Assembly (NCBI RefSeq): GCF_000420765.1
Contig: NZ_ATVO01000004.1
Location: 1 to 64,000, forward strand
DNA from: Sandarakinorhabdus limnophila DSM 17366
GTDB taxonomy: Bacteria; Pseudomonadota; Alphaproteobacteria; Sphingomonadales; Sphingomonadaceae
Reading direction: 5' to 3'
Length of the DNA: 64,000 nucleotides
The position numbers and the translations under genes are program-made. How positions within the stretch are numbered: position 1 is the stretch's first letter; each line of letters starts with the position of its first letter. Under the pieces are notes generated by a model that did not search any database, had not been told where the DNA came from, and saw only the letters and a program-made list of their open reading frames with translations. Below are positions 1-64,000 of this stretch, one piece after another.

Positions 1-1
1 C

Positions 2-313
2 ATCGCTCCCGGCAAGCCGATGCAGAACGGCTATGCGGAGTCGTTCAACGGTCGCATGCGCGACGAGCTGCTCAACGAGACCCTGTTCATGAGCCTCGAT
101 CATGCGCGCGTCACCATCGCTGCTTGGGCCAAGGACTATAACGAGCAGCGGCCGCACTCAGCCCTTGGATACGAAACCCCAGCGGCGTTCGCCGCCGAAC
201 TGAACAAGCAATGGCCTGTTCCGCTGCGCCCTTCGGGCGCCGCTCAACAGGCCATTGCTTCACCTGCGCCCATGCGCAACAACTGCGGCCAGGCTCTAAT
301 CCCCGCTGGATGA
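2..313 (+). CDS. IS3-family transposase (OrfB), C-terminal part
   Basis: This is the C-terminal end of an integrase-fold transposase of the IS3 family; the reading frame is open back to base 2, so the N-terminus is outside the window. The segment NGYAESFNGRMRDELLNE holds the last acidic residue of the DDE triad (the Glu in AESFNG). YNEQRPHSALGYETPAAFA is the conserved C-terminal block of IS3 OrfB proteins. The last 35 or so residues are encoded across a strong inverted repeat (206-260) and look less conserved. Whether the element is active cannot be told from a fragment. Confidence 0.85.
   Translation: MAPGKPMQNGYAESFNGRMRDELLNETLFMSLDHARVTIAAWAKDYNEQRPHSALGYETPAAFAAELNKQWPVPLRPSGAAQQAIASPAPMRNNCGQALIPAG
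206..260. repeat. 15-bp inverted repeat with nested hairpin in transposase 3' end
   Basis: AAGCAATGGCCTGTT (206-220) is perfectly complementary to AACAGGCCATTGCTT (246-260). Inside lies a second hairpin, GCGCCC-TTC-GGGCGC (226-240). The structure lies within the transposase reading frame about 55 bp before its stop. It could impede transcription or translation into the element, or it may be the scar of a smaller palindromic insertion. Confidence 0.7.
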
Positions 314-331
314 AATCAGGGGGTCAGGTCA

Positions 332-765
332 CCATATCTGGGGAATGGGGGTACCCCCGGGGTGGGATCTGGCTGGGCAGGGATCGGACGGGTGGCAGCT
401 GGTCTTTGCTAGGTGCAAAGCAGTTGGTGCGTGGCTCCCTCTGACGGGATGTCCGCTAAATGTCCGTCCCAGCCGACCCTATGGCTCTTTAAAACCATCT
501 AAATTATTGAAAAAAATGGTGAACGCATTTGAGTTCGAACCTGCGACCTACTGATTAAGGGGCAGCCTCACATTCAACGGTATTTGAAGGGCGCCCTTTA
601 TAAGAAAAGTGCCTCCCCCGGGGGTCCGAGGTTTGCCGCAAAATCGACGCGGCCCAATTTCATTAAAAGGGCAAACAGCGCTTACCAGAAAGTAGAGCCG
701 AAAGTAGGGCCAGCATTTCTCTTTTCTAGAGAAACGTCATTTTTCATATATTTAGGGATACACAT
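332..765. other. Gene-free relic DNA between the IS end and tRNA-Ser
   Basis: No convincing gene is present in these 434 bases; the short open frames have no recognisable domains. The stretch holds a 12-bp palindrome GGGGGTACCCCC (347-358), AT-rich patches (about 485-520 and 725-765) and a fragment resembling the 3' half of tRNA-Lys (531-561, minus strand). The mixed composition and the neighbouring IS and tRNA gene suggest remnants of past integrations. Confidence 0.5.
531..561 (-). pseudogene. tRNA-Lys(CTT)-like 3' fragment
   Basis: Read on the minus strand, the sequence runs CTTAATCAGTAGGTCGCAGG followed by TTCGAACTC. This matches, from memory, the anticodon loop, variable loop and T-arm of bacterial tRNA-Lys(CTT). 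The acceptor side after the T-loop is not recognisable and the 5' half is missing, so this is not a functional tRNA. A partial tRNA copy is what an integrative element can leave at its attachment site. The identification rests on motif recall, not on an alignment. Confidence 0.45.
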
Positions 766-855
<90 letters not shown>

Positions 856-980
856 GCGACGTGCGCCGGACGGTGGCTGGGCCGCTGTCCGGGTCGAGGG
901 GCGGCGTATAGCGGAGGGGACGGGGCCTGCCAAGCCCGGCTTTGCGGCATTTTGAACAGGCGTGCGCGACACCACTACCC

Positions 981-1009
981 CTTCACGTCAGCGCGCGACG
1001 TCCTATATT
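981..1009 (+). promoter_or_regulatory. Candidate promoter of hspQ, possibly heat-shock type
   Basis: TATATT (1004-1009) lies eight bases before the hspQ ATG at 1018 and is part of CCTATATTG, close to the -10 block I recall for alphaproteobacterial RpoH promoters. CTTCAC (981-986) is a weak -35 candidate. If used, transcription would start at or within two bases of the ATG. Confidence 0.4.
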
Positions 1010-1017
1010 GCAGTTGC

Positions 1018-1401
1018 ATGATGCCCGACTGGAAATCGATGATCGCCCGCGCCGCCCCCGAAGCCTCCGTTGAAACGCCGACCCCGGCGACCTTCACCAT
1101 TGGCGATGTGGTGCAGCACCGGGTGTTCGCCTTCCGCGGTGTGATCTTCGATGTCGATCCGGTGTTCAACAACACCGAGGAATGGTGGCAATCCATCCCC
1201 GAAGCAATCCGGCCCCACAAGAACCAGCCGTTCTACCATCTGTTCGCCGAGAACGAGGAATCGGCCTATGTCGCCTATGTCAGCCAGCAGAATTTGCTGC
1301 CTGATGGCGAAGGCGATCCGATTGGCCACCCGGGCGTGACGCAGATGTTTACCGGCCGGGTGAACGGCCGCTACCAATTGCGCGATCAGATCCGCAATTA
1401 A
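1018..1401 (+). CDS. hspQ: Heat shock protein HspQ (YccV-like, hemimethylated-DNA-binding family)
   Basis: This small soluble protein belongs to the HspQ/YccV family, known in E. coli as a heat-shock protein that promotes degradation of mutant DnaA and acts as a Lon adaptor. The core is visible: FTIGDVVQHRVFAFRGVIFDVDPVF, then NTEEWW, NQPFYHLF, and AYVSQQNLLPD near the C-terminus. Length (about 127 aa) is slightly above the 105 aa of E. coli because of a short N-terminal extension. Two adjacent ATGs (1018 and 1021) can serve as start; there is no Shine-Dalgarno sequence, and a -10-like TATATT lies eight bases upstream, so the mRNA may be leaderless. Confidence 0.9.
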   Translation: MMPDWKSMIARAAPEASVETPTPATFTIGDVVQHRVFAFRGVIFDVDPVFNNTEEWWQSIPEAIRPHKNQPFYHLFAENEESAYVAYVSQQNLLPDGEGDPIGHPGVTQMFTGRVNGRYQLRDQIRN

Positions 1402-1958
1402 ATCCGCTTCGCCACCGCGATGGCGGTGCGGCAGCCGGCGCGGATGATGGATTCGAGCACCGGAAAGGCTCCGCCACCAGTATGGGCGGCCGCCGCCTCG
1501 CGGTGCTCCACTTCGTCGGCGCGATAATCGTCGATCATCGCTTTCAATTCCGGGTCGCTGCCGTCAGCCAGCGCTTCGGTCTGCTCGCCATAATGTTCGT
1601 CGATCACGGTTTCGACCGCTTCGGTGCAGGCCATCGCCGCCTTCGGCCCCAGCAGCGCGGTGCCGGCACCCAGCGCAAAGCCGGCGACATGCCAGAACGG
1701 CCCGAACACTGTGGGCCGCACGCCGCGCCGCGCCATAACGGTATTCATGCCATCCAGATGCCGTTGCTCCTGGTGCGCCATGTGGCGGATTTCGCCGGCC
1801 ATGGCATGGCGGCCGCCCATCACGGCCAGTTGCCCGGCATAGATGCGCGCCGCGCCGGTTTCGCCGGCCTGATCGACACGGATCATGGCGCGCGTATCGG
1901 GGCGGCGATCACCGGGCAGGTGACGGCGGGGCTCTATCGGGGTTTCAGGATCAGCCAT
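1398..1958 (-). CDS. coq7: Demethoxyubiquinone hydroxylase Coq7
   Basis: A di-iron carboxylate hydroxylase of ubiquinone synthesis that hydroxylates demethoxyubiquinone at the membrane surface. Visible ligand motifs are RVDQAGETGAARIYAGQL, HQEQRHLDGMN (ExxH), CTEAVETVIDEHYGEQ and DDYRADEVEHREAA (ExxH), in the order of the ferritin-like four-helix fold. The length, 186 aa, fits the family's short form. The start chosen (MADPETP) overlaps the end of dsbB by 25 bp, so the two are probably translated from one mRNA. The gene converges with hspQ, overlapping its stop by 4 bp. Confidence 0.92.
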   Translation of the reverse strand: MADPETPIEPRRHLPGDRRPDTRAMIRVDQAGETGAARIYAGQLAVMGGRHAMAGEIRHMAHQEQRHLDGMNTVMARRGVRPTVFGPFWHVAGFALGAGTALLGPKAAMACTEAVETVIDEHYGEQTEALADGSDPELKAMIDDYRADEVEHREAAAAHTGGGAFPVLESIIRAGCRTAIAVAKRI

Positions 1959-2425
1959 GTGGCGGCTCCAACCAGAATCAGGGAGACGATGAAATTCCAC
2001 CCTGCCATGGAAATTCCGAACATTTGCCATGGTATGGCGTCGCAGCGCACCAGCGGTTGCGCCAATATGTCGGCCATCATCGATTTGGCGTCGCCGGCCA
2101 CCGGTGGTGCCGTGCAGCGGGTGAGGCCCTGCCACCATTTCTGCTCCACCCCGGCATGAAACAGGGCGATGCCGGCGTTGCTTGCAAGGCCGAGGATGGC
2201 CACCCAGGCCGTTGCCGTCACTGCCGGGGCCATCGCTGGCTGACGGCGCGCCACCATGCCCAGCAGCAGCGCATCGGCTGCGAAGAAAGCCGTGGCCATC
2301 AGTGCCCAGCGTTGCCACCAACACATCTCGCACGGCACCAGACCGCCGATCATCTCAAAGCCGTATGCGCCAGCCAGCAGCGCCAGGCTGCCAGTCAGCA
2401 CCAATGCCGGCCCTTCAGAACGCAT
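1934..2425 (-). CDS. dsbB: Disulfide bond formation protein DsbB family
   Basis: A small inner-membrane protein with four predicted helices that would reoxidise a DsbA-like thiol oxidase with quinone. The first periplasmic loop carries VPCEMCWWQRWA (CxxC), and the second has two cysteines, in LTRCTAP and LVRCDAIPW, as in DsbB. The last helix ends in LILKPR. The start MRSEGPAL lies 11 bp inside the upstream membrane protein gene, and the 3' end overlaps coq7. No dsbA homologue is nearby, but a quinone-dependent oxidase beside a quinone-synthesis gene makes sense. Confidence 0.85.
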   Translation of the reverse strand: MRSEGPALVLTGSLALLAGAYGFEMIGGLVPCEMCWWQRWALMATAFFAADALLLGMVARRQPAMAPAVTATAWVAILGLASNAGIALFHAGVEQKWWQGLTRCTAPPVAGDAKSMMADILAQPLVRCDAIPWQMFGISMAGWNFIVSLILVGAATWLILKPR

Positions 2426-2996
2426 AGCGGACAACGACAAAACCACCCACAAACAGCGCCGTGGCGGCTATCGCCAGCGCGTTGAAATAGCGATCGATCA
2501 GCACCTGCGCCTGCGCGCCGAACCGCTTCAGCACCAGCGCCACCAGGAAAAACCGCCCGCCGCGGCCCAGGATCGAGGCCGCAATCAGCACTGGGATCGA
2601 CAGCGATACTGAACCGGCGGCAATGGTCGCCACCTTGTAGGGGATCGGCAGAAAGGCAAACGCCAGCATCCACAGGAAGCCATTGGCCTTGATATCGGCG
2701 GCAAAGGCCACGAACTTGTCCTCATAGCCATACAAGGACAGCAGCGGCACGCCGATCGTCTGATAGAGTACGGCGCCGATCACATAGCCCAACAGCGCGC
2801 CCGCCACCGAAGCGACCGTGGACACCGCTGCATAGCGCAAAGAGCGTTCCGGCCGCGCGATCGACATCGGGATCTGCATGACATCGGGCGGCACCGGGAA
2901 GAAGCTGCTGTCAGCAAAGCTGATGCCCGCCAGCCAGCGTTCGGCTCCGGGGCCGGCGGCCTTGGCTAAGGTCCAATCATAAAGGCGGCGCAACAC
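2415..2996 (-). CDS. YqaA/DedA-family membrane protein
   Basis: A 193-aa inner-membrane protein of the YqaA/DedA (SNARE-associated) superfamily. It begins MLRRLYDWTLAKAAGPGAERWLA and has SFFPVPPDVMQIPMSIARP, the family's re-entrant proline-rich segment. GYVIGAVLYQTIG and FLPIPYKVATIAAG follow, the latter a second typical motif. DedA relatives are implicated in lipid carrier flipping and membrane homeostasis; the exact role here is unknown. It is the first gene of a three-gene minus-strand unit with dsbB and coq7, linked by overlaps. Confidence 0.85.
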   Translation of the reverse strand: MLRRLYDWTLAKAAGPGAERWLAGISFADSSFFPVPPDVMQIPMSIARPERSLRYAAVSTVASVAGALLGYVIGAVLYQTIGVPLLSLYGYEDKFVAFAADIKANGFLWMLAFAFLPIPYKVATIAAGSVSLSIPVLIAASILGRGGRFFLVALVLKRFGAQAQVLIDRYFNALAIAATALFVGGFVVVRYAF

Positions 2997-3062
2997 GGGC
3001 GGCGAAATCCTTCGCGGATGAAATCTGCCTCAGGGCTTAGCCGGCGTGTGTGACAGGTGCAA

Positions 3063-4442
3063 TCACCGCGAGGCGGTGCGCGGCGCTGCCCCAGCGGCTT
3101 GCCCCGGGACTGGGCCAGCCACCTGCACCGCTGGCAGCGCGGGCGGTGCCAACCGACCCAAAAGCCGGATGGCATAATCCTGCTGATAATCCAGCACGCC
3201 CTTGGCCTTCAGATCCTCGGCCTTGGCCAGGAAGCGCGGATCGGCCTGGCCGTCCTGCTCGACCAGCTTGGCGGTGGCGTCCTTGATCTCGTTGATCAGA
3301 TGCTTCTTCAAATCAGCTTCGCGCAGCGGCTTGCGTTCGGAAACGCGCGCGTCGGAAAGCTGCGGCACCTGGATATCGGGTTCGATGCCGTTTTCCTGGA
3401 CGCTGCGGCCCGATGGCGTGAAATACCGCGCCGTCGTCAGCCGCAACGCGGTTTCGGCGGAAAGCGGATAGACGGTCTGCACGCTGCCCTTGCCGAAGCT
3501 GCGCTGGCCAAGCACGATGGCGCGGCGGTGATCCTGCAGCGCGCCGGCCACGATCTCGGCGGCCGAGGCACTGCCTTCATCCACCAGCACCACCACCGGC
3601 TTGCCATCGGTCAGATCACCGGCCTTGGCGAAATAGCGATCAATATCGTTCTTGGCGCGGCGGCGTTCCGAAACCACTTCGCCGGCATCGAGAAACACGT
3701 CCGACACCTTTATGGCTTCATCAAGCAGGCCGCCGGGATTGGACCGCAGATCGACGACATAGCCAACCACGCCGGCGCCCAGCTTGGCCTTGATGCCTTC
3801 AACAGCGGCACGCGTTGCCTCACCGGTCTTGTTGTTGAACGTGGAAATGCGGATGAGGCCAACATTGCCGCGCGTTTCCCACTTCACCGGCTTGATCACC
3901 ACCACTTCGCGGGTGAGGGTGAATTCCAGCGGCTTGGGCTCGCCCTGGCGCACAATGGTCAGCTTGATCTTGGTGCCGGCGAGCCCACGCATCTTGTCGA
4001 CCGCTTCGTTCAGCGTGCCGCCATAGATCAGTTCATCATCAAGGTGGGTGACATAGTCCCCGGCCTTGATGCCGGCCTTGGCTGCCGGCGTGTCATCGGT
4101 GGGCGTCACCACCTTCACCGCACCGTCTTCGGAAGTGACGGTGAGGCCAAGGCCCGAATATTCGCCATCGGTCGTCTGCTTCAGATTGGCGTAATCGCGG
4201 CCATCCAGATAACCGGAATGCGGATCAAGGCTGGACAGCATGCCATTGATGGCACCGCGGATCAGCGTCTTGTCGTCCACCTTGTCCACATAGGTCACGC
4301 GCACCCGCTCGAACACGTCCATCAACGCGTCGAGTTCCTTGTAGGTATCGGTTTCGGCGGCGGCCTGCACGGCGGCATAGGCCGGCACCAGCGCCAAAGC
4401 CGCCAGCGGCAGCGCAATCTTCCAGCTCTTGTTCAGGCTCAT
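3063..4442 (-). CDS. ctpA: S41-family carboxy-terminal processing peptidase (CtpA-like)
   Basis: A periplasmic serine protease that trims C-termini of secreted or lipoprotein substrates. It has an N-terminal signal or anchor (about 1-28), a helical region, a PDZ domain (about 95-175, with GEYSGLGLTV and GIKAGDYV), and the S41 catalytic domain. The likely nucleophile is Ser293 in DEGSASAAE, with Lys318 in SFGKGSVQ. Their 25-residue spacing is the same as in the plant D1 protease and E. coli Prc. The 459-aa length is normal for CtpA. It ends the obgE-to-rlmH gene block. In related genomes an EnvC-type gene often sits between rlmH and this gene; here there are only 94 bp. Confidence 0.92.
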   Translation of the reverse strand: MSLNKSWKIALPLAALALVPAYAAVQAAAETDTYKELDALMDVFERVRVTYVDKVDDKTLIRGAINGMLSSLDPHSGYLDGRDYANLKQTTDGEYSGLGLTVTSEDGAVKVVTPTDDTPAAKAGIKAGDYVTHLDDELIYGGTLNEAVDKMRGLAGTKIKLTIVRQGEPKPLEFTLTREVVVIKPVKWETRGNVGLIRISTFNNKTGEATRAAVEGIKAKLGAGVVGYVVDLRSNPGGLLDEAIKVSDVFLDAGEVVSERRRAKNDIDRYFAKAGDLTDGKPVVVLVDEGSASAAEIVAGALQDHRRAIVLGQRSFGKGSVQTVYPLSAETALRLTTARYFTPSGRSVQENGIEPDIQVPQLSDARVSERKPLREADLKKHLINEIKDATAKLVEQDGQADPRFLAKAEDLKAKGVLDYQQDYAIRLLGRLAPPALPAVQVAGPVPGQAAGAAPRTASR

Positions 4443-4536
4443 CGGACAGCAGACTCACGCATGAATAGGATCAGAGGATAACAGAAGTGACACACAGCGC
4501 TACTCCCTGCGGCCTTTCGGGCCGCTGAACCGAATT

Positions 4537-4962
4537 TCACTCGCGGTGATAGGGGTGGCCATCAAGGATGGAGAGCGCGCGATACAGTTGCTCGGCCAGC
4601 ATGGCACGCACCAGCATGTGCGGCCAGGTCGCCCGGCCAAAGCCCAGCAGCAGATCGGCCTTGTCCCGGGTGGCGGCATCATGGCCATCGGCGGCGCCGA
4701 TCAGGAAGCGCGTTTCCCGCACCCCATCATCACGCCAGCGCGCCAGCAGGGCGGCCAGATCGGTGGAGGGCAGATCACGGCCGCGTTCATCCAGCGCCAC
4801 GGTGCGGCTGGGCCCGAGATGAATGCCGAACAGCGGCCAGGGCGCGGTGTCGCCAATTTCCGTCACCACCAGCCGGCCGCGCAGCCGCTGCGCATAACGT
4901 TCTACCAGCTCAGCTTCCGGCGATTGGCCGATGCGGCCGCGCGCGATGATGTGCAGCTTCAC
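4537..4962 (-). CDS. rlmH: 23S rRNA (pseudouridine1915-N3)-methyltransferase RlmH
   Basis: A SPOUT-fold methyltransferase that modifies pseudouridine 1915 in helix 69 of 23S rRNA on assembled ribosomes, using S-adenosylmethionine. The start MKLHIIARGRIG, the middle VALDERGRDLPSTDLA and the trefoil-knot loop FLIGAADGHD are family features, and it ends in ...LDGHPYHRE as expected. The length of 141 aa fits the usual 150-160. It follows rsfS by 3 bp in the same operon, so two late ribosome functions are co-expressed. Confidence 0.93.
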   Translation of the reverse strand: MKLHIIARGRIGQSPEAELVERYAQRLRGRLVVTEIGDTAPWPLFGIHLGPSRTVALDERGRDLPSTDLAALLARWRDDGVRETRFLIGAADGHDAATRDKADLLLGFGRATWPHMLVRAMLAEQLYRALSILDGHPYHRE

Positions 4963-4965
4963 CGC

Positions 4966-5406
4966 TCAGCGCGGGGTGGCGACCGAGTCGTCGGGCCTTG
5001 GGCCATCAATCGGCGCGAAAGCCGGCGACGGGTTGGGTGCATCATCCAGGCCCCACATCTTTTCCAGATTGTAGAAGGCGCGCACATCCGGGCGGAACAG
5101 GTGAACGATGATGTCCCCGCAGTCGATCAGCACCCAGTCCGCCGCCGGCAAACCCTGGACACGGGCGGTGCGGCGGAAATCGGCCTTCATCTTGTCGGCG
5201 ATCTTCACCGCCATCGATGCCACCTGCCGGCCACTGCGGCCGCTGGCGATCACCATGAAATCGGCAATGCTGGTCTTGCCAGCCAGCGGGATGGAAACGG
5301 GATCCACGGCCTGATCATCGTCAAGGCTCTTCATGATCATGGCGTGGAGCTCGTCCACGCGGTCAGTCTTGGTCAAACGAACGTGCCTTTTCATCAAATC
5401 GGGCAT
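4966..5406 (-). CDS. rsfS: Ribosome silencing factor RsfS
   Basis: RsfS (Iojap family) binds ribosomal protein L14 on the free large subunit and blocks subunit joining during starvation. The core SLDDDQAVDPVSIPLAGK, IADFMVIASGRSGRQVASMA, DWVLIDCGDIIVHLF and YNLEKMWG is clear. The C-terminal tail is Pro/Asp-rich. The start is uncertain: the longest frame begins at 5406, 44 bp inside nadD; in-frame alternatives are ATG 5394, a GTG just upstream of DELHAMI, and ATG 5340. None has a strong ribosome binding site. Confidence 0.92.
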   Translation of the reverse strand: MPDLMKRHVRLTKTDRVDELHAMIMKSLDDDQAVDPVSIPLAGKTSIADFMVIASGRSGRQVASMAVKIADKMKADFRRTARVQGLPAADWVLIDCGDIIVHLFRPDVRAFYNLEKMWGLDDAPNPSPAFAPIDGPRPDDSVATPR

Positions 5407-5968
5407 CTGTGGCCCAGCCGGGATCGGCGCTGCGGATCTCTGTAGCCGATACCGGCCGCAAACGGGAGTGCAAGCTGATTATCGCCGGCAGAGCGGCCTG
5501 CGTCCAGCGGGAAGGCTTGGCTGGCGACCAGCCGGACCAGCTCAGCGCCGGGGCGCCAAGCAGCGAAACGCCGGGGCGCGGCACGACGGCGAGCGGCACG
5601 GCACGCAGGAAATGCCGCCAGCGGCGCCAGCGGTGCAGTTCGGCAAGGATGTCACTGCCGGCCAGCCAGACGAACTGGTGCTGCGGGAAGCGGCGCTGCA
5701 AGGCCGCCACCGTATCAACGGCAAAACGCGTGCCGAGCTGTTCCTCCAGTGCGGTCACCTTGATGCGCGGGTGGCGGGCGACGGCCTTCGCCCGTGCCAC
5801 CCGTGTGGCCAGTGGCGCCATGCCGGCTGCTGATTTCAACGGGTTGAGCGGCGAAACCAGCCACCAGACCTCATCCAGCCGCAACTGCTGCAGCGCCACC
5901 AGGCTGATATGCCGGTGGGCGCGGTGCGCCGGATTGAAGCTGCCGCCCAGAAGGCCGATGCGGGCCAT
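5363..5968 (-). CDS. nadD: Nicotinate-nucleotide adenylyltransferase NadD
   Basis: NadD transfers AMP to nicotinate mononucleotide in NAD synthesis. The nucleotidyltransferase signature GGSFNPAHRAHRHIS lies at the N-terminus (about 8-22), WWLVSPLNPLK follows, and the C-terminal SATEIR motif matches the ISxTxxR block of the superfamily. The 201-aa length is normal. Its ATG overlaps the proA stop as TGATG, and its 3' end overlaps rsfS. The order proB-proA-nadD-rsfS-rlmH is widespread in alphaproteobacteria. Confidence 0.93.
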   Translation of the reverse strand: MARIGLLGGSFNPAHRAHRHISLVALQQLRLDEVWWLVSPLNPLKSAAGMAPLATRVARAKAVARHPRIKVTALEEQLGTRFAVDTVAALQRRFPQHQFVWLAGSDILAELHRWRRWRHFLRAVPLAVVPRPGVSLLGAPALSWSGWSPAKPSRWTQAALPAIISLHSRLRPVSATEIRSADPGWATDARFDEKARSFDQD

Positions 5969-7215
5969 CAGGGCCGAACCTGGCCCGACCCACGCACGAC
6001 AGTCTTGAAGATCGTCAAGCCCTCCAGCGCCACCGGGCCGCGGGCGTGCAGGCGGCCCGTCGCGATGCCGATTTCGGCACCAAAGCCGAATTCCCCGCCA
6101 TCGGCAAACTGGGTGGAGGCATTGTGCAGCACGATGGCCGAATCGACACGTGCAAGGAACCGCTCGGCCACGGCGGCATCTTCGGTCACGATCGAATCGG
6201 TGTGCTGGCTGCCGTGGGCGGCGATATGGGCGATGGCGCCATCGACGCCGGTGACTTCGGCAACGCTGGCGATGGCGTCGAGATATTCAGTGTCCCAGTC
6301 CTCAGGCGCGGCGGGTTTCACACGTGCATCCAGCGCCTGCACCGCTGCATCGCCGCGCACTTCGCACGGCCCCGCCAGCAGCGCCGTCACCAGTCGCTGC
6401 TTCAGCGCAGCGGGCGCCGCAGCATCGATCAGCAGCGTCTCCATCGATCCGCACACCGCCGTGCGGCGCAGCTTGCTGTTGATCACGATTGCCACGGCCT
6501 TTTCGGGATCGGCGCTGGCATCGACATAGACATGATTGATGCCATCAAGGTGGGCCAGCACCGGCACCCGGGCTTCGGCTTGCACGCGCGCCACCAGCCC
6601 CTTGCCGCCGCGCGGGATGATCACGTCGATCAGGCCGTGCGCGGCCAGCATCTCGCCGACCAGCGCCCGGTCGCCGGCCGGCACCATCTGGACGGCGGCG
6701 GCCGGCAGGCCGGCTTCGCGCAGGCCGTGGGCCATGCAATCCAACAGCACGGCGTTGGACCGCGCCGCTTCCGAACCGCCGCGCAACAGGCAGGCGTTGC
6801 CGGCCATCAGGCACAAGGCAGCGGCATCGGCCGTCACGCCCGGCCGGCTTTCATAGATGATGCCGATGACGCCCAGCGGCACCCGCACGCGCTCGAACTG
6901 CAGGCCATTGGGTTGGCTCCAGCGCGCGATCACCGCGCCCACCGGATCTGCAAGGCCGGCAACCGCCGCGACACCGCCGGCAACCGCCGTGACACGGCCG
7001 GCATACAGCGCCAGCCGATCGACCAGTGCCGGCGACATTCCGGCCGCTTTTGCCGCCGCCACATCGGCGGCATTGGCGCTCAGCAGCTCTTCACTGCGGG
7101 CCCGGATCGCATCGGCCGCCGTGCGAATCGCCAGCGCCTTCTGCGCGGTCGGCGCTGCGGCCAGCGTCGGCAGGGCCAGCCGCGCCGCGCGGGCCATGTC
7201 GGCAATCAGGCTCAT
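5968..7215 (-). CDS. proA: Glutamate-5-semialdehyde dehydrogenase (gamma-glutamyl phosphate reductase) ProA
   Basis: ProA reduces gamma-glutamyl phosphate to glutamate semialdehyde with NADPH, the second step of proline synthesis. It has the aldehyde dehydrogenase fold. Markers are [51 protein letters not shown], and [13 protein letters not shown] with the catalytic cysteine. The 415-aa length is typical. Its start overlaps the end of proB by 4 bp (ATGA), so the kinase and reductase, which channel a labile intermediate, are translationally coupled. Confidence 0.96.
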
Positions 7216-8357
7216 ATCAGCACCAGGTGATCAGCATGGACAAGGGCCGCACGCGGCGCATAGCCCAATACCGGGCCTTGCGCTTCATTGCGCAAACCCA
7301 TGATCTTGCAGGCATCTTCGGCATCATAGCCAGCAAGCCCGCGGCCGAGCAGTTCGCCTTCAGAACCCATGATCGCCACCACGTCACCGCGCTTGAACCG
7401 CCCATCCACACCGCGCACACCAGCGGCGAGCAACGACGCGCCGCGCTTCAGCGCCACAGCAGCGCCGGCATCAACCACCAGCGCACCAGCCACCGTGATT
7501 CGCCCGGCCAGCCAGGCCTTGCGGCCCTTGGCCGCGCGCGGCGGCAGGAAAAGCGTTCCACCACAATGGGTTGCAAAATGGGTCAACGGCCGTTCCACCC
7601 GGCCGTCGCAGATCGCCAGCGCGATGCCGGCAGCACCGGCCATGCGTGCGGCGAGCAATTTTGCCGCCATGCCGCCCGAACCCATGCCCGATCGGGTTTC
7701 GCCGGTTGCCATCGCCATGATGTCGGGGGTGAGCGACTTCACCACCGACAGGCGTTGCGCGGTGGGTTCGGTGGCCGGATTGGCGGTGTAGAGACCATCA
7801 ACGTCGGACAGCAGGATCACCCCGCTCGCCCCCGCCGCCTGGGCCGCCCGCGCCGCCAGCCGATCATTGTCGCCAAAGCGGATTTCGGTGGTGGCCACCG
7901 TGTCATTCTCATTCAGCACTGGCACCGCGCCCAGATCGAGCAGGCGGGCAATGGTGGCCGCGACGTTGAGATAGCGCCGCCGGTCTTCCAGATCGCCCAG
8001 CGTCAGCAGCACCTGTGCCGCCGTCAGGCCCTGTGCGGCCAGCAAGGCTTCCCATACGCCCGCCAGTGCCACCTGCCCGACGGCAGCAGCGGCCTGCGCG
8101 TCTTCAAGGCTGGCGCGGCCGCCCTTTTCCAGGCCCAGCCGACGCGCGCCCAAGGCAATGGCGCCGGACGACACAATGACGATCTGCTGGCCCTGTTGGC
8201 GGCGCTCGGCGATATCGGCGACCATGCCGGCCAGCCACTCGCTGCGCACCGCGCCCGCTGCATCCAAAAGCAGGGACGAGCCGATCTTTACCACCAGCCG
8301 CGGGCAGCTGGCAGGGTCGAACTGGCGAGCCGGGATGGCCTCTAGAGCGGCGACCAC
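7212..8357 (-). CDS. proB: Glutamate 5-kinase ProB
   Basis: ProB phosphorylates glutamate to gamma-glutamyl phosphate, the feedback-controlled first step of proline synthesis. The amino-acid-kinase domain shows [45 protein letters not shown] and [15 protein letters not shown]-terminal PUA domain follows (about 280-370, including [24 protein letters not shown]). The 381-aa length matches ProB with PUA. Its start lies 16 bp inside obgE, giving a tightly overlapping obgE-proB-proA-nadD run. Confidence 0.96.
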
Positions 8358-9376
8358 GATTTGTCCGATCCCACCTTCATCGCCTGCGCGCGGCCGGCGA
8401 TCTCCATCAGCTTGTCGAGCACCGGCTCGACGCCCTGCGTAGTGGCGGCGCTGACGGTGTAGACAAGCTGACCGCTCGCATTTTCCAGCGCACGCTTCTT
8501 GGCGGCCAAAGCCTGCGGCGTGACCAGATCGACCTTGGACAGAGCGAGAATCTCCGGCTTGCTTTCAAGCCCGCCGCCATAGGCCGCCAGTTCTTCGCGC
8601 ACCACGCGCCATTGGTCGACCGGGCCAGGCTGGCTGGCATCGACCAGGTGCAGCAGCACGCGGCAGCGCTCGATATGGCCAAGGAAGCGATCACCGATGC
8701 CCACACCATCGGCGGCGCCGGCGATGAGGCCGGGAATATCGGCCATCACCAGTTCCTGGCCCTTGTGGGCGACAACGCCCAGCTGCGGCTTCAGCGTCGT
8801 GAAGGCATAATTGCCAACCTTGGCCTTGGTGTTGGAAATGGCATTGATCAGGCTGGACTTGCCGGCGTTCGGCTGCCCGACCAAGCCGACATCGGCCAGC
8901 AGCTTCAGCCGCAGCCAGATCCACATTTCCTTGCCCGGAAAACCGGCCTGGAACTGGCGCGGAGCGCGGTTGGTACTGGTCTTGTAGTGGTCGTTGCCCT
9001 TGCCGCCGTCGCCGCCCTTCATCAGGATGGCGCGCTGGCCAACGCGGGTCATGTCGACGATCAACGTGCGGTCTTCATCATCGGCCAGAATCTGCGTGCC
9101 CACCGGCACCTTGATCAGCAGATCATCGCCGCCCGGCCCGGTGCGGTTGCGGCCCATGCCGTGGGCGCCGCGCTTGGCCTTGAAATGCTGGGTGTAGCGG
9201 AAATCGATCAGCGTATTGAGGCCGTCGACACATTCGAAGATGATGTCGCCGCCCTTGCCGCCGTCGCCGCCATCGGGGCCGCCATATTCCACGAACTTCT
9301 CGCGCCGGAACGACACGGCCCCATCACCCCCGGTACCGGAGGCAACGAAAATCTTGGCCTGATCGAGAAAGTGCAT
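8342..9376 (-). CDS. obgE: GTPase ObgE/CgtA
   Basis: Obg is an essential GTPase of 50S ribosome maturation and stress control. The glycine-rich Obg fold is at the N-terminus (about 1-158, with GGDGAVSFRREKFVEYGGPDGGDGGKGG). The G domain has G1 GQPNAGKSS (about 167-175), G3 DIPGLI and G4 SKVD. The protein is 344 aa with a short tail. It follows rpmA, separated by a terminator-like hairpin (9398-9417) that may reduce read-through from the ribosomal genes. Confidence 0.96.
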   Translation of the reverse strand: MHFLDQAKIFVASGTGGDGAVSFRREKFVEYGGPDGGDGGKGGDIIFECVDGLNTLIDFRYTQHFKAKRGAHGMGRNRTGPGGDDLLIKVPVGTQILADDEDRTLIVDMTRVGQRAILMKGGDGGKGNDHYKTSTNRAPRQFQAGFPGKEMWIWLRLKLLADVGLVGQPNAGKSSLINAISNTKAKVGNYAFTTLKPQLGVVAHKGQELVMADIPGLIAGAADGVGIGDRFLGHIERCRVLLHLVDASQPGPVDQWRVVREELAAYGGGLESKPEILALSKVDLVTPQALAAKKRALENASGQLVYTVSAATTQGVEPVLDKLMEIAGRAQAMKVGSDKSWSPL

Positions 9377-9390
9377 GGTTAGGGTCCAAA

Positions 9391-9426
9391 CAAAAAAGGA
9401 GCCGGTCGCCCAGCTCCCCTTTTTTC
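9391..9426 (-). terminator. Terminator or attenuator between rpmA and obgE
   Basis: On the minus strand GGAGCTGG-GCGA-CCGGCTCC (9417 down to 9398) forms an 8-bp stem capped by a GNRA-type tetraloop and is followed by six Ts. It sits between rpmA and obgE and would lower expression of obgE and proline genes relative to L21/L27. Confidence 0.7.
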
Positions 9427-9445
9427 AAGCGGAAAAGAGCCGGGC

Positions 9446-9721
9446 TTATTCAGCCGCGAGCGGTTCCGCCACCGGGTTGACCGACACATATTTGCGGCCA
9501 AGCTTACCGGTGTGGAATTCCACGGTGCCGGTTTCCAGCGCATACAAGGTGTGATCCTTGCCGATGCCGACATTGCGGCCGGCATGCGTGGGGGTGCCAC
9601 GCTGACGGATGATGATGGTGCCGGCGTTTACAGCCTGGCCGCCGAAGCGCTTCACGCCAAGGCGCTTGCTTTCCGAATCGCGGCCGTTCCGGGACGAGCC
9701 GCCTGCTTTCTTGTGAGCCAT
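9446..9721 (-). CDS. rpmA: 50S ribosomal protein L27
   Basis: L27 lies near the peptidyl transferase centre of the large subunit. It starts [24 protein letters not shown] and continues [18 protein letters not shown] and [17 protein letters not shown], all diagnostic. There is no cleavable N-terminal extension of the Firmicutes type. The 91-aa length is slightly long because of an acidic C-terminal tail. It follows rplU by 26 bp in the standard rplU-rpmA-obgE order. Confidence 0.97.
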
Positions 9722-9747
9722 GGTGGGTTGCTCCCTTTACGCGACGG

Positions 9748-10035
9748 TCAGGCGACCGAGGTGATCTTGATGACAGTCAGCTGCTGGCGGTGGCCATTGC
9801 GGCGGCGATAATTGTGGCGACGCTTCTTCTTGAAGATGATGATCTTGTCACTCTTGGTCTGAGCCACGATTTCGGCCTTCACGGCACCACCCATGGTGAG
9901 CGCGGCGCCTTCGCCGGTCATCAGGGTTTCGAGGGCGACGGCAGTGCCGGCTTCCCCTTCGATCTTTTCGACGATGATCTTGTCACCATCGGCGACCCGG
10001 TATTGCTTACCGCCGGTGCGCACCACTGCGAACAT
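9748..10035 (-). CDS. rplU: 50S ribosomal protein L21
   Basis: L21 binds 23S rRNA in the large subunit. [30 protein letters not shown] opens the protein, and [24 protein letters not shown] is the conserved C-terminal RNA-binding block. The start MFAVV is chosen by family comparison; an in-frame upstream ATG at 10068 would add 11 unconserved residues. It is the first gene of the unit, preceded by a consensus-like promoter (10115-10143). Confidence 0.96.
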
Positions 10036-10080
10036 GGTTGGAGCCTTGAGGTTAGAAGTTTCAAACAAGTCGCGGCGCCA

Positions 10081-10094
10081 GAATCAGGTGATTC
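10081..10094. repeat. Palindrome with two GANTC sites in the rplU leader
   Basis: GAATCAGGTGATTC has 6-bp arms around GG and contains two GANTC sequences, the target of the alphaproteobacterial cell-cycle methylase CcrM. It falls just downstream of the predicted transcription start of rplU, within the 5' untranslated region. Confidence 0.5.
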
Positions 10095-10114
10095 CGGCCC
10101 CGAACGAAGGCGCG

Positions 10115-10143
10115 GCACTAGAGGATGGTCCAAATCTTGTCAA
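10115..10143 (-). promoter_or_regulatory. Promoter of rplU-rpmA-obgE
   Basis: On the minus strand a perfect -35 TTGACA (10143-10138) is separated by 17 bp from TAGTGC (10120-10115). Transcription would begin near 10108, leaving a leader of about 72 nt before the rplU ATG at 10035. Confidence 0.65.
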
Positions 10144-10246
10144 CGCCGGCATTGCAGGGCCGCTCATGCGTTGCGGGCGGCTTCGGCACGTTTGCCAGCG
10201 CGTGCCCTCTTTTGCGGCGCTGCAACTTGATGCACAAGGGTAGGCA

Positions 10247-10591
10247 GTGACCCGCCGCCGTCTCCTGTTGATCGTCGCTGCCTTCGTGGCCGGCGGCATT
10301 GCCATGCTCAGCCTGTATGATCCGGCAATTGATCCGCAAGCGGCCGCAGCGCTGGCCGATCGGCTGGCCACCGAATATCATCGCCAATCCGGCAACCCGC
10401 GCGCCGCTTTTGCCGCCCGCGAGGGCCGGCAATGGGCCGATGGTTGGGAATTCCGCTGGCGCTATCGTCCGTGCCCGGAATTCGCCTCGCTGCGCGTGTG
10501 GATCAGCCGCAACGGCCGCCGCGCCAGCTATGCCGAGTTCCCCGACTGCGCTCCAGTCACCGGCCTGCCGGCCGATCCGCGCAAGACCTGA
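10247..10591 (+). CDS. Hypothetical small membrane-anchored protein
   Basis: I do not recognise this 114-aa protein. It has one N-terminal hydrophobic segment (about 5-22, RLLLIVAAFVAGGIAMLSL) that could be a signal anchor. The remainder is soluble, probably periplasmic, and arginine- and tryptophan-containing (WADGWEFRWRYRPCPEF), with two cysteines. The start is GTG at 10247, behind AAGGG. It is a single gene, divergent from rplU and ended by a bidirectional terminator shared with the next gene. Confidence 0.6.
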   Translation: MTRRRLLLIVAAFVAGGIAMLSLYDPAIDPQAAAALADRLATEYHRQSGNPRAAFAAREGRQWADGWEFRWRYRPCPEFASLRVWISRNGRRASYAEFPDCAPVTGLPADPRKT

Positions 10592-10634
10592 ACGAAAAAG
10601 GCCGGCCCGCTTTCGCGGACCGGCCTTGTTCTTG
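10592..10634. terminator. Bidirectional terminator between convergent genes
   Basis: AAGGCCGG (10598-10605) pairs with CCGGCCTT (10620-10627), with an inner CCGC/GCGG extension around TTTC. A run of five A on the left gives U5 for the minus-strand gene, and a T-rich TTGTTCTT follows on the right. It separates the convergent genes ending at 10591 and 10652. Confidence 0.7.
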
Positions 10635-10651
10635 CCCGAAGGCGGGCCCGT

Positions 10652-11236
10652 TCAGGCCGCGCCAATGGCGTGCTGTGCAATCATGCAATAAAGCATGGGG
10701 AACGACAGCAGGAAGTTGGTGCGCGAAAAGATCATCGCGGTGGTACCAGCCTTGGCCTTCTGCTCCGGCGTGCCATCCACGATGCCCAGCGCAATCTTCT
10801 GGTTCGGCCAGATCAGGAACCACACGTTGAAGGCCATGATCAGGCCCAGCCACATGCCCAGACCGATCACGCGCTGGCCCTCCTGGAAGGTGAGGCCCTC
10901 AATCAGGTTGGCACCGGAAAGGCCGATGCCGGCCACTACGGTGAGCAGCGAACCGTGGCGGAAATAGAGCAACGCCTTGGGGGCGATATACTTGGTCACG
11001 CCCGGCTTCAACTCGGCCGGAACCGACGGCATGGTCGGGATCTGCACAAAGTTGAAATAATAGAGCAAGCCGATCCACAGGATGCCGGCCCAGACGTGGA
11101 TGACGCGCAGGAAACCAGCCACCCACGAACCGGCGTCTGCCGCGATCAGTCCGCCATGGAAGGCGACAATGACGGCAACCATTGCCAGCAGTCCGATCAA
11201 CAGCGCGTTGGAGAGTTTGCCTAGTATTGCAGCCAT
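10652..11236 (-). CDS. PuuD-like membrane protein lacking the cytochrome c domain
   Basis: A 194-aa integral membrane protein with about four to five helices, similar to the N-terminal membrane domain of the urate hydroxylase PuuD family. Conserved-looking parts are FLRVIHVWAGILWIGLLYYFNFVQIPTMP, the loop KYIAPKALLYFRHGSLLTVVAG and MWLGLIMAFNVWFLIWPNQK. Full-length PuuD has a C-terminal cytochrome c domain; it is absent here and there is no CxxCH motif. Whether it oxidises urate is therefore doubtful. No purine catabolism genes are adjacent. The start MAAILGKL at 11236 is chosen because upstream residues are not membrane-like. Confidence 0.7.
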   Translation of the reverse strand: MAAILGKLSNALLIGLLAMVAVIVAFHGGLIAADAGSWVAGFLRVIHVWAGILWIGLLYYFNFVQIPTMPSVPAELKPGVTKYIAPKALLYFRHGSLLTVVAGIGLSGANLIEGLTFQEGQRVIGLGMWLGLIMAFNVWFLIWPNQKIALGIVDGTPEQKAKAGTTAMIFSRTNFLLSFPMLYCMIAQHAIGAA

Positions 11237-11269
11237 GGTTGAATGCCCCGAAAAATTGCAGTTGGGCAC

Positions 11270-11298
11270 CCTATAGGCGACCGGAACGCTCTTGTTAA
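11270..11298 (-). promoter_or_regulatory. Promoter of the PuuD-like gene
   Basis: On the minus strand TTAACA (11298-11293), 17 bp and TATAGG (11275-11270) form a good sigma-70-like promoter, with a leader of about 27 nt before the ATG at 11236. Confidence 0.55.
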
Positions 11299-11315
11299 CC
11301 CCGATGCGACACCCC

Positions 11316-11344
11316 TTGCTGCATCTGTGCAACTGGCGTATAGG
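11316..11344 (+). promoter_or_regulatory. Promoter of the rimP-nusA-infB operon
   Basis: TTGCTG (11316-11321), 17 bp and TATAGG (11339-11344) lie upstream of rimP, back to back with the PuuD-like gene promoter. The leader would be about 100 nt and includes a GCTGCGC/GCGCAGC stem (11378-11400). Confidence 0.55.
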
Positions 11345-11451
11345 GCCGCTCGTTCCTGCATGGCTGATGGTTTGCAGGCTGCGCCGCTCCGCTGCGCAGC
11401 ACCCAAACCGCTTGTCCGTGTGTTTGCCCTTGTCACCGGAGTCGCCTTTCC

Positions 11452-12045
11452 TTGGTCCAGACCGATCTTGATGCCCGCCTCACGGCCATCATCGCCCCCG
11501 TTGTGGCGGCGATGGGGCTTGATCTGGTGCGCGTCATGCTGTCGGGCCAGCCGGGCAGCCTCACCCTGCAGGTGATGGCCGAAGACCCGGCCACCGGCCA
11601 GTTGACCATCGATCAGTGCGCTCGCCTGTCCCGCGCGCTCGATCAGCCGCTTGATGAAGCGGATCCGATCGCCGGAGAATATGCGCTGGAAGTGTCCTCG
11701 CCCGGGATCGACCGCCCACTCACCCGCGCCAAAGATTGGCAGGACTGGGCCGGCCATGAAGTGCGCCTGAAACTGGAGCCAAAGGTGGACGGCCGCGCCC
11801 GCCTGCACGGCGAAATCATGGGCCTTGATGGCGAGGACGCGCTGGTGAAAATGAAGGGCAGCACCCTGGAAGGCGACAGCGTGCTGCGCTTGCCCCTGTC
11901 CCACATCAGCGGCGCCAAGCTCGTGCTGACCGACCGACTGATTGCTACAACCAAACCGCTGGACCCCACCGGGGCCGACGAAATCATCGAAAGCAGCCCC
12001 GATGGTGCTGCCGTCAACGACAATGAAATCTCCACGGAGGATTGA
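11452..12045 (+). CDS. rimP: Ribosome maturation factor RimP
   Basis: RimP assists 30S subunit maturation. The N-terminal part (LTAIIAPVVAAMGLDLVRVML) and the central VSSPGIDRPLTRAKDW are family signatures; the C-terminal SH3-like region precedes an acidic tail. It is 197 aa, longer than the 150 aa of E. coli because of that tail. The start is TTG at 11452, followed by GTC CAG, with CGGAG about ten bases upstream; no ATG fits. It is the first gene of a long translation operon and ends one base before nusA. Confidence 0.93.
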   Translation: MVQTDLDARLTAIIAPVVAAMGLDLVRVMLSGQPGSLTLQVMAEDPATGQLTIDQCARLSRALDQPLDEADPIAGEYALEVSSPGIDRPLTRAKDWQDWAGHEVRLKLEPKVDGRARLHGEIMGLDGEDALVKMKGSTLEGDSVLRLPLSHISGAKLVLTDRLIATTKPLDPTGADEIIESSPDGAAVNDNEISTED

Positions 12046-12046
12046 G

Positions 12047-13594
12047 ATGGCCACCGCAACTGCCCTCACCGCCAACCGCGCCGAACTGCTGGCTATTGCC
12101 GATGCCGTCGCCCGCGAAAAATCAATCGATCGCGCCATCGTGATCGAGGCGATGGAAGACGCCATCCAGCGTGCCGCCCGTGCCCGCTATGGTGCCGAAA
12201 ACGACATCCGCGCCAAGATCGATCCCAAGTCCGGTGAAACCCGCTTGTGGCGCGTGCTGGAAGTGGTGGAAGAGCCGGAAGATTTCTTCAAGCAGATCAG
12301 CCTGAAGGATGCACTGAAGAAGGACAAGACCGCCGAACTGGGCAGTTTTGTCGTCGATCCGCTGCCGCCAGTCGAATTCGGCCGCATTGCCGCGCAAGGT
12401 GCCAAGCAGGTGATCGTGCAGAAGGTGCGCGATGCCGAGCGTGAGCGCCAGTATGAAGAATTCAAGGACCGTCAGGGCGAGATCATCACCGGCGTCGTCA
12501 AGCGCGCCGAGTTCGGCCACGTGGTGGTCGATCTGGGCAAGGCCGAAGGCGTCATCCGCCGCGACCAGCAGATCCCGCGCGAAGTGCTGAAGCCAGGTGA
12601 CCGCGTGCGCAGCTTGATCCTGTCCGTCCGCCGCGAGCCCCGTGGGCCGCAGATCTTCCTGTCCCGCGCCCACGGCGATTACATGAAGAAGCTGTTCGCC
12701 CAGGAAGTGCCGGAAATCTATGACGGCATCATCGAAATCATGGCCGTCGCCCGCGATCCGGGCAGCCGCGCCAAGATCGGCGTGATCAGCCGCGATGGCT
12801 CGATCGATCCGGTTGGCGCCTGCGTCGGCATGAAGGGCAGCCGCGTGCAGGCCGTCGTGCAGGAATTGCAGGGCGAAAAGATCGACATCATCCCCTGGTC
12901 GCCCGACACCGCCACCTTCGTGGTCAACGCGCTGCAGCCGGCGGAAGTCACCAAGGTCGTGCTTGATGAAGAAGAAGGCCGCATCGATGTGGTGGTGCCC
13001 GACGATCAGCTCAGCCTGGCCATCGGCCGCCGCGGCCAGAACGTGCGCCTGGCGTCGGCGCTGACCGGCAAGCAGATCGACATCATGACCGAAGCCGATG
13101 AAAGCGAGCGCCGGCAGAAGGAATTCGTCGAGAAATCCGAACTGTTCCAGACCGAGCTGGACGTTGATGAAACGCTGGCCCAGCTGCTGGTTGCCGAAGG
13201 CTTCTCCGAACTGGAGGAAGTCGCCTATGTTGATCTGGCCGAAGTCGCCAGCATCGAAGGCTTTGACGACGATCTGGCCACCGAACTGCAGAACCGCGCT
13301 GTCGAGGCGCTGGAGCGCCGCGAAGCCGCTGCCCGTGAAGAACGGCGTGGCCTGGGCGTGGAAGACGATGTCGCCGCCATCGAAGGTCTGACCGAAGCCA
13401 TGCTGGTGGTGCTCGGCAAGAAGGGCATCAAGACGCTTGATGACCTCGGCGATCTGGCCACCGACGAACTGGTCGGCCGTTCGGGATTGCTCAAGGAATT
13501 CAGCCTGTCGGATGATGATGGCAATCGCATCATCATGGCCGCCCGCGCCCACTGGTTCGCCGAGGAGGACGCGTCGGCGGATGGAAACCAATGA
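12047..13594 (+). CDS. nusA: Transcription termination/antitermination factor NusA
   Basis: NusA binds RNA polymerase and nascent RNA to control pausing, termination and antitermination. In order: N-terminal polymerase-binding domain (about 1-130), S1 domain (RQGEIITGVVKRAEFGHVVVDLG), KH1 and KH2 (VGACVGMKGSRVQAVVQEL, then LAIGRRGQNVRLAS), and two C-terminal acidic helix-hairpin repeats (about 370-515). The 515-aa length is typical of alphaproteobacteria. The start MATATALTANRAELL follows GGAGG at a normal distance. Confidence 0.97.
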   Translation: MATATALTANRAELLAIADAVAREKSIDRAIVIEAMEDAIQRAARARYGAENDIRAKIDPKSGETRLWRVLEVVEEPEDFFKQISLKDALKKDKTAELGSFVVDPLPPVEFGRIAAQGAKQVIVQKVRDAERERQYEEFKDRQGEIITGVVKRAEFGHVVVDLGKAEGVIRRDQQIPREVLKPGDRVRSLILSVRREPRGPQIFLSRAHGDYMKKLFAQEVPEIYDGIIEIMAVARDPGSRAKIGVISRDGSIDPVGACVGMKGSRVQAVVQELQGEKIDIIPWSPDTATFVVNALQPAEVTKVVLDEEEGRIDVVVPDDQLSLAIGRRGQNVRLASALTGKQIDIMTEADESERRQKEFVEKSELFQTELDVDETLAQLLVAEGFSELEEVAYVDLAEVASIEGFDDDLATELQNRAVEALERREAAAREERRGLGVEDDVAAIEGLTEAMLVVLGKKGIKTLDDLGDLATDELVGRSGLLKEFSLSDDDGNRIIMAARAHWFAEEDASADGNQ

Positions 13595-14321
13595 TCGCCT
13601 GAATCCGGCATCTCCGGACACGCGTCAGGACAGCGGCAAGGATAGCTCCGAACGCCGCTGCATCCTGTCGGGCGAGTCTGCCCCGCGCACAGGCCTGATC
13701 CGGCTGGCGCTGGGGCCGGACGGCCAGGTTGCGGCCGATTGGTCGGAACGGCTTCCCGGCCGCGGCGCGTGGATCACGGCCGACAAGGCGCTGTTTGATT
13801 CAGTGGCAGCAAAGGGCCGGCTGCGCGGCGCGCTGGCGCGGGCGTTCAAGGCCAACAGCTTCACTCTGCCCGACGATCTGGCAGACCGCATCACGGCGAC
13901 CCTGCAGCAACGGATGCTGAACCGGCTGGGGCTGGAAAAGCGCGCCGGTACGTTGATCCTGGGCGGCGACCGGGTGCGTGAGGCGCTGGCCAAGGGCAAG
14001 GTATTTGCGGTACTGCACGCCGGCGATGCCCGGCCCGACGGCAGCGATCGGATCGATGGCATGGCCCGCGCTGTTGGTGAATCTTTGGGCGAGGATATTC
14101 CGCACCGCCGGGTGCCGATCGCGCGCGACGCGCTGTCGGCTGCGCTGGGGCGGGACAATGTGGTACATATGGCTCTGCTGGATCAGGGCGCTGCCACCCG
14201 CGTACTGGCCGATCTGGATCGACTGACGGGATTTTGTGGCCCGCAAACCACAAGTGAAACGGCAAATGAAGTGGTGGCAGATGCAACAGAGGTTGCCCTA
14301 AACACCGGCGAAAGGCATTAG
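13581..14321 (+). CDS. YlxR/L7Ae-type RNA-binding protein (DUF448)
   Basis: A two-domain RNA-binding protein normally found between nusA and infB in alphaproteobacteria. The N-terminal YlxR domain has SSERRCILSGESAPRTGLIRLALGPDG and LPGRGAWITADKALFD. The C-terminal half (about 105-210) resembles an L7Ae-like fold, with LGLEKRAGTLILGGDRVREALAKGKVFAVLHAGDA. The function is not established; the context suggests ribosome or RNase P related RNA binding. It starts 14 bp inside nusA, so translation is coupled. Confidence 0.9.
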   Translation: METNDRLNPASPDTRQDSGKDSSERRCILSGESAPRTGLIRLALGPDGQVAADWSERLPGRGAWITADKALFDSVAAKGRLRGALARAFKANSFTLPDDLADRITATLQQRMLNRLGLEKRAGTLILGGDRVREALAKGKVFAVLHAGDARPDGSDRIDGMARAVGESLGEDIPHRRVPIARDALSAALGRDNVVHMALLDQGAATRVLADLDRLTGFCGPQTTSETANEVVADATEVALNTGERH

Positions 14322-14331
14322 GCGGCGGACT

Positions 14332-17100
14332 ATGAGTGACGACAACAAACCCAAGCTTGGCACGCGTGCCCCCCTCGGTCTGAACAAGGCCGTCGCGGTC
14401 GGGCAGGTCAAGCAGACCTTCAGCCACGGCCGTTCCAAACAGGTCGTGGTGGAAGTGAAGCGCGCCCGTGTGCTGCATCGTCCGGGCGACGCCGCGCCGG
14501 AGCCAACCCCGGCACCCGCCCCCGCTCCCGCTCCTGCCCCGGCTGCCGTTACGCCGGCACCGGCACCGCGCCCGGCTGCCCCGGCCCCGGCCCCAGTTGC
14601 CGCTGCGCCTGCTGCTGCGGCCGAACCGGCCCCTCTCCCGTCGGCGCCGCGCCCGCCAACACCGCCGCCAGTGATGTTCAGTCCTGTGGAGCGCGCACCG
14701 CTGCCGCCCAAGCCGGAAGCCAAGGCGCCGGAACCAACCGCTCCTGCTCCCGAAACCAAGGTCGAGCCGGCACCCGTACCGCAAACCAAGGCGGCTGCAC
14801 CGCCCGCCCCGGCTGCCCGTCCGGCCGCTGGCGCCGCCCGCCCTGGCCAGCCCGCGCGGCCAGCACAGGGTCAGGCCGCTGCACCGCAGCGCCCGCGCAT
14901 GACGCCGGCCGAAATGGCCGCGCTCTACGCGCGCCAGGCTGAAGAAGATCGCCAGCGCCTGCTGGAAGAAGTCCGCATCCGCGAAGATCAGGAACGCGCC
15001 GCCCGCGAAGAGGAAGAGCGCCGCCGGATCGAGGAAAAGCGCCACCGCGAGGAAGAACTCGCCACCCGGCCCGATCCGCAGCCGGACGCCGATGGCGGCA
15101 TGGTCATCCCCACCGACGTCAGCGATGACGACGATGACAGCATGCGCGTGCGCATCATTCCGGGCCGCAAGCCGGAAGCCGCCAAGCCGTCGCGCCCGAA
15201 ACTGGGCGATGATCGCCGCAAGGCCGGCAAGCTCACCGTTACCCGCGCGCTGGATGATGAAGGCAACACCCGCGTGCGCAGCCTTGCCGCGCTGCGCCGG
15301 GCCCGCGAGAAGGAACGCGGCCGCCTTGGCAGCCAGGCCAAGCAGGTGCGCGATGTGACCGTGCCTGACATGATCACCGTGCAGGAACTGGCCAACCGCA
15401 TGGCCGAACGCACCGGCAATGTGGTGCGCTTGCTCGCCCGCCTTGGCGTGCCGTCAGCCGCCGTTGACGAAATCGATCAGGACACCGCCGAACTGGTGCT
15501 GACCGAATTCGGCCACAACATCGTGCGCGTTTCGGAAAGCGACGTCGAAAAAGGCATGGTCGGCGAAGTCGATGTCGACAAGGATCTGGCGTTCCGTCCG
15601 CCGGTCGTCACCATCATGGGCCATGTCGATCACGGCAAGACCAGCCTGCTTGACTCCTTGCGCGGCACCAACGTGGTGAAGGGCGAGGCCGGTGGCATCA
15701 CCCAGCATATCGGCGCCTATCAGGTGACCACCAAGGACAAGCAGAAGATCACCTTCCTCGACACGCCCGGTCACGAGGCCTTTACCTCGATGCGCGCGCG
15801 TGGCGCCAGCATCACCGATATCGTGGTGCTCGTGGTGGCGTGGGACGACGGCATCATGCCGCAAACCATTGAAGCCATTCAGCACACCAAGGCGGCCGGC
15901 GTGCCGATGATCGTGGCCATCAACAAGATGGACAAGCCCGGCGCCGATGCCGCCCGCATCCGTACTGCCCTGCTGCAACAGGATGTGCAGGTGGAAGAAA
16001 TGGGCGGCGACGTGATGGACGTGGAAATCTCCGCCATCAAGAAGACCGGCCTTGATGATCTGCTGGAGAAAATCCTGCTGCTCGCAGAAGTCAGCGAACT
16101 GAAGGCCAACCCGGATCGTCCGGCCGAAGGCACCGTGATCGAAGCCAAGCTCGACAAGGGCAAGGGTCCGCTCGCCACCGTTCTGGTGCGGCGCGGCACG
16201 CTGAAGCGCGGCGACATCTTCGTGATGGGCCAGGAATGGGGCCGCGTGCGCGCCATGGTCGATGACAAGGGCGAAACGGTGAAGGAAGCCGGTCCGTCGA
16301 CCGCAGTCGAAGTGCTCGGCCTTGGCGGAGTCCCGCAGGCCGGCGATATCGTGACCGTGGTGGAAAACGAAGCCCGCGCCCGCGAAGTGGCCGAATATCG
16401 TGCTGGCGTTGCCACCGCCGCCCGCACCGCCGGCAACGGCCCGGCCAATCTGGAAGACATGTTCTCGGTGCTGCGCGCCAAGAAGGTCCAGGAATTCCCG
16501 CTGGTGATCAAGGCCGATACGCAAGGCTCGGCCGAAGCCATCGCCGGTGCGGTGTCGAAGGTCGGCAATGATCTGATCCGCGCCAAGGTGCTGCTGGCCA
16601 GCACCGGCGGCATCACCGAAAGCGATGTCACCCTGGCCAAGGCCTCGGGCGCACCGGTGATCGGTTTCAACGTCCGTGCCAATGCCAAGGCCCGCGAAAT
16701 CGCCCAGCGCGATGGCGTGGCGCTGAAATATTACGACGTTATCTATGATCTGATCGATGATGTGAAGGCCGGCATGGCGGGCCAGCTCGGCCCCGAGGCG
16801 TTCGAAACGGTCGTGGGCCGCGCCCAGGTGCTGGACGTGTTCCAGGCCGGCAAGATCGGCAAGGCCGCCGGCCTGCGCGTCACCGAAGGCTATATCAAGA
16901 AGGCGCTGCGTGCCCGCGTCATGCGCGACGATGTCATCATCTACACCGGTTCCATCGCCTCGCTGCGCCGCTTCAAGGAGGATGTGACCGAAGTGAAGGT
17001 GGGCCTGGAATGCGGTATCACGCTGGCGGATTCGTCGGACGTGAAGGCCGGCGACATCGTCGAAACCTACGAAGTGGAAATGAAGGAACGCAATCTTTAA
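14332..17100 (+). CDS. infB: Translation initiation factor IF-2
   Basis: IF-2 is the GTPase that delivers initiator tRNA to the ribosome. The N-terminal part starts MSDDNKPKLGTRAPLGLNKAVAVGQVKQTFSHGRSKQVVVEVKR, an alphaproteobacterial IF-2 extension. A long Ala/Pro-rich linker (about 60-185) and a charged coiled-coil stretch follow. The G domain begins with GHVDHGKTSL at residue 430, then DTPGHEAF and NKMDKPG. Domains II-IV end in ECGITLADSSDVKAGDIVETYEVE. At 922 aa it is long but normal for the group. Confidence 0.97.
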   Translation: MSDDNKPKLGTRAPLGLNKAVAVGQVKQTFSHGRSKQVVVEVKRARVLHRPGDAAPEPTPAPAPAPAPAPAAVTPAPAPRPAAPAPAPVAAAPAAAAEPAPLPSAPRPPTPPPVMFSPVERAPLPPKPEAKAPEPTAPAPETKVEPAPVPQTKAAAPPAPAARPAAGAARPGQPARPAQGQAAAPQRPRMTPAEMAALYARQAEEDRQRLLEEVRIREDQERAAREEEERRRIEEKRHREEELATRPDPQPDADGGMVIPTDVSDDDDDSMRVRIIPGRKPEAAKPSRPKLGDDRRKAGKLTVTRALDDEGNTRVRSLAALRRAREKERGRLGSQAKQVRDVTVPDMITVQELANRMAERTGNVVRLLARLGVPSAAVDEIDQDTAELVLTEFGHNIVRVSESDVEKGMVGEVDVDKDLAFRPPVVTIMGHVDHGKTSLLDSLRGTNVVKGEAGGITQHIGAYQVTTKDKQKITFLDTPGHEAFTSMRARGASITDIVVLVVAWDDGIMPQTIEAIQHTKAAGVPMIVAINKMDKPGADAARIRTALLQQDVQVEEMGGDVMDVEISAIKKTGLDDLLEKILLLAEVSELKANPDRPAEGTVIEAKLDKGKGPLATVLVRRGTLKRGDIFVMGQEWGRVRAMVDDKGETVKEAGPSTAVEVLGLGGVPQAGDIVTVVENEARAREVAEYRAGVATAARTAGNGPANLEDMFSVLRAKKVQEFPLVIKADTQGSAEAIAGAVSKVGNDLIRAKVLLASTGGITESDVTLAKASGAPVIGFNVRANAKAREIAQRDGVALKYYDVIYDLIDDVKAGMAGQLGPEAFETVVGRAQVLDVFQAGKIGKAAGLRVTEGYIKKALRARVMRDDVIIYTGSIASLRRFKEDVTEVKVGLECGITLADSSDVKAGDIVETYEVEMKERNL

Positions 17101-17185
17101 CGGTTGCGCCTTGGGGGCAGGCCCGCCCTGCCCCCGCCACTGCCGCCCTTGATTGGGCCCACCCTTAACCGGGAGGAGTATCGTC

Positions 17186-17638
17186 TTGGTCCGTTCCACA
17201 CCCGACGCGCAAGGCCGTCCGATCCGCCTGCAGCGCATCGGCGAGCAGGTGCGCCACGCTCTGGCCGAAATCATCGCGCGCGGTGATCTGCGCGACGAGA
17301 TCATCACCCGCACCATCATTTCCGTGTCTGAAGTGCGCGTCACGCCCGATCTGCGGCAAGCCACCGTGTTCGTGAAAGCCTCCAACGGTGATGACGAAGC
17401 CGTGGTGAAGGCGCTGGGCCAGCACCGCGGCTGGCTGCGCGGCGAAGTCGCCAAGCGGCTGGCGACGAAATACACGCCCGATCTCAGCTTCCGCCGCGAC
17501 GACAGTTTTGACGCCGGCGCCCGTATCGATGAAGTGCTGCGCCGCCCCGAAATCGCCCGCGACCTGCCGCCCGCCGGCACAGTCCAGCCGTGGAAGAGCC
17601 TGGCCGATTCCATGGATGATGATGTCGGCGACGATTGA
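17186..17638 (+). CDS. rbfA: Ribosome-binding factor A
   Basis: RbfA is a KH-type factor for 16S rRNA 5'-end maturation and cold adaptation. RIGEQVRHALAEIIARGDLRDEI, ISVSEVRVTPDLRQATVFV and KYTPDLSFRRDDSFDAGARIDEVL are the conserved blocks. The start is TTG at 17186 (Met-Val-Arg-Ser), placed after a strong GGGAGGAG at 17171-17178; an upstream in-frame TTG at 17153 precedes that site. Like rimP, it starts with TTGGTC. The 3' end overlaps truB. Confidence 0.93.
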   Translation: MVRSTPDAQGRPIRLQRIGEQVRHALAEIIARGDLRDEIITRTIISVSEVRVTPDLRQATVFVKASNGDDEAVVKALGQHRGWLRGEVAKRLATKYTPDLSFRRDDSFDAGARIDEVLRRPEIARDLPPAGTVQPWKSLADSMDDDVGDD

Positions 17639-18533
17639 CGCCACCGCGATCAACGGCTGGATCATCCTCGACAAGCCGCTCGGCCTGACCAGCGCGCAGG
17701 GTGTGGCGGCGGTAAAGCGTATCTTGCGTGCGCATGGCCTGCCCGTCCCACGCATCGGCCACGGCGGCACGCTCGATCCGCTGGCCACCGGCGTGCTGCC
17801 GATCGCCTGCGGCGAGGCCACCAAGCTGGCCGGTCGCATGCTCGATGCCGCCAAGGGCTATGAATTCACTGTCAGCTTCGGCAGCCAGACCAGCACGTTG
17901 GATGCTGAAGGGGAGGTGGTGGCGACCAGCGACGTGCGCCCCACGGCGGAACAGATCACGACCATCTTGGCCGCCTTCATCGGCCCAATCGATCAGGTGC
18001 CGCCGGCCTATTCAGCGCTGAAGGTGAACGGCAAGCGTGCCTATGCCCTCGCCCGAGCCGGCGAAGAGGTGATTCTCGCCACCCGCCACATCACGGTGCA
18101 CCGCCTTGATCTGGTTGCCACCACGCCGGACAGTGCGACATTCTCCTGCCGCGTGTCCAAGGGCACCTATATCCGCAGCCTCGCCCGCGACATTGCCATC
18201 ACACTCGGCTCCGTTGGCCATGTCACCATGCTGCGCCGCACCCAATCAGGGCCATTCAGCCTTCAACAGGCGATATCACTGGACAAACTGGCCGAACTGG
18301 TGCAGGGGCGCACGCTTGAACAGGCAGTTTTGCCGCTGATGACAGGGCTGGACGACATCCCGGCTCTTGCCATCACGCCAGAGGAGGCGGCGGCGCTCAA
18401 ACAAGGGCGCAAGCTTCTCGGGCACCCAGCCAGCAACGGCACCCATTTGGCAAGCCTCGGTTCTGTTCCCGTGGCGCTTGTCGAAGCCCAATCGGGCGAG
18501 GTGCGGGTGTTGCGCGGGTTCAACCTTGATTGA
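17622..18533 (+). CDS. truB: tRNA pseudouridine(55) synthase TruB
   Basis: TruB makes pseudouridine 55 in the T-loop of all tRNAs. NGWIILDKPLGLTSAQGVAAVKR, then GHGGTLDPLATGVLPIACGEATK with the catalytic aspartate in GTLDPLA, and KGTYIRSLARDIA are visible. A C-terminal PUA-like segment follows. The start could be any of three consecutive ATGs (17616, 17619, 17622); all overlap rbfA. The length of about 303 aa is typical. Confidence 0.95.
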   Translation: MSATIDATAINGWIILDKPLGLTSAQGVAAVKRILRAHGLPVPRIGHGGTLDPLATGVLPIACGEATKLAGRMLDAAKGYEFTVSFGSQTSTLDAEGEVVATSDVRPTAEQITTILAAFIGPIDQVPPAYSALKVNGKRAYALARAGEEVILATRHITVHRLDLVATTPDSATFSCRVSKGTYIRSLARDIAITLGSVGHVTMLRRTQSGPFSLQQAISLDKLAELVQGRTLEQAVLPLMTGLDDIPALAITPEEAAALKQGRKLLGHPASNGTHLASLGSVPVALVEAQSGEVRVLRGFNLD

Positions 18534-18545
18534 AGGAGTAACACG

Positions 18546-18815
18546 ATGTCGGTGACCGCCGAAAAGAAAGCCGAAATTATCAGCAGCAATGCTCGCGCCG
18601 CCAACGACACCGGTTCGCCGGAAGTTCAGGTGGCGATTTTGACCGAACGCATCACCAATCTGACCGAGCATTTCAAGACCCACGCGAAGGATAATCACTC
18701 GCGCCGTGGTCTGCTCGTTCTGGTGAACACACGCCGTTCGCTGCTGGATTATCTGAAGAAGAAGGATGCAGCGCGTTATACCGCGCTGATCACCAAACTG
18801 GGCCTTCGCAAGTAA
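18546..18815 (+). CDS. rpsO: 30S ribosomal protein S15
   Basis: S15 is a primary 16S rRNA-binding protein and nucleates the central domain of the small subunit. The 89-aa protein shows [53 protein letters not shown], almost the textbook sequence. AAGGAG stands just upstream of the ATG. It is followed by an 11-bp hairpin (18830-18857) before pnp. Confidence 0.97.
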
Positions 18816-18829
18816 GCCCAGCCAGTTTT

Positions 18830-18860
18830 CGAACGGCCCCCAAAGCGGGGCCGTTCGTTT
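18830..18860 (+). terminator. Hairpin between rpsO and pnp
   Basis: CGAACGGCCCC (18830-18840) pairs with GGGGCCGTTCG (18847-18857) around CAAAGC, followed by only three Ts. It may be a partial terminator, or, as known for E. coli rpsO-pnp, an mRNA processing and stability element. Confidence 0.6.
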
Positions 18861-18967
18861 ATCTGCCCCGCCGCGAATGAGCGCGCCGGGTGCAGCCGTC
18901 GCCACGAAGGGCGGCACACCGCAAGGGGCGTTCGGCAATAGGGCCGCAGCGCTCAGGAAAGAAGACC

Positions 18968-21307
18968 ATGTTTACCATCCACAAAGAAGAACTGAACTGG
19001 GGCGGCCGCACGCTGACCCTGGAAACCGGCCGCATTGCCCGTCAGGCCGATGCCGCCGTGGTCGCCACGCTGGGCGAAACCGTTGTCCTGTGCGCCGTCA
19101 CCGCCGCCAAGAGTGAGAAGGAGGGCCAGGATTTCTTCCCGCTCACCGTCCACTATCAGGAAAAATATTCCGCTGCCGGCCGTATCCCCGGCGGCTTCTT
19201 CAAGCGCGAGCGCGGCGCCACTGAGCATGAAACGCTCACCAGCCGCCTGATCGATCGTCCGATCCGCCCGTTGTTCCCGGAAGGTTTCTACAACGAAATC
19301 AACGTGATCGCTCATGTGCTGAGCTATGATGGCGAAGCCGAAGGCGATATCCTGGCGCTGATCGCGGCGTCTGCCGCCCTCACCCTGTCCGGCGTGCCCT
19401 TCATGGGCCCGATCGCCGGTGCGCGCGTCGGCTACATCGACGGCGAATATGTGCTCAACCCGACCAAGACCCAAGTCAAGGAAGGCGCGCTCGATCTCGT
19501 TGTCGCCGGTACCAGCGACGCCGTGATGATGGTCGAATCCGAAGCCAAGGAGCTTTCGGAAGAGGAAATGCTGAACGGCGTGATGTTCGCGCACCGCAGC
19601 ATCCAGCCGGTGATCGATGCCATCATCCGCCTCGCCGAGAAGGCCGCCAAGGATCCGTGGGATCTGGCCATCACGGACGACAAGGCCATGCTGGCGACGC
19701 TCAAGAAGGCCATCGGCAAGGACATCGACGCCGCCTATCGCCTGTCGGGCAAGTCGGCTCGCCAATCGGCGCTGGCCGAAGCCAAGAACAAGGCCAAGGC
19801 CGTGTTCGCCGACGGCACCCCGCAGGAGCAGATGAAGGCCGGCAAGCTGTTCAAGAAGCTTGAAGGCAACATCGTGCGCGGCGCGATCCTGAAGGAAGGC
19901 CGCCGTATCGATGGCCGCGACACCAAGACGGTGCGCCCGATCGAAGCGATGGTGGGCTTCCTGCCGCGCACCCATGGTTCGGCGCTGTTCACCCGCGGCG
20001 AAACCCAATCCATCGTCACCACCACGCTTGGCACTGCCGATGCGGAACAGATGATAGATGGTCTGGATGGCCTGCGGTATGAACGCTTCATGCTGCACTA
20101 CAACTTCCCCCCCTATTCGGTGGGTGAAGTCGGCCGCTTCGGCGCGCCGGGCCGCCGCGAAATCGGTCACGGCAAGCTGGCATGGCGCGCTCTGCACCCG
20201 CTGCTGCCGGCGAAGGAAGAGTTCCCCTACACGATCCGCGTGCTGTCCGACATCACCGAGTCCAATGGCTCGTCGTCGATGGCCACGGTCTGCGGTGGTT
20301 CGCTGGCGCTGATGGATGCCGGTGTGCCGCTCAAGCGCCCGTGCGCCGGCATCGCCATGGGCCTGATCCTCGAAGGCAAAGACTTCGCCGTGATCAGCGA
20401 CATCCTGGGTGATGAAGATCACTTGGGTGACATGGACTTCAAGGTGGCCGGTACGTCTGATGGCGTCACGTCGCTGCAGATGGACATCAAGGTCGCCGGC
20501 ATCACCGAGGAGATCATGCGTGTCGCCCTGGCCCAGGCCAAGGAAGGCCGTGCGCACATCCTCGGCGAAATGGCCAAGGCGCTGGACAGCACCCGCGAAG
20601 GTCTGTCGGCCCATGCCCCGCGCATCGAATCGATGAGCGTGCCGAAGGACAAGATCCGCGACATCATCGGCACTGGCGGCAAGGTGATCCGCGAGATCGT
20701 CGCCACCACCGGCGCCAAGGTCGACATCGAAGACGATGGCACCGTGAAGATCTCGTCGAGCGATCCGGCCCAGATCGAAGCCGCCCGCAACTGGATCATC
20801 GGCATCGTTGCCGAACCGGAAGTTGGCAAGATCTACACCGGCAAGGTCGTCAAAATGGCCGATTTCGGTGCGTTCGTGAACTTCATGGGCGCCCGCGATG
20901 GCCTGGTGCACATCTCGGAAATCATGAACGACCGCGTGGCCAATGTCCGCGACGTGCTGAGCGAAGGCCAGCAGGTCAAGGTCAAGGTGCTCGGCGTCGA
21001 TGATCGCGGCAAGGTGCGTCTGTCGATGCGCTTGGTCGATCAGGAAAGCGGCGAAGAACTGCCCGATACGCGCCCGCCGCGTGAAGGTGGCGACGACCGC
21101 CCGCCGCGTGGCGACCGTGGTCCGCGCCGTGACGGCGATCGTGATCGTGGCCCACGCCGCGATGGCGACCGTGGCCCGCGTCGCGACGGCGGTGGTGATC
21201 GTGGCCCGCGCCGCGATGACCGCGCCCCGCGCGCTGACCGCGACGGCGGCGACAAGGGCGGTGACGCCGGCGGCCTGCCGAACTTTCTGACCGGCGGCGA
21301 CGACTGA
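18968..21307 (+). CDS. pnp: Polyribonucleotide nucleotidyltransferase (PNPase)
   Basis: PNPase degrades RNA phosphorolytically from the 3' end. There are two RNase PH domains (the first with [27 protein letters not shown], the second with [14 protein letters not shown] and [26 protein letters not shown]), a KH domain ([21 protein letters not shown]) and an S1 domain ([28 protein letters not shown]). After residue about 705 comes a low-complexity tail rich in Arg, Gly and Asp (repeats of the type RGPRRDGD) ending [11 protein letters not shown]. The 779-aa length is above the E. coli 711 because of this tail. It is last in the rimP operon. Confidence 0.97.
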
Positions 21308-21330
21308 CACCGCTGGCCCGTTGGCCAAAC

Positions 21331-21368
21331 GAAAGGGGCCGCGCTTCACCCGAAGCGCGGCCCTTTTT
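21331..21368 (+). terminator. Rho-independent terminator after pnp
   Basis: GGGCCGCGCTTC (21336-21347) and GAAGCGCGGCCC (21352-21363) form a perfect 12-bp stem with loop ACCC, followed by five Ts. It ends the rimP-to-pnp operon. Confidence 0.9.
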
Positions 21369-21457
21369 CGTGGCGCGAAGGATTTACCGCGCTGGCTGCG
21401 TTGTAGGGTTTGTGGGCGGCAGGGACCGCGCCACCCAAACCCAAGGGAGCGTTGACC

Positions 21458-21979
21458 ATGCGGATCACGATTGCCATTTCGGCCTTGGCATTTCACCTTG
21501 CCACCCCGGCCTTCGCCCAGAGTGTTGGCCCGGTTTCCAGCACGACGACCATCACCCGCGATCCTGACGCCGGTACGTTCAGCCGCGACACCAGCGTCAC
21601 GCGCGCGCGGGATGGTGCCGTTGCCACCAGCAGCACTGATCGCACCCGCACCGAAACCGGCTTCACCAGCGACACCAGCCGCACCGGTTTCGCTGGCCGC
21701 ACCGCCAGCCGCGACTATGAGCGCACCCGCACGGCAAGCGGCTATACCGAAAGCGGCAGCATCACCCGCCCGAACGGCCGCAGCTATGGCCTGAACGGCA
21801 GCCGGGTGCGGACCGACAACGGCTTCACCCGTGATCGCGCCCTCACCAACGCCGACGGCGCCACCGTGGCCAGTCGCAATGTTGCCGTTGCCCGTCCCGA
21901 TGGCCAGGTGACGCGCACCGCTACCCGCACCGGGCCGCGTTCTGGTGGACAGCACGGCGGTCGCGGTCGGCGCGGCTGA
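21458..21979 (+). CDS. Hypothetical secreted Thr/Arg-rich repeat protein
   Basis: I do not recognise a family. The 173-aa product has a clear signal peptide (about 1-21, ending PAFAQ). The mature part is rich in Thr, Arg, Ser, Gly and Asp, with no cysteine. It contains loosely repeated units such as TRTETGFTSDTSRTGF, TRTASGYTESGSITRPNGRSYG and VRTDNGFTRDRALTNADG, about 18-22 residues each, suggesting a beta-rich repetitive fold. The C-terminus is basic (GGQHGGRGRRG). AAGGGA precedes the ATG. It stands alone between pnp and the next minus-strand gene. Confidence 0.65.
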   Translation: MRITIAISALAFHLATPAFAQSVGPVSSTTTITRDPDAGTFSRDTSVTRARDGAVATSSTDRTRTETGFTSDTSRTGFAGRTASRDYERTRTASGYTESGSITRPNGRSYGLNGSRVRTDNGFTRDRALTNADGATVASRNVAVARPDGQVTRTATRTGPRSGGQHGGRGRRG

Positions 21980-22016
21980 TCACGGATCAGGGCCGGGCAG
22001 CACGCCCGGCCCCGCT

Positions 22017-23105
22017 TCACTTCTTGCGGGGAGGCCGGACCGGCGCTTCGGTCGCGCCGCGCGAACGGCGCTCGCCGCGGCGATTGCCGCTCGTCGCGCT
22101 GGACAGGCGACGTTTCTTCAGTGGCGGTGGCGGCGGTTCGACGATTTCGATATCGCCCAGCTTCAGATCAAAGCCCAGCATCTGCCAGCTTTCGGCCATG
22201 TGCGGCGGCAGTTCGGCCTTCACATCCAGCGTGCCGCCATCGGGCAGCGCGATCTGCAGCCGGCGACTGTGCAGGTGCAGTTTCCGGCTGATCCCGCCGG
22301 TGAGATAGGATTCCTTGCCGCCGTATTTGCCGTCGCCCACCAACGAATGGCCAATGGCGGCGGCGTGGACGCGGATCTGGTGGGTGCGGCCGGTCAGCGG
22401 CAGAAACTCCACCCAGGCCGCCCGGCCGGCCGCGCGCTCGATCACGCGATAGCGGGTCTTGGCCTTCAGCCCGGCTTCGGTATCCACCTGCATCTTCTCG
22501 CCGCCGGTGCCCGGCTGCTTGCCGATCGGCGCATCGATGGTGCCGGCCGGAATCTTGGGCACACCCACGGTGAGCGCCCAGTATGATTTTTCCGCCTCTC
22601 GGCCGGCGAATTGCTTGCTGAAGAAGGCCGCCGCCTTGGCGCTGCGGGCCAGCAGCAGAACGCCGGATGTGTCCTTGTCCAGCCGGTGCACCAGCCGCGG
22701 GCGCGACGGCGCATCGAACTGCAGCGCATCCAGCATGTCATCCACGCTGGTCGGCTGCTTGGTGCCGCCCTGCGTCGCGAGGCCCGGCGGCTTGTTGATG
22801 ATGATGGCATGCGCATCCATGTGCAGCACCATGCCGCGCATATAGTCGATCTGCGCCTCGCTCAGCGGCTCACGCGGCTTTTCGGTGGGGCGGGTGGCAA
22901 CCGGCACCGGCAATTCCTCCGGCCAGGTCAGGCTCTGCCCGGCGGCCACCCGATCTCCCGGGCCGGCCTTGGCGCCATCCAGCCGCACCACACCGGATTT
23001 GGACCAGCGCGAGACGATGTTGAAGCTGATGTCTTTCGTGTGGCGCTGGAACCAGCGGTCCAGGCGGATGCCGTCGTCATCCTCTTCGATGGTGGCAGTG
23101 GGCAT
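22017..23105 (-). CDS. RluA-family ribosomal pseudouridine synthase (RluC/D-like)
   Basis: A pseudouridine synthase for 23S rRNA. An S4-like N-terminal domain (about 10-75, DDDGIRLDRWFQRHTKDISFNIVSRWSKSGVVRLDG) precedes the catalytic domain with RLVHRLDKDTSGVLLLAR, whose Asp is the catalytic residue, and LTGRTHQIRVHAAAIGHSLVGDGKYGG. A basic C-terminal tail (KKRRLSS..., about 320-362) is probably disordered. RluC-type is my guess; site specificity cannot be read from sequence. The ATG overlaps the crcB stop as TGATG. Confidence 0.9.
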   Translation of the reverse strand: MPTATIEEDDDGIRLDRWFQRHTKDISFNIVSRWSKSGVVRLDGAKAGPGDRVAAGQSLTWPEELPVPVATRPTEKPREPLSEAQIDYMRGMVLHMDAHAIIINKPPGLATQGGTKQPTSVDDMLDALQFDAPSRPRLVHRLDKDTSGVLLLARSAKAAAFFSKQFAGREAEKSYWALTVGVPKIPAGTIDAPIGKQPGTGGEKMQVDTEAGLKAKTRYRVIERAAGRAAWVEFLPLTGRTHQIRVHAAAIGHSLVGDGKYGGKESYLTGGISRKLHLHSRRLQIALPDGGTLDVKAELPPHMAESWQMLGFDLKLGDIEIVEPPPPPLKKRRLSSATSGNRRGERRSRGATEAPVRPPRKK

Positions 23106-23506
23106 CAGGCCATTCCTCGCATCAGCCACACGCCGGCCAGCACGGCGAGCACGCTGCCGGCCACACTGGACACCGCATAGGCCGCCGCCAGCGCAACTTC
23201 GGCGCGGGTGATCATGTTGTAGATTTCCAGGCTGAACGCCGAGAAGGTGGTGAAGCCGCCAAGCACGCCGACGCCGAGCAACAGGCGCAATTCCTCGGCG
23301 TCCCCCGTGTTTCCCGTGCTCATCCGCGCCAGCCAGCCGGCGAGCAGCCCCATCAGGAAACCGCCGATGATGTTGACGGCGAACGTCCCGAACGGAAAGC
23401 CCGGCCCCAGCGCCACAATCGCCCAGCGGCCAACGCCATAGCGCAGCGCCGTGCCAAGCCCGCCGCCAAGGGCGACCAGCAGCAAATGGGGCATTGTGGG
23501 GTTCAT
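23105..23506 (-). CDS. crcB: Fluoride ion channel CrcB/Fluc
   Basis: A small four-helix membrane protein that exports fluoride as a dual-topology dimer. Markers are LVALGGGLGTALRYGVGRW, PFGTFAVNIIGGFLMGLLAG and GVLGGFTTFSAFSLE, with the conserved Asn and Phe-box residues. Start ATG 23506 was chosen because AAGGGG ends six bases upstream; the in-frame ATG at 23512 directly abuts this site and cannot use it. I found no convincing fluoride riboswitch upstream. It is co-transcribed with the pseudouridine synthase gene. Confidence 0.92.
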   Translation of the reverse strand: MNPTMPHLLLVALGGGLGTALRYGVGRWAIVALGPGFPFGTFAVNIIGGFLMGLLAGWLARMSTGNTGDAEELRLLLGVGVLGGFTTFSAFSLEIYNMITRAEVALAAAYAVSSVAGSVLAVLAGVWLMRGMA

Positions 23507-23591
23507 CGCCATCCCCTTAGCGGGATTGCGCCGATATTGCCAATCGCGCCCCTGCGGCGCAGCATCGCCGCCACAATCGGGGGGATTCGTC

Positions 23592-24149
23592 ATGACTGCA
23601 CAACCACAGCTTGCCCATGTCGTCTTCCAGACACGGCAGTTCAGCGCGATGCTGGCCTGGTATGATCAGGTGTTCGGCGCCAAGGTGGTGCACCAGAACC
23701 CGGCGATGGCTTTTCTCAGCTTTGACGACGAGCATCACCGTTTTGCCGTGCTCAATCTCGAACTGGTAGCACCGGGCGGGCCGGGGCATCGCGGCGCTGT
23801 GGGCGTGAACCACATCGCCTACACATTGCCCAGCGCCGCATCGCTGCTGACCTTGTATCGCCGGCTGAAACAGGCCGGAGTGGAGCCGGTGTGGCCTGTG
23901 CATCACGGCCTCACCCTGTCGCTCTATTACGACGATCCCGATGGCAACCGCCTGGAATTTCAGGTGGAAGCGCTGCCAGACGGCGAAGCATCGCGCTACA
24001 TCAGCGGGCCGGAGTTTGCCGCCAATCCTGTGGGCGTGTCGTTTGATCCCGATGTGCTGCTGACCCGCTTCGAGGCCGGCGCCAGCGAAGCGGAACTGCT
24101 GGCCTTCGTCACCGGGCCGATGTCACCGATCCCGCCGCTGCAGCATTAA
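23592..24149 (+). CDS. VOC/glyoxalase-bleomycin resistance family protein
   Basis: A 185-aa protein of the vicinal oxygen chelate superfamily resembling the extradiol dioxygenase branch. The N-terminal module has LAHVVFQTRQFSAMLAWYDQVFGAKVVHQNP and the second part GVNHIAYTLPSAASLLTLYRRLKQAGVEP, then SLYYDDPDGNRLEFQVEAL. Candidate metal ligands are His9, the His of VNHIAY and the Glu of NRLEFQVE. The substrate is unknown. It is divergent from crcB and converges, with 4-bp overlap, on the DUF429-like gene. Confidence 0.8.
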   Translation: MTAQPQLAHVVFQTRQFSAMLAWYDQVFGAKVVHQNPAMAFLSFDDEHHRFAVLNLELVAPGGPGHRGAVGVNHIAYTLPSAASLLTLYRRLKQAGVEPVWPVHHGLTLSLYYDDPDGNRLEFQVEALPDGEASRYISGPEFAANPVGVSFDPDVLLTRFEAGASEAELLAFVTGPMSPIPPLQH

Positions 24150-24961
24150 ACAACGCCGAACGTCCAGCCTTCCGTCACCGCGATTGCCGGGGTGAGCGCG
24201 GCCGGCTGCCACCAGTGCGGCTGATCGACGATGGCGCGCAGGCCGGCGGCGGTGATCAGCGCATCGCCAACATGATCGGGAAATGTCGCCGGGAAGGCAG
24301 CGGGCATGGGCAGGCTGCCATGGCGGGCCAGCGCGATGTTGAGGCTTTCCACATCGCGCAATTTCCCGCGAAAGCCGCCCAGCCGGGCAAAGGCCTGAGC
24401 GTAGATTTCCAATATCACCGGGCCGCATTCGGTAAGCGGATCAAACGGCCACACCGGCCATTGCAGCCGGTGCAGCAGTCGCATCGCGGTGAGCGTTGCC
24501 TTGCCCACCTGTGATGCGCCCAGCAGTACGAAATTCGACGTCGGCACGCCCAGCCCGCTCTGCTTGTAGACCTGTTCCGTCACCCTCAGGTGGGCACGCA
24601 GGTGGCGCGGGCCATCAGCAGCACCCAGCCAGAAGGCGTCGCGCCGATGCTCGATGAAGCCGTGAGCGCCCAGATCGGCCTCGCCCGCGCACACAGTCTC
24701 GACCTCAGCCCACAGGCCCCGCGCCGGCTGGGTGAACGATGGCACAGCAGCAAAACCAAAGCCGGCATCCATGCCCACCAGCACATCACCGGACAGGCCG
24801 CCCAACCAATCGAGCACGCCGGCGCGTGACCACACACCCGATGGCGGCAACACAAGTTGCGGCGGCGCATCGCCTGCCTCGCACACGGCAACCTGCACCG
24901 AAGGGTGCCGCACCCCCTTTGCGCCGGACCAGTCAATACCGACGAAGCGGGAAAATCTCAC
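24146..24961 (-). CDS. DUF429-like predicted nuclease (RNase H fold)
   Basis: A 271-aa cytosolic protein. The N-terminal FVGIDWSGAKG and VGMDAGFGF look like the paired aspartate strands of the RNase H-like fold in DUF429 proteins. SLNIALARHGSLP, DHVGDALITAAGLRAI and EGWTFGVV at the C-terminus also fit, the DALITAA block supplying the third acidic position. The biological role is unknown. It overlaps the MmcQ/YjbR gene upstream by 4 bp, and that gene overlaps rarA, so three genes form one unit. Confidence 0.7.
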   Translation of the reverse strand: MRFSRFVGIDWSGAKGVRHPSVQVAVCEAGDAPPQLVLPPSGVWSRAGVLDWLGGLSGDVLVGMDAGFGFAAVPSFTQPARGLWAEVETVCAGEADLGAHGFIEHRRDAFWLGAADGPRHLRAHLRVTEQVYKQSGLGVPTSNFVLLGASQVGKATLTAMRLLHRLQWPVWPFDPLTECGPVILEIYAQAFARLGGFRGKLRDVESLNIALARHGSLPMPAAFPATFPDHVGDALITAAGLRAIVDQPHWWQPAALTPAIAVTEGWTFGVV

Positions 24962-25290
24962 AAGCCCCGCGCCTTGCGCTGGACGGCAGAGGCATGGCCG
25001 GCCCAGGCCCGCTCCACCAGCACGGCGATGCGTTCCGGATCGGCAGCATCCAGCCGCGCCAGCACGGCCGGCCAGCCGACATAATGCGGGGTCTGGTAGA
25101 AACAGGCCGGGTCGGTGGCGATGAGCATGTCCACCTCGTCCAGCCCTGCGCGCAGCACGACATGGTCAGGCTCGCGCCCGATGACGACGAACATCTTGCC
25201 GCGCACCAGAACCGCATCGCGGCCATAGCTGGTGCCGCGTGTGGCACCAGGCAGCGCCAGCGCCAGTGCCAGCACCTCGTCCCAGGTCAT
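24958..25290 (-). CDS. MmcQ/YjbR-family protein
   Basis: A 110-aa protein of the MmcQ/YjbR fold (CyaY-like DNA-binding-type alpha/beta structure). LPGATRGTSYGRDAVLVRGKMFVVIGREPDHVVLRAG and PHYVGWPAVLARLD correspond to the family's strand-rich core, including the HKKHW-like position. The function is not defined. The start MTWDEVLALALALPG at 25290 overlaps the rarA stop (ATGA). Neighbourhood with the replication-repair gene rarA could mean a DNA-related role, but this is only inference. Confidence 0.75.
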   Translation of the reverse strand: MTWDEVLALALALPGATRGTSYGRDAVLVRGKMFVVIGREPDHVVLRAGLDEVDMLIATDPACFYQTPHYVGWPAVLARLDAADPERIAVLVERAWAGHASAVQRKARGL

Positions 25291-26600
25291 ACGTCGCCCT
25301 TCAAGGCCGCCCGCCGCCGCGCCCATTCGGCCAGGCGCTCGGCAATGCGGGCTTCGGTGCCGCGCGGGGAAGGCGTGTAGAGCGTCTGCGCGGCCATGCC
25401 GTCGGGCCAGTAATCCTGCCCCGAAAAGCCGTCCGGCGCGTCATGGTCATAGGCATAGCCCTGCCCGTAACCCAGTTCCTTCATCAGCTTTGTCGGGGCG
25501 TTGAGGATGTGGGCCGGCGGGGTGAGCGAACCGGTGCTGGCCGCCAGCTTCTTCGCGGCTTTCTCCGCCACATAGGCGGCGTTGGATTTGGGCGCGGAGG
25601 CGAGATAAAGGCAGGCGTGAACGATCGCCAGTTCGCCTTCGGGGCTGCCGAGGAAATCATAGGCGTCCTTGGCATCAAGGCACACCCGCAGCGCATTGCT
25701 GTCGGCCAGGCCGATATCCTCGCTGGCAAAACGCACCAGCCGGCGCAGCAGGTAGAGCGGCTCCTCCCCCGCCACCAGCATCCGTGCCAGCCAATAGAGC
25801 GCCGCATCCGGATCAGAGCCGCGCAGTGATTTGTGGAGCGCCGAAATCAGCCCGTAATGGCCCTCGCGATCCTTGTCATACACCGGCATGCGGCGGTGCA
25901 GGAACGCCGCCAGATCGGCCGGTGTCATTGCCGGTACCTCACCAAGCGCGAACAGGCTTTCGGCCTGGCCGAGCAGAAAGCGGCCATCGCCATCGGCAGA
26001 CGCAATCAGCGCAGCGCGGGCGTCGTCCGTTACCGGCAGGGCGTGGCCCGTGTGGGTTTCGGCCCGCGCCAGCAGATCGGCCAGCGCCGCCTCGTCCAGC
26101 CGCCGCACGATCAACACGCGGGCGCGGGACAAGATGGCGGCGTTCAGCTCGAAACTGGGATTCTCGGTGGTGGCGCCGACCAGCGTGATGGTGCCGTCTT
26201 CCATCGGCCCGAGGAAACCATCCTGCTGGGCGCGGTTGAAGCGGTGGATTTCGTCCACAAACAACAGGGTGCGCTGGCCCGCCCGCGCCGCCTCGCGCGC
26301 TTCGGCAAACAATTTCTTCAGGTCTGCAACGCCGGCGAACACGGCGGAAATGGCGACAAAGCGCATCCCGCAGGCCGCGGCGAGCAGGCGGGCGATGGTG
26401 GTCTTGCCGGTGCCGGGCGGGCCCCAGAAGATCAGGCTCGAAAGGCTGCCGGCGGCCACCATGCGGGTGATGGCGCCATCGGGGCCGGTGAGATGATCCT
26501 GCCCCACCACTTCGGCAAGGGTGCGCGGACGCAGCTGTTCGGCCAGCGGCGCGCCGGCCGGCGTCACGGCATTTTCAGCGGCGGGGAACAGATCGGCCAT
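25287..26600 (-). CDS. rarA: Replication-associated recombination protein A (RarA/MgsA), AAA+ ATPase
   Basis: RarA is a clamp-loader-like ATPase acting at stalled replication forks. Visible elements are RPRTLAEVVGQDHLTGP, Walker A GPPGTGKTT (about 60-68), Walker B LLFVDEIHRFNRAQQD, sensor 1 GATTENPSFELN, and the C-terminal tetramerisation region with SALHKSLRGSDPDAALYWLARMLVAGEEPLYLLRRLVRFASEDIGLAD. At 437 aa it is of normal size. It heads a three-gene unit with the MmcQ/YjbR and DUF429-like genes. Confidence 0.95.
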   Translation of the reverse strand: MADLFPAAENAVTPAGAPLAEQLRPRTLAEVVGQDHLTGPDGAITRMVAAGSLSSLIFWGPPGTGKTTIARLLAAACGMRFVAISAVFAGVADLKKLFAEAREAARAGQRTLLFVDEIHRFNRAQQDGFLGPMEDGTITLVGATTENPSFELNAAILSRARVLIVRRLDEAALADLLARAETHTGHALPVTDDARAALIASADGDGRFLLGQAESLFALGEVPAMTPADLAAFLHRRMPVYDKDREGHYGLISALHKSLRGSDPDAALYWLARMLVAGEEPLYLLRRLVRFASEDIGLADSNALRVCLDAKDAYDFLGSPEGELAIVHACLYLASAPKSNAAYVAEKAAKKLAASTGSLTPPAHILNAPTKLMKELGYGQGYAYDHDAPDGFSGQDYWPDGMAAQTLYTPSPRGTEARIAERLAEWARRRAALKGDV

Positions 26601-26639
26601 AGCAGCTTGTCGCGCCGAAGTGGCCGGTCATGCAAGCGC

Positions 26640-26924
26640 TCAGCTCTTGTACCAGGCCTCGATCGTGCCCGACAGCTTGATGGTAAGCGGGTTGCCCTTG
26701 CGATCCAGGCTCTTGCCAGCGGCAACGCGGATCCAGCCTTCGGAGATGCAATATTCCTCGACATTGGTGCGCTCGACACCATTGTAGCGGATGCCAACGC
26801 CGCGGCGCAGCAGATCCCAATCATGAAACTCGCTGCGCGGGTTCACGCTCAGGCGATCCGGCGGGCTGTCGGTGATGGGCGCTTCTGCCGGCGTTTCCGG
26901 GGCGGTTTCGGGCGTGTCAGTCAT
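26640..26924 (-). CDS. DUF3297 family protein
   Basis: A 94-aa conserved hypothetical protein. After a Pro/Thr-rich N-terminus comes LSVNPRSEFHDWDLLRRGVGIRYNGVERTNVEEYCISEGWIRVAAGKSLDRKGNPLTIKLSGTIEAWYK, which matches my memory of the DUF3297 family widespread in proteobacteria. It is probably cytosolic. No function is known. It follows the terminator of the rpsF operon and precedes rarA on the same strand. Confidence 0.75.
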   Translation of the reverse strand: MTDTPETAPETPAEAPITDSPPDRLSVNPRSEFHDWDLLRRGVGIRYNGVERTNVEEYCISEGWIRVAAGKSLDRKGNPLTIKLSGTIEAWYKS

Positions 26925-26962
26925 GGGCGGGTTCCATAGGCGGAAGCGGGCAGGCGGGCAAG

Positions 26963-26996
26963 AAAAAGGGGCCGCAACCTCGCAGTTGCAACCCCA
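26963..26996 (-). terminator. Terminator after the rpsF-rpsR-rplI operon
   Basis: On the minus strand GGGGTTGCAAC and GTTGCGGCCCC pair over 11 bp (two T-G pairs) around TGCGAG and are followed by TTTTTC. A matching T-run on the other side would let it act in both directions. Confidence 0.8.
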
Positions 26997-27017
26997 TTTT
27001 TCAGTGCATCAGGACGA

Positions 27018-27602
27018 TCAGGCTTCTTCAGCCGGCTCTTCGTCCATCGGCAGGGTGCCGGGTTCGGCGTTCGGATCGAAGGCTTCGGTGAAGCCTGCTT
27101 CCTCGCGCTCGGCAGTGGCGGCAATGTCCACACCCTTGGCCTGCAGTTCGGCTTCTTCGGCCGAACGGGCGATGTTCACCTTGACCAGCACCACGACTTC
27201 CGGGTGCAGCGCGACCTTCACGTCGTGCACGCCCAGGGTCTTGATCGGCTTGTCCAGCACGATCTGGTTCTTGTTGGCCTTGTGGCCACCGTTGGTCAGC
27301 GCTTCGGCCAGATCGCGGGCAGCGACCGAACCGTAAAGCTGGCCGGTGCCCGACGCGGCGCGGATCATCACCACGCTGGCGCCTTCGATCTCGCGCGATT
27401 CCGAGCGGGCGATATCGCGACGCTTGGCGTTGTCGGCTTCGATGCGGGCGCGGTCTTGTTCAAACCGGGCCTTGTTGGCTTCCGTGGCGCGCAGCGCCTT
27501 GCCGCGCGGCAGCAGGAAGTTGCGGGCGAAACCCGGCTTCACATTGACGACATCGCCAATGGTGCCGAGCTTTTCCACGCGTTCAAGCAGGATGACATGC
27601 AT
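27018..27602 (-). CDS. rplI: 50S ribosomal protein L9
   Basis: L9 has two globular domains joined by a long helix. [37 protein letters not shown] is the signature N-terminus, and the C-terminal domain (about 80-150) has [16 protein letters not shown] and [15 protein letters not shown]. An acidic C-terminal tail of about 40 residues extends it to 194 aa, beyond the 149 aa of E. coli. It is the last gene of rpsF-rpsR-rplI. Confidence 0.96.
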
Positions 27603-27614
27603 GTGCGTGGCTCC

Positions 27615-27839
27615 TCACTTCACCAGGTAGGGCAGCAGGCCCAGGTGGCGGGCGCGCTTGATGGCCTTGGCCAGCTCGCGCTGCTTCTTGGCCGAAACCG
27701 CAGTGATGCGGGCCGGAACGATCTTGCCACGTTCAGAAACGAAGCCCTGCAACAGGCGCACGTCCTTGTAATCGATGGCGGGGGAATTCGGGCCCGCGAA
27801 GGGGCACGACTTGCGGCGGCGGAAAAACGGACGTCCCAT
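27615..27839 (-). CDS. rpsR: 30S ribosomal protein S18
   Basis: S18 binds with S6 to the platform of the small subunit. [69 protein letters not shown] is the classic sequence, and the length of 74 aa is normal. It lies 12 bp downstream of rpsF and 12 bp upstream of rplI. Confidence 0.97.
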
Positions 27840-27851
27840 CTGATCCCTCCC

Positions 27852-28289
27852 TTAAGCGCGCGGTTCGCGGCGCGGGCGTTCGCCGCGGTCACCACGCGGG
27901 GCACCGCCGTCACGATCGCCGCGACCTTCACGGTCACCACGGCCTTCACGACCGCCTTCGCGGTCACCGCCGCGGCGGGTCATCGCCGACGGTTCGGCCG
28001 ACAGCGCGTCGACACGGATGGTCATGGAACGGATGATATCTTCGTTCAGGCCAACCTGGCGCTCCATTTCGGCCACGGCGGAAGCCGGAGCGTCGATGTT
28101 GAGCATCACATAATGGGCCTTGCGGTTCTTGGCGATGCGATAGGCCAGCGTGCGCAGGCCCCAATATTCGCTGCCTGCAACCTGGCCCTTGCCTTCGACA
28201 AGAACCTTGGTGAAGCCTTCCGTCAGCGTCTCAACCTGCGCAGTGGTCAGGTCCTGACGCGCCAGGAAGACATGCTCGTAAAACGGCAT
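27852..28289 (-). CDS. rpsF: 30S ribosomal protein S6
   Basis: S6 partners S18 on the 30S platform. [57 protein letters not shown] and [11 protein letters not shown] are conserved. A C-terminal tail of about 40 residues is built of Arg/Gly/Asp repeats ([18 protein letters not shown] and similar), resembling the PNPase tail in this window. The start MPFYEH (28289) sits behind GAGGAGAGAG and is preferred to an upstream ATG at 28325. Confidence 0.96.
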
Positions 28290-28447
28290 TTCTCTCTCCT
28301 CGTGCCGATCGTTGACGGGGCCCAATGCCCACGCCCCTCCGGCTGGCGTCTATCGTCGCGCAGGGCAGGCCCGGCACGGCGAAGCGCGGCCTATGGCGGA
28401 AGGGGGCAGCGATTGCAAGTGATTCTGGCCTGTGGGAAAAGGGTTTC

Positions 28448-29368
28448 ATGCCCCTTCTTCCCCTGCTTGGCCTGCTGCTGGCCGCAGCCCAGCCTGCACT
28501 GCAATCCGATGCGGCCATCACCGTCGAAGCCAGCCGGATCACGCCCGAACAGGCGCGCATTGCCAGCACGGCCTATGCCCGCGCCGGGCTGCCGCCCAAT
28601 CCCAATTACGGCCAATATGCCCGTTGGCAGGGGTCGATCTGTGCCAGTGTGCGCGGCATCCCCGATCCGGCGGTGGCGGGGCTGGTGTTGGCGCGGATCA
28701 AGGCCGCAGTGGCCGAAACCGGGCTGAAAACGGCAGAATCCGGCTGCAAGCCCAACCTCACCGTGGCGTTTACCGATGATGCGCGCGGCCTGGTGGGCTT
28801 GGTCAAAGCCAAGCGGCGCTCAGCCCTGCCGCGTTTCGATCCGATCCTGTTCTCCCGGCTGGACAGCGCCACCCTGCCAGTGCGCTGGTGGCATGTGCTG
28901 GCCCCGGCCGGCCCCAGCGGCGGCGTCAGCACCGCCGATGCCGGCGCGCTGGCCAGCGCCACCTCCAACGCGATGCCGCTGGGCAATGTGCTGCCCGCCG
29001 GCCCTGATGCGATCGGCACCAACAGCTGGAACAGCAGCCTTGTCGATACCAACCTGTCGATCTGGGCCAAGGCCGGCGTGGCGGTGGTGGACGTGAACCT
29101 GGCTACCGGCGTGTCGCTGGAAGCGCTGGCCGATTATGTCGCATTGGTGATGCTGGCGCCGATGCGGTTGCCACCCGATGCGCCGGGCGTGCCCAGCGTG
29201 CTGAGCCTGTTTGACGGCAGCACACGCCCAACCGGGTTGAGCGCATGGGATCGTGCCTTTCTGAAAGGACTTTATGCCATGCAGATGAACCGCAGCGCCC
29301 AGCGCCAGCGCCAGCAATTGATCAGCGCCATGGCCCGTGAATTGGCCCCCGACGTGCCGCCGCAGTGA
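28448..29368 (+). CDS. Hypothetical exported protein
   Basis: I do not recognise this 306-aa protein. An N-terminal signal peptide (MPLLPLLGLLLAAAQPALQ) is followed by a soluble domain with ITPEQARIASTAYARAGLPPNPNYGQYARWQGSICASVRGI, PDPAVAGLVLARIKAAVAETGLK and FTDDARGLV, then VRWWHVLAPAGPSGG. Two cysteines (Ser-Ile-Cys and Ser-Gly-Cys-Lys) could form a disulfide. It is divergent from rpsF and overlaps gntK by 4 bp (GTGA), but the pairing with a sugar kinase gives no clear clue. Similar unannotated proteins occur in sphingomonads as I recall. Confidence 0.6.
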   Translation: MPLLPLLGLLLAAAQPALQSDAAITVEASRITPEQARIASTAYARAGLPPNPNYGQYARWQGSICASVRGIPDPAVAGLVLARIKAAVAETGLKTAESGCKPNLTVAFTDDARGLVGLVKAKRRSALPRFDPILFSRLDSATLPVRWWHVLAPAGPSGGVSTADAGALASATSNAMPLGNVLPAGPDAIGTNSWNSSLVDTNLSIWAKAGVAVVDVNLATGVSLEALADYVALVMLAPMRLPPDAPGVPSVLSLFDGSTRPTGLSAWDRAFLKGLYAMQMNRSAQRQRQQLISAMARELAPDVPPQ

Positions 29369-29859
29369 CCGCGCCGCTGATCGTTGTTGGCGGGGTCGCC
29401 GGCTGCGGCAAGACCACGCTGGCCGCCGCGCTGGCCCAGGCGCTAGGCATCAATTTCCGCGATGGTGATGATCTGCACCCCGAGGCCAACAAGGCCAAGA
29501 TGGCTGCCGGTGAGCCGCTCACGGATAAGGATCGTGCGCCCTGGCTGGCCGCCTGCGCGGCGCAGCTGGCAGCGTGGGGCGATGCCGGCGGCGTGATCAG
29601 CGCCTCGGCCCTCAAGCGCGCCTATCGCGACACGCTCTACGCCGCTCACCCTGCCGTGCGCTATGTGCTGATCCACATCACCCCGGAACTGGCCACTGCC
29701 CGCACCCAGGCCCGCGCCGGCCATTTCTGGCCCGCCGGCCTGACGCTGAGCCAGTTCGCCATCCTGGAAGAGCCCGCAGCCGACGAACCGGCCATGCGTG
29801 TGGACGCGACATGGGCCACCGATCAGCAGGTGGCCGCGGTGCAGGGGTTTCTGCGCTAG
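29365..29859 (+). CDS. gntK: Gluconokinase (GntK family)
   Basis: A small P-loop kinase that phosphorylates gluconate to 6-phosphogluconate, feeding the Entner-Doudoroff pathway. VVGGVAGCGKTTLAAALA is the P-loop, FRDGDDLHPEANKAKMAAGEPLTDKDRAPWL is the family signature, and SASALKRAYRDTL and HFWPAGLTLSQFAILEEP follow. The 164 aa are typical. The start is GTG, overlapping the preceding gene's TGA. No gluconate transporter is nearby. Confidence 0.92.
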   Translation: MTAPLIVVGGVAGCGKTTLAAALAQALGINFRDGDDLHPEANKAKMAAGEPLTDKDRAPWLAACAAQLAAWGDAGGVISASALKRAYRDTLYAAHPAVRYVLIHITPELATARTQARAGHFWPAGLTLSQFAILEEPAADEPAMRVDATWATDQQVAAVQGFLR

Positions 29860-29974
29860 CGCCGCCCGGCCGTGCGTGGATTCCGGCGCTGCTGCACGCC
29901 CTGGCCAGCGCGTAGCCTTGGGTTTCCTTTTTTAGCACCCGCCCAACTTGCGGGCGGGGCCGGAGTTGAAGCCC

Positions 29975-30730
29975 ATGTTCCTTCTTCCCCCACTGCCCTA
30001 TCCCCATGATGCCCTAGCCCCGGTGATCTCGGCGCGCACGCTGCACCATCACCATGAAAAACATCACGGCGGCTATGTGAAGGCGCTGAACGCGCTGCTG
30101 GAAGCCGTGGAGATCGTGCCCGACACGTTGGAGGCGGTGATCGCTGCGGCCGGCAAATCCCGCAACCGCGTGCTGTTCAACAATGCCGCACAGGCCCGCA
30201 ATCACAGTTTCTTCTGGGATGCCATGACCGACACGCCTGCACCGCCCACCGGTGATCTGGCGGCGGCAATCACGGCCCAGATGGGCGGAATGGCCGAACT
30301 GAAAGCAGAGTTCGTGGCCGCCGGGGTGGCACAGTTCGGGTCAGGCTGGGTGTGGCTGGTTTCCGATGCCAGCGGTGGCCTGGCCATCACGGTGAGCCAC
30401 GATGCCGAAGATTGGCGCGGCGAAACCGCGTCCACCCCGCTGATCGTCTGCGATGTGTGGGAACACGCCTATTATCTGGATCATCAGGAAGACCGGAAGG
30501 GCTTTCTGGAAGCTTGGTTCGATGCGCTGCCCAACTGGGCCTTCGCCGGCGAGCAATATGCCGCCGCCCAAGGCAAGGGGGGAAAAATGGAAGCATCCGC
30601 CCAGCGTGCCGGCGCGCGAGGACGCGTGAACGGCGCCTTCAGGCCAAACGGGCGGCGCCCGGCAACCGCCGGGCGACCTCTGCCATCAACTGCGTCAGAT
30701 TGGCGATTCCGTCGAACTCTTCGGCACTGA
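29975..30730 (+). CDS. sodB: Superoxide dismutase (Fe/Mn), probable C-terminal frameshift
   Basis: An Fe/Mn superoxide dismutase. The ligand regions are present: LHHHHEKHHGGYVKALN (first His), ARNHSFFWD (second His) and CDVWEHAYYLDHQEDRKGF (Asp and third His). The Fe or Mn preference cannot be read with certainty. The frame as given is 251 aa, about 45 longer than the family, and its last residues (after AAAQGKGGK) are arginine-rich and overlap the convergent gene ending at 30639. One extra G in the G6 run (30577-30582) would instead give EKWKHPPSVPAREDA and a stop at 30627-30629. That end fits the spacing and length much better. Confidence 0.9.
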   Translation: MFLLPPLPYPHDALAPVISARTLHHHHEKHHGGYVKALNALLEAVEIVPDTLEAVIAAAGKSRNRVLFNNAAQARNHSFFWDAMTDTPAPPTGDLAAAITAQMGGMAELKAEFVAAGVAQFGSGWVWLVSDASGGLAITVSHDAEDWRGETASTPLIVCDVWEHAYYLDHQEDRKGFLEAWFDALPNWAFAGEQYAAAQGKGGKMEASAQRAGARGRVNGAFRPNGRRPATAGRPLPSTASDWRFRRTLRH

Positions 30731-31010
30731 TCAGCGCAGCCAGTTGCCCGTCTTGCTCCACGGCAATCAGCGGCAGGGGCCAATCGGCGGCGGCCGGAAA
30801 TGCCGTGCGGAAGTCGGGGCGGTGGTGGAAGATCGTCTCCACCCCCACCCCGTCCAGAAAGCGCCGCCATTCGCCACGCATGCTGAGCAGCCCATAGGTG
30901 AGCGCGCACAACTTGCAGGGATAGCTGGCGGGCGCGAACAGCTTGTGCAGACTGTCCATCGCGCCCGCCAGCAGACCTTCATTGGCGTTGTAGACGATGA
31001 CCAGCTTCAC
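30639..31010 (-). CDS. Hypothetical thioredoxin-like protein with CxxC
   Basis: A 123-aa cytosolic protein of unknown function. It begins [40 protein letters not shown], where a first beta strand, a helix and a CxxC (CKLC) suggest a thioredoxin-like or metal-binding fold. WPLPLIAVEQDGQLAALISAEEFDGI follows. I recall similar stand-alone proteins in Bacteroidetes and sphingomonads, without a reliable name. The start is GTG at 31010, overlapping the leuA stop (GTGA), so it is co-translated with leuA. Confidence 0.6.
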   Translation of the reverse strand: MKLVIVYNANEGLLAGAMDSLHKLFAPASYPCKLCALTYGLLSMRGEWRRFLDGVGVETIFHHRPDFRTAFPAAADWPLPLIAVEQDGQLAALISAEEFDGIANLTQLMAEVARRLPGAARLA

Positions 31011-32548
31011 CCCGCCGCGCTGAGCGCCGACTTGCCGCGCTTCACGATCAGCTTGTTGAGCGCGTTCACATAGGCGCGCGCCGATGCCACCAGCGTATCG
31101 GTGTGGGCGCCAGTGCCGCGCACGGTGCGGCCATGTTCGGCCAGCACCACGCTCACTTCGGCCTGGGCGTCGGTGCCGGCGGTGACAGCGTGCACCTGAT
31201 AGAGGTTCAGCACGGCATCTTCGTGGGGCACCAGCTTGCGGATGGCGTTGAACAGCGCATCCACCGGGCCATTGCCGCGCGTCGCCGCCGTCACTTCCTC
31301 GCCGTCGATGCTGAGCGTCAGGATCGCCCTTTGTGGCCCGTTGGAACCGCAATAAACCTCGACCTCCAACACCTGGATGCGGTCGTGCCCACGCAGCACT
31401 TCATCATCCACCAGCGCGACGATATCTTCGTCGAACACCTGCTTCTTGGCGTCGGCCAGATCCTTGAAGCGCTTGAAGGCATCGCCGAACTCGTTATCCG
31501 ACAGGTCGTAGCCCATTTCGGCCAGTTTCGACCGGAAGGCGGCACGGCCGCTGTGCTTGCCCAACACCAGATTGGTGGCGCCCTGGCCCACGCTGTCGGG
31601 CGTCATGATCTCGTAGGTGGACGAATCCTTCAGCATGCCATCCTGGTGGATGCCGCTTTCATGCGCGAAGGCGTTGGCGCCCACGATCGCCTTGTTGGCC
31701 TGTACCTGCATGCCGGTGACGCCGCTCACCAGCCGGCTGGCGCGGGTGATCTCGGTGCTCACGATGCCGGTCTGATAGGGCATCACGTCCTGCCGCACCT
31801 TCAGCGCCATGGCGATTTCTTCCACAGCGGCATTGCCGGCACGTTCGCCGATGCCGTTGACCGTGGCTTCCACCTGTCGGGCACCGGCCATGATCGCACT
31901 CAGCGTGTTGGCGACGGCGAGGCCCAGGTCATTGTGGCAGTGCGTGGAGAATATCGCCTGATCGGCATTGGGCACACGGGTGATGACATCGCGGAACATG
32001 GCGCCATAGGTGGCGGGCGTCGCATAGCCCACCGTGTCGGGCAGGTTGATCGTCGTCGCCCCGGCGTTGATCGCGGTTTCCACCGCCCGGCACAGGAAAT
32101 CCGGATCGGACCGCGTCGCGTCCTCGGCCGACCATTCAATATCACCGCACAGGTTGCGGGCATGGCTGACCGAGAAGCGGATGGCTTCCAGCACCTCTTC
32201 CGGCGTCTTGTTCAGCTTCACCTTCATGTGCAGCGGCGAAGTGGCGATGAAGGTGTGGATGCGCGGGTTGCGCGCTCCCTTCAACGCGGCCCAGGCCCGT
32301 TCGATATCGGGCGCGGCGGCGCGGGCCAGGCTGGCGACGATGGCGGTGTCGCACATGTTGGCGACGGCCTGCACGGCTTCGAAATCGCCTTCGCTGGCGA
32401 TGGCGAAACCGGCTTCGATGATGTCCACGCCCAGCGCTTCCAATTGCGCTGCGACTTTCAGTTTTTCCTCGAGATTCATCGAGCAGCCGGGGGATTGTTC
32501 CCCGTCGCGCAAGGTGGTGTCGAAGATGCGGATACGATTATTGGTCAT
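31007..32548 (-). CDS. leuA: 2-Isopropylmalate synthase
   Basis: LeuA condenses 2-ketoisovalerate and acetyl-CoA, the committed step of leucine synthesis. The TIM-barrel domain starts [20 protein letters not shown] and has the metal motif [44 protein letters not shown] and [13 protein letters not shown] follow, then the C-terminal regulatory LeuA dimer domain (about 390-505) for leucine feedback. The 513-aa length is typical. An upstream leucine-rich short frame (32637-32690) suggests leader-peptide control. Confidence 0.96.
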
Positions 32549-32636
32549 GGCTCTGCCTGTCTGAACGCTGCGATCTGAAGTTTCAGGTTCATCCCCTCAA
32601 GGCGCGTGGCCGAGGGAACATGCCCAGCAGCCAGCG

Positions 32637-32690
32637 TCACGCCCGAGGGCGTGTAAGTCGCAGACGAAGAAGGGCCGATTGGAAAGCCAT
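32637..32690 (-). CDS. Candidate leaderless leucine leader peptide upstream of leuA
   Basis: A 17-codon frame, MAFQSALLRLRLTRPRA, ends 89 bp before leuA. Four of 17 codons are leucine (CTT CTT CTG CTT), clustered as LLRLRL, the arrangement seen in amino-acid attenuator peptides. Its ATG lies six bases after a -10-like TATGAA, so it would be at or near transcript position +1, as described for the leaderless trpL of Sinorhizobium. A CACGCC-CTCG-GGCGTG hairpin covers its end and another stem (CCCTCGGC...GCC..GAGGG) follows. No U-tract is present, so the mechanism may be translational. Confidence 0.5.
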   Translation of the reverse strand: MAFQSALLRLRLTRPRA

Positions 32691-32696
32691 GATCTG

Positions 32697-32726
32697 TTCA
32701 TAGCGTGAAGCGGGGGCGCTGTGCAA
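32697..32726 (-). promoter_or_regulatory. Promoter of leuA with its leader
   Basis: On the minus strand TTGCAC (32726-32721) and TATGAA (32702-32697) are separated by 18 bp. The expected start of transcription falls on the ATG of the leader frame at 32690. Confidence 0.5.
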
Positions 32727-32781
32727 GATGGGGCGCAAGATGCCGCCTTGCTCTTGCAGCCATTGCGGGCATGAAGACATC

Positions 32782-33243
32782 ATGGACCAGATTTTTTCCG
32801 CCGCCGATATCGGTTCGGCCATCCAGAGCGCCCTGGCACCGGTGTTCCTGCTCACCGCCATCGCCGGGCTGCTCAACGTGCTGGTTCACCGCCTGTCGCG
32901 GGTGGTGGACCGGGCGCGCCACCTTGAAGCCAATGCGGCAGGCTTTGCCGCCGACAAGCGCCGCATCGCCATCGACGATCTGGCGGTGCTGGCCAAACGC
33001 ATGGCCCCCGCCAATTGGGCGATCGCGCTGTGCACCATGGCCGCTCTGCTGGTGTGCCTGGTGGTGGCACTGCTGTTCCTTGAACAACTGGTCGGCGGCC
33101 GGCTCGATGTGGTGGTGGCCTTGATGTTCATCGCCGCCACCATGCTGCTCACCGGCGGGCTGATGCTGTTCCTGTGGGAAGTGCAACTGGCGCTGCGCAG
33201 TGTGCGGGTCAGGGCTGCGTTGCTGCTGGAAGAGCGGATCTAA
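32782..33243 (+). CDS. DUF2721 family membrane protein
   Basis: A 153-aa integral membrane protein. It opens MDQIFSAADIGSAIQSALAPVFLLTAIAGLLNVLVHRLSRVVDRAR, which is the DUF2721 signature, with a basic amphipathic stretch after helix 1. Two further hydrophobic helices are ALCTMAALLVCLVVALLFLEQLV and VVVALMFIAATMLLTGGLMLFLW. The function is unknown. The start MDQIF is selected because the upstream extension is not membrane-like. It is divergent from leuA. Confidence 0.8.
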   Translation: MDQIFSAADIGSAIQSALAPVFLLTAIAGLLNVLVHRLSRVVDRARHLEANAAGFAADKRRIAIDDLAVLAKRMAPANWAIALCTMAALLVCLVVALLFLEQLVGGRLDVVVALMFIAATMLLTGGLMLFLWEVQLALRSVRVRAALLLEERI

Positions 33244-33310
33244 CATATCCATATTAACAAAATAATAATTAAAGTTTAACTATCGGCGCATCTGATTTGT
33301 GGCACCATCT
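33244..33310 (+). promoter_or_regulatory. AT-rich upstream region of the first PEP-CTERM gene
   Basis: A sharply AT-rich stretch (33244-33285, with ATTAAC and GTTTAAC) is followed by TGGCAC at 33300-33305. This equals the -24 element of sigma-54 promoters, but the -12 position reads GGTGA instead of TTGC, so a sigma-54 promoter is not established. The island resembles those before the other two PEP-CTERM genes. Confidence 0.35.
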
Positions 33311-33375
33311 CGGTGATGCTGGTTTTTGCCCGACTCGCGGGGATGTCGGGCGCCCAGTCGATCAAGGAGTGCAAG

Positions 33376-34083
33376 ATGCTGCGCAAACTTGTTATCGCCG
33401 GGATCATCGGCACGTGCGCCATGCCGGCCATGGCGGCCAATCTGCTGACCAATGGCGGCTTCGAAAGCGGCAGCCTTGCCGGCTGGACGCAAACCATCGC
33501 TCCGTCATCCAATGGCACCAGCGGCGTTTACGCCAATGGATCGAACGCGCCGAATTCGGGTCAGAGCACGACTGTGAATGCCAACGGCGGAAGTTTCGTC
33601 TATCTCACGGGCCAAGGCGGCCCGGGCGCCTACGAAATTCGCCAGTCGTTCACGCTGGCCAGCGCACAGACCGTAACGGTCAAGTTCGATCACTTCGCGA
33701 ACAATTACGGTGGCCAGGTGTTCTCCGGCAACGGCCTTGATCCGTTTGCTGGCCAGCCAGTGCAGTTTGCGTTGGTTGACCTGATCCCCGGTGCCACCGG
33801 GGCGTTCAGCACCGCCGGCCAGATCCAGAGCTTCTACAGCGGGGCTGATGGCGGCGCCAATCCCAATCCGTGGACCAGCTACAGCTTCAACGTCAATCTG
33901 GGCGCTGGCACTTATGCAATCCGTTTCGCCCAAGCCGATAACCAGCTGTTCTTCACGCAAGGCGTGGACAATGTCTCGGTGAGTGGGGCCATCCCGGAAC
34001 CGGCCAGCTGGGCGATGCTGATTGCCGGCTTTGGCCTGGTTGGTGCCGCCGGGCGCCGTCGCCGGGCAACAGTCGCCGCCTGA
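33376..34083 (+). CDS. PEPxxWA-CTERM sorting domain protein 1
   Basis: A 235-aa exported protein with a signal peptide (about 1-20, cut after AMA). The mature domain starts NLLTNGGFESGSLAGWTQT and contains jelly-roll-like beta segments as in many PEP-CTERM proteins, with many Asn, Gly and Ser and no Cys. The C-terminal sorting signal IPEPASWAMLIAGFGLVGAAG plus RRRR places PEP 29 residues from the end, followed by a helix and an Arg cluster. Exosortase would cleave it and release the protein to the surface or matrix. AAGGAG lies seven bases upstream of the ATG. It converges with ilvC over a strong terminator. Confidence 0.92.
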   Translation: MLRKLVIAGIIGTCAMPAMAANLLTNGGFESGSLAGWTQTIAPSSNGTSGVYANGSNAPNSGQSTTVNANGGSFVYLTGQGGPGAYEIRQSFTLASAQTVTVKFDHFANNYGGQVFSGNGLDPFAGQPVQFALVDLIPGATGAFSTAGQIQSFYSGADGGANPNPWTSYSFNVNLGAGTYAIRFAQADNQLFFTQGVDNVSVSGAIPEPASWAMLIAGFGLVGAAGRRRRATVAA

Positions 34084-34100
34084 ACAGCAACGCCAACATG

Positions 34101-34140
34101 AAAAAGGGCCTGCCGGTGTGCACCGGCAGGCCCTTTTTTT
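34101..34140. terminator. Bidirectional terminator between PEP-CTERM gene 1 and ilvC
   Basis: GGGCCTGCCGGTG (34106-34118) and CACCGGCAGGCCC (34121-34133) form a perfect 13-bp stem around TG, with seven Ts after it and AAAAA before it. Confidence 0.92.
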
Positions 34141-34155
34141 CGCCGACGCTGGCGC

Positions 34156-35217
<1,062 letters not shown>

Positions 35218-35727
35218 TTAAACCGCCTCCGCGCCCCGGGCAATCGCAACAACGCCGGTGCGGGCGACCTCGACGAGGCCCACCTCCCGCATCAGGGCGA
35301 TGAACTGGTTCACCTTCTCGGATGAGCCCGACACTTCGAACACGAAGCTGGCCGTGCTGGTATCAACCGGGCGAGCGCGGAAAATATCGGCGAGGCGCAG
35401 CGCCTCGACACGCTTGTCGCCCACGCCGGCCACCTTCACCAGCGCCATCTCGCGCTCCACGTGCGGGCCCCAATCGGTCAGGTCCACCACCTTGTGCACC
35501 GGCACCAGCCGATCGAGTTGCGCCATGATCTGGTCGATCACCGGCGGCGGGCCGTTGGTGACAACAGTGATCCGGCTGACGGCATGATCATCCGAAACAT
35601 CGGCCACCGTCAGGCTCTCGATATTATAACCACGCGCCGAGAACAGGCCAACGATGCGGGCCAGCACGCCGGCTTCGTTATCAACAAGGATCGACAGCGT
35701 GTGCCGTTCGGAAGGAAGATGCTTCAT
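35218..35727 (-). CDS. ilvN: Acetolactate synthase small (regulatory) subunit
   Basis: The regulatory subunit of acetohydroxyacid synthase gives valine feedback control. An ACT domain opens it: RHTLSILVDNEAGVLARIVGLFSARGYNIESLTVADVSD, and MAQLDRLVPVHKVVDLT follows. The C-terminal domain ends FEVSGSSEKVNQFIALMREVGLVEVARTGVVAIARG. The 169-aa length is typical. Its ATG overlaps the ilvB TGA by one base, ensuring coupled synthesis of both subunits. Confidence 0.96.
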   Translation of the reverse strand: MKHLPSERHTLSILVDNEAGVLARIVGLFSARGYNIESLTVADVSDDHAVSRITVVTNGPPPVIDQIMAQLDRLVPVHKVVDLTDWGPHVEREMALVKVAGVGDKRVEALRLADIFRARPVDTSTASFVFEVSGSSEKVNQFIALMREVGLVEVARTGVVAIARGAEAV

Positions 35728-37475
35728 CAGACCAGTGCCTTCGCATCATCATCGGCCTCGCCGCGCTCATCGGCGGCCGAAAGAATCATGTCGGTATGCG
35801 ACGCGCCCGACGGGATCATCGGGAAGCAGTTGGCGAGTTTTGCCACCCGGCAATCGACCATCACCGGGCCGGGGTGATCGATCATGGCCTGGATGCCAGC
35901 ATCCAGATCATCCGGCCCTTCAATGGTGATGCCCTTCCAGCCATAGGCTTCGGCCAGTTTCACGAAGTCCGGCAGGCTGTCGCTATAGCTTTCACTGTAG
36001 CGGCCGCCGTGGTTCAGCTCCTGCCACTGGCGGACCATGCCCATATATTCATTGTTGATGATGAACACCTTCACCGGCAGGCGATATTGCGTCGCCGTGC
36101 CCAGTTCCTGGATGTTCATCTGGATGCTGGCTTCGCCGGCAATATCGATCACCAGTGCGCCCGGATAGGCCAGTTGCGCACCGATGGCGGCCGGCAGACC
36201 ATAGCCCATGGTGCCAAGCCCGCCGCTGGTCAGCCACTTGTTGGGTTCATGGAACCCGAAATGCTGCGCCGCCCACATCTGGTGCTGGCCAACTTCGGTG
36301 GAGATGATCGGCTTCCTGGCCTTGGTCATCTCGTACAGCCGCTGGATCGCCTTCTGCGGCAGCAAGGCATCGCCCTTCTGCTCGAAGCCGAAGCTGTTGC
36401 GGCTGCGCCAGCCCTTGATCTGTTCCCACCATGCCTTTTGATCGGCTGCCCGGTGCCCGCGCGCGCGCCAGACTTTCAGCATGTCTTCCATCACGCTGCC
36501 AACGTCGCCCTGGATGGCCAGATCAACCCGCACCGTCTTGTTGAAGCTAGAACGATCGATATCAACATGGATCTTGCGGCTGGTCGGGCTGAACGCATCC
36601 AGCCGGCCCGTCACGCGATCGTCAAAACGCGCACCCAGGCACAGCATCAGGTCGCACTTGTTCATTGCCATATTGGCTTCGTAACTGCCGTGCATGCCCA
36701 GCATGCCAAGGAATTGCGGGTGATCATCGGGCACACTGCCCAACCCCATCAGTGTGGAGGTGACCGGCGCTCCGGTCGCCTTGGCCAGTTCACGCAGCAA
36801 CTGGCTGGCCACCGGCCCCGAATTGATGACGCCGCCGCCGGTATAAAGAATGGGCCGCTCGGCCGCCGCCAACATGTCCACAGCGGCTTCGATGGCAGCG
36901 AGATCGCCCTTCACCTGCGGCTTGTAGGTCTTGTGGCTGATCACGCCGGGCTTGGTATAGCGGGCCTTCATGATCTGCACGTCCTTGGGGATATCGATCA
37001 CCACCGGGCCGGGGCGACCGGAGCGCGCGATATAGAAGGCCTCGTGCAGCACCGGGCCGAGCCTTGCTGTCTCCTGCACCAGATAATTATGCTTGGAACA
37101 GTGGCGCGTGATGCCCACCGTGTCGCATTCCTGGAAGGCATCGGTGCCGATGAGATGCGTCGGCACCTGGCCGGTGAGCACCACCAGCGGGATCGAATCC
37201 ATCAGCGCATCGGTGATGCCGGTCACGGCATTGGTGGCGCCGGGGCCGGAGGTGACGAGCACCACGCCCACCTTGCCGCTGCTGCGCGCATAGCCTTCGG
37301 CGGCATGCACGGCGGCCTGTTCATGGCGGACGAGAATATGGCGGATGCGATTCTGCTGGAACAGCGCATCATAAATCGGCAACACGGCGCCGCCGGGATA
37401 GCCAAAGACCACCTCTACCCCCAGATCGGTGAGGGCCTGCACAACAATGTCGGCGCCGGTCATTTCCGTGCCCAT
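35727..37475 (-). CDS. ilvB: Acetolactate synthase large (catalytic) subunit
   Basis: The thiamine-diphosphate-dependent catalytic subunit forms acetolactate or acetohydroxybutyrate. The N-terminal TPP domain has GADIVVQALTDLGVEVVFGYPGGAVLPIYDAL and the catalytic Glu in VRHEQAAVHAAEGYARSSGKVG. The central FAD domain has GARFDDRVTGRLD, and the C-terminal TPP domain has the DIAGEASIQMNIQELGTA and NNEYMGMVRQWQ motifs. ATG 37475 is chosen over a frame start at 37493. It begins the ilvB-ilvN-ilvC run, with a promoter at 37522-37549. Confidence 0.96.
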   Translation of the reverse strand: MGTEMTGADIVVQALTDLGVEVVFGYPGGAVLPIYDALFQQNRIRHILVRHEQAAVHAAEGYARSSGKVGVVLVTSGPGATNAVTGITDALMDSIPLVVLTGQVPTHLIGTDAFQECDTVGITRHCSKHNYLVQETARLGPVLHEAFYIARSGRPGPVVIDIPKDVQIMKARYTKPGVISHKTYKPQVKGDLAAIEAAVDMLAAAERPILYTGGGVINSGPVASQLLRELAKATGAPVTSTLMGLGSVPDDHPQFLGMLGMHGSYEANMAMNKCDLMLCLGARFDDRVTGRLDAFSPTSRKIHVDIDRSSFNKTVRVDLAIQGDVGSVMEDMLKVWRARGHRAADQKAWWEQIKGWRSRNSFGFEQKGDALLPQKAIQRLYEMTKARKPIISTEVGQHQMWAAQHFGFHEPNKWLTSGGLGTMGYGLPAAIGAQLAYPGALVIDIAGEASIQMNIQELGTATQYRLPVKVFIINNEYMGMVRQWQELNHGGRYSESYSDSLPDFVKLAEAYGWKGITIEGPDDLDAGIQAMIDHPGPVMVDCRVAKLANCFPMIPSGASHTDMILSAADERGEADDDAKALV

Positions 37476-37521
37476 GATCTCTATCCCACGCAAGAACGGC
37501 CGCAGATCGGCGACCGCATGC

Positions 37522-37549
37522 TGTTATGGGAAGGAAAATGGCAGGTCAA
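37522..37549 (-). promoter_or_regulatory. Promoter of ilvBNC
   Basis: On the minus strand TTGACC (37549-37544), 16 bp and ATAACA (37527-37522) give a good sigma-70-like promoter about 40 nt before the ilvB ATG. The short leader leaves no room for a classical attenuator. Confidence 0.55.
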
Positions 37550-37633
37550 CCGCTTTTTGCGTAATTAAAATACGAAATGATGCCAATTGACGCAATTCTC
37601 GAATGATGGATGGCATCTGGAGCCTTCTGAAAC

Positions 37634-37666
37634 GAAAAATGGGGCCCGGCATGCGCCAGGCCCCAT
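37634..37666 (-). terminator. Terminator after PEP-CTERM gene 2
   Basis: On the minus strand ATGGGGCCTGGC and GCCGGGCCCCAT form a 12-bp stem (one T-G pair) around GCAT, followed by TTTTTCG. Confidence 0.85.
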
Positions 37667-37700
37667 CTTCTGTGCCGGAATGCCAGTCCGCTGGCAGCAG

Positions 37701-38450
37701 TCAGGCAGCAACGACGGTCTTGCGACGGCGCGCGGCCAAACCGACGAAGCCAAAGCCGAGCAGCAGCAGAGCCCAGCTCGACGGTTCGGGAACAACCGTC
37801 GGCGTCGGCGGGATGATGATGGTTGCCGGATCGGTGGTGGCAACGGCAAAGGCGCGATCAATCACGATGTCCTTTGATGCGCCGCCTAGGTTCGAATTGA
37901 ACACGAAGGCCGTGGTGTAATAGCCGGCCTGCGTGATCTGGCCGACGCCCGAAACATTCTGCCAGACACGGCCGGGTGCGCCCGAAATGACTGCGGTGGC
38001 AGCAACTGGGGCGCCAATGATCGTGGCGCGGAAACTGGAATTGCCCGGATTGGCGAGGCCGTTGGCGGTCAGGAAATAGCTGAAGCCCAGCCGGTAATTA
38101 CCGACCCGCAGATAGGTGAGCTGCGACATGGTTTCGTTGACCGACAGATCGCCAACGAAATAAGCGGCCTTGCCGCCAACCGCATCGGGGCTGGCCGAAA
38201 CACTATTGTCAGCAAACACGCTCTCGCCGAAGGCGCCATTGGGGTAGCTCGCCGTGCTGTTGTAGTTGATGACGCTGGCCGGCGCGTTGCTTGGCACATT
38301 GGACTTGGTCCACTGCAGGAAGCCGCCCGTGCCAACCGCACCCGCTTCGAAACTGCCGTTCTTGATGAGGTTGGTCACCGCTGCAGCGGGAGCAGCGACC
38401 GAGGCCGCAGCCAGTACCACCGCATTGATGGCAAGATTCTTGAAGTGCAT
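37701..38450 (-). CDS. PEPxxWA-CTERM sorting domain protein 2
   Basis: A 249-aa exported protein with a signal peptide (about 1-24, MHFKNLAINAVVLAAASVAAPAAAV). The mature part starts TNLIKNGSFEAGAVGTGGFLQWT and is beta-rich, with NETMSQLTYLRVGNYRLGFSYFL and a linker of Pro/Thr/Ile before the signal. The sorting signal VPEPSSWALLLLGFGFVGLAA plus RRRK has PEP 29 residues from the end, as in the other two family members here. AGGAG lies ten bases before the ATG. It has its own sigma-54-type promoter (38535-38550) and a terminator, so it is a single-gene unit. Confidence 0.92.
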   Translation of the reverse strand: MHFKNLAINAVVLAAASVAAPAAAVTNLIKNGSFEAGAVGTGGFLQWTKSNVPSNAPASVINYNSTASYPNGAFGESVFADNSVSASPDAVGGKAAYFVGDLSVNETMSQLTYLRVGNYRLGFSYFLTANGLANPGNSSFRATIIGAPVAATAVISGAPGRVWQNVSGVGQITQAGYYTTAFVFNSNLGGASKDIVIDRAFAVATTDPATIIIPPTPTVVPEPSSWALLLLGFGFVGLAARRRKTVVAA

Positions 38451-38534
38451 CTGAAAAAAGCTCCTGGAAACCATGATCCGGCGACCATCAATGCGTGCAG
38501 CCACACACTGAAAGACGACGTTGATCCAGCCGAA

Positions 38535-38550
38535 TGCAACGACCGTGCCA
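38535..38550 (-). promoter_or_regulatory. Perfect sigma-54 (RpoN) promoter of PEP-CTERM gene 2
   Basis: On the minus strand TGGCACGGTCGTTGCA matches the -24/-12 consensus TGGCAC-N5-TTGCA exactly. Transcription would start near 38523, leaving about 75 nt to the ATG at 38450. In other bacteria PEP-CTERM genes are controlled by RpoN with the PrsK/PrsR system, which makes the assignment plausible. Confidence 0.75.
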
Positions 38551-38589
38551 AGAAATGCGATCATTCAATATCAAGGAGTTAAATGGTAA

Positions 38590-38610
38590 ACTTTCGGTTA
38601 ACTGTAAAGT
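38590..38610. promoter_or_regulatory. Imperfect palindrome, candidate activator site for PEP-CTERM gene 2
   Basis: ACTTT and AAAGT flank GTTAAC (38597-38602) in a 21-bp imperfect palindrome centred about 77 bp upstream of the predicted transcription start. This is a reasonable place for a sigma-54 enhancer-binding protein such as PrsR. Confidence 0.5.
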
Positions 38611-38639
38611 ATACCGACAGTCCCACGCGCAACCGACAA

Positions 38640-38921
38640 TCAGGAGACGACTTCCGGCAACCCGTTCTTGCGGCGGCCAAACACGGCGCCCAGCACCACA
38701 AGGCCCAGCAGGCCGGCGATGATCGGCCCGGTGTCGCCGCTTTCCATGGCGCTGGCGGCTTGGGTCCCCGCGATACCATCCGTCGTACAGGCGGGATCCT
38801 CAGCCGGGCAATCTGCCGGCGCTACCGCGCGCGCGCTGTTTGCCAGGTTCACCATCTGGGTTGCGGCCGCCGGCTGCGCCAGCATCATCAGCATCACCAG
38901 GAAAAACCCACGCCTCAGCAT
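38640..38921 (-). CDS. Small exported protein with C-terminal membrane anchor
   Basis: A 93-aa protein I do not recognise. It has a signal peptide (about 1-20, MLRRGFFLVMLMMLAQPAAA), a short mature region with two cysteines (ADCPAEDPACTTDG) likely to form a disulfide, then GPIIAGLLGLVVLGAVFGRRKNGLPEVVS. That end is a hydrophobic helix followed by two Arg and a Lys. The layout recalls PEP-CTERM and related sorting signals but without PEP, and with a 9-residue tail after the basic cluster. It is upstream of PEP-CTERM gene 2 on the same strand; the start at 38921 is preferred to ATG 38951. Confidence 0.6.
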   Translation of the reverse strand: MLRRGFFLVMLMMLAQPAAATQMVNLANSARAVAPADCPAEDPACTTDGIAGTQAASAMESGDTGPIIAGLLGLVVLGAVFGRRKNGLPEVVS

Positions 38922-39069
38922 CACTGTCCCCACCGCAAAACCAACGCGCAATCACTTCATCGCACCGCAACATGTCCGTCACATGACATGACGACCCCTG
39001 ATAGGGGCGAAATGTCCACTATTGGTTACAGCCAGTTACGGCGCGCGCCCGGCGGTGGTTGCAGCGCGT

Positions 39070-39972
39070 TCAATCGGGGCAGACGCGGCTCCAGTCCGGG
39101 AACTGGTTGCGGGCCCAGGTCTGCTGCCGCTTCTGATATTGGCGGGTGACGATGAGCGCCTGCGCCATTGCGTCGTCGATGCTGCAACGCCCGGCCAGAT
39201 GCGCGGCCAGTTGCGGCACCGCCAATGCCTTCATCACCGGCACCTCGGCCGGCAGCCCCAATGCCAGCAGCGCCGCCACCTCTTCGCGCGCACCCGCCGC
39301 CAGCATGGCCGCCAGCCGGCGCTCAGCCCGTGCATTCAGTTCGGCGCGCGGGCGATCGACGATGATGCCCTGCACCGCCGCCACCCCCAGGCCGCCGTCG
39401 CGGCGCTGCTGCCAATCGGCCAGTGTGCGCCCGGTCGACCGCACCACCTCCAGCGCGCGCAGGGTGCGCTGCCGATCGGCCGGCATCAGCCGGGCGGCGG
39501 CAGCGGGGTCTTCCCGTTCCAGCGCGGCGCGCGCGCTGGCGGTATCGAGCGCCCGCACCTGGGCACGCACCTGTTCGTCAATCGCCGGCACCGGTGCGAG
39601 GCCGTGCACCAGCGCTGTGAGATACATGCCAGTGCCGCCGACGATGATCGGCTGCCGGCCTGAGGCCCGCGCCGCGGCGATCTCGGCCTTGGCCAGTTCC
39701 ACCCAGCGCGCCACGCTGCACACATCAGCGCCGGCGAGAACGCCATAGAGACGATGGGGCACGGCGGCTTCCTCCGCCGCCGTCGGCCGTGCCGAAACGA
39801 TGGCGAGATCGCGATACAACTGGCTGGCATCGGCATTGATGATCACGCCGCCCACAGCACCACAGCCCTGGGCCGCCAGTTCAAGCGCCAGCCCAGACTT
39901 GCCCCCGGCCGTTGGCCCTGTCAGGACGGTGACCCGTTCAGGATCGAGAGAAATGGCAGACGCGCTCATCAT
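39070..39972 (-). CDS. miaA: tRNA dimethylallyltransferase MiaA
   Basis: MiaA adds the dimethylallyl group to A37 of tRNAs that read codons starting with U. The P-loop VTVLTGPTAGGKSGLALELA, IINADASQLYRDLAIVSARP, LYGVL and PIIVGGTGMYLTALVHGLAP are typical; DADRQRTLRALEV-like MPADRQRTLRALEVVRSTG and the C-terminal QYQKRQQTWARNQF complete it. About 300 aa. The start (ATG 39972 or 39969) overlaps the beginning of the divergent serB by about 20 bp, which is unusual. Confidence 0.93.
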   Translation of the reverse strand: MMSASAISLDPERVTVLTGPTAGGKSGLALELAAQGCGAVGGVIINADASQLYRDLAIVSARPTAAEEAAVPHRLYGVLAGADVCSVARWVELAKAEIAAARASGRQPIIVGGTGMYLTALVHGLAPVPAIDEQVRAQVRALDTASARAALEREDPAAAARLMPADRQRTLRALEVVRSTGRTLADWQQRRDGGLGVAAVQGIIVDRPRAELNARAERRLAAMLAAGAREEVAALLALGLPAEVPVMKALAVPQLAAHLAGRCSIDDAMAQALIVTRQYQKRQQTWARNQFPDWSRVCPD

Positions 39973-40855
39973 CACCCTGGTTGCCGAAGGCGCCTTGTCG
40001 CCCGGCGATGCCTCTGCGGCAAGCGATGTCGTGCGCGGCATTGGCGCCGAAATCGTGGCGCAAAGCTGGCTGGAGGCGGGCGACGCCTACGACATCCTGG
40101 CCCGCGGCGATGCCCCCGCCATCCGCGCTGCGCTGGAAGACGCCCTGCCCGCCGTGGACGTGGTGGTGCAATCGGGCGCCACACCGCGCCGCAAGAAGCT
40201 GATCGTGGCCGACATGGATTCCACCATGATCGCCTGCGAATGCATCGATGAACTGGCCGATTATGCCGGCATCAAGGCCGAAGTCGCCGCCATCACCGAG
40301 GCGGCCATGCGCGGCGAGCTGGATTTTGCCGACGCCTTGAAGGCCCGCGTGGCGCTGCTGAAGGGCCTGCCCGTCGCCACGCTCGACCAGTGCCGCGAGG
40401 AACGCGTGCGGCTGAACCCCGGAGCGCGACAGTTGGTGCAGACGATGACCGCCAACGGCGCGCGCTCGCTGCTCGTTTCTGGCGGTTTCATGCCCTTTGC
40501 CGTGCCGGTGGCGCGCGAAATCGGGTTTGCCCGCGTGCTGGCCAATCGGCTGGATGTCACCAAGGTTGGTGATGTCGACGTGCTGGCCGGCACCGTGCCC
40601 GAACCCATTGTCGATGCCGCCGCCAAGAAGGCGCTGCTCGAAGCCGACGGCACGCCGATGCGCGCCGCGCTGGCGGTGGGCGACGGCGCCAACGATATTC
40701 CGATGATCCAGGCGGCGATGGCCGGCGGCGGGCTGGGCATCGCCTATCACGCCAAGCCGAAGGCCGCTGCCGCTGCCCAAGCCCATGTTCGCCATGGCGA
40801 TCTCACCGTTCTGCTGCGCGCGCAGGGGTATCGCCGCGCCGAATGGGTGAATTAG
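39953..40855 (+). CDS. serB: Phosphoserine phosphatase SerB
   Basis: SerB removes phosphate from phosphoserine in the last step of serine synthesis. A degenerate ACT-like N-terminus (about 1-75) precedes the HAD domain: VADMDSTMIACECIDELADYAG is motif I (DxDxT), SLLVSGGFMPFA is motif II, and VGDGANDIPMIQAAMAGGGLGIAYHAKP is motifs III/IV. The 300-aa length is typical. The start MADALIITLVAEG follows GAGAG. The 3' end overlaps the DUF2177 gene by a few bases. Confidence 0.95.
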   Translation: MADALIITLVAEGALSPGDASAASDVVRGIGAEIVAQSWLEAGDAYDILARGDAPAIRAALEDALPAVDVVVQSGATPRRKKLIVADMDSTMIACECIDELADYAGIKAEVAAITEAAMRGELDFADALKARVALLKGLPVATLDQCREERVRLNPGARQLVQTMTANGARSLLVSGGFMPFAVPVAREIGFARVLANRLDVTKVGDVDVLAGTVPEPIVDAAAKKALLEADGTPMRAALAVGDGANDIPMIQAAMAGGGLGIAYHAKPKAAAAAQAHVRHGDLTVLLRAQGYRRAEWVN

Positions 40856-41259
40856 GCCGGGAAGAGCTTCGAAGTGAGCCACGTGCCGGCCGCTGCCGTG
40901 CCGCCGGTGAGGACGGTACCCCACATCAGATCAAGCACGGTCACCTTCAGGCTCCACACTTTCAGCGTTGCATAGTTGGTGAGATCATAGGTGGCATAGC
41001 AGATGAACCCCAGCACCGCGCCCTGCAGCGCCGCCTTGGCCACGCCTTCGGTCAGTCCCGGCCACACGGCGAAATAGACGATGCCGCCAATATAGATGGC
41101 ATAAAAGATCATCGCCGGTGTGAGGCGGAAACCGTTTTCCATCATCACTTCGCCGATTTCCGGCTTGTACAGGCGAGGGGCCATGTTGATCAGCCACACC
41201 GCATCAATGGCGGCAAAGGCAACAAGTGTAAGGCCATAGGCGGCAAGCATCTTGATCAT
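40852..41259 (-). CDS. DUF2177 family membrane protein
   Basis: A 135-aa protein with four hydrophobic helices. MLAAYGLTLVAFAAIDAVWLINMAPRLYKPEIGEVM, FRLTPAMIFYAIYIGGIVYFAVWPG, ALQGAVLGFICYATYDLTNYATLK and TVLDLMWGTVLTGGTAAAGTWL match the DUF2177 pattern. The role is unknown. The start could also be ATG 41271; ATG 41259 is preferred because GGCGGG stands upstream of it. Convergent with serB. Confidence 0.8.
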   Translation of the reverse strand: MIKMLAAYGLTLVAFAAIDAVWLINMAPRLYKPEIGEVMMENGFRLTPAMIFYAIYIGGIVYFAVWPGLTEGVAKAALQGAVLGFICYATYDLTNYATLKVWSLKVTVLDLMWGTVLTGGTAAAGTWLTSKLFPA

Positions 41260-41397
41260 GGCGCCCGCCATAGCCGCGCAGCGCCAAATTGACACCCCAT
41301 TTGACAGCATCCCCCCCCATCCGCGATGCTGTGTCGCTGCCAATGCAGCAAAAGAGCGGCAAGCCGGGTCAACGGCTGTCCAATCCGGGGGAGCAAC

Positions 41398-42030
41398 ATG
41401 CACGGCGAGACGAAGAGCGGACTGTCGCGAGTGCTGGAGTGGCTGATCGTGCGCTTCTATCTCGCCATGGGCTGGAAATCCGTCGCCATCGGGCCAATCC
41501 CGCGCAAGGCGGTGATCATCGCAGCGCCGCACACGTCCAACTGGGATTTCATCTATTATATCGGCCTCACCCGCGATCTGGGCATCGAAACCAGCTTCAT
41601 GGCCAAACGCCAGCTGTTCCGCTGGCCGCTGGGCCGCTTCATGCGGGAAATGGGCGGGGTGGAAGTGAACCGCGAAAAGGGCGGCAATTATGTCCAGTCG
41701 ATGATCGACGAATTCAACCGGCGGGATGATTTTCTGCTCACCATCTGCCCCGAAGGCACGCGCAAATCGGTGGGCCAGTGGAAAACCGGCTTCTATCATA
41801 TCGCGGTGGGCGCGCAGGTGCCGCTGATCGTGGGCATGATGGATTATGCCAAGAAAACCGGCGGGCTCGCGCTGGCCTTCATGCCCACCGGCGATTATGC
41901 CGCCGACATGGCGCGCGTGGAGGAATTCTACCGCTCCACCACCCCCAAGCATCCTGGCAAGGCAATGAAATCGATCATGGCCGCCAGTGTGCAATCCGCC
42001 GAACCTTCCACCATCGACAAGGCTGCCTGA
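41398..42030 (+). CDS. 1-Acyl-sn-glycerol-3-phosphate acyltransferase family protein
   Basis: A 210-aa acyltransferase of the PlsC superfamily acting on phospholipid precursors at the membrane. The catalytic HxxxxD motif is HTSNWDF, and PEGTRK is the glycerophosphate-binding block; GRFMREMGGVEVNREKG lies between them. Substrate specificity is unknown. AUG 41398 is preceded by GGGGGAG. The next gene follows by 9 bp, so both are probably one operon. Confidence 0.88.
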   Translation: MHGETKSGLSRVLEWLIVRFYLAMGWKSVAIGPIPRKAVIIAAPHTSNWDFIYYIGLTRDLGIETSFMAKRQLFRWPLGRFMREMGGVEVNREKGGNYVQSMIDEFNRRDDFLLTICPEGTRKSVGQWKTGFYHIAVGAQVPLIVGMMDYAKKTGGLALAFMPTGDYAADMARVEEFYRSTTPKHPGKAMKSIMAASVQSAEPSTIDKAA

Positions 42031-42039
42031 GTTCCTCCC

Positions 42040-42834
42040 ATGCTGATCAATCTTGGTATTACCCTCGCTGCTGTCGTTGGCCTGATGATCCTGTGCTGGC
42101 GCTACAGCGTTTCCATCCGCGATGTGTCGTTCATCGATGCCATCTGGGCCTATGGCATGGTGTTTGCCGTGGCGGTGGCGGCAATCCTGAAGGGCGGCCC
42201 GGCTGGGCCGGCTGGCTGGGCGCTGATCGTGCTGGTCGGCTTGTGGGGGCTGCGGTTGGGCACCCACCTCATCACCCGCTGGCGCCGGCTGGGCCGCGAT
42301 CCGCGTTATGAGAAGATCCTGGGGCACGCCATCGAGAAACAGGGCATGAGCTTTGCCAAAGCGGCCTGGTTCCGCGCATTCGGGATGCAGGGGCCGCTGC
42401 TGTGGGGCGTGTCCCTGCCGGCGCAGGCCGGCGTGCTGGCCGATGGCGGCGCGCCGCTGCCGCTGTGGGGCGTGGCCGGCGCCGCGATCGCGCTGTTCGG
42501 CATCGCCTTTGAAAGCATCGGCGACGCCCAGCTGGAAGCCTTCCGCGCCGACCCGGCCAGCAAGGGCCAGGTGATGGACAAAGGCCTGTGGCGCTATACT
42601 CGCCACCCCAATTATTTCGGCGACTTCACCGCCTGGTGGGGCATTTTCATCGTCGGCATCGCCGCCGGCGCGCCGTGGTGGACGGTGGTGGGCCCGCTGT
42701 TCCTCAGCTTCACCCTCACCCGCTGGTCCGGCGCGCCGTTGCTGGAGCACAGCCTGAAAAAGCGCCGGCCGGGCTATGAAGACTATATCCGCCGCACTTC
42801 GGGCTTCTTCCCGCTGCCGCCGAAAAAGGACTGA
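42040..42834 (+). CDS. DUF1295 membrane protein (steroid 5-alpha-reductase-like)
   Basis: A 264-aa polytopic membrane protein of the DUF1295 group, related to steroid reductases and isoprenylcysteine methyltransferases. The C-terminal KGLWRYTRHPNYFGDFTAWWGIFI and LLEHSLKKRRPGYEDYIRRTSGFFPLPPK carry the NADPH-binding motifs typical of the fold. RWRRLGRDPRYEKI and GMQGPLLWGVSLP are also family-like. The substrate is unknown; pairing with an acyltransferase suggests lipid metabolism. Confidence 0.85.
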   Translation: MLINLGITLAAVVGLMILCWRYSVSIRDVSFIDAIWAYGMVFAVAVAAILKGGPAGPAGWALIVLVGLWGLRLGTHLITRWRRLGRDPRYEKILGHAIEKQGMSFAKAAWFRAFGMQGPLLWGVSLPAQAGVLADGGAPLPLWGVAGAAIALFGIAFESIGDAQLEAFRADPASKGQVMDKGLWRYTRHPNYFGDFTAWWGIFIVGIAAGAPWWTVVGPLFLSFTLTRWSGAPLLEHSLKKRRPGYEDYIRRTSGFFPLPPKKD

Positions 42835-42837
42835 ACC

Positions 42838-43053
42838 TCACGGCCGACCAATCGCCCGCTCGAACAGCCAGACCCGTACCGCGCTCGACAGGTTGGTGGT
42901 GCGCGCCTCGTCGATTTCAGCCACCAGCGCGGCCAGCGATTTTCCATCGCTGGCCGCCGCCTCGTTCAAGGCCTGCCAGAAGATCGGTTCCAGGGTCAGG
43001 CTGGTCGAATGGCCCTGAATGGTCAGGCTGTATTTCTTCGGGCCCGTGCCCAT
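42838..43053 (-). CDS. Ribbon-helix-helix domain protein
   Basis: A 71-aa protein. KKYSLTIQGHSTSLTLEPIFWQALNEAAASDGKSLAALVAEID is a short beta strand followed by two helices, the pattern of the RHH_4 family of small DNA-binding proteins. A C-terminal RTTNLSSAVRVWLFE follows. The ATG at 43053 overlaps the phbB TGA by one base. The target is unknown; control of the polyhydroxybutyrate step upstream is a natural guess but unsupported. Confidence 0.75.
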   Translation of the reverse strand: MGTGPKKYSLTIQGHSTSLTLEPIFWQALNEAAASDGKSLAALVAEIDEARTTNLSSAVRVWLFERAIGRP

Positions 43054-43775
43054 CAATACATGTGCTGCCCGCCGTTGACCGACATGGTGGAGCCGGTGAT
43101 GAAACCGGCGTCCTCGCTCACCAGAAACGCCACGGCCCGCGCGATCTCGCTGGCCTGGCCCAGCCGGCCGACCGGGATCTTGGCAACGATCTTGGCCAAC
43201 ACCTCAGGCGGCACCGCGGAGACCATGTCGGTATCGATATAGCCCGGCGCAATCGCGTTGGCGGTAATGCCGAACTTGGCGCCTTCCTGCGCCAGCGCCT
43301 TGGTAAAGCCGTGGATGCCCGATTTGGCGGCGGCATAGTTCACCTGGCCATATTGCCCGGCCTGGCCGTTGATCGAACCGATCTGCACGAAACGGCCGAA
43401 ACCGCGCTCTTTCATGCCGGCAAACGTTGCCTTGGCCATGTTGAAACAGCCGCCCAGATTGACGCGGATCACCTCGTCCCACGCGTCCCAGCTCATCTTC
43501 ATCAGCGCGCCGTCGCGGGTGATGCCGGCGTTGTTCACCACCACATCAATGTGGCCCAGCTCGGCCGCCACGGCAGCGCAACCCTGAAGGCAGGCCTCGT
43601 GATCGGCAACGTTCCATTTGTAGCTCTTGATGCCGGTCTTTTCGGTGAAAGCGCGCGCCTTGTCGTCGCTGCCGCCATAATTGGCCGCCACCGTGAAGCC
43701 CTTGTCGCGCAGCGCAATGCTGATCGCCGCGCCAATGCCGCGCGTGCCGCCCGTAACCACTGCTACCCTTGCCAT
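43053..43775 (-). CDS. phbB: Acetoacetyl-CoA reductase PhbB
   Basis: A short-chain dehydrogenase that reduces acetoacetyl-CoA to (R)-3-hydroxybutyryl-CoA for polyhydroxybutyrate. MARVAVVTGGTRGIGAAISIALRDKG is the NADPH-binding start, VVNNAGITRDGALMKMSWDAWDEVIRVNLGGCFN and SINGQAGQYGQVNYAAAKSGIHGFTKALAQEGAKFGIT contain the Ser-Tyr-Lys catalytic set, and the C-terminal SMSVNGGQHMY is typical. The 240-aa length is normal. No phbA or phbC is in the window. Confidence 0.92.
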   Translation of the reverse strand: MARVAVVTGGTRGIGAAISIALRDKGFTVAANYGGSDDKARAFTEKTGIKSYKWNVADHEACLQGCAAVAAELGHIDVVVNNAGITRDGALMKMSWDAWDEVIRVNLGGCFNMAKATFAGMKERGFGRFVQIGSINGQAGQYGQVNYAAAKSGIHGFTKALAQEGAKFGITANAIAPGYIDTDMVSAVPPEVLAKIVAKIPVGRLGQASEIARAVAFLVSEDAGFITGSTMSVNGGQHMY

Positions 43776-43877
43776 ATGCCGCCCATCCCTTCGTTCCCAA
43801 GACACCAACCGACGCCTGTTCAATTTGCAGGCTTGGCCAGCATCTTGGGCCGGATTTGCGGCCGATTCAATGGGGCT

Positions 43878-44903
43878 TTACAGCCAACCGGCCAGTTCGC
43901 GGCGCACAATGTTCTCCAGCATGGCCATGCCGGTGTCGCTGTCATTCAGGCAGGGGATATAGGCGAAATGCGTGCCGCCAGCCTCGATGAACTCGTCGCG
44001 GCCTTCCATTGCCACTTCTTCCAGCGTTTCAAGGCAATCGGCGGCAAAGCCGGGGGACACGACAGCGATTTTCTGCACGCCTTCCTTCGGCAAGTTCAGC
44101 AGCGTGTCGTCGGTATAGGGCTTCAACCATTCGGCGCGGCCAAAGCGCGACTGGAAGGTCACCTTGACCTTCATGCCCAGCGCTTCACCCAGCAGACGGC
44201 CGGTTTTCATGCACTGGCAATGATAGGGGTCGCCCGCTTCCAACGTGCGCAGCGGCATGCCGTGGAAACTGGTGAGGATCAGATCAGGCACGAAATCCAG
44301 CTTGGCAACACCATCGCGGATCGATTGCGCCAGCGCGGCGATATGATCGGGATTGTCGAAATAGGGCGCCATGGTGCGCAGCGTTGGCTGCCAGCGCATG
44401 TCCATCAACGCGCGGGCGGCATCATCCACCACCGTGGCATTGGTGGCCGCCGAATATTGCGGATACATCGGCGCCAGCAAGATGCGATCGCAGCCGGACT
44501 GCATCAGCGCCGCCAGCCGTTCAGCGATGCTGCGCGTGCCGTAACGCATGGCCCAATCCACCTGCACGGCCGCCCCCAGCCGTACCTGCAGCGCGGCGGC
44601 CTGGCGCTTGGTATACACCGTGATGGGGGAGCCTTCGTCCATCCACACCTTGGCATAATTGGCCGCGGTGGTGCGCGGGCGGATGTTCAATATCAGCAGG
44701 TTGAGGATCGGCCGCCACAGGATCTGCGGAATCTCGATCACACGGCTGTCCGACAGGAACTCGCGCAGGAAGCGTTTCACCGCCGGCACATCAGGTGCAT
44801 CAGGCGAGCCGAGGTTGACCAGCAGCACGCCGATCCGCCCCGCTTTCACCGGCTTGTGATCGGCCGGCAGCGCGACCGGCGGCAGGATGAGCGGGCTGGT
44901 CAT
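43878..44903 (-). CDS. hemH: Ferrochelatase
   Basis: HemH inserts Fe2+ into protoporphyrin IX to make protoheme. KAGRIGVLLVNLGSPDAPDVPAVKRFLREFLSDSRVIEIP is the N-terminal family signature. LTSFHGMPLRTLEAGDPYHCQCMKTGRLL contains the conserved histidine of the active site, and TFQSRFGRAEWLKPYTDDTL and VVSPGFAADCLETLEE follow. The 341-aa length is normal. Its start overlaps the preceding gene by 4 bp (ATGA). Confidence 0.96.
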   Translation of the reverse strand: MTSPLILPPVALPADHKPVKAGRIGVLLVNLGSPDAPDVPAVKRFLREFLSDSRVIEIPQILWRPILNLLILNIRPRTTAANYAKVWMDEGSPITVYTKRQAAALQVRLGAAVQVDWAMRYGTRSIAERLAALMQSGCDRILLAPMYPQYSAATNATVVDDAARALMDMRWQPTLRTMAPYFDNPDHIAALAQSIRDGVAKLDFVPDLILTSFHGMPLRTLEAGDPYHCQCMKTGRLLGEALGMKVKVTFQSRFGRAEWLKPYTDDTLLNLPKEGVQKIAVVSPGFAADCLETLEEVAMEGRDEFIEAGGTHFAYIPCLNDSDTGMAMLENIVRRELAGWL

Positions 44904-47092
44904 GCGGCGAAGAAGGGCAGATTGCGCCAGCGCTTGGCTGTCGCTGCAAACAGCGCATTGGCGACAGCCGGCGCGATCGGCGGCGTGCCGGGCTCGCCAA
45001 TGCCGCCAGGATCAGCATCAGACCCGATGATGCGCGTGTCGATTTCAGGACAATCGGCCATGGCGACAAGCGGATAGGCGTGAAAGTTGGTCTGCACCAC
45101 CTCGCCGGCGTCAAAATCGATGCGGCCAAAAAGCGCGGCAGACAGACCATAGATGATGCCGCTTTCGATTTGCGCCACCACCGTATCGGGATTGATCACT
45201 CGCCCGCAATCCACCGCCGCCCACACGCGTGTCACCCGCGGGCGCTGACCGGGAATGGCTTCCACCTCGGCAATCTGCGCGACGATGCTGCCGAAACTTT
45301 CCACCAGCGCGATACCGCGGCCCACTGCCGGATCGGTCGGGCCATCACCGCCGTCGCGGCCCAGCGGCCCACCCATTTCCAGCACCGCCTGCAACACGGC
45401 AGCGTGGCGCGGCTTGTCCTTCAGCATGGCAAGGCGGAATGCGGCGGGATCAACGGCAGCCGCGATCGCCAGCTCATCCACGAACGATTCGACAATGAAG
45501 CCGGTGAAACTGTGGCCCACGCTGCGCCAGAACCCCAGCGGCGCTGCGCAATCAGCGAGGCAATGCTGCACGCGGATATTGGGGATGGCATAGGGCAGTT
45601 CCACCGCGCCTTCGATGGCGCCGGCGCCGGCCGATGGACTGCCCATCATGCTGCCAATATTACGCCCCGCAAACGCCGCGCCAACATCCGGCACGGCAAT
45701 CGCTGCGTTCCAGCCGGTGATGCCGCCGGGCGCCGCCTTGCCATGCAGGCGCGCGGCCACGGCCGGACGAAACATGTCGTGGGCGAAATCCTCTTCGCGG
45801 CTCCAGATCAATTGCACCGGGCGCCCTGCGGCGCGGGCGATCAGCGCAGCCTGGGCGCAGGCATCGCCTTCCACCTTGCGGCCGAAACCGCCGCCGATCA
45901 GCGTGGGGTGCACCACCACATCGTCGCTGCCGATATCGAGCGCACGGGCCACGGCACGGGCGGCGAGGCTGGCGCTCTGCGTGGGCGCCCAGATTTCGGC
46001 GCGATCATCCACCACGCACGCGGTGGCCGTCATCGGTTCCAGACAGGCATGAGCAAGGAAGGGAAGGCTGTATTCCGCCGTGAGCACGCCGCGCTGCAGC
46101 GCCGCCGCCACATCGCCTTCGTCGCGCACCACTTCGCCCACCGTGCCCTGCGGCCCGAACGGCTTGCCATCCGCGGCCAGCGCACCGCGCACCGCCGCGA
46201 TCTGCCAGGGGCCGGGCGGGTCCTCACCCTTCTGCCATTTGATCGGCAGCGCCGTCACCGCCTTGTGCGCGGCATACCAATTGTCGGCTACGCAGGCGAC
46301 AAAGCCAGCCTCCTCCACCAGCGTCACGCCGGGCGGCAGCGCTTGCTTGCCCAGCGGCGCCGGCGTGGCGCCCAGCGGCCCCTGCGCAATGGCGGCAAAG
46401 CCCATGCCGGGCAGCCGCACATCGATGCCGAATCGCGCCGATCCATCCACCTTGGCCGGAATGTCCAGCCGCAACACCGGCTGCCCGGCGAGCTTGCGCA
46501 CCGTGCGCAGCGTCGGCTCCTCCGGCGCATCGTCGGGATCAAGATCAGCGATGATATCGTGGAACGGCAGGCGGTTGGCCTTGTAGATCACGAATCCACC
46601 AGCGGTATCCACCTCGGTCCAATCCACCTGCCAGCGACGGGCAGCGGCCTTCACCAGCATCTCGCGTGCCGTGGCTCCGGCCGCGCGCAGCGGCATTTCC
46701 CAGGCGCGCACGCTGTTGGAACCGCCGGTGATCTGGAAATCGAGGAAACGCGCGACGCGCTGGCCAGCGCCCATGATCAGGCTGCGCATCGGTTCCGATT
46801 GGCCGGCCGCGGCGCCCAGCGCCAGGCCGGGATTGGCATAATCCGGGCCCAGCGGCGCCGGCTCCACGCCCACGGTCTGCCAATCGGCGCCCAATTCATC
46901 GGCGATGATCTGCGCCAGTGCGGACCAGATGCCCTGACCCATTTCGGCCTGCGCCACCGCCACGGTGATGCGGCCATCGGGGCCGATCTTCAGATAGGCA
47001 TTGATCAGCGATTCGTCCGGCCCCGCCGCCCAGTTCAGCCGGGCCGCACGCGGCCACACCGCCCAGCCGATGGCCAGGCCAGTGCCGGCCAC
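44900..47092 (-). CDS. Molybdopterin-binding subunit of a xanthine dehydrogenase family protein (IorB-like)
   Basis: A 730-aa large subunit of the molybdenum hydroxylase family, closest in layout to the beta subunit of isoquinoline 1-oxidoreductase. ITVAVAQAEMGQGIWSALAQIIADEL, LIGGGFGRKVEGDACAQAALIA and DPGGIGEPGTPPIAPAVANALFAATAKRWRNLPF are cofactor-binding motifs; GEPGTPP lies near the catalytic glutamate. The canonical start is GTG 47092, but the frame continues upstream with TRRNLLIAAVAGTG, a twin-arginine signal that it would lose. A CTG at 47155 overlapping the prx stop as CTGA would restore it. The usual small [2Fe-2S] subunit gene is not adjacent. Confidence 0.85.
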   Translation of the reverse strand: MAGTGLAIGWAVWPRAARLNWAAGPDESLINAYLKIGPDGRITVAVAQAEMGQGIWSALAQIIADELGADWQTVGVEPAPLGPDYANPGLALGAAAGQSEPMRSLIMGAGQRVARFLDFQITGGSNSVRAWEMPLRAAGATAREMLVKAAARRWQVDWTEVDTAGGFVIYKANRLPFHDIIADLDPDDAPEEPTLRTVRKLAGQPVLRLDIPAKVDGSARFGIDVRLPGMGFAAIAQGPLGATPAPLGKQALPPGVTLVEEAGFVACVADNWYAAHKAVTALPIKWQKGEDPPGPWQIAAVRGALAADGKPFGPQGTVGEVVRDEGDVAAALQRGVLTAEYSLPFLAHACLEPMTATACVVDDRAEIWAPTQSASLAARAVARALDIGSDDVVVHPTLIGGGFGRKVEGDACAQAALIARAAGRPVQLIWSREEDFAHDMFRPAVAARLHGKAAPGGITGWNAAIAVPDVGAAFAGRNIGSMMGSPSAGAGAIEGAVELPYAIPNIRVQHCLADCAAPLGFWRSVGHSFTGFIVESFVDELAIAAAVDPAAFRLAMLKDKPRHAAVLQAVLEMGGPLGRDGGDGPTDPAVGRGIALVESFGSIVAQIAEVEAIPGQRPRVTRVWAAVDCGRVINPDTVVAQIESGIIYGLSAALFGRIDFDAGEVVQTNFHAYPLVAMADCPEIDTRIIGSDADPGGIGEPGTPPIAPAVANALFAATAKRWRNLPFFAA

Positions 47093-47151
47093 CGCCGCAA
47101 TCAGCAGATTGCGACGGGTAAGGCCGTTCCTGCGCGGGGCGGGTTTCAGGC

Positions 47152-47637
47152 TCAGGCCAATTGCCCCAGCAGATGTTCGGCTGACGACACACCGAACGCG
47201 CCGGGCGGTTCGATGTTGAGCTCGGCCACCTTGCCATCACGCACGATCATCGAAAAACGCTGGCCGCGGATGCCCATGCCATAAGCGCTGCCATCGAAGG
47301 TGAGTCCGAGCGCCTTCGAAAAATCGCCATTGCCATCGGCAATCATCGTCACCTTGCCATCGGCGTGGGCCGATTTGCCCCAGGCTGCCATCACGAAGGC
47401 ATCGTTGACCGACACGCAGACGACTTCATCGACGCCATTGCGCAGAAAGGTTTCGGCATGTTCGACATAGCCAGGCAGGTGGCGGGCCGAACAGGTGGGG
47501 GTGAAGGCACCGGGCACCGAGAACAGCGCCACGGAACGGCCGCCGAACAGTTCGGCCGTCGTCACCGGGGCCGGGCCATCGGCGGTGGCCTTCACAAGGG
47601 TCATCGCCGGAATCGAATCACCAACCTTGATCGACAT
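47152..47637 (-). CDS. Peroxiredoxin (Prx5/AhpC-TSA-like)
   Basis: A 161-aa thiol peroxidase that would reduce hydroperoxides. KVGDSIPAMTLVK and SVPGAFTPTCSARHLPGYVEHAE hold the peroxidatic cysteine (TPTCS), and VVCVSVNDAFVMAAWGK and GLGIRGQRFSMIVRDGKV-like MGIRGQRFSMIVRDGKVAELNIEP are typical Prx5 sequences. The start ATG 47637 is preferred because GGGAG lies seven bases upstream; ATG 47643 is too close. It shares its upstream region, with a 15-bp direct repeat, with yqgE. Confidence 0.92.
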   Translation of the reverse strand: MSIKVGDSIPAMTLVKATADGPAPVTTAELFGGRSVALFSVPGAFTPTCSARHLPGYVEHAETFLRNGVDEVVCVSVNDAFVMAAWGKSAHADGKVTMIADGNGDFSKALGLTFDGSAYGMGIRGQRFSMIVRDGKVAELNIEPPGAFGVSSAEHLLGQLA

Positions 47638-47697
47638 GTTCATTCTCCCAGGGACATATCTGCCCGGCTTTCCTAGCCGTGGCCCCAAGCCGCGTCC

Positions 47698-47744
47698 AGC
47701 GCGCGTGCTTGCGACCCCGACCCGCCTTTAGCGCGCGTGCTTGC
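47698..47744. repeat. 15-bp direct repeat in the prx-yqgE divergent region
   Basis: AGCGCGCGTGCTTGC occurs at 47698-47712 and again at 47730-47744, 32 bp apart start to start, about three helical turns. The repeat lies between the divergent starts at 47637 and 47773 and could be a two-site operator. Confidence 0.6.
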
Positions 47745-47772
47745 TACATTGTCGGGCGTCCGGCGCCGGCCT

Positions 47773-48345
47773 ATGGTGACCGGCGTGGAAACCCCGCCCT
47801 TTCTTTCTGGCCAGCTGCTGCTGTCGATGCCCGGCATTGGCGATGACCGGTTTGACCGCACGGCAATCGCCATGTGCCTGCACGATGAAGGCGGCGCGCT
47901 GGGCCTGGTGATCAACCGGCCGCACCCGGATCTGCGGCTGCACGCGCTGTTGGCCCAGCTCGACATCGATACCAGCGTGGTGCCCGATGCCCCGGTGCTG
48001 GAAGGCGGCCCGGTCGAACCCGGCCACGGCTTCGTGCTGCACGAGGCGGACTATTCTGCATCCGGCACGATCAGGGTTGGCAATGCCTGGGCCTTCACCT
48101 CCACGCTCGACGTGCTGCAGGCAATCGCGCGCGGTGATGGCCCCAAACGCTGGCACATGGTGATGGGCTATGCCGGCTGGGGCGCCGGCCAGCTCGACAT
48201 GGAAATGCGCCAGCACGGCTGGCACCTCGCCCCCGGTGACGCCACGATCGTGTGGGACACACCGATCGAAAAACGCTGGGAACGCGCCTTCGCGCTGACG
48301 GGCGTGGCAGTGGCCAACCTGTCGGCAACACCGGGCAGAGCCTAG
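47773..48345 (+). CDS. YqgE/AlgH family protein (DUF179)
   Basis: A 190-aa protein of the YqgE/AlgH family. FLSGQLLLSMPGIGDDRFDRTAIAMCLHDEGGALGLVINRP, GGPVEPGHGFVLHEADYSASGTIRVG and WHMVMGYAGWGAGQLDMEMRQHGWHLAPGDATIVW are the family blocks. The molecular function is not established; AlgH affects alginate expression in pseudomonads. The start MVTGVETPPF at 47773 is preferred to an upstream ATG at 47737, which lies in the repeat region. Confidence 0.92.
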   Translation: MVTGVETPPFLSGQLLLSMPGIGDDRFDRTAIAMCLHDEGGALGLVINRPHPDLRLHALLAQLDIDTSVVPDAPVLEGGPVEPGHGFVLHEADYSASGTIRVGNAWAFTSTLDVLQAIARGDGPKRWHMVMGYAGWGAGQLDMEMRQHGWHLAPGDATIVWDTPIEKRWERAFALTGVAVANLSATPGRA

Positions 48346-48373
48346 CCCATCAGGCGCCGCGCCGAAACGCGGC

Positions 48374-48751
48374 TCACCCCATCACAAACGCGTTCAGCTT
48401 GTTGCCGTCCGGATCGCGGAAATAGCCGGCGTAAAAGCCGGAATCGCCGCGCGGACCGGGTGGGCCTTCATCGGTGCCGCCATGGGCCAGGGCGATGGCG
48501 TACAGCCGGTCGACCTGGGCCTGGTCCTTCGCTTCAAACGCCACCATCACGCCATTGCCGACGCTGGCCGCATTGCCGTCGAACGGCTTCGTCGCGGCGA
48601 TACCGGCCGCGCCGCCGGGCGTGCCCCAGGCGATGAAATTGTCGAACTCCATCATTCGGCCCACGCCCATCTCGGCGGCAATCGCATCATAGAATCGGGC
48701 AGCAACACCCAAATCATTGGTGCCCACGGTTACATAGCCAATCATGTTCAT
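48374..48751 (-). CDS. VOC family protein (glyoxalase-like)
   Basis: A 125-aa single-domain glyoxalase/bleomycin-resistance fold protein. MIGYVTVGTNDLGVAARFYDAIAAEMGVGR starts the first beta-alpha-beta unit and FYAGYFRDPDGNKLNAFVM closes the second. Metal ligands are only partly visible (no N-terminal His or Glu in the usual place), so a binding rather than catalytic role is possible. Alone; convergent with yqgE. Confidence 0.8.
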   Translation of the reverse strand: MNMIGYVTVGTNDLGVAARFYDAIAAEMGVGRMMEFDNFIAWGTPGGAAGIAATKPFDGNAASVGNGVMVAFEAKDQAQVDRLYAIALAHGGTDEGPPGPRGDSGFYAGYFRDPDGNKLNAFVMG

Positions 48752-48825
48752 GCTCCCTTTGTTGCGGAACGCTCAGAACGTAACAAGAACAAATCCGAGT
48801 CGGCAAGCAGATTCCGCCCGCAGGG

Positions 48826-48854
48826 TTGCGTGCCTCAGGCCAACAAGCTATGGC
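48826..48854 (+). promoter_or_regulatory. Promoter of rpmI-rplT
   Basis: TTGCGT (48826-48831), 17 bp and TATGGC (48849-48854) stand upstream of rpmI. The leader of about 75 nt contains the hairpin at 48874-48908. Confidence 0.55.
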
Positions 48855-48873
48855 GCGCCCTTCGCATGAACCG

Positions 48874-48908
48874 AACGGCCTGGCTGAAGGGCTGCCATGG
48901 CCGTTTTT
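48874..48908 (+). terminator. Terminator-like hairpin in the rpmI-rplT leader
   Basis: AACGGCC (48874-48880) pairs with GGCCGTT (48899-48905), extended inside by TGGC/GCCA with one bulged T, and is followed by further Ts (five in all from 48904). It lies between the promoter and rpmI, 26 bp before the ATG, so it can act as an attenuator. Autogenous control of this operon by L20 is known in other bacteria. Confidence 0.6.
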
Positions 48909-48933
48909 GATGCGTCTTTAAAAGGAGACCGAA

Positions 48934-49137
48934 ATGCCCAAGATGAAGACCAAGAGCGGGGTCAAGAAGCGCTTCAAGATCACCGCCACCGGCAAGGTGA
49001 AGCATGGCGTGGCCGGCAAGCGCCACCGCCTGATCAGCCACAACGCCAAATATATCCGTCAGAATCGCGGCACCGATGTGCTCGCCAAGTCCGATACCGC
49101 CCGGGTGCATGCCTGGGCGCCGTACGGTCTGAAGTAA
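48934..49137 (+). CDS. rpmI: 50S ribosomal protein L35
   Basis: L35 is a small zinc-free protein of the large subunit. [50 protein letters not shown] is diagnostic; 67 aa is normal. AAGGAG stands at 48921-48926. infC, which precedes rpmI in many bacteria, is absent here. Confidence 0.97.
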
Positions 49138-49149
49138 GGGAGGACACCG

Positions 49150-49515
49150 ATGCGTATCAAACGTGGTGTAACCACCCGCGCCAAGCACAAGCGCATTCTC
49201 GACGCCGCCAAGGGCTTTTATGGCCGCCGCAAGAACACCATCCGCATTGCGCGGCAGGCGGTGGAAAAGGCTGGCCAGTATGCCTATCGCGACCGCAAGG
49301 TAAACAAGCGCAATTTCCGCGCCCTGTGGATCCAGCGCATCAACGCCGCCGTGCGTGAAGAAGGCCTGACTTACAGCCAGTTCATGAACGGCGTGAAGAT
49401 CGTTGGCCTGCAGATCGATCGCAAGGTGATGGCCGATCTGGCCATGAACCAGCCGGAAAGCTTTACCGCCATCATCGGCCAGGTGAAGGCGGCGCTGGAA
49501 GCCAAGGCCGCCTAA
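49150..49515 (+). CDS. rplT: 50S ribosomal protein L20
   Basis: L20 is an early assembly protein and operon repressor in several bacteria. [81 protein letters not shown] is classic. The 121-aa length is normal. It follows rpmI by 12 bp and ends before a strong terminator. Confidence 0.97.
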
Positions 49516-49542
49516 CCCGCGCCTGCGACAGCACCGAAATGG

Positions 49543-49578
49543 AAAGGGCGCTCCGGCATCAGCCGGGGCGCCCTTTTT
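49543..49578 (+). terminator. Terminator after rplT
   Basis: GGGCGCTCCGGC (49546-49557) and GCCGGGGCGCCC (49562-49573) form a 12-bp stem (one T-G pair) with loop ATCA, followed by five Ts. Confidence 0.9.
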
Positions 49579-49585
49579 CGTTTTC

Positions 49586-49625
49586 GATTCAACTATTTGT
49601 TAACGTTAATCAGTTAACTTAACCC
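49586..49625 (+). promoter_or_regulatory. AT-rich GTTAAC island upstream of PEP-CTERM gene 3
   Basis: Two GTTAAC copies (49599-49604 and 49613-49618) lie 14 bp apart in an AT-rich stretch, with CTTAAC just after. Spacings of the TTAA cores do not match the CtrA pattern TTAA-N7-TTAA. No sigma-54 promoter is visible. Confidence 0.4.
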
Positions 49626-49677
49626 CCGAGCGGTCAGATTATTGGGTTCGGCCGCCGCCAATTCGGGGAATTTATTC

Positions 49678-50307
49678 ATGATCACAACGCGCCTGCTGCC
49701 GCTTGCAGCCCTTGTCGCCACTTTCGCCACACCGGCCGCGGCCGTCACGCTTTCGACGCCGCTGCTCGCCGGGAACGGCCAGGCCGGCATCATGTTCGAT
49801 CTGGTCGCCGGCGGCCAGGCCCTCACCATCACCGGCGGCGCTGTCAGCCTTGATGCCGGCAGCCACACGGTTGAAGTTTACACCCGTTCCGGCACTGTCG
49901 TGGGCAACCTCACCCCGGCGGGGTGGACCTTGATCAGCACCATCAACGGCATTGTTGGTGGTGGCGAAGGCACCCAGACCTTCTTCGATTTCACCGATTT
50001 CGCCATGGCCGCCGGCTCGACCACCGGCATCTACATCACGGCGGTTGTTGATTTCCCGCTCAACTATACCAACGGCACCGTTGTTGGTGGCGTGGTGGCG
50101 TCTGATGCCAACCTGTCCATCCGTTCGGGCTTCGGCCGCTCCTATGCGTTCGGCAGTGATTTCTCGCCGCGCGACTTCAACGGCAGCATTACCTACACCA
50201 TCGGCGCTGGCGCCATTCCGGAACCGGCCAGCTGGGCGCTGCTGCTTGCCGGCTTCGGCCTCACTGGCGCCGTGGCCCGCCGCCGCCGCACGGCCGTTTC
50301 TGCCTGA
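49678..50307 (+). CDS. PEPxxWA-CTERM sorting domain protein 3
   Basis: A 209-aa exported protein. Signal peptide about 1-22 (ITTRLLPLAALVATFATPAAA). The beta-rich mature part has VTLSTPLLAGNGQAGIMFDLVAGGQALTITGGAVSLDAGSHTVEVYTRSG and FDFTDFAMAAGSTTGIYITAVVDF, with no Cys. The sorting signal IPEPASWALLLAGFGLTGAVA plus RRRR places PEP 29 residues from the end. It interrupts the usual rplT-pheS neighbourhood and has its own terminator. The GGGGAA near the ATG is a moderate ribosome binding site. Confidence 0.92.
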   Translation: MITTRLLPLAALVATFATPAAAVTLSTPLLAGNGQAGIMFDLVAGGQALTITGGAVSLDAGSHTVEVYTRSGTVVGNLTPAGWTLISTINGIVGGGEGTQTFFDFTDFAMAAGSTTGIYITAVVDFPLNYTNGTVVGGVVASDANLSIRSGFGRSYAFGSDFSPRDFNGSITYTIGAGAIPEPASWALLLAGFGLTGAVARRRRTAVSA

Positions 50308-50323
50308 ACCTTCTCCAATCGCG

Positions 50324-50356
50324 AAACGCCGGGTGCCCCAAACGCCCGGCGTTTTT
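50324..50356 (+). terminator. Terminator after PEP-CTERM gene 3
   Basis: AAACGCCGGG (50324-50333) pairs with CCCGGCGTTT (50345-50354) and is followed by further Ts. It shields pheST from read-through. Confidence 0.85.
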
Positions 50357-50376
50357 CTTTGTGCAGCGCGCAAGTC

Positions 50377-50405
50377 TTGCGTCGAACAGGGGGCTGGCTT
50401 AACCG
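50377..50405 (+). promoter_or_regulatory. Candidate promoter of pheST
   Basis: TTGCGT (50377-50382), 17 bp and TAACCG (50400-50405). Transcription would begin within a few bases of the pheS ATG (50415), which lacks a Shine-Dalgarno sequence. Confidence 0.4.
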
Positions 50406-50414
50406 CTGCTGCCC

Positions 50415-51482
50415 ATGAGCATCGATCAACTGCACACCGAAACCCTCGCAGCCATTGAAGCTGCCGCCACGCCTGAGGCGCTGGAAGCCGTGCGGGTGGC
50501 CGCCATGGGCAAACAGGGCAGCATCACCGCCCTGTTGAAGACGCTGGGCGGTATGAGCCCCGACGAGCGCGCCGTGAACGGCCCGGCCTTCAACGGTCTG
50601 CGCGAAACCGTCACCGCCGCTCTGGCGGCGAAGAAGGCGGCGCTCGATGAAGCCGCGCTGAACGCCAAGCTGGCGGCCGAGCAGCAGGACATGACCCTGC
50701 CCGTCGCCCTGCCCGCCACCGGCAGCATTCACCCGGTGAGCCAGGTGATGGACGAACTCGCCGAAATCTTCGCCGATCTGGGCTTCGCCGTCGCCGATGG
50801 GCCGGAGATCGAAGACGACTGGCACAATTTCAGCGCGCTCAACATTCCGGAAAGCCACCCGGCGCGGGCGATGCACGACACCTTCTACATCGACGGCCAG
50901 CCGACAATGGTGCTGCGCACGCACACATCGCCGGTACAGATCCGCACGATGATGAGCCAGAAGCCGCCGATCCGCATCATCGCGCCCGGCCGCGTCTATC
51001 GCAGCGATTCCGATGCCACCCACACGCCGATGTTCCACCAGATCGAAGGCCTGGTGATCGACAAGGGCATCACGCTGGCGCACCTGCGCTGGACGCTGGA
51101 AACCTTCATCAAGGCCTTCTTCGAGGTGGATGACGTCGTGCTGCGCTTCCGCCCGTCCTATTTCCCGTTCACCGAACCGTCGGTGGAGGTCGATGTCGGC
51201 TACAACAGCAAGACCGGCAAGCCCGCTGGCGCTGGCCAGGTCGACAAATGGCTGGAAGTGCTGGGCAGCGGCATGGTCCACCCGCGCGTGATCGAAGCGT
51301 GCGGGCTCGATCCCAATGAATGGCAGGGCTTTGCCTTCGGCACCGGGGTCGATCGCCTCGCCATGCTGAAATATGGCCTGACCGATCTGCGCGCCTTTTT
51401 CGATGGCGACATCAAATGGCTGAAGCACAACGGCTTCTCGGCCTTTGACCTGCCCTCCATTTCTGCTGGAGCCGTCTCGTGA
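50415..51482 (+). CDS. pheS: Phenylalanine-tRNA ligase alpha subunit
   Basis: PheS is the catalytic subunit of the alpha2-beta2 PheRS. An N-terminal coiled coil (about 1-90) precedes the class II core: [81 protein letters not shown] and [18 protein letters not shown]. The 355-aa length is normal. Its stop overlaps the pheT GTG. Confidence 0.96.
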
Positions 51483-53842
51483 AGTTCTCCCTGTCCTGGC
51501 TCAAGGACCATCTCGACACCAACGCCAGCGTCGATGAAATCGCCGCCGCGCTAACCGGTTGCGGCCTGGAAGTGGAAGGCATCGAGAACCCGGCGGAAGC
51601 GCTGGGTGCCTTCACCATAGCCCATGTGCTCATCGCCGAGCGCCACCCGCAGGCCGACAAGTTGCAGGTATTGAGCGTCGATACCGGCAGCGGCGACCCT
51701 ATGCAGGTGGTGTGCGGTGCGCCCAACGCGCGCGCGGGCATGAAGGGCGTTTTCGGCGCGCCCGGCACCTATGTTCCGGGTAGCGGCATCACGCTGAAGG
51801 TGGCGGCGATCCGCGGCGTCGAATCGAAGGGCATGATGTGTTCCATGCGCGAGCTGGAACTGTCGGACGAGCATGACGGCATCATCGCCCTGCCCGACGA
51901 TGCGCCGGTGGGCGCGCGCTATGTCGATTGGGCCGGGATGAATGATCCGGTGTTCGATATCGCCATCACGCCGAACCGGCAGGAGTGCCTGGGGATTCTT
52001 GGCATTGCGCGCGATCTGGCGGCGGCTGGCATCGGCACGCTGAAAGCCCGCACGATTGCGACGGTGGCCGGCAGCTTCCCGATGCCGCGTCCGATCAAAG
52101 TGGAAGACGCCGAAGGCTGCCCCGCCTTCGCCGGCCGCGTGGTGCGCGGCGTGACCAACGGCCCGTCGCCGGACTGGCTGCAACGCCGCCTGCGTGCCGT
52201 GGGCCTGCGTCCGATCTCGGCGCTGGTCGACATCACCAACTTCCTGAGCATCGATTCGGGCCGCCCGCTGCACGTTTATGACGTGGCGAAATTGAACGGC
52301 GGCCTCACCGCGCGCCGTGCCCGTGCCGGCGAAAGCGTGCTGGCGCTGAACGGCAAGACCTATGCGCTCGATGAAACCATGACCGTCATCGCCGACGATG
52401 CGGAAGTGCATGACATCGGCGGCATCATGGGCGGCGAGCACAGCGGCTGCTCCGAAACCACAACCGACGGGCTGATTGAATCGGCTTATTTCACGCCGGA
52501 ACGCATCGGCACCAGCGGCCGCGCACTCGGCATCAACTCGGATGCCCGCGCCCGGTTCGAGCGCGGCGTTGATCCGCTGTTCGTTGTGCCCGGCCTTGAA
52601 CTGGCCACCCAGATGGTGCTCGATCTGTGTGGCGGTGAAGCGTCGGAAATGGTTGTCGCCGGCCAGATTCCCGACACCAGCCGCAGCATCGCCTATCGCC
52701 CATCACGCGTGCTCGGCTTGGCTGGGCTGGATGTGGCCGAAGATGAACAGGCCGCTATCCTCACCCGCCTGGGCTTCGGCGTCACGCGCGGCGATTTTTG
52801 GCAAGTTTCCGTGCCGTCCTGGCGGCGCGATGTCGATGGCGAGGCCGATCTGGTCGAGGAAGTCGTGCGCATCCACGGCCTCGACAAGGTGCCCGCCACG
52901 CCGCTGCCGCGCGCTGAAGGCGTTGCCGCACCGACCGCCACTCCGCTGCAGCGCACCCAGCGCCGCCTGCGCCGCGTGCTGGCCAGCCGCGGCCATGACG
53001 AAGCCATCACCTGGAGCTTCCTGCCGCCGGCCGAGGCCGATGCCTTCGGCGGCGCCGCGTTCAACCTTGCCAACCCGATCTCGGCCGACATGGCCGCCAT
53101 GCGCCCCAGCTTGCTGCCCGGGCTGCTGTCCGCCGCCGCCCGCAACATGGATCGCGGCGCATCCTCCGTGCGCCTGTTCGAACTCGGCCAGCGTTACCTC
53201 GCCGACGCCGAGCGCCCAACCGCTGCCATCCTGATGGCCGGCGAAGCCCGGGGGCGCGACTGGCGCTCCGGCCCGGCGACCAAGCCCGACGCCTATGACG
53301 CCAAGGCCGAAGCCCTCGCAGCGCTCGCGGCACTGGGCGCACCGGTGCAGCGCCTGCAGGTCGCCGCCCCGGCGGACGGCTGGTGGCATCCCGGCCGCGC
53401 GGGCCGACTGGTGCTGGGCAAGGTGGCATTGGCCGATTTCGGCATCATCCACCCCCGCACCTCGGCGCAGTTCGACGTGAAGGGGCCGGTGGCCGCCGTC
53501 GAACTCTATCTCGATGCCCTGCCGCCGCGCAGCCGCAAGCGCGAGGCCTGGGCGCCCAGCCCGCTCTTGCCGCTCAGCCGCGATTTCGCCTTCGTGGTGG
53601 ATGAAAGCCTGCCCGCCGACAGCCTGCTGCGCGCCGTGGCCGGTGCCGACAAGGTGCTGATCGCCGGGGTGCGCCTGTTCGATCGCTATGCCGGGCCGGG
53701 CATCGAACCGGGCAAGCTCAGCCTTGCGGTGGAAGTCACGTTGCAGCCCACCACCGCCACGCTCACTGAAGCCGAGATCGAAGCGGTCTCGGCCAAGGTG
53801 ATCGCGGCGGCCGGCAAGCTGGGGGCGTCCTTGCGGGGTTGA
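51479..53842 (+). CDS. pheT: Phenylalanine-tRNA ligase beta subunit
   Basis: PheT provides editing and tRNA binding. In order: N-terminal helix-turn, EMAP-like tRNA-binding domain (about 40-150), B3/B4 editing domain, B5 (about 395-470, [35 protein letters not shown]), a degenerate catalytic-like core, and C-terminal anticodon-binding ferredoxin-like domain ([27 protein letters not shown]). The 787-aa length is normal. The start is GTG, overlapping the pheS stop by 4 bp (GTGA). Confidence 0.96.
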
Positions 53843-53936
53843 ACCCGCTTTTGCTGCCCCCTTTCGCTGCACCGGCGCTTTGCCCTATGGTGCAACGGAG
53901 CGGGCACCTTGGCCCCGCGTAATGTGCCCGGAGCCG

Positions 53937-55250
53937 ATGGCCCCCTTCCCCTGGCTGGACGCCGCGATCATCGCTGGCCTGATCCTGCTCAACGGCTTTT
54001 TTGCCATGTCGGAACTCGCCATCGTCTCGGCCCGGCGGCCGCGGCTGCGCGGACTGGCTGAACGGGGTTCCAGCGGTGCCCGCACCGCGCTGGCGCTAGC
54101 CGAGGGTTCAAGCCGTTTCCTGTCGGGCGTGCAGATCGGCATCACTTTGGTGGGCATCATCAACGGCGCCTATTCCGGTGCCACGCTGGCGGTGCCGGTG
54201 GGCGATCGGCTGGCGCTGTGGTTTGGCCTGCCGGCGCATCTGGCCGAAGAAACCGGCTTTGCCGTGGTGATCGTGATCGCCACCTATCTGTCGCTGATTG
54301 TCGGCGAACTCGTGCCAAAGCAGTTCGCGCTGCGCAGCCCCGAAGCCATTGCCGTGCGGGTCGCGCCGATCATGGTGCTGTTCGCGCGCGTCACCACGCC
54401 GTTCGTGTGGCTGCTCGACCGGTCGAGTCACTTCGTCTTCCGCGTGCTGGGCCAGAGCCGCGAGGGCGACCAGACGGTGACGGAAGAAGAGCTGCGCTCC
54501 GTCGTGGCCGAAGCCACCACCGCCGGCGTGATCGACGCCGAGGAAAGCGACATGATTTCGGGCATCATGCGCCTGGCCGATCGGCGAGTGCGCGGCGTGA
54601 TGACACCGCGCGGCGAAGTCGAATGGATCGATGCCGATGCCGATGAAGCCGTGGTGCGCGCGCGCCTCGCGGCCACCCCGCACAGCCGCATCCTGGTGGC
54701 GCGCGGCGGCGTGGACAACATCATCGGCGTGCTGCAGGCGCGCGACGTGGTGCAGGCGCTGATCGAAGGCAAGCCGCTTGATCTGGCGGCGCTGGCGCGG
54801 CAGGCACCGGTGCTGCCCGACGTGGTGGATGCCGTCGAAGCGCTCAATGCGCTGCGCGATGCCGATATCCCGATGGCGCTGGTGCATGATGAATATGGCC
54901 ATTTCGAAGGCATCGTGACGCCGTCTGACGTGCTGTCGGCCATTGCCGGCGCCTTCCGCAGCGATGTTGATGATCATGATGATCCGCCCGCCGTGGAGCG
55001 TGATGACGGCAGCTGGCTGATATCGGGCGCGCTGCCGGTGGATGAACTCGCCCACCGGCTGGGCGTGCCACTGCCCGAAGACCGCGATTATGAGACGGTG
55101 GCTGGCCTGGCGCTGGAACAGTTGCGCCACCTGCCGCAAACCGGCGAAAAGTTCCGGGTGGGGCCGTGGCAGTTCGAGATCATCGACATGGATGGCCGCA
55201 AGATCGACAAGCTGCTGGCCAGCCGGGGGAGTAACGGAGGGGCGGCATGA
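53937..55250 (+). CDS. CNNM/CorC-type transporter or hemolysin-like protein with CBS domains
   Basis: A membrane protein with an N-terminal DUF21/CNNM domain of three to four helices (about 1-190, LDAAIIAGLILLNGFFAMSELAIVSARRPRL, GVQIGITLVGIINGAYSGATLA, LSLIVGELVPKQFALRSPEAIA). Two CBS motifs follow (RVRGVMTPRGEVEWID... and VEALNALRDADIPMALVHDEYGHFEGIVTPSDVLSAIAG), then a C-terminal CorC/HlyC domain (DGSWLISGALPVDELAHRLGVPLPEDRDYETVAGL). Such proteins move divalent cations, probably Mg2+. The start is uncertain between ATG 53922 and 53937; the second is preferred because GGAG precedes it closely. Confidence 0.88.
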   Translation: MAPFPWLDAAIIAGLILLNGFFAMSELAIVSARRPRLRGLAERGSSGARTALALAEGSSRFLSGVQIGITLVGIINGAYSGATLAVPVGDRLALWFGLPAHLAEETGFAVVIVIATYLSLIVGELVPKQFALRSPEAIAVRVAPIMVLFARVTTPFVWLLDRSSHFVFRVLGQSREGDQTVTEEELRSVVAEATTAGVIDAEESDMISGIMRLADRRVRGVMTPRGEVEWIDADADEAVVRARLAATPHSRILVARGGVDNIIGVLQARDVVQALIEGKPLDLAALARQAPVLPDVVDAVEALNALRDADIPMALVHDEYGHFEGIVTPSDVLSAIAGAFRSDVDDHDDPPAVERDDGSWLISGALPVDELAHRLGVPLPEDRDYETVAGLALEQLRHLPQTGEKFRVGPWQFEIIDMDGRKIDKLLASRGSNGGAA

Positions 55251-55621
55251 AACTGATGGCGTTATTGATGCTGGCACAGGCCCTGATCGCCGCCACACCG
55301 CCACAGCCGAAGAAGGTGATTCTGGATCAGGACGCCTATCCCGAAGCCGCCCGCGATGCCGGGGTGGAAGGCGATATCGCCTTTGATCTGGCCATCGACG
55401 CCAAGGGCGTCATCACCGGCTGCACGGTGACCAAGGGCGCCGATCAGCCCTTCAATCTTGCTGCCGATGCCTGCGCGCTGGCCAGGGCCAATTGGAAGTT
55501 CCTGCCGGCACGCGATGAGGCTGGCAAGAAAGTGCTGGGCACCGTGCATTATGCAATCGCCTTCCGCATTTCCCGGCGCTGTCCACCGCCCGATGGGCAG
55601 ACGGTCTGCGTGTTTCTCTAG
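55247..55621 (+). CDS. Small exported TonB C-terminal domain protein
   Basis: A 124-aa protein with a short signal peptide (MKLMALLMLAQALIAA) and one TonB-like C-terminal domain: DAYPEAARDAGVEGDIAFDLAIDAKGVITGCTVTKGADQPFNLAADACALARANWKFLPARDEAGKK. It lacks the N-terminal membrane anchor and proline-rich stem of true TonB, so it is not an energy transducer by itself. ATGA overlap with the CNNM gene indicates one operon. Confidence 0.8.
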   Translation: MKLMALLMLAQALIAATPPQPKKVILDQDAYPEAARDAGVEGDIAFDLAIDAKGVITGCTVTKGADQPFNLAADACALARANWKFLPARDEAGKKVLGTVHYAIAFRISRRCPPPDGQTVCVFL

Positions 55622-56214
55622 GCCGGGCGATAAACCAGCGCCATCGCGCCGCCGCTGAAGCTGCGCGCGCTCACCAGTTGCAGGTCGAGCGGCTGGGGCA
55701 ATCCGGCGAACAGCGCCACACCGGACCCAAGCGCCACCGGGCAGACCATCAGCTGAAATTCATCAACCAGCCTGCTGGCAGCCAACGCTTGGGCAAAGCC
55801 TGCGCCGCCCAGCACCCTGATGTCCCCACCGGGCTGCGCCTTCCAGTGCGCGATCACGTCGACCAGATCGCCGCTGGCGATGAACGGGGCGGCCCACGAT
55901 CCGTCGGCATCCGGCGCAGCCGGACGGCTGCGGCTGAACACCAGCTTGGGCGTGGCATTCATCACGGCGGCAAACGGCGATTCAGCGGTGGGCCAGTATT
56001 GCGCCATGTCGCCAAAAGACCGGCTGCCCATGGCGATCAGGCCGGCCTGATCCAGTTGCGCGACGACCCAGGCATCGGTCGCATCATCCCCGCTGCGAAA
56101 GATCCAGTCCTCGTTGCCGGTGCCGCTGCTGACAAAGCCATCCAGCGACACGAACATGCCGAGGACGACACGGCGCGTCAGCGATTCAGCCCTGGCTCTT
56201 CTCGGTACCGGCAT
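55618..56214 (-). CDS. Dihydrofolate reductase-like protein (RibD_C family)
   Basis: A RibD C-terminal/dihydrofolate-reductase-like fold protein. VVLGMFVSLDGFVSSGTGNEDW is the first strand and loop, GLIAMGSRSFGDMAQYWP and PKLVFSRSRP follow, and DIRVLGGAGFAQALAASRLVDEFQLMVCPVALGSGVALF is the typical second half. The substrate is unknown. The start is ambiguous: VVLGMFV must be included, so ATG 56157 is too short; ATG 56214 gives 198 aa and overlaps the upstream gene by 29 bp, while CTG 56181 would give a tighter junction. Confidence 0.8.
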   Translation of the reverse strand: MPVPRRARAESLTRRVVLGMFVSLDGFVSSGTGNEDWIFRSGDDATDAWVVAQLDQAGLIAMGSRSFGDMAQYWPTAESPFAAVMNATPKLVFSRSRPAAPDADGSWAAPFIASGDLVDVIAHWKAQPGGDIRVLGGAGFAQALAASRLVDEFQLMVCPVALGSGVALFAGLPQPLDLQLVSARSFSGGAMALVYRPA

Positions 56215-57925
56215 AAGGCGGAACCGAGGGCGCGCGTTCATCAAGATTGACCCACAGGGCAAGACACGCTGCCATCAGCACCGCAATGCCGCCCGCCAGC
56301 AGCGCCGGCCGGCGGTTGCCAAGGCTGCCGGGGCCATCAGGCAGCATCGGCGCCAGCAGTGCCAGCACCGGGATCAGCAGCGGCACGGTGGCATAGGGCA
56401 TGGGCGCGCCGATGCCGAGGAAGGCGAAGTGGAACAATTCCGCCCCAAGCGCCAAGCCGGGGATGGCCAGCAGTGCCGCCGGGGCGACCTGCGCCATACC
56501 AGACGCACCGGGCCGAGCGCCCAGCACCGCAGCAATGGCCGCCAGCAGCGCCGGCCAGGCCAGCACGGGCCCGGCACCGGGCAGCACGATCTGCGCAACC
56601 AGCGCGCCTGCAAAGCACAGCGCCGCCCAGGCGAGCCAGCGATCCCACAGGCTGCCGGCCGGCGCGGCGGCCAGGAACAACAGCACCGCCAGCGCCGCCA
56701 GCGCCGCAACCACTTCCAGCCGCCGCAGGGCGGCAAGCCGGTCATAATATTCGGCACCGACGCTACCCGACAGCAGGTTGAGACCGAACATCAGCACCCC
56801 GGCGATTATCAGCGCCAGCACGGCCTGGCCCAGCGCCATCAGCATGCCGCCCAGAGTCCATTCGCCCCGCCGCCAGACCGCCGCCAGAACGAGCAAGCCG
56901 GCAATGCCCGCAAGCAGCACCCAGCCGGTGGCCGGGAAATAGGCGATGATGCCCACAAAGGGCGCACTGGCGAACACGGCGTTTTCTGTGCGGGCGGGCA
57001 GTTCGGGGACGGTGACGAGATCACGGGTGATGGCCAGCGCGCTGTCCCCCAGATGCTGCAGCGCGCCCTGATCCAGGCGCTCTGCGGTCATCAATGGGCT
57101 GTGATAGCCCCAGGCATCGCCGATGAAGGCAAAATTCAATCCGGCCTGTCCGCGCAGTTTCACCGGTGTGAAATCCGTATCGTTGGGCAGGCTTTCATAA
57201 AGGGTAACAGCAAGGCTGCTCGCCGATGCGCCCGGCGCGACGGCAGCGAGGCGGCGCACCAGTTCGCCGTTCTTTGGCCCGGTCTGGAACATCATCGCCC
57301 GGCCGCCGCCGCCGCGCGCTTCCAGATTGATCGTCACGCCGATGCGCGCCGCAATCGGATCGGCCGCCGCACCCGGCGCAAAGATGGCGCGGGCGCCGAC
57401 CAGGCCCAGTTCTTCGGCATCGGTGAACAGCAGCACCAGATCGCGGGCCTGCGTGGCCTGCGGAATGGCACGCGCCACTTCCAGCGCGGCGGCGACACCG
57501 GCGATATCATCGGCCGCACCGGGCGAGGCCCACACCGAATCATGATGCGCCAGCAGCGCGACCGCCGGTGCAGCGGGATCCTTGCCGGCGCGCACCGCGA
57601 CAAGGCTGATGGCGGGTGCATTGGGGTTGCCGCCCCATTTTGCCAGCCGCTGCGCCGGCTTTTCGGCAAGCGGTGTGACGACACGGCGGGTGGTGAAGCC
57701 CAGCTCGGTCAGCCGGCGTTCCATTTCGGCAATGGCCGCCAGATTGGCCGGGGTGCCGGTGGGGTGCGGTTCACGCGCCAGCACCCGCACATCGGCCATG
57801 GCACGGCCGGCGCTGAACTGATCGGCGGGCGCATTGGCATCAACCGGCGTCGGCGTCTGGATTGTCCACCAGCCAAGCAGCAGCCCGGCCGCCAGGGTAG
57901 CCAAGAAAAGCGGCCAACGGCTCAC
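56186..57925 (-). CDS. M28 family peptidase with C-terminal membrane domain
   Basis: A 579-aa membrane protein. After an N-terminal anchor comes an M28 zinc aminopeptidase domain (about 40-310): LLAHHDSVWASPGAADDIAGVAAALEVARAI holds His and Asp ligands, LLFTDAEELGLVGA the catalytic and metal acidic residues, NLEARGGGGRAMMFQTGP the next Asp/Glu region and NDTDFTPV a further ligand. Then come about seven to eight hydrophobic helices (about 335-570). The architecture resembles the bacterial and yeast Fxna/Pff1-type M28 proteins, with the peptidase domain in the periplasm. Confidence 0.9.
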   Translation of the reverse strand: MSRWPLFLATLAAGLLLGWWTIQTPTPVDANAPADQFSAGRAMADVRVLAREPHPTGTPANLAAIAEMERRLTELGFTTRRVVTPLAEKPAQRLAKWGGNPNAPAISLVAVRAGKDPAAPAVALLAHHDSVWASPGAADDIAGVAAALEVARAIPQATQARDLVLLFTDAEELGLVGARAIFAPGAAADPIAARIGVTINLEARGGGGRAMMFQTGPKNGELVRRLAAVAPGASASSLAVTLYESLPNDTDFTPVKLRGQAGLNFAFIGDAWGYHSPLMTAERLDQGALQHLGDSALAITRDLVTVPELPARTENAVFASAPFVGIIAYFPATGWVLLAGIAGLLVLAAVWRRGEWTLGGMLMALGQAVLALIIAGVLMFGLNLLSGSVGAEYYDRLAALRRLEVVAALAALAVLLFLAAAPAGSLWDRWLAWAALCFAGALVAQIVLPGAGPVLAWPALLAAIAAVLGARPGASGMAQVAPAALLAIPGLALGAELFHFAFLGIGAPMPYATVPLLIPVLALLAPMLPDGPGSLGNRRPALLAGGIAVLMAACLALWVNLDERAPSVPPYAGTEKSQG

Positions 57926-57928
57926 GCG

Positions 57929-58999
57929 CTATTTCGCGCCGAGCTTCTGCGCCTGGTTCCAGGCCAGATCAGCCAGCGCCTCGAAGCCTTCGGCGGATTT
58001 CTTGGCGTGGGCGCTGGTGGCCGTGCCGCGGATCACGCGGCCCTTGATGCCATGAATGATGCCGGCCAGCCGGAACATGTTGTAGGCGACATAGAAATCG
58101 ATGTCGGGAATGCCGTCGCGACCGGTGCGGCGGCAATAGGCGTCGATATATTCCTTCTCGGATGGCAGGCCCATCGCTTCCAGATCATTGCCCACCAGCC
58201 CCGTCGTGGTGCTGGGCGGCATGCGGTACATCATCAAATGATAGGAAAAATCGGCGAGCGGGTGGCCCAGCGTCGAAAGTTCCCAATCCAACACCGCCAG
58301 CACGCGGGGCTCGGTCGGGTGGAAGATCATGTTATCACAGCGATAATCGCCGTGAACAACAGACACTTCGTCGCCCGGCGGGATGTTGGCCGGCAACCAT
58401 TCCACCAATTTGTCCATCGGGCCGTAACGCCCGGCGTCGACATCTTCCAGATACTGCTTCGACCAGCGCCCGATCTGCCGCGCGAAATAATTGCCCGGCT
58501 TGCCGAAATCGCCGAGCCCAGCCGCCACCGGATCGATCATGTGCAGATCGGCCATCGTCTTGTTCATGGCGTCGAAATAGGCGCGGCGCTCGGGCTTGGG
58601 CACGTTGGGGAAGGTCGTGTCCCAGATCACCCGGCCGTCGACACAGTCCATGATGTAGAACCAGGTGCCGATCACGTCATTGTCCTGGCACAGGCCAAAG
58701 GTGCGGGCGACGGGGAAGCCCTGCGCGTACAGCGCGGTGATCACCTTGTATTCGCGGTCCACCGCGTGAGCAGAGGGCAGCAACTGGCCTGGCGGCTTGC
58801 GGCGCAGCACATAATTCTGGCCGGGCGTGATCAGCTTGTAGGTCGGGTTGGATTGCCCGCCCTTGAATTGTTCGATGCTCAGCGGGCCAGCATAGCCTTC
58901 AACGTTGGCCTGCATCCACTCAGCGAGCCGGCCGGCGTCGATCTCCTGGCCGGGCCGCACCGCGCTGGTGCCCGAAAATTGCTCTTGCCGATCGCTCAT
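57929..58999 (-). CDS. Phosphotransferase family protein (APH/ACAD10-like)
   Basis: A 356-aa protein kinase-like phosphotransferase of the aminoglycoside phosphotransferase superfamily, subgroup linked to acyl-CoA dehydrogenases. FKGGQSNPTYKLITPGQNYVLRRKPPGQLLPSAHAVDREYKVI is the nucleotide-binding N-lobe, VSVVHGDYRCDNMIFHPTEPRVLAVLDWELSTLGHPLADFSYHLM has the catalytic HGD and metal-binding DWE. Antibiotic resistance is unlikely; in such proteins the substrate is more often a hydroxyacyl-CoA or similar. It lies 3 bp upstream of the M28 gene. Confidence 0.88.
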   Translation of the reverse strand: MSDRQEQFSGTSAVRPGQEIDAGRLAEWMQANVEGYAGPLSIEQFKGGQSNPTYKLITPGQNYVLRRKPPGQLLPSAHAVDREYKVITALYAQGFPVARTFGLCQDNDVIGTWFYIMDCVDGRVIWDTTFPNVPKPERRAYFDAMNKTMADLHMIDPVAAGLGDFGKPGNYFARQIGRWSKQYLEDVDAGRYGPMDKLVEWLPANIPPGDEVSVVHGDYRCDNMIFHPTEPRVLAVLDWELSTLGHPLADFSYHLMMYRMPPSTTTGLVGNDLEAMGLPSEKEYIDAYCRRTGRDGIPDIDFYVAYNMFRLAGIIHGIKGRVIRGTATSAHAKKSAEGFEALADLAWNQAQKLGAK

Positions 59000-59023
59000 C
59001 GCGCCTCTCCCGAAACGGCGGAA

Positions 59024-60280
59024 TCAGGCGGTCTTGCCGATATCCCGCCGGAAATGGCCGCCGTGCCATCTTATCTTGCGAATAGCCGCATAGGCCAGCG
59101 CGCGCGCCTCGGAAATATCATGGCCCAGCGCCGTGATGTTGAGCACGCGGCCGCCGGCGGCCACCAGCCTTCCATCCTCGCTGCGCTTGGTGCCGGCGTG
59201 GAACACGTGGCAGCCCAAGGCTTCGGCCGCGCTGATCCCATCGATCACCGTGCCGGCCACAGGCCGCCACGGATAGCCCTTGGCGGCCATCACCACCGTC
59301 ACCGCCGCATCCTTGCTCCACACCGGATCAACCGCGGCAAGGCTGCCGGTCGCGGCCGCCCACATCAGTTCGACGGCATCGGATTCCAGCCGCAGCATCA
59401 GCACCTGCGCTTCGGGATCACCCAGCCGCACGTTGTATTCGATCAGCATCGGGCCATCGGCCGTCAGCATCAGCCCAGCATAGAGGAAACCCTGAAACGG
59501 CGTCCCGCGTGCCTTCATCGCGGCCAGAGTCGGCAGCACGATCTGCTCCATCGCTTGGGCTTGCAGGGCCGGCGTCAGGCGCGGACTCGGCGAAATCGCG
59601 CCCATGCCGCCGGTGTTCGGGCCTTCATCGCCATCGCGCAGCCGCTTGTGATCCTGCGCCGTCGGCAGCACCCGCACCGTCTCGCCATCGGTGAGGATGA
59701 ACAGGCTGGCTTCCGGCCCTTCCAGGCACTGTTCCACCACCACCGGGCCATGGATTTCGGCCAGCGCGGCGAGGCCTTCCTCGTTGGATTCGGCCACCGT
59801 CACGCCCTTGCCGCCGGCCAGGCCATCGGCCTTCACGACGACGGGCAGCGGGTGGACGGCAACATAATGATGGGCATCGGCCGCACTGGCGAAACGCCGG
59901 AAGCGGGCGGTGGGAATGTCGTGCTTGGCACACAGATCCTTGGTGAAGCCCTTGGAGGCCTCGAGCTCCGCAGCTGCTGCCGATGGGCCAACCACCGGCA
60001 CACCGGCGCTGCGCAACGCATCGGCGACGCCAGCGACCAGCGGCGCTTCCGGACCGACCACAACCAGCGCGATGCCATTGGCCGCGACGAAATCCACCAC
60101 GGCCTTGGGGTTGGTCACGTCCAGCGCCACGCAACTCGCAACCTCGGCAATGCCGGCATTGCCCGGCGCGCACAGCAGCCGCCCGCAGCGCGGTGACTGC
60201 CTCAGCTTCCAGCACAGCGCATGCTCGCGGCCACCGCCGCCCAGCACAAGGATATCAACAGATTCGGGGCATGCACTCAT
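59024..60280 (-). CDS. purD: Phosphoribosylamine-glycine ligase PurD
   Basis: PurD makes glycinamide ribonucleotide, the second step of de novo purine synthesis. VDILVLGGGGREHALCWKLRQSP, VVGPEAPLVAGVADALRSAGVPVVGPS, VVKADGLAGGKGVTVAES (ATP-grasp) and GPNTGGMGAISPSP, FQGFLYAGLMLTADGPMLIEYNVRLGDPEAQVL are diagnostic. At 418 aa it is normal. The ATG at 60280 matches the family start. It is divergent from xseA across 75 bp. Confidence 0.96.
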   Translation of the reverse strand: MSACPESVDILVLGGGGREHALCWKLRQSPRCGRLLCAPGNAGIAEVASCVALDVTNPKAVVDFVAANGIALVVVGPEAPLVAGVADALRSAGVPVVGPSAAAAELEASKGFTKDLCAKHDIPTARFRRFASAADAHHYVAVHPLPVVVKADGLAGGKGVTVAESNEEGLAALAEIHGPVVVEQCLEGPEASLFILTDGETVRVLPTAQDHKRLRDGDEGPNTGGMGAISPSPRLTPALQAQAMEQIVLPTLAAMKARGTPFQGFLYAGLMLTADGPMLIEYNVRLGDPEAQVLMLRLESDAVELMWAAATGSLAAVDPVWSKDAAVTVVMAAKGYPWRPVAGTVIDGISAAEALGCHVFHAGTKRSEDGRLVAAGGRVLNITALGHDISEARALAYAAIRKIRWHGGHFRRDIGKTA

Positions 60281-60355
60281 GGGCCCTTCCCTATCATGCC
60301 AAAATGTCGCGGCAAGGCGCTTTGCCACGCGATGGCCACGGTTTATGGAAGCCGA

Positions 60356-61795
60356 GTGAACGAAATCCCGGACAACACCCCCGAATATAGCGTCAGCGAG
60401 ATCGCCGGCGCGCTGAAGCGCACGGTGGAGACCGCCTTTGGCCAGGTGCGCGTGCGCGGCGAGCTTTCGGGATTCCGCCGCCAATCCAGCGGCCACTGGT
60501 ATGGCAGCCTGAAGGACGAACGCGCCCTGATCGATCTCGCCATGTGGCGCGGGCCGGCGGCAAACCTCTCTTTCCGCCCGGAAGACGGCCTGGAAGTCAT
60601 CGTCACCGGCAAGCTCACCACCTATCCCGGCCGCTCCAAATATCAGCTGATCGTCGAATCGATGGAGCCGGCCGGCGTCGGCGCGCTGCTCGCCCAGATC
60701 GAGGCGCGGCGGCTGAAACTGCAAGCCGAAGGCCTGTTCGATCCGGCGCGCAAGAAGCAGTTGCCGTGGCTACCCGGTACCATTGGCGTCGTCACCAGCC
60801 CCACCGGCGCCGTGATTCGCGACATTCTGCACCGTCTGGCCGATCGCTTCCCGCGCCGCGTGCTGGTGTGGCCGGTGGCAGTGCAGGGCGAAGGCAGCGC
60901 CGCGCAGGTCGCCAATGCCATCGCCGGCTTCAACGCTATTCCTGCTGGCGGGCCGATTCCGCGCCCCGATCTGATCATCGTCGCGCGCGGCGGCGGCTCC
61001 ATCGAGGATCTGGCCGCCTTCAATGAGGAAAATGTCGTGCGCGCCGCTGCCGCCAGCCAGATCCCGCTGATCAGCGCGGTCGGGCATGAGACGGACACGA
61101 CGCTGATCGATTATGCGTCGGATTGGCGCGCGCCCACACCCACCGCAGCCGCGGAACGCGCCGTGCCGGTGCGTGCCGAGTTGGCCGCCTCCATCGCCAT
61201 GATGGCCGGGCGGCTCGATGCCGGCGTGGTGCGCGGCTGGAAACAGCGCCGCGAACGCAGTGTCGGCCTCGCCCGCCGGCTGCCGCAACCCAGGAACCTG
61301 ATCGGGCTGGTGGCACAGCGCATCGACGATCTTGCCGAACGCCTGCCCAATGCGCTCAACGCCCGCGCCGCCCAAGTGGCCTTGCGCCTGAACAACGCCG
61401 GCACCCGCCTGCGCCCGGCGCTGCTCACCGCCCGCCTGGAGCGCAGCAGCGAACGGCTGGCCGGCGCCTCGGCGCGGTTGGCCCCGGCGCTGGCCCGGCC
61501 ATTGAATGCGGATGCACAGAAACTCACCTGCATCGGCGCCGGCCTGCGGCCGTTCCTGATCGAATCGCGGCTGGGCACGGCGTCCGCCCGGCTGGCACAG
61601 GCGACACGCATGCTGGACAGTCTCAGCCCGCTCGCGGTTTTGGCCCGCGGCTACGCCATTGTCACCGGCCCGGATGGCCATGTCGTGGCGTCGGCCAGCG
61701 CCGCTGCGGCAAAGCCAAGCTTGACGATCCGCTTCGCAGATGGCGAAACGCCGGTCTTCACCCAACCTGTCCCGCCACAGGGGAGTCTGTTCTGA
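60356..61795 (+). CDS. xseA: Exodeoxyribonuclease VII large subunit
   Basis: XseA with XseB degrades single-stranded DNA. An N-terminal OB fold (YSVSEIAGALKRTVETAFGQVRVRGELSGFRRQSSGHWYGSLKD) precedes the catalytic region with VVTSPTGAVIRDILHRLADRFPRRVLVWPVAVQGEGSA, ARGGGSIEDLAAFNEENVVRAAAASQIPLISAVGHETDTTLIDYASD and PTPTAAAE. A long coiled-coil C-terminus follows. About 479 aa. The start GTG 60356 with GGAAG four bases upstream is preferred over ATG 60332. xseB is not adjacent. Confidence 0.95.
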   Translation: MNEIPDNTPEYSVSEIAGALKRTVETAFGQVRVRGELSGFRRQSSGHWYGSLKDERALIDLAMWRGPAANLSFRPEDGLEVIVTGKLTTYPGRSKYQLIVESMEPAGVGALLAQIEARRLKLQAEGLFDPARKKQLPWLPGTIGVVTSPTGAVIRDILHRLADRFPRRVLVWPVAVQGEGSAAQVANAIAGFNAIPAGGPIPRPDLIIVARGGGSIEDLAAFNEENVVRAAAASQIPLISAVGHETDTTLIDYASDWRAPTPTAAAERAVPVRAELAASIAMMAGRLDAGVVRGWKQRRERSVGLARRLPQPRNLIGLVAQRIDDLAERLPNALNARAAQVALRLNNAGTRLRPALLTARLERSSERLAGASARLAPALARPLNADAQKLTCIGAGLRPFLIESRLGTASARLAQATRMLDSLSPLAVLARGYAIVTGPDGHVVASASAAAAKPSLTIRFADGETPVFTQPVPPQGSLF

Positions 61796-62016
61796 TGCTC
61801 GATCGTTTCGGCCGACCGGCCCGCCTGCTCTATGAATCGGGCAGCTATCGCATCGTCGAAGCCGGCGATCATGTGCTGTGCGCCGTCACCGGCCAGCGCA
61901 TCAACCTGGCGTCCCTGCGTTACTGGAGCCACGAGCTGCAGGAAGCCTATTTCAGCGCCGATGTTGCCAGCAAGCGTTACGCCGAAATGCGCGCGAAGGG
62001 CATGTTTCCCGCGTGA
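61795..62016 (+). CDS. DUF2093 family protein
   Basis: A 73-aa alphaproteobacterial protein: FGRPARLLYESGSYRIVEAGDHVLCAVTGQRINLASLRYWSHELQEAYFSADVASKRY. It may bind zinc through the single-cysteine and His positions, but this is not shown. The ATG overlaps the xseA TGA (TGATG) and its own TGA overlaps the next ATG the same way, so three genes are tightly coupled. Confidence 0.85.
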   Translation: MLDRFGRPARLLYESGSYRIVEAGDHVLCAVTGQRINLASLRYWSHELQEAYFSADVASKRYAEMRAKGMFPA

Positions 62017-62873
62017 TGCGCCATCTGGCCTTGCCGGTTCTGGTGGCAACCGCCGCCATCACTGGTGCGGCCGCGCCGTTGCCGCTGGCCGTCGCCCAGC
62101 CGCTCACGGCCGTGCAGGGCCAGTTGCTGATCACTGCGCTGCCTGCGGGCAGCCATGATCTGCGACTGGATGGGCAACCGGTGCATCTGGATGGCGATGG
62201 CCGTTTCATGCTGGGTGTGGACCGCGATTTTACCGGCACCAAGGCGTTGGAGTGGGTGACGAAGGATGGCCGCAGTGCCCGCCGTGATCTGGTGGTGACG
62301 GGCCGTGAGTGGGTGATCGATCGCTTGCCCGCCCGCCTCAATCCACCGGCCGACCCCAACGCGCCGCGCAACCTGGAATATGAAGCACGGCGCGAGGCCG
62401 AGGTGGCGCAGGTGAAGGCTGCCCGCGCCGAAACCTCGCCCTGGCCATTCTGGCGCGCGCCCTTCCAGTGGCCGGCCACGGGGCGCATCTCCACGCATTT
62501 TGGCGCGCAGCGCGTCTATGGCGACATCCCGGCCAGCTATCACGGCGGCATGGACATCGCCGCCCCGCACGGCACGCCGGTGAAAGCGCCCATCCCCGGC
62601 GTGGTGCGGCTGGCGGCCGGGCCGTTCATGCTGGAAGGCAATCTGATCATCATCGATCATGGCCGCGGGCTGTTCTCGGCAATGATGCACCTCTCCAAGC
62701 TGGAGGTGAAACCCGGTGACATCGTGGCGCAAGGCCAGGTGATCGGCCGCATCGGCTCCACCGGGCGTTCCACCGGGCCCCATTTGCACTGGGGCATGAC
62801 CTGGCATGGCGTGAAGGTTGATCCCGAAGCGTTGCTGCCGCCGATGCCCGCGAAGGACGCGACGGGGCGCTAA
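62016..62873 (+). CDS. M23 family metallopeptidase (LytM domain)
   Basis: A 285-aa exported peptidase likely acting on peptidoglycan or an inactive activator. The signal peptide is about 1-26. The C-terminal LytM domain has FGAQRVYGDIPASYHGGMDIAAPHGTPVKAPIPGVVR (HxxxD metal ligands), then NLIIIDHGRGLFSAMMHLSKLEVKPGDIVAQGQVIGRIGSTGRSTGPHLHWGM (HxH). Both zinc motifs are intact, so it is probably active. The N-terminal half is beta-rich with an unknown role. Confidence 0.92.
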   Translation: MRHLALPVLVATAAITGAAAPLPLAVAQPLTAVQGQLLITALPAGSHDLRLDGQPVHLDGDGRFMLGVDRDFTGTKALEWVTKDGRSARRDLVVTGREWVIDRLPARLNPPADPNAPRNLEYEARREAEVAQVKAARAETSPWPFWRAPFQWPATGRISTHFGAQRVYGDIPASYHGGMDIAAPHGTPVKAPIPGVVRLAAGPFMLEGNLIIIDHGRGLFSAMMHLSKLEVKPGDIVAQGQVIGRIGSTGRSTGPHLHWGMTWHGVKVDPEALLPPMPAKDATGR

Positions 62874-62876
62874 GCC

Positions 62877-63425
62877 TTACTCCACCACGCGCTTCACCCG
62901 CACCGCCAGCTGGCCATCCACATTGGCGAGATAGCTGCCCATCGCCGCGCGGCGGATGCGGATCTTCATGCCCGGCTTGGGATCGCGGCGGAAACCGATG
63001 GCATCGGTCTGCAGCCAGATGCTGCCATCATCCAGCACGAAACGCCAGCCGGCGGTGCGGCTGGGCCGGGCGGCGGTGATGGTCGCCTCGATCTCGGTCA
63101 GGGCGCCGCGTTCGTCCTTTTTCTCGCCTTCGGCCACTTCGTCCTTGTCGGCGCCGAACAGGTTGAAACTGGGCAGCGCCAGACCGAACAGGCCGCGCCG
63201 CGCCTTCTTCACCTCTTCCTTGTCGGCCACCAGCACGTCGCGATTTTCCACCGCGCCGGCCAGGGCGGCCACGCCGGCATCAAGGCAGGCCAGCCGTGCC
63301 GTCGCATCGGTGAGCGCGCGGCAGTCGAGCAATTTCTGCACCACCGCCGGCGGGGCCTGCTTCGGCTTGTCGGCAGCAGCAGCGGGGGCGGCAATCAGCA
63401 GCAGGGCGAGCGGGGCAATGCGCAT
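62877..63425 (-). CDS. Hypothetical exported protein
   Basis: I do not recognise a named family. The 182-aa product has a signal peptide (MRIAPLALLLIAAPAAAA). A short N-terminal region carries two cysteines (LLDCRALTDATARLACLDAGVAAL), a pattern often seen in small periplasmic proteins, followed by charged linker and a beta-rich C-terminal part: LTEIEATITAARPSRTAGWRFVLDDGSIWLQTDAIGFRRDPKPGMKIRIRRAAMGSYLANVDGQLAVRVKRV. It is convergent with the M23 gene and divergent from the next. Confidence 0.65.
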   Translation of the reverse strand: MRIAPLALLLIAAPAAAADKPKQAPPAVVQKLLDCRALTDATARLACLDAGVAALAGAVENRDVLVADKEEVKKARRGLFGLALPSFNLFGADKDEVAEGEKKDERGALTEIEATITAARPSRTAGWRFVLDDGSIWLQTDAIGFRRDPKPGMKIRIRRAAMGSYLANVDGQLAVRVKRVVE

Positions 63426-63537
63426 GGGTGAACCTCGTATCTCTCTGCGACCTTTGATACGCCATCGCGGCATTGCCGCCAACTGGCTTGCCGCTGCGCG
63501 CGGGGCAGGCCATGACAGGCGAAACGGAGGGGACATC

Positions 63538-64000
63538 ATGAAATACGCCGCATTCAGCCTGCTGCTGGCCGCCGCTGCCACGGCACAGACACCCACGATG
63601 CAGCCCGATATCGCCGCCCCGTTCAACGCGGTGACACCGGCGGCCGATTATATCCGGCGCGAAGTGATGCTCCCGATGCGCGATGGGGTGAAACTCTACA
63701 CGGTGATCGTGATGAAGAAGGGCACGGCCAATGGCCCGATCCTGCTGACCCGTACGGTGTACAACGCCGGCAAGAACACCTCGCGCAATCCCAGCCAGTC
63801 CATCACCGAGATCTTGCCGATAAGCGATGCCGAATTCGTCACCGATGGCTATATCCGCGTCTATCAGGATGTGCGCGGCCGCAACAAATCCGAAGGCGAT
63901 TATGTGATCACCCGGCCGCTGAAAGGCCCGCTGAACAACACCGCCACCGATCACAGCACCGATGCGTATGACACGATCGACTGGCTGGTGAAGAATGTGC
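63538..64000 (+). CDS. CocE/NonD family hydrolase (5' part, runs off the window)
   Basis: The first 154 codons of an exported alpha/beta-hydrolase of the CocE/NonD family, acting as an acylase or X-Pro dipeptidyl-peptidase-like enzyme. A signal peptide (MKYAAFSLLLAAAATA) is followed by YIRREVMLPMRDGVKLYTVIVMKKG, ILLTRTVYNAGK and DGYIRVYQDVRGRNKSEGDYVI and AYDTIDWLVKN, all in family positions; the catalytic Ser lies beyond the edge. GGAGGGG stands six bases before the ATG. Confidence 0.88.
   Translation, partial: MKYAAFSLLLAAAATAQTPTMQPDIAAPFNAVTPAADYIRREVMLPMRDGVKLYTVIVMKKGTANGPILLTRTVYNAGKNTSRNPSQSITEILPISDAEFVTDGYIRVYQDVRGRNKSEGDYVITRPLKGPLNNTATDHSTDAYDTIDWLVKNV

Follow-up and report, generated by a model that had tools for sequence, protein, structure and literature searches.

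The window analysed here, a 64-kb stretch of the Sandarakinorhabdus limnophila genome (assembly of 2.61 Mb in 11 contigs, 99.99% complete), contains three PEPxxWA-CTERM genes, only one of which (37701-38450, minus strand) is preceded by both a putative activator box and a sigma-54 promoter. Its product is a protein of 249 aa with an N-terminus that is signal-peptide-like by eye and a C-terminal PEPxxWA sorting signal (37722-37793, minus strand; 45.4-48.7 bits, cut-off 35), in agreement with the preliminary description of this DNA, which had recognised it as a PEP-CTERM protein. The sigma-54 (-24/-12) core TGGCACGGTCGTTGC (38536-38550, minus strand) matches TGGCAC-N5-TTGC exactly, and reads TGGCAC-N5-TTGCA when the next A (38535) is included. 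The same description had reported this RpoN match as TGGCACGGTCGTTGCA, which is present at 38535-38550 on the minus strand, and had placed it 85 bp from the ATG, which starts at 38450 and leaves 85 nt in between. From the usual position of the -12 element, transcription is predicted to start at 38522-38526 (about 38524, minus strand), 12 nt after the -12 C. The putative PrsR box TGTCGGTATACTTTACA (38603-38619, minus strand) lies 52 nt upstream of TGGCAC. The interval between box and promoter holds TATCAAGGAGTTA (38569-38581, plus strand, 18 nt upstream of TGGCAC), an exact match to WATCAANNNNTTR, which we take to be the consensus for integration host factor (IHF). Upstream of the promoter, a short ORF (38640-38951, minus strand) encodes a signal-like N-terminus and, at its C-terminus, a hydrophobic stretch with RRK and no PEP motif; two close relatives (L258 and L259) retain the 3' end of this ORF.

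The window contains 106 places with at most two mismatches from TGGCAC-N5-TTGC (110 in shuffled sequence), and the core at 38536-38550 is the sole exact one. The genome contains 22 exact matches (13 forward, 9 reverse), whereas the reversed control pattern gives 4 (1 and 3). By inspection of their surroundings, about 7 of the 22 are intergenic and about 15 fall inside genes, for which reason the exact pattern by itself was rejected as a means of finding the regulon. Three of the intergenic matches (the core at 38536-38550, C7:59245 and C7:142692) precede PEPxxWA-CTERM genes. Two further exact matches were noted: one in the gap before a small gene (C4:169666-169680), outside the nine box places described below, and one about 118 nt before ihfB (C6:108842-108856). 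The close relatives L258 and L259 share the core unchanged and also conserve TGTCGG and TTTACA of the box, and sigma-54 control of the 37701-38450 gene is well supported as a prediction.

The activator site had been placed in the preliminary description at a 21-bp imperfect palindrome centred on GTTAAC, proposed as the binding site of an enhancer-binding protein. Its letters ACTTTCGGTTAACTGTAAAGT are present at 38590-38610 (no strand assigned), while the symmetry does not hold up: the ACTTT/AAAGT arms and GTTAAC are not in register, and 6 of 10 pairs match. At least the same degree of symmetry is seen in 2,208 of the 63,980 21-mers of the window, and one base of the palindrome differs from both close relatives. 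The conserved element overlaps the outer arm only. By inspection, nothing corresponding to the palindrome, which was to be sought at other PEP-CTERM promoters, is seen at this genome's other box promoters. We accordingly rejected it as the activator site and list it as an unsupported element.

The box itself recalls the system described in the text of Haft et al. 2006 (PMC1569441). There, motif 1, of 17 nt with TTTACA at its end, is the predicted binding site of PrsR, a response regulator, and is followed by a -24/-12 motif 2 (mean spacing 62.8 nt, SD 10.6, range 32-92); 99 of 167 proteobacterial PEP-CTERM genes are preceded by the pair. The window's element has the same parts: TGTCGGTATACTTTACA comprises 17 nt ending in TTTACA (compared with the text description of motif 1, the logo positions lying outside the comparison), its 52-nt spacer falls within the 32-92 nt given for the distance to the -24(GG)/-12(GC) motif, the 85 nt from core to start codon are short and fall within the Haft-type range of 23-221 nt, a PEP-CTERM gene follows, and the genome encodes PrsR. 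Unlike the system as described there, the promoters considered here fall into three phased spacer classes and carry an IHF-type site, and the present genome has an interrupted PrsK and yielded no exosortase.

The form TGTCGG-N5-TTTACA occurs exactly seven times in the genome, and nine times with at most one mismatch (two for the reversed control). Six of the seven exact boxes are on PEP-CTERM promoters, two of them on one gene, and the seventh (C3:276795) is followed 63 nt on by an exact sigma-54 site and then by a 41-codon ORF. The two boxes that share a PEP-CTERM gene (C5:265182 and C5:265404) are 222 nt apart. In a further box promoter (C7:59165-59259) the box is symmetrical (TGTAAAGAGATTTTACA), a hint that its general form may be the dyad TGT-N11-ACA. 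A box together with a sigma-54 site is carried by 6 of the 23 PEPxxWA-CTERM genes of the genome (in this tally the entry L029 is the promoter of L043).

The arrangement recurs in related bacteria. Box and promoter in exact form, with a gap of 45-74 nt, were found in 31 of 149 family genomes and in none for the reversed control; with a slightly looser -12 element they were found in 21 of 24 genus genomes, again with none for the control. The resulting lists (83 places in the family and 67 in the genus, 9 of them common to both) yielded 138 distinct site sequences including the window's, after one extra site in L173 was included, one duplicate sequence was merged, and G168:C159, C344 and C366 were left out. 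All 138 spacers fall into the ranges 51-54 (54 sites), 62-65 (65 sites) and 71-74 (19 sites) and none elsewhere in the allowed 45-74, where the sites of close relatives are non-independent and the third class is clipped by the limit of 74 (75 and 76 occur in this genome). A sample of 55 sites, to which most genomes contributed one or two, shows the same pattern. Intervals of about 10.5 bp would be compatible with a DNA loop in which box and promoter share a side of the helix. Co-occurrence of the box with PrsR (called at E 1e-150 from the best ten candidates per genome, with the lists matched by hand) is in the expected direction: the strict pattern is present in 30 of 126 family genomes with PrsR and in 1 of 23 without. 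This trend over the 149 genomes is weak, since 96 of the 126 PrsR genomes lack the strict pattern, and was set aside as support.

IHF-assisted sigma-54 promoters of the NtrC/NifA type combine an enhancer, an IHF site and the -24/-12 element in fixed helical phase. The promoters described here share this layout; unlike in those systems, IHF binding is predicted from the consensus match alone. The IHF consensus is matched exactly in 22 of the 138 spacers (200 shuffles: mean 0.5, maximum 3), and within one mismatch in 59 (mean 9.3, maximum 18), with no match of this quality at the remaining 79 sites. In the 63 and 73 spacer classes it most often lies 16 nt before TGGCAC; in the 52 class, to which the window's site belongs, its commonest positions are 17-18 nt before TGGCAC in reverse orientation, or 5-6 nt before. 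Among the seven box promoters of this genome, the match is exact in one (the window's), has one mismatch in two, and two to four mismatches in four. The ihfB gene is present in the genome.

Of the genes downstream of the 138 sites, 79 are PEP-CTERM genes by their C-terminal pattern; the other 59 were assigned by reading to 24 variant PEP-CTERM genes, 6 cut or unclear genes with signal-like starts, 19 mini-genes, and 10 that remained unassigned. Homologues of the 37701-38450 gene are found in seven named genomes (the close relatives among them belong to the order Sphingomonadales and include Polymorphobacter), and the upstream regions of six were compared, a weak Halomonas match being left out. 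The two close homologues (98% and 95% identity) have retained the promoter, whereas none was found upstream of the four with 57-69% identity (L260-L263, including that of Polymorphobacter multimanifer); this makes the regulon membership of this gene look recent. As the promoter is absent from the distant homologues, they were not used for footprinting by deeper alignment.

The 19 mini-gene sites share a distinctive organisation. A PrsR box placed within the 3' end of truA or shortly beyond it leads to a sigma-54 site and then to a mini-gene whose product of about 35-66 residues has a single hydrophobic segment. Some of the boxes are contained in the final truA codons, others closely follow the stop, and a TruA C-terminus was recognised by script within 240 nt upstream in 15 of the 19 (L129 also shows one). 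Fourteen of the sites are in this genus and five in three other genera, as assigned by genome label. The representative in this genome (C3:276795-277051, L071/L101) comprises the seventh exact box, the sigma-54 site and the 41-codon ORF; the relatives are L098, L102, L129, L132, L136, L138, L140, L145, L146, L150, L152, L182, L189, L198, L199, L210, L218 and L228. In 6 of 6 mini-gene pairs, third codon positions differ most, which suggests that the mini-gene is coding; codons with non-synonymous differences outnumber those with synonymous ones in 4 of the 6. For three mini-gene products examined, no NCBIfam or Pfam family scored above its cut-off.

The preliminary description had supposed that the PrsK/PrsR/RpoN circuit known from other bacteria operates here, and had called for a search for the three genes. 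Two of them are in order: rpoN is present as one intact gene scoring above its profile cut-off, and prsR is intact and without stops (TIGR02915, 674.6 bits, cut-off 502.6). The third is not: the adjoining prsK (C5:150325-152346, minus strand, in L061) matches TIGR02916 with two internal in-frame stops. The TIGR02916 matches in 22 other genomes of the genus contain no stops (one genome has no match), both stop positions are sense codons in 4 of 4 aligned relatives, and close relatives have an intact prsK with up to 98.5% identity. The circuit was inherited, and its present function is doubtful, as the interrupted prsK is accompanied by the absence of an exosortase and of the exosortase/EPS cluster.

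No match to the exosortase (EpsH) family (PF09721) was found in this genome, although the model does score exosortase V (XrtV), at 201 bits. XrtV is present in 22 of 24 genus genomes, being absent here and in one genome of 78% completeness. In a relative (G156), the xrtV cluster (about C7:365,424-381,041, 15.6 kb) encodes EpsE/F/G/L-like proteins (below cut-offs) and a WcaJ-type transferase (above cut-off). In the present genome these 15.6 kb are replaced by about 0.1 kb, and the flanks, which align at 91% and 93%, meet at C7:171,773/171,875 inside a 226-kb contig (L251/L243). A search for 12.0 kb of the cluster elsewhere in the genome gave no match among the best 40 of 358 candidates. In addition, three PEP-CTERM genes (C7:40385, C5:92512 and C8:56910; L030, L037 and L044) contain one in-frame stop each, at a position that is a sense codon in a relative for the first two; none of the three has a PrsR box. 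The C8:56910 gene resembles a paralogue of the 37701-38450 gene, and another PEP-CTERM locus (C7:97343) consists of an 81-codon fragment that lacks an obvious start.

As a control, ORFs were compared with those of close relatives, and 38 of 43 comparisons (some genes being compared twice) were intact. Only prsK has stops in the body of the gene. Two further ORFs were flagged for a stop in an over-long upstream extension; the cluster deletion truncates one more, and a separate gap of about 0.7 kb truncates the last. The stops flagged in a CoA-transferase-like gene and in miaA were rejected as decay, because they are located in extensions upstream of the probable coding regions. Changes of the C>T/G>A kind are not in excess on this lineage (29/51 versus 25/51; 19/67 versus 23/69 and 48/141), and damage or error was rejected as the cause of the stops. 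Decay of the system is apparent in the sequence of one assembly, in which a working PrsK/PrsR circuit is doubtful.

We consider it probable that the element in the window is a Haft-type three-part sigma-54 PEP-CTERM promoter that has outlived its system, with prsK interrupted and the exosortase V/EPS cluster missing. The motifs recur in the genome and its relatives in helical phase, and rpoN, prsR and ihfB are intact; from these, a sequence of events may be proposed. PrsR, an NtrC-type activator, would bind the box at 38603-38619, IHF would bend the DNA at 38569-38581, and PrsR would then open the complex of RpoN and polymerase on 38536-38550, so that the PEP-CTERM gene would be transcribed from about 38524. 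As prsK is interrupted by stops, PrsR would remain unphosphorylated or be driven by another source, and as the exosortase V/EPS cluster is missing, the PEP-CTERM product would presumably not be sorted in the usual way. The promoter itself is undecayed, which points either to a recent loss or to a PrsR that is still of use. At 98.5% identity between this prsK and that of the closest relative, the loss looks recent, and the intact promoters may not yet have had time to decay; alternatively, an undecayed promoter could signal continued use.

Other explanations were weighed. With so many of the exact -24/-12 matches in this genome located within genes, the core might be a chance match to the sigma-54 consensus, which is very improbable for a core that has a box at a phased distance, is kept in two relatives and stands directly before a PEP-CTERM gene. 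That PrsK, PrsR and RpoN work normally here, with the GTTAAC palindrome as the activator site, is quite unlikely: the intact rpoN and prsR are as expected, and a PEP-CTERM gene of Zoogloea resiniphila is reported to depend on RpoN and PrsK-PrsR (Gao et al. 2018, as cited in PMC9012009), but the two stops in prsK speak against a normal circuit, and the palindrome is at chance level and lacks a counterpart in the sister promoters. Sequencing or assembly faults might account for both the stops and the missing cluster, in which case the system would be whole. Only a single assembly is available, and the stop changes are of a kind that damage or error can produce; set against this, the gap is internal to a long contig and its two flanks align well to the relative's sequence, nearly all control comparisons are intact, and C>T/G>A changes are not in excess, all of which makes such faults improbable.

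Two readings in which the retained parts are still in use are less far-fetched, while still unlikely. The system may be rewired and not decaying, with PrsR active through another kinase or in unphosphorylated form and driving the PEP-CTERM genes together with a small membrane protein, exosortase V being no longer needed. The intact state of prsR, of six PEP-CTERM promoters, of the second box on one of them and of the truA-linked mini-gene would agree with this, as would the lack of a box on the three stop-bearing PEP-CTERM genes; the close identity of prsK to that of the nearest relative argues for a recent loss instead. It is likewise conceivable, though not the expected case, that the PrsR/RpoN regulon of these Alphaproteobacteria extends beyond PEP-CTERM proteins, with the truA-linked mini-protein as a core target in several genera, and that in this genome the regulon has been uncoupled from exosortase V and kept, under a PrsR without its own kinase. 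We favour the promoter that has outlived its system.

Promoters of this type, and their connection with PrsK/PrsR, are already known. RpoN and PrsK/PrsR control of PEP-CTERM genes in other bacteria, to which the preliminary description had rightly appealed, was predicted in 2006 and has been partly tested in Aquincola, Zoogloea and Desulfovibrio. For Aquincola tertiaricarbonis pepA, a TGGCAC -24 box, a predicted upstream enhancer, a mapped RpoN1-dependent start and an rpoN mutant are reported (PMC9850573); the window's promoter resembles it in the -24 box and the predicted enhancer, and differs in that its start is predicted and its signal is of the PEPxxWA type. The Desulfovibrio vulgaris PrsR DVUA0057 bound 5 of 5 predicted PEP-CTERM targets in vitro by DAP-chip, its binding motif remaining without validation in that study (PMC3333781); it likewise combines PrsR with predicted PEP-CTERM targets, in another class of bacteria. 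A gene-loss study of Ferrovum mentions exosortase (PMC4886054). In the parts of the literature consulted, neither the spacer phasing nor the IHF-type site was found described, nor were the truA-linked mini-gene or the half-retained state of the system in this genome, and papers combining PEP-CTERM with 'integration host factor' concerned, by their titles and the starts of their abstracts, only Geobacter biofilms and insect gut symbionts. The decayed state, the phasing, the IHF-type site and the mini-gene are the additions made here.

For promoters of this kind, the correct reading is by box, IHF site and phase, and not by palindrome. The genomes described here also form a natural experiment: among closely related genomes, some have the whole PEP-CTERM system, and one is without the kinase and the exosortase yet keeps the activator and its promoters. 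The action of PrsR without PrsK, the fate of unsorted PEP-CTERM proteins, and the order in which such a system breaks down can thereby be tested.
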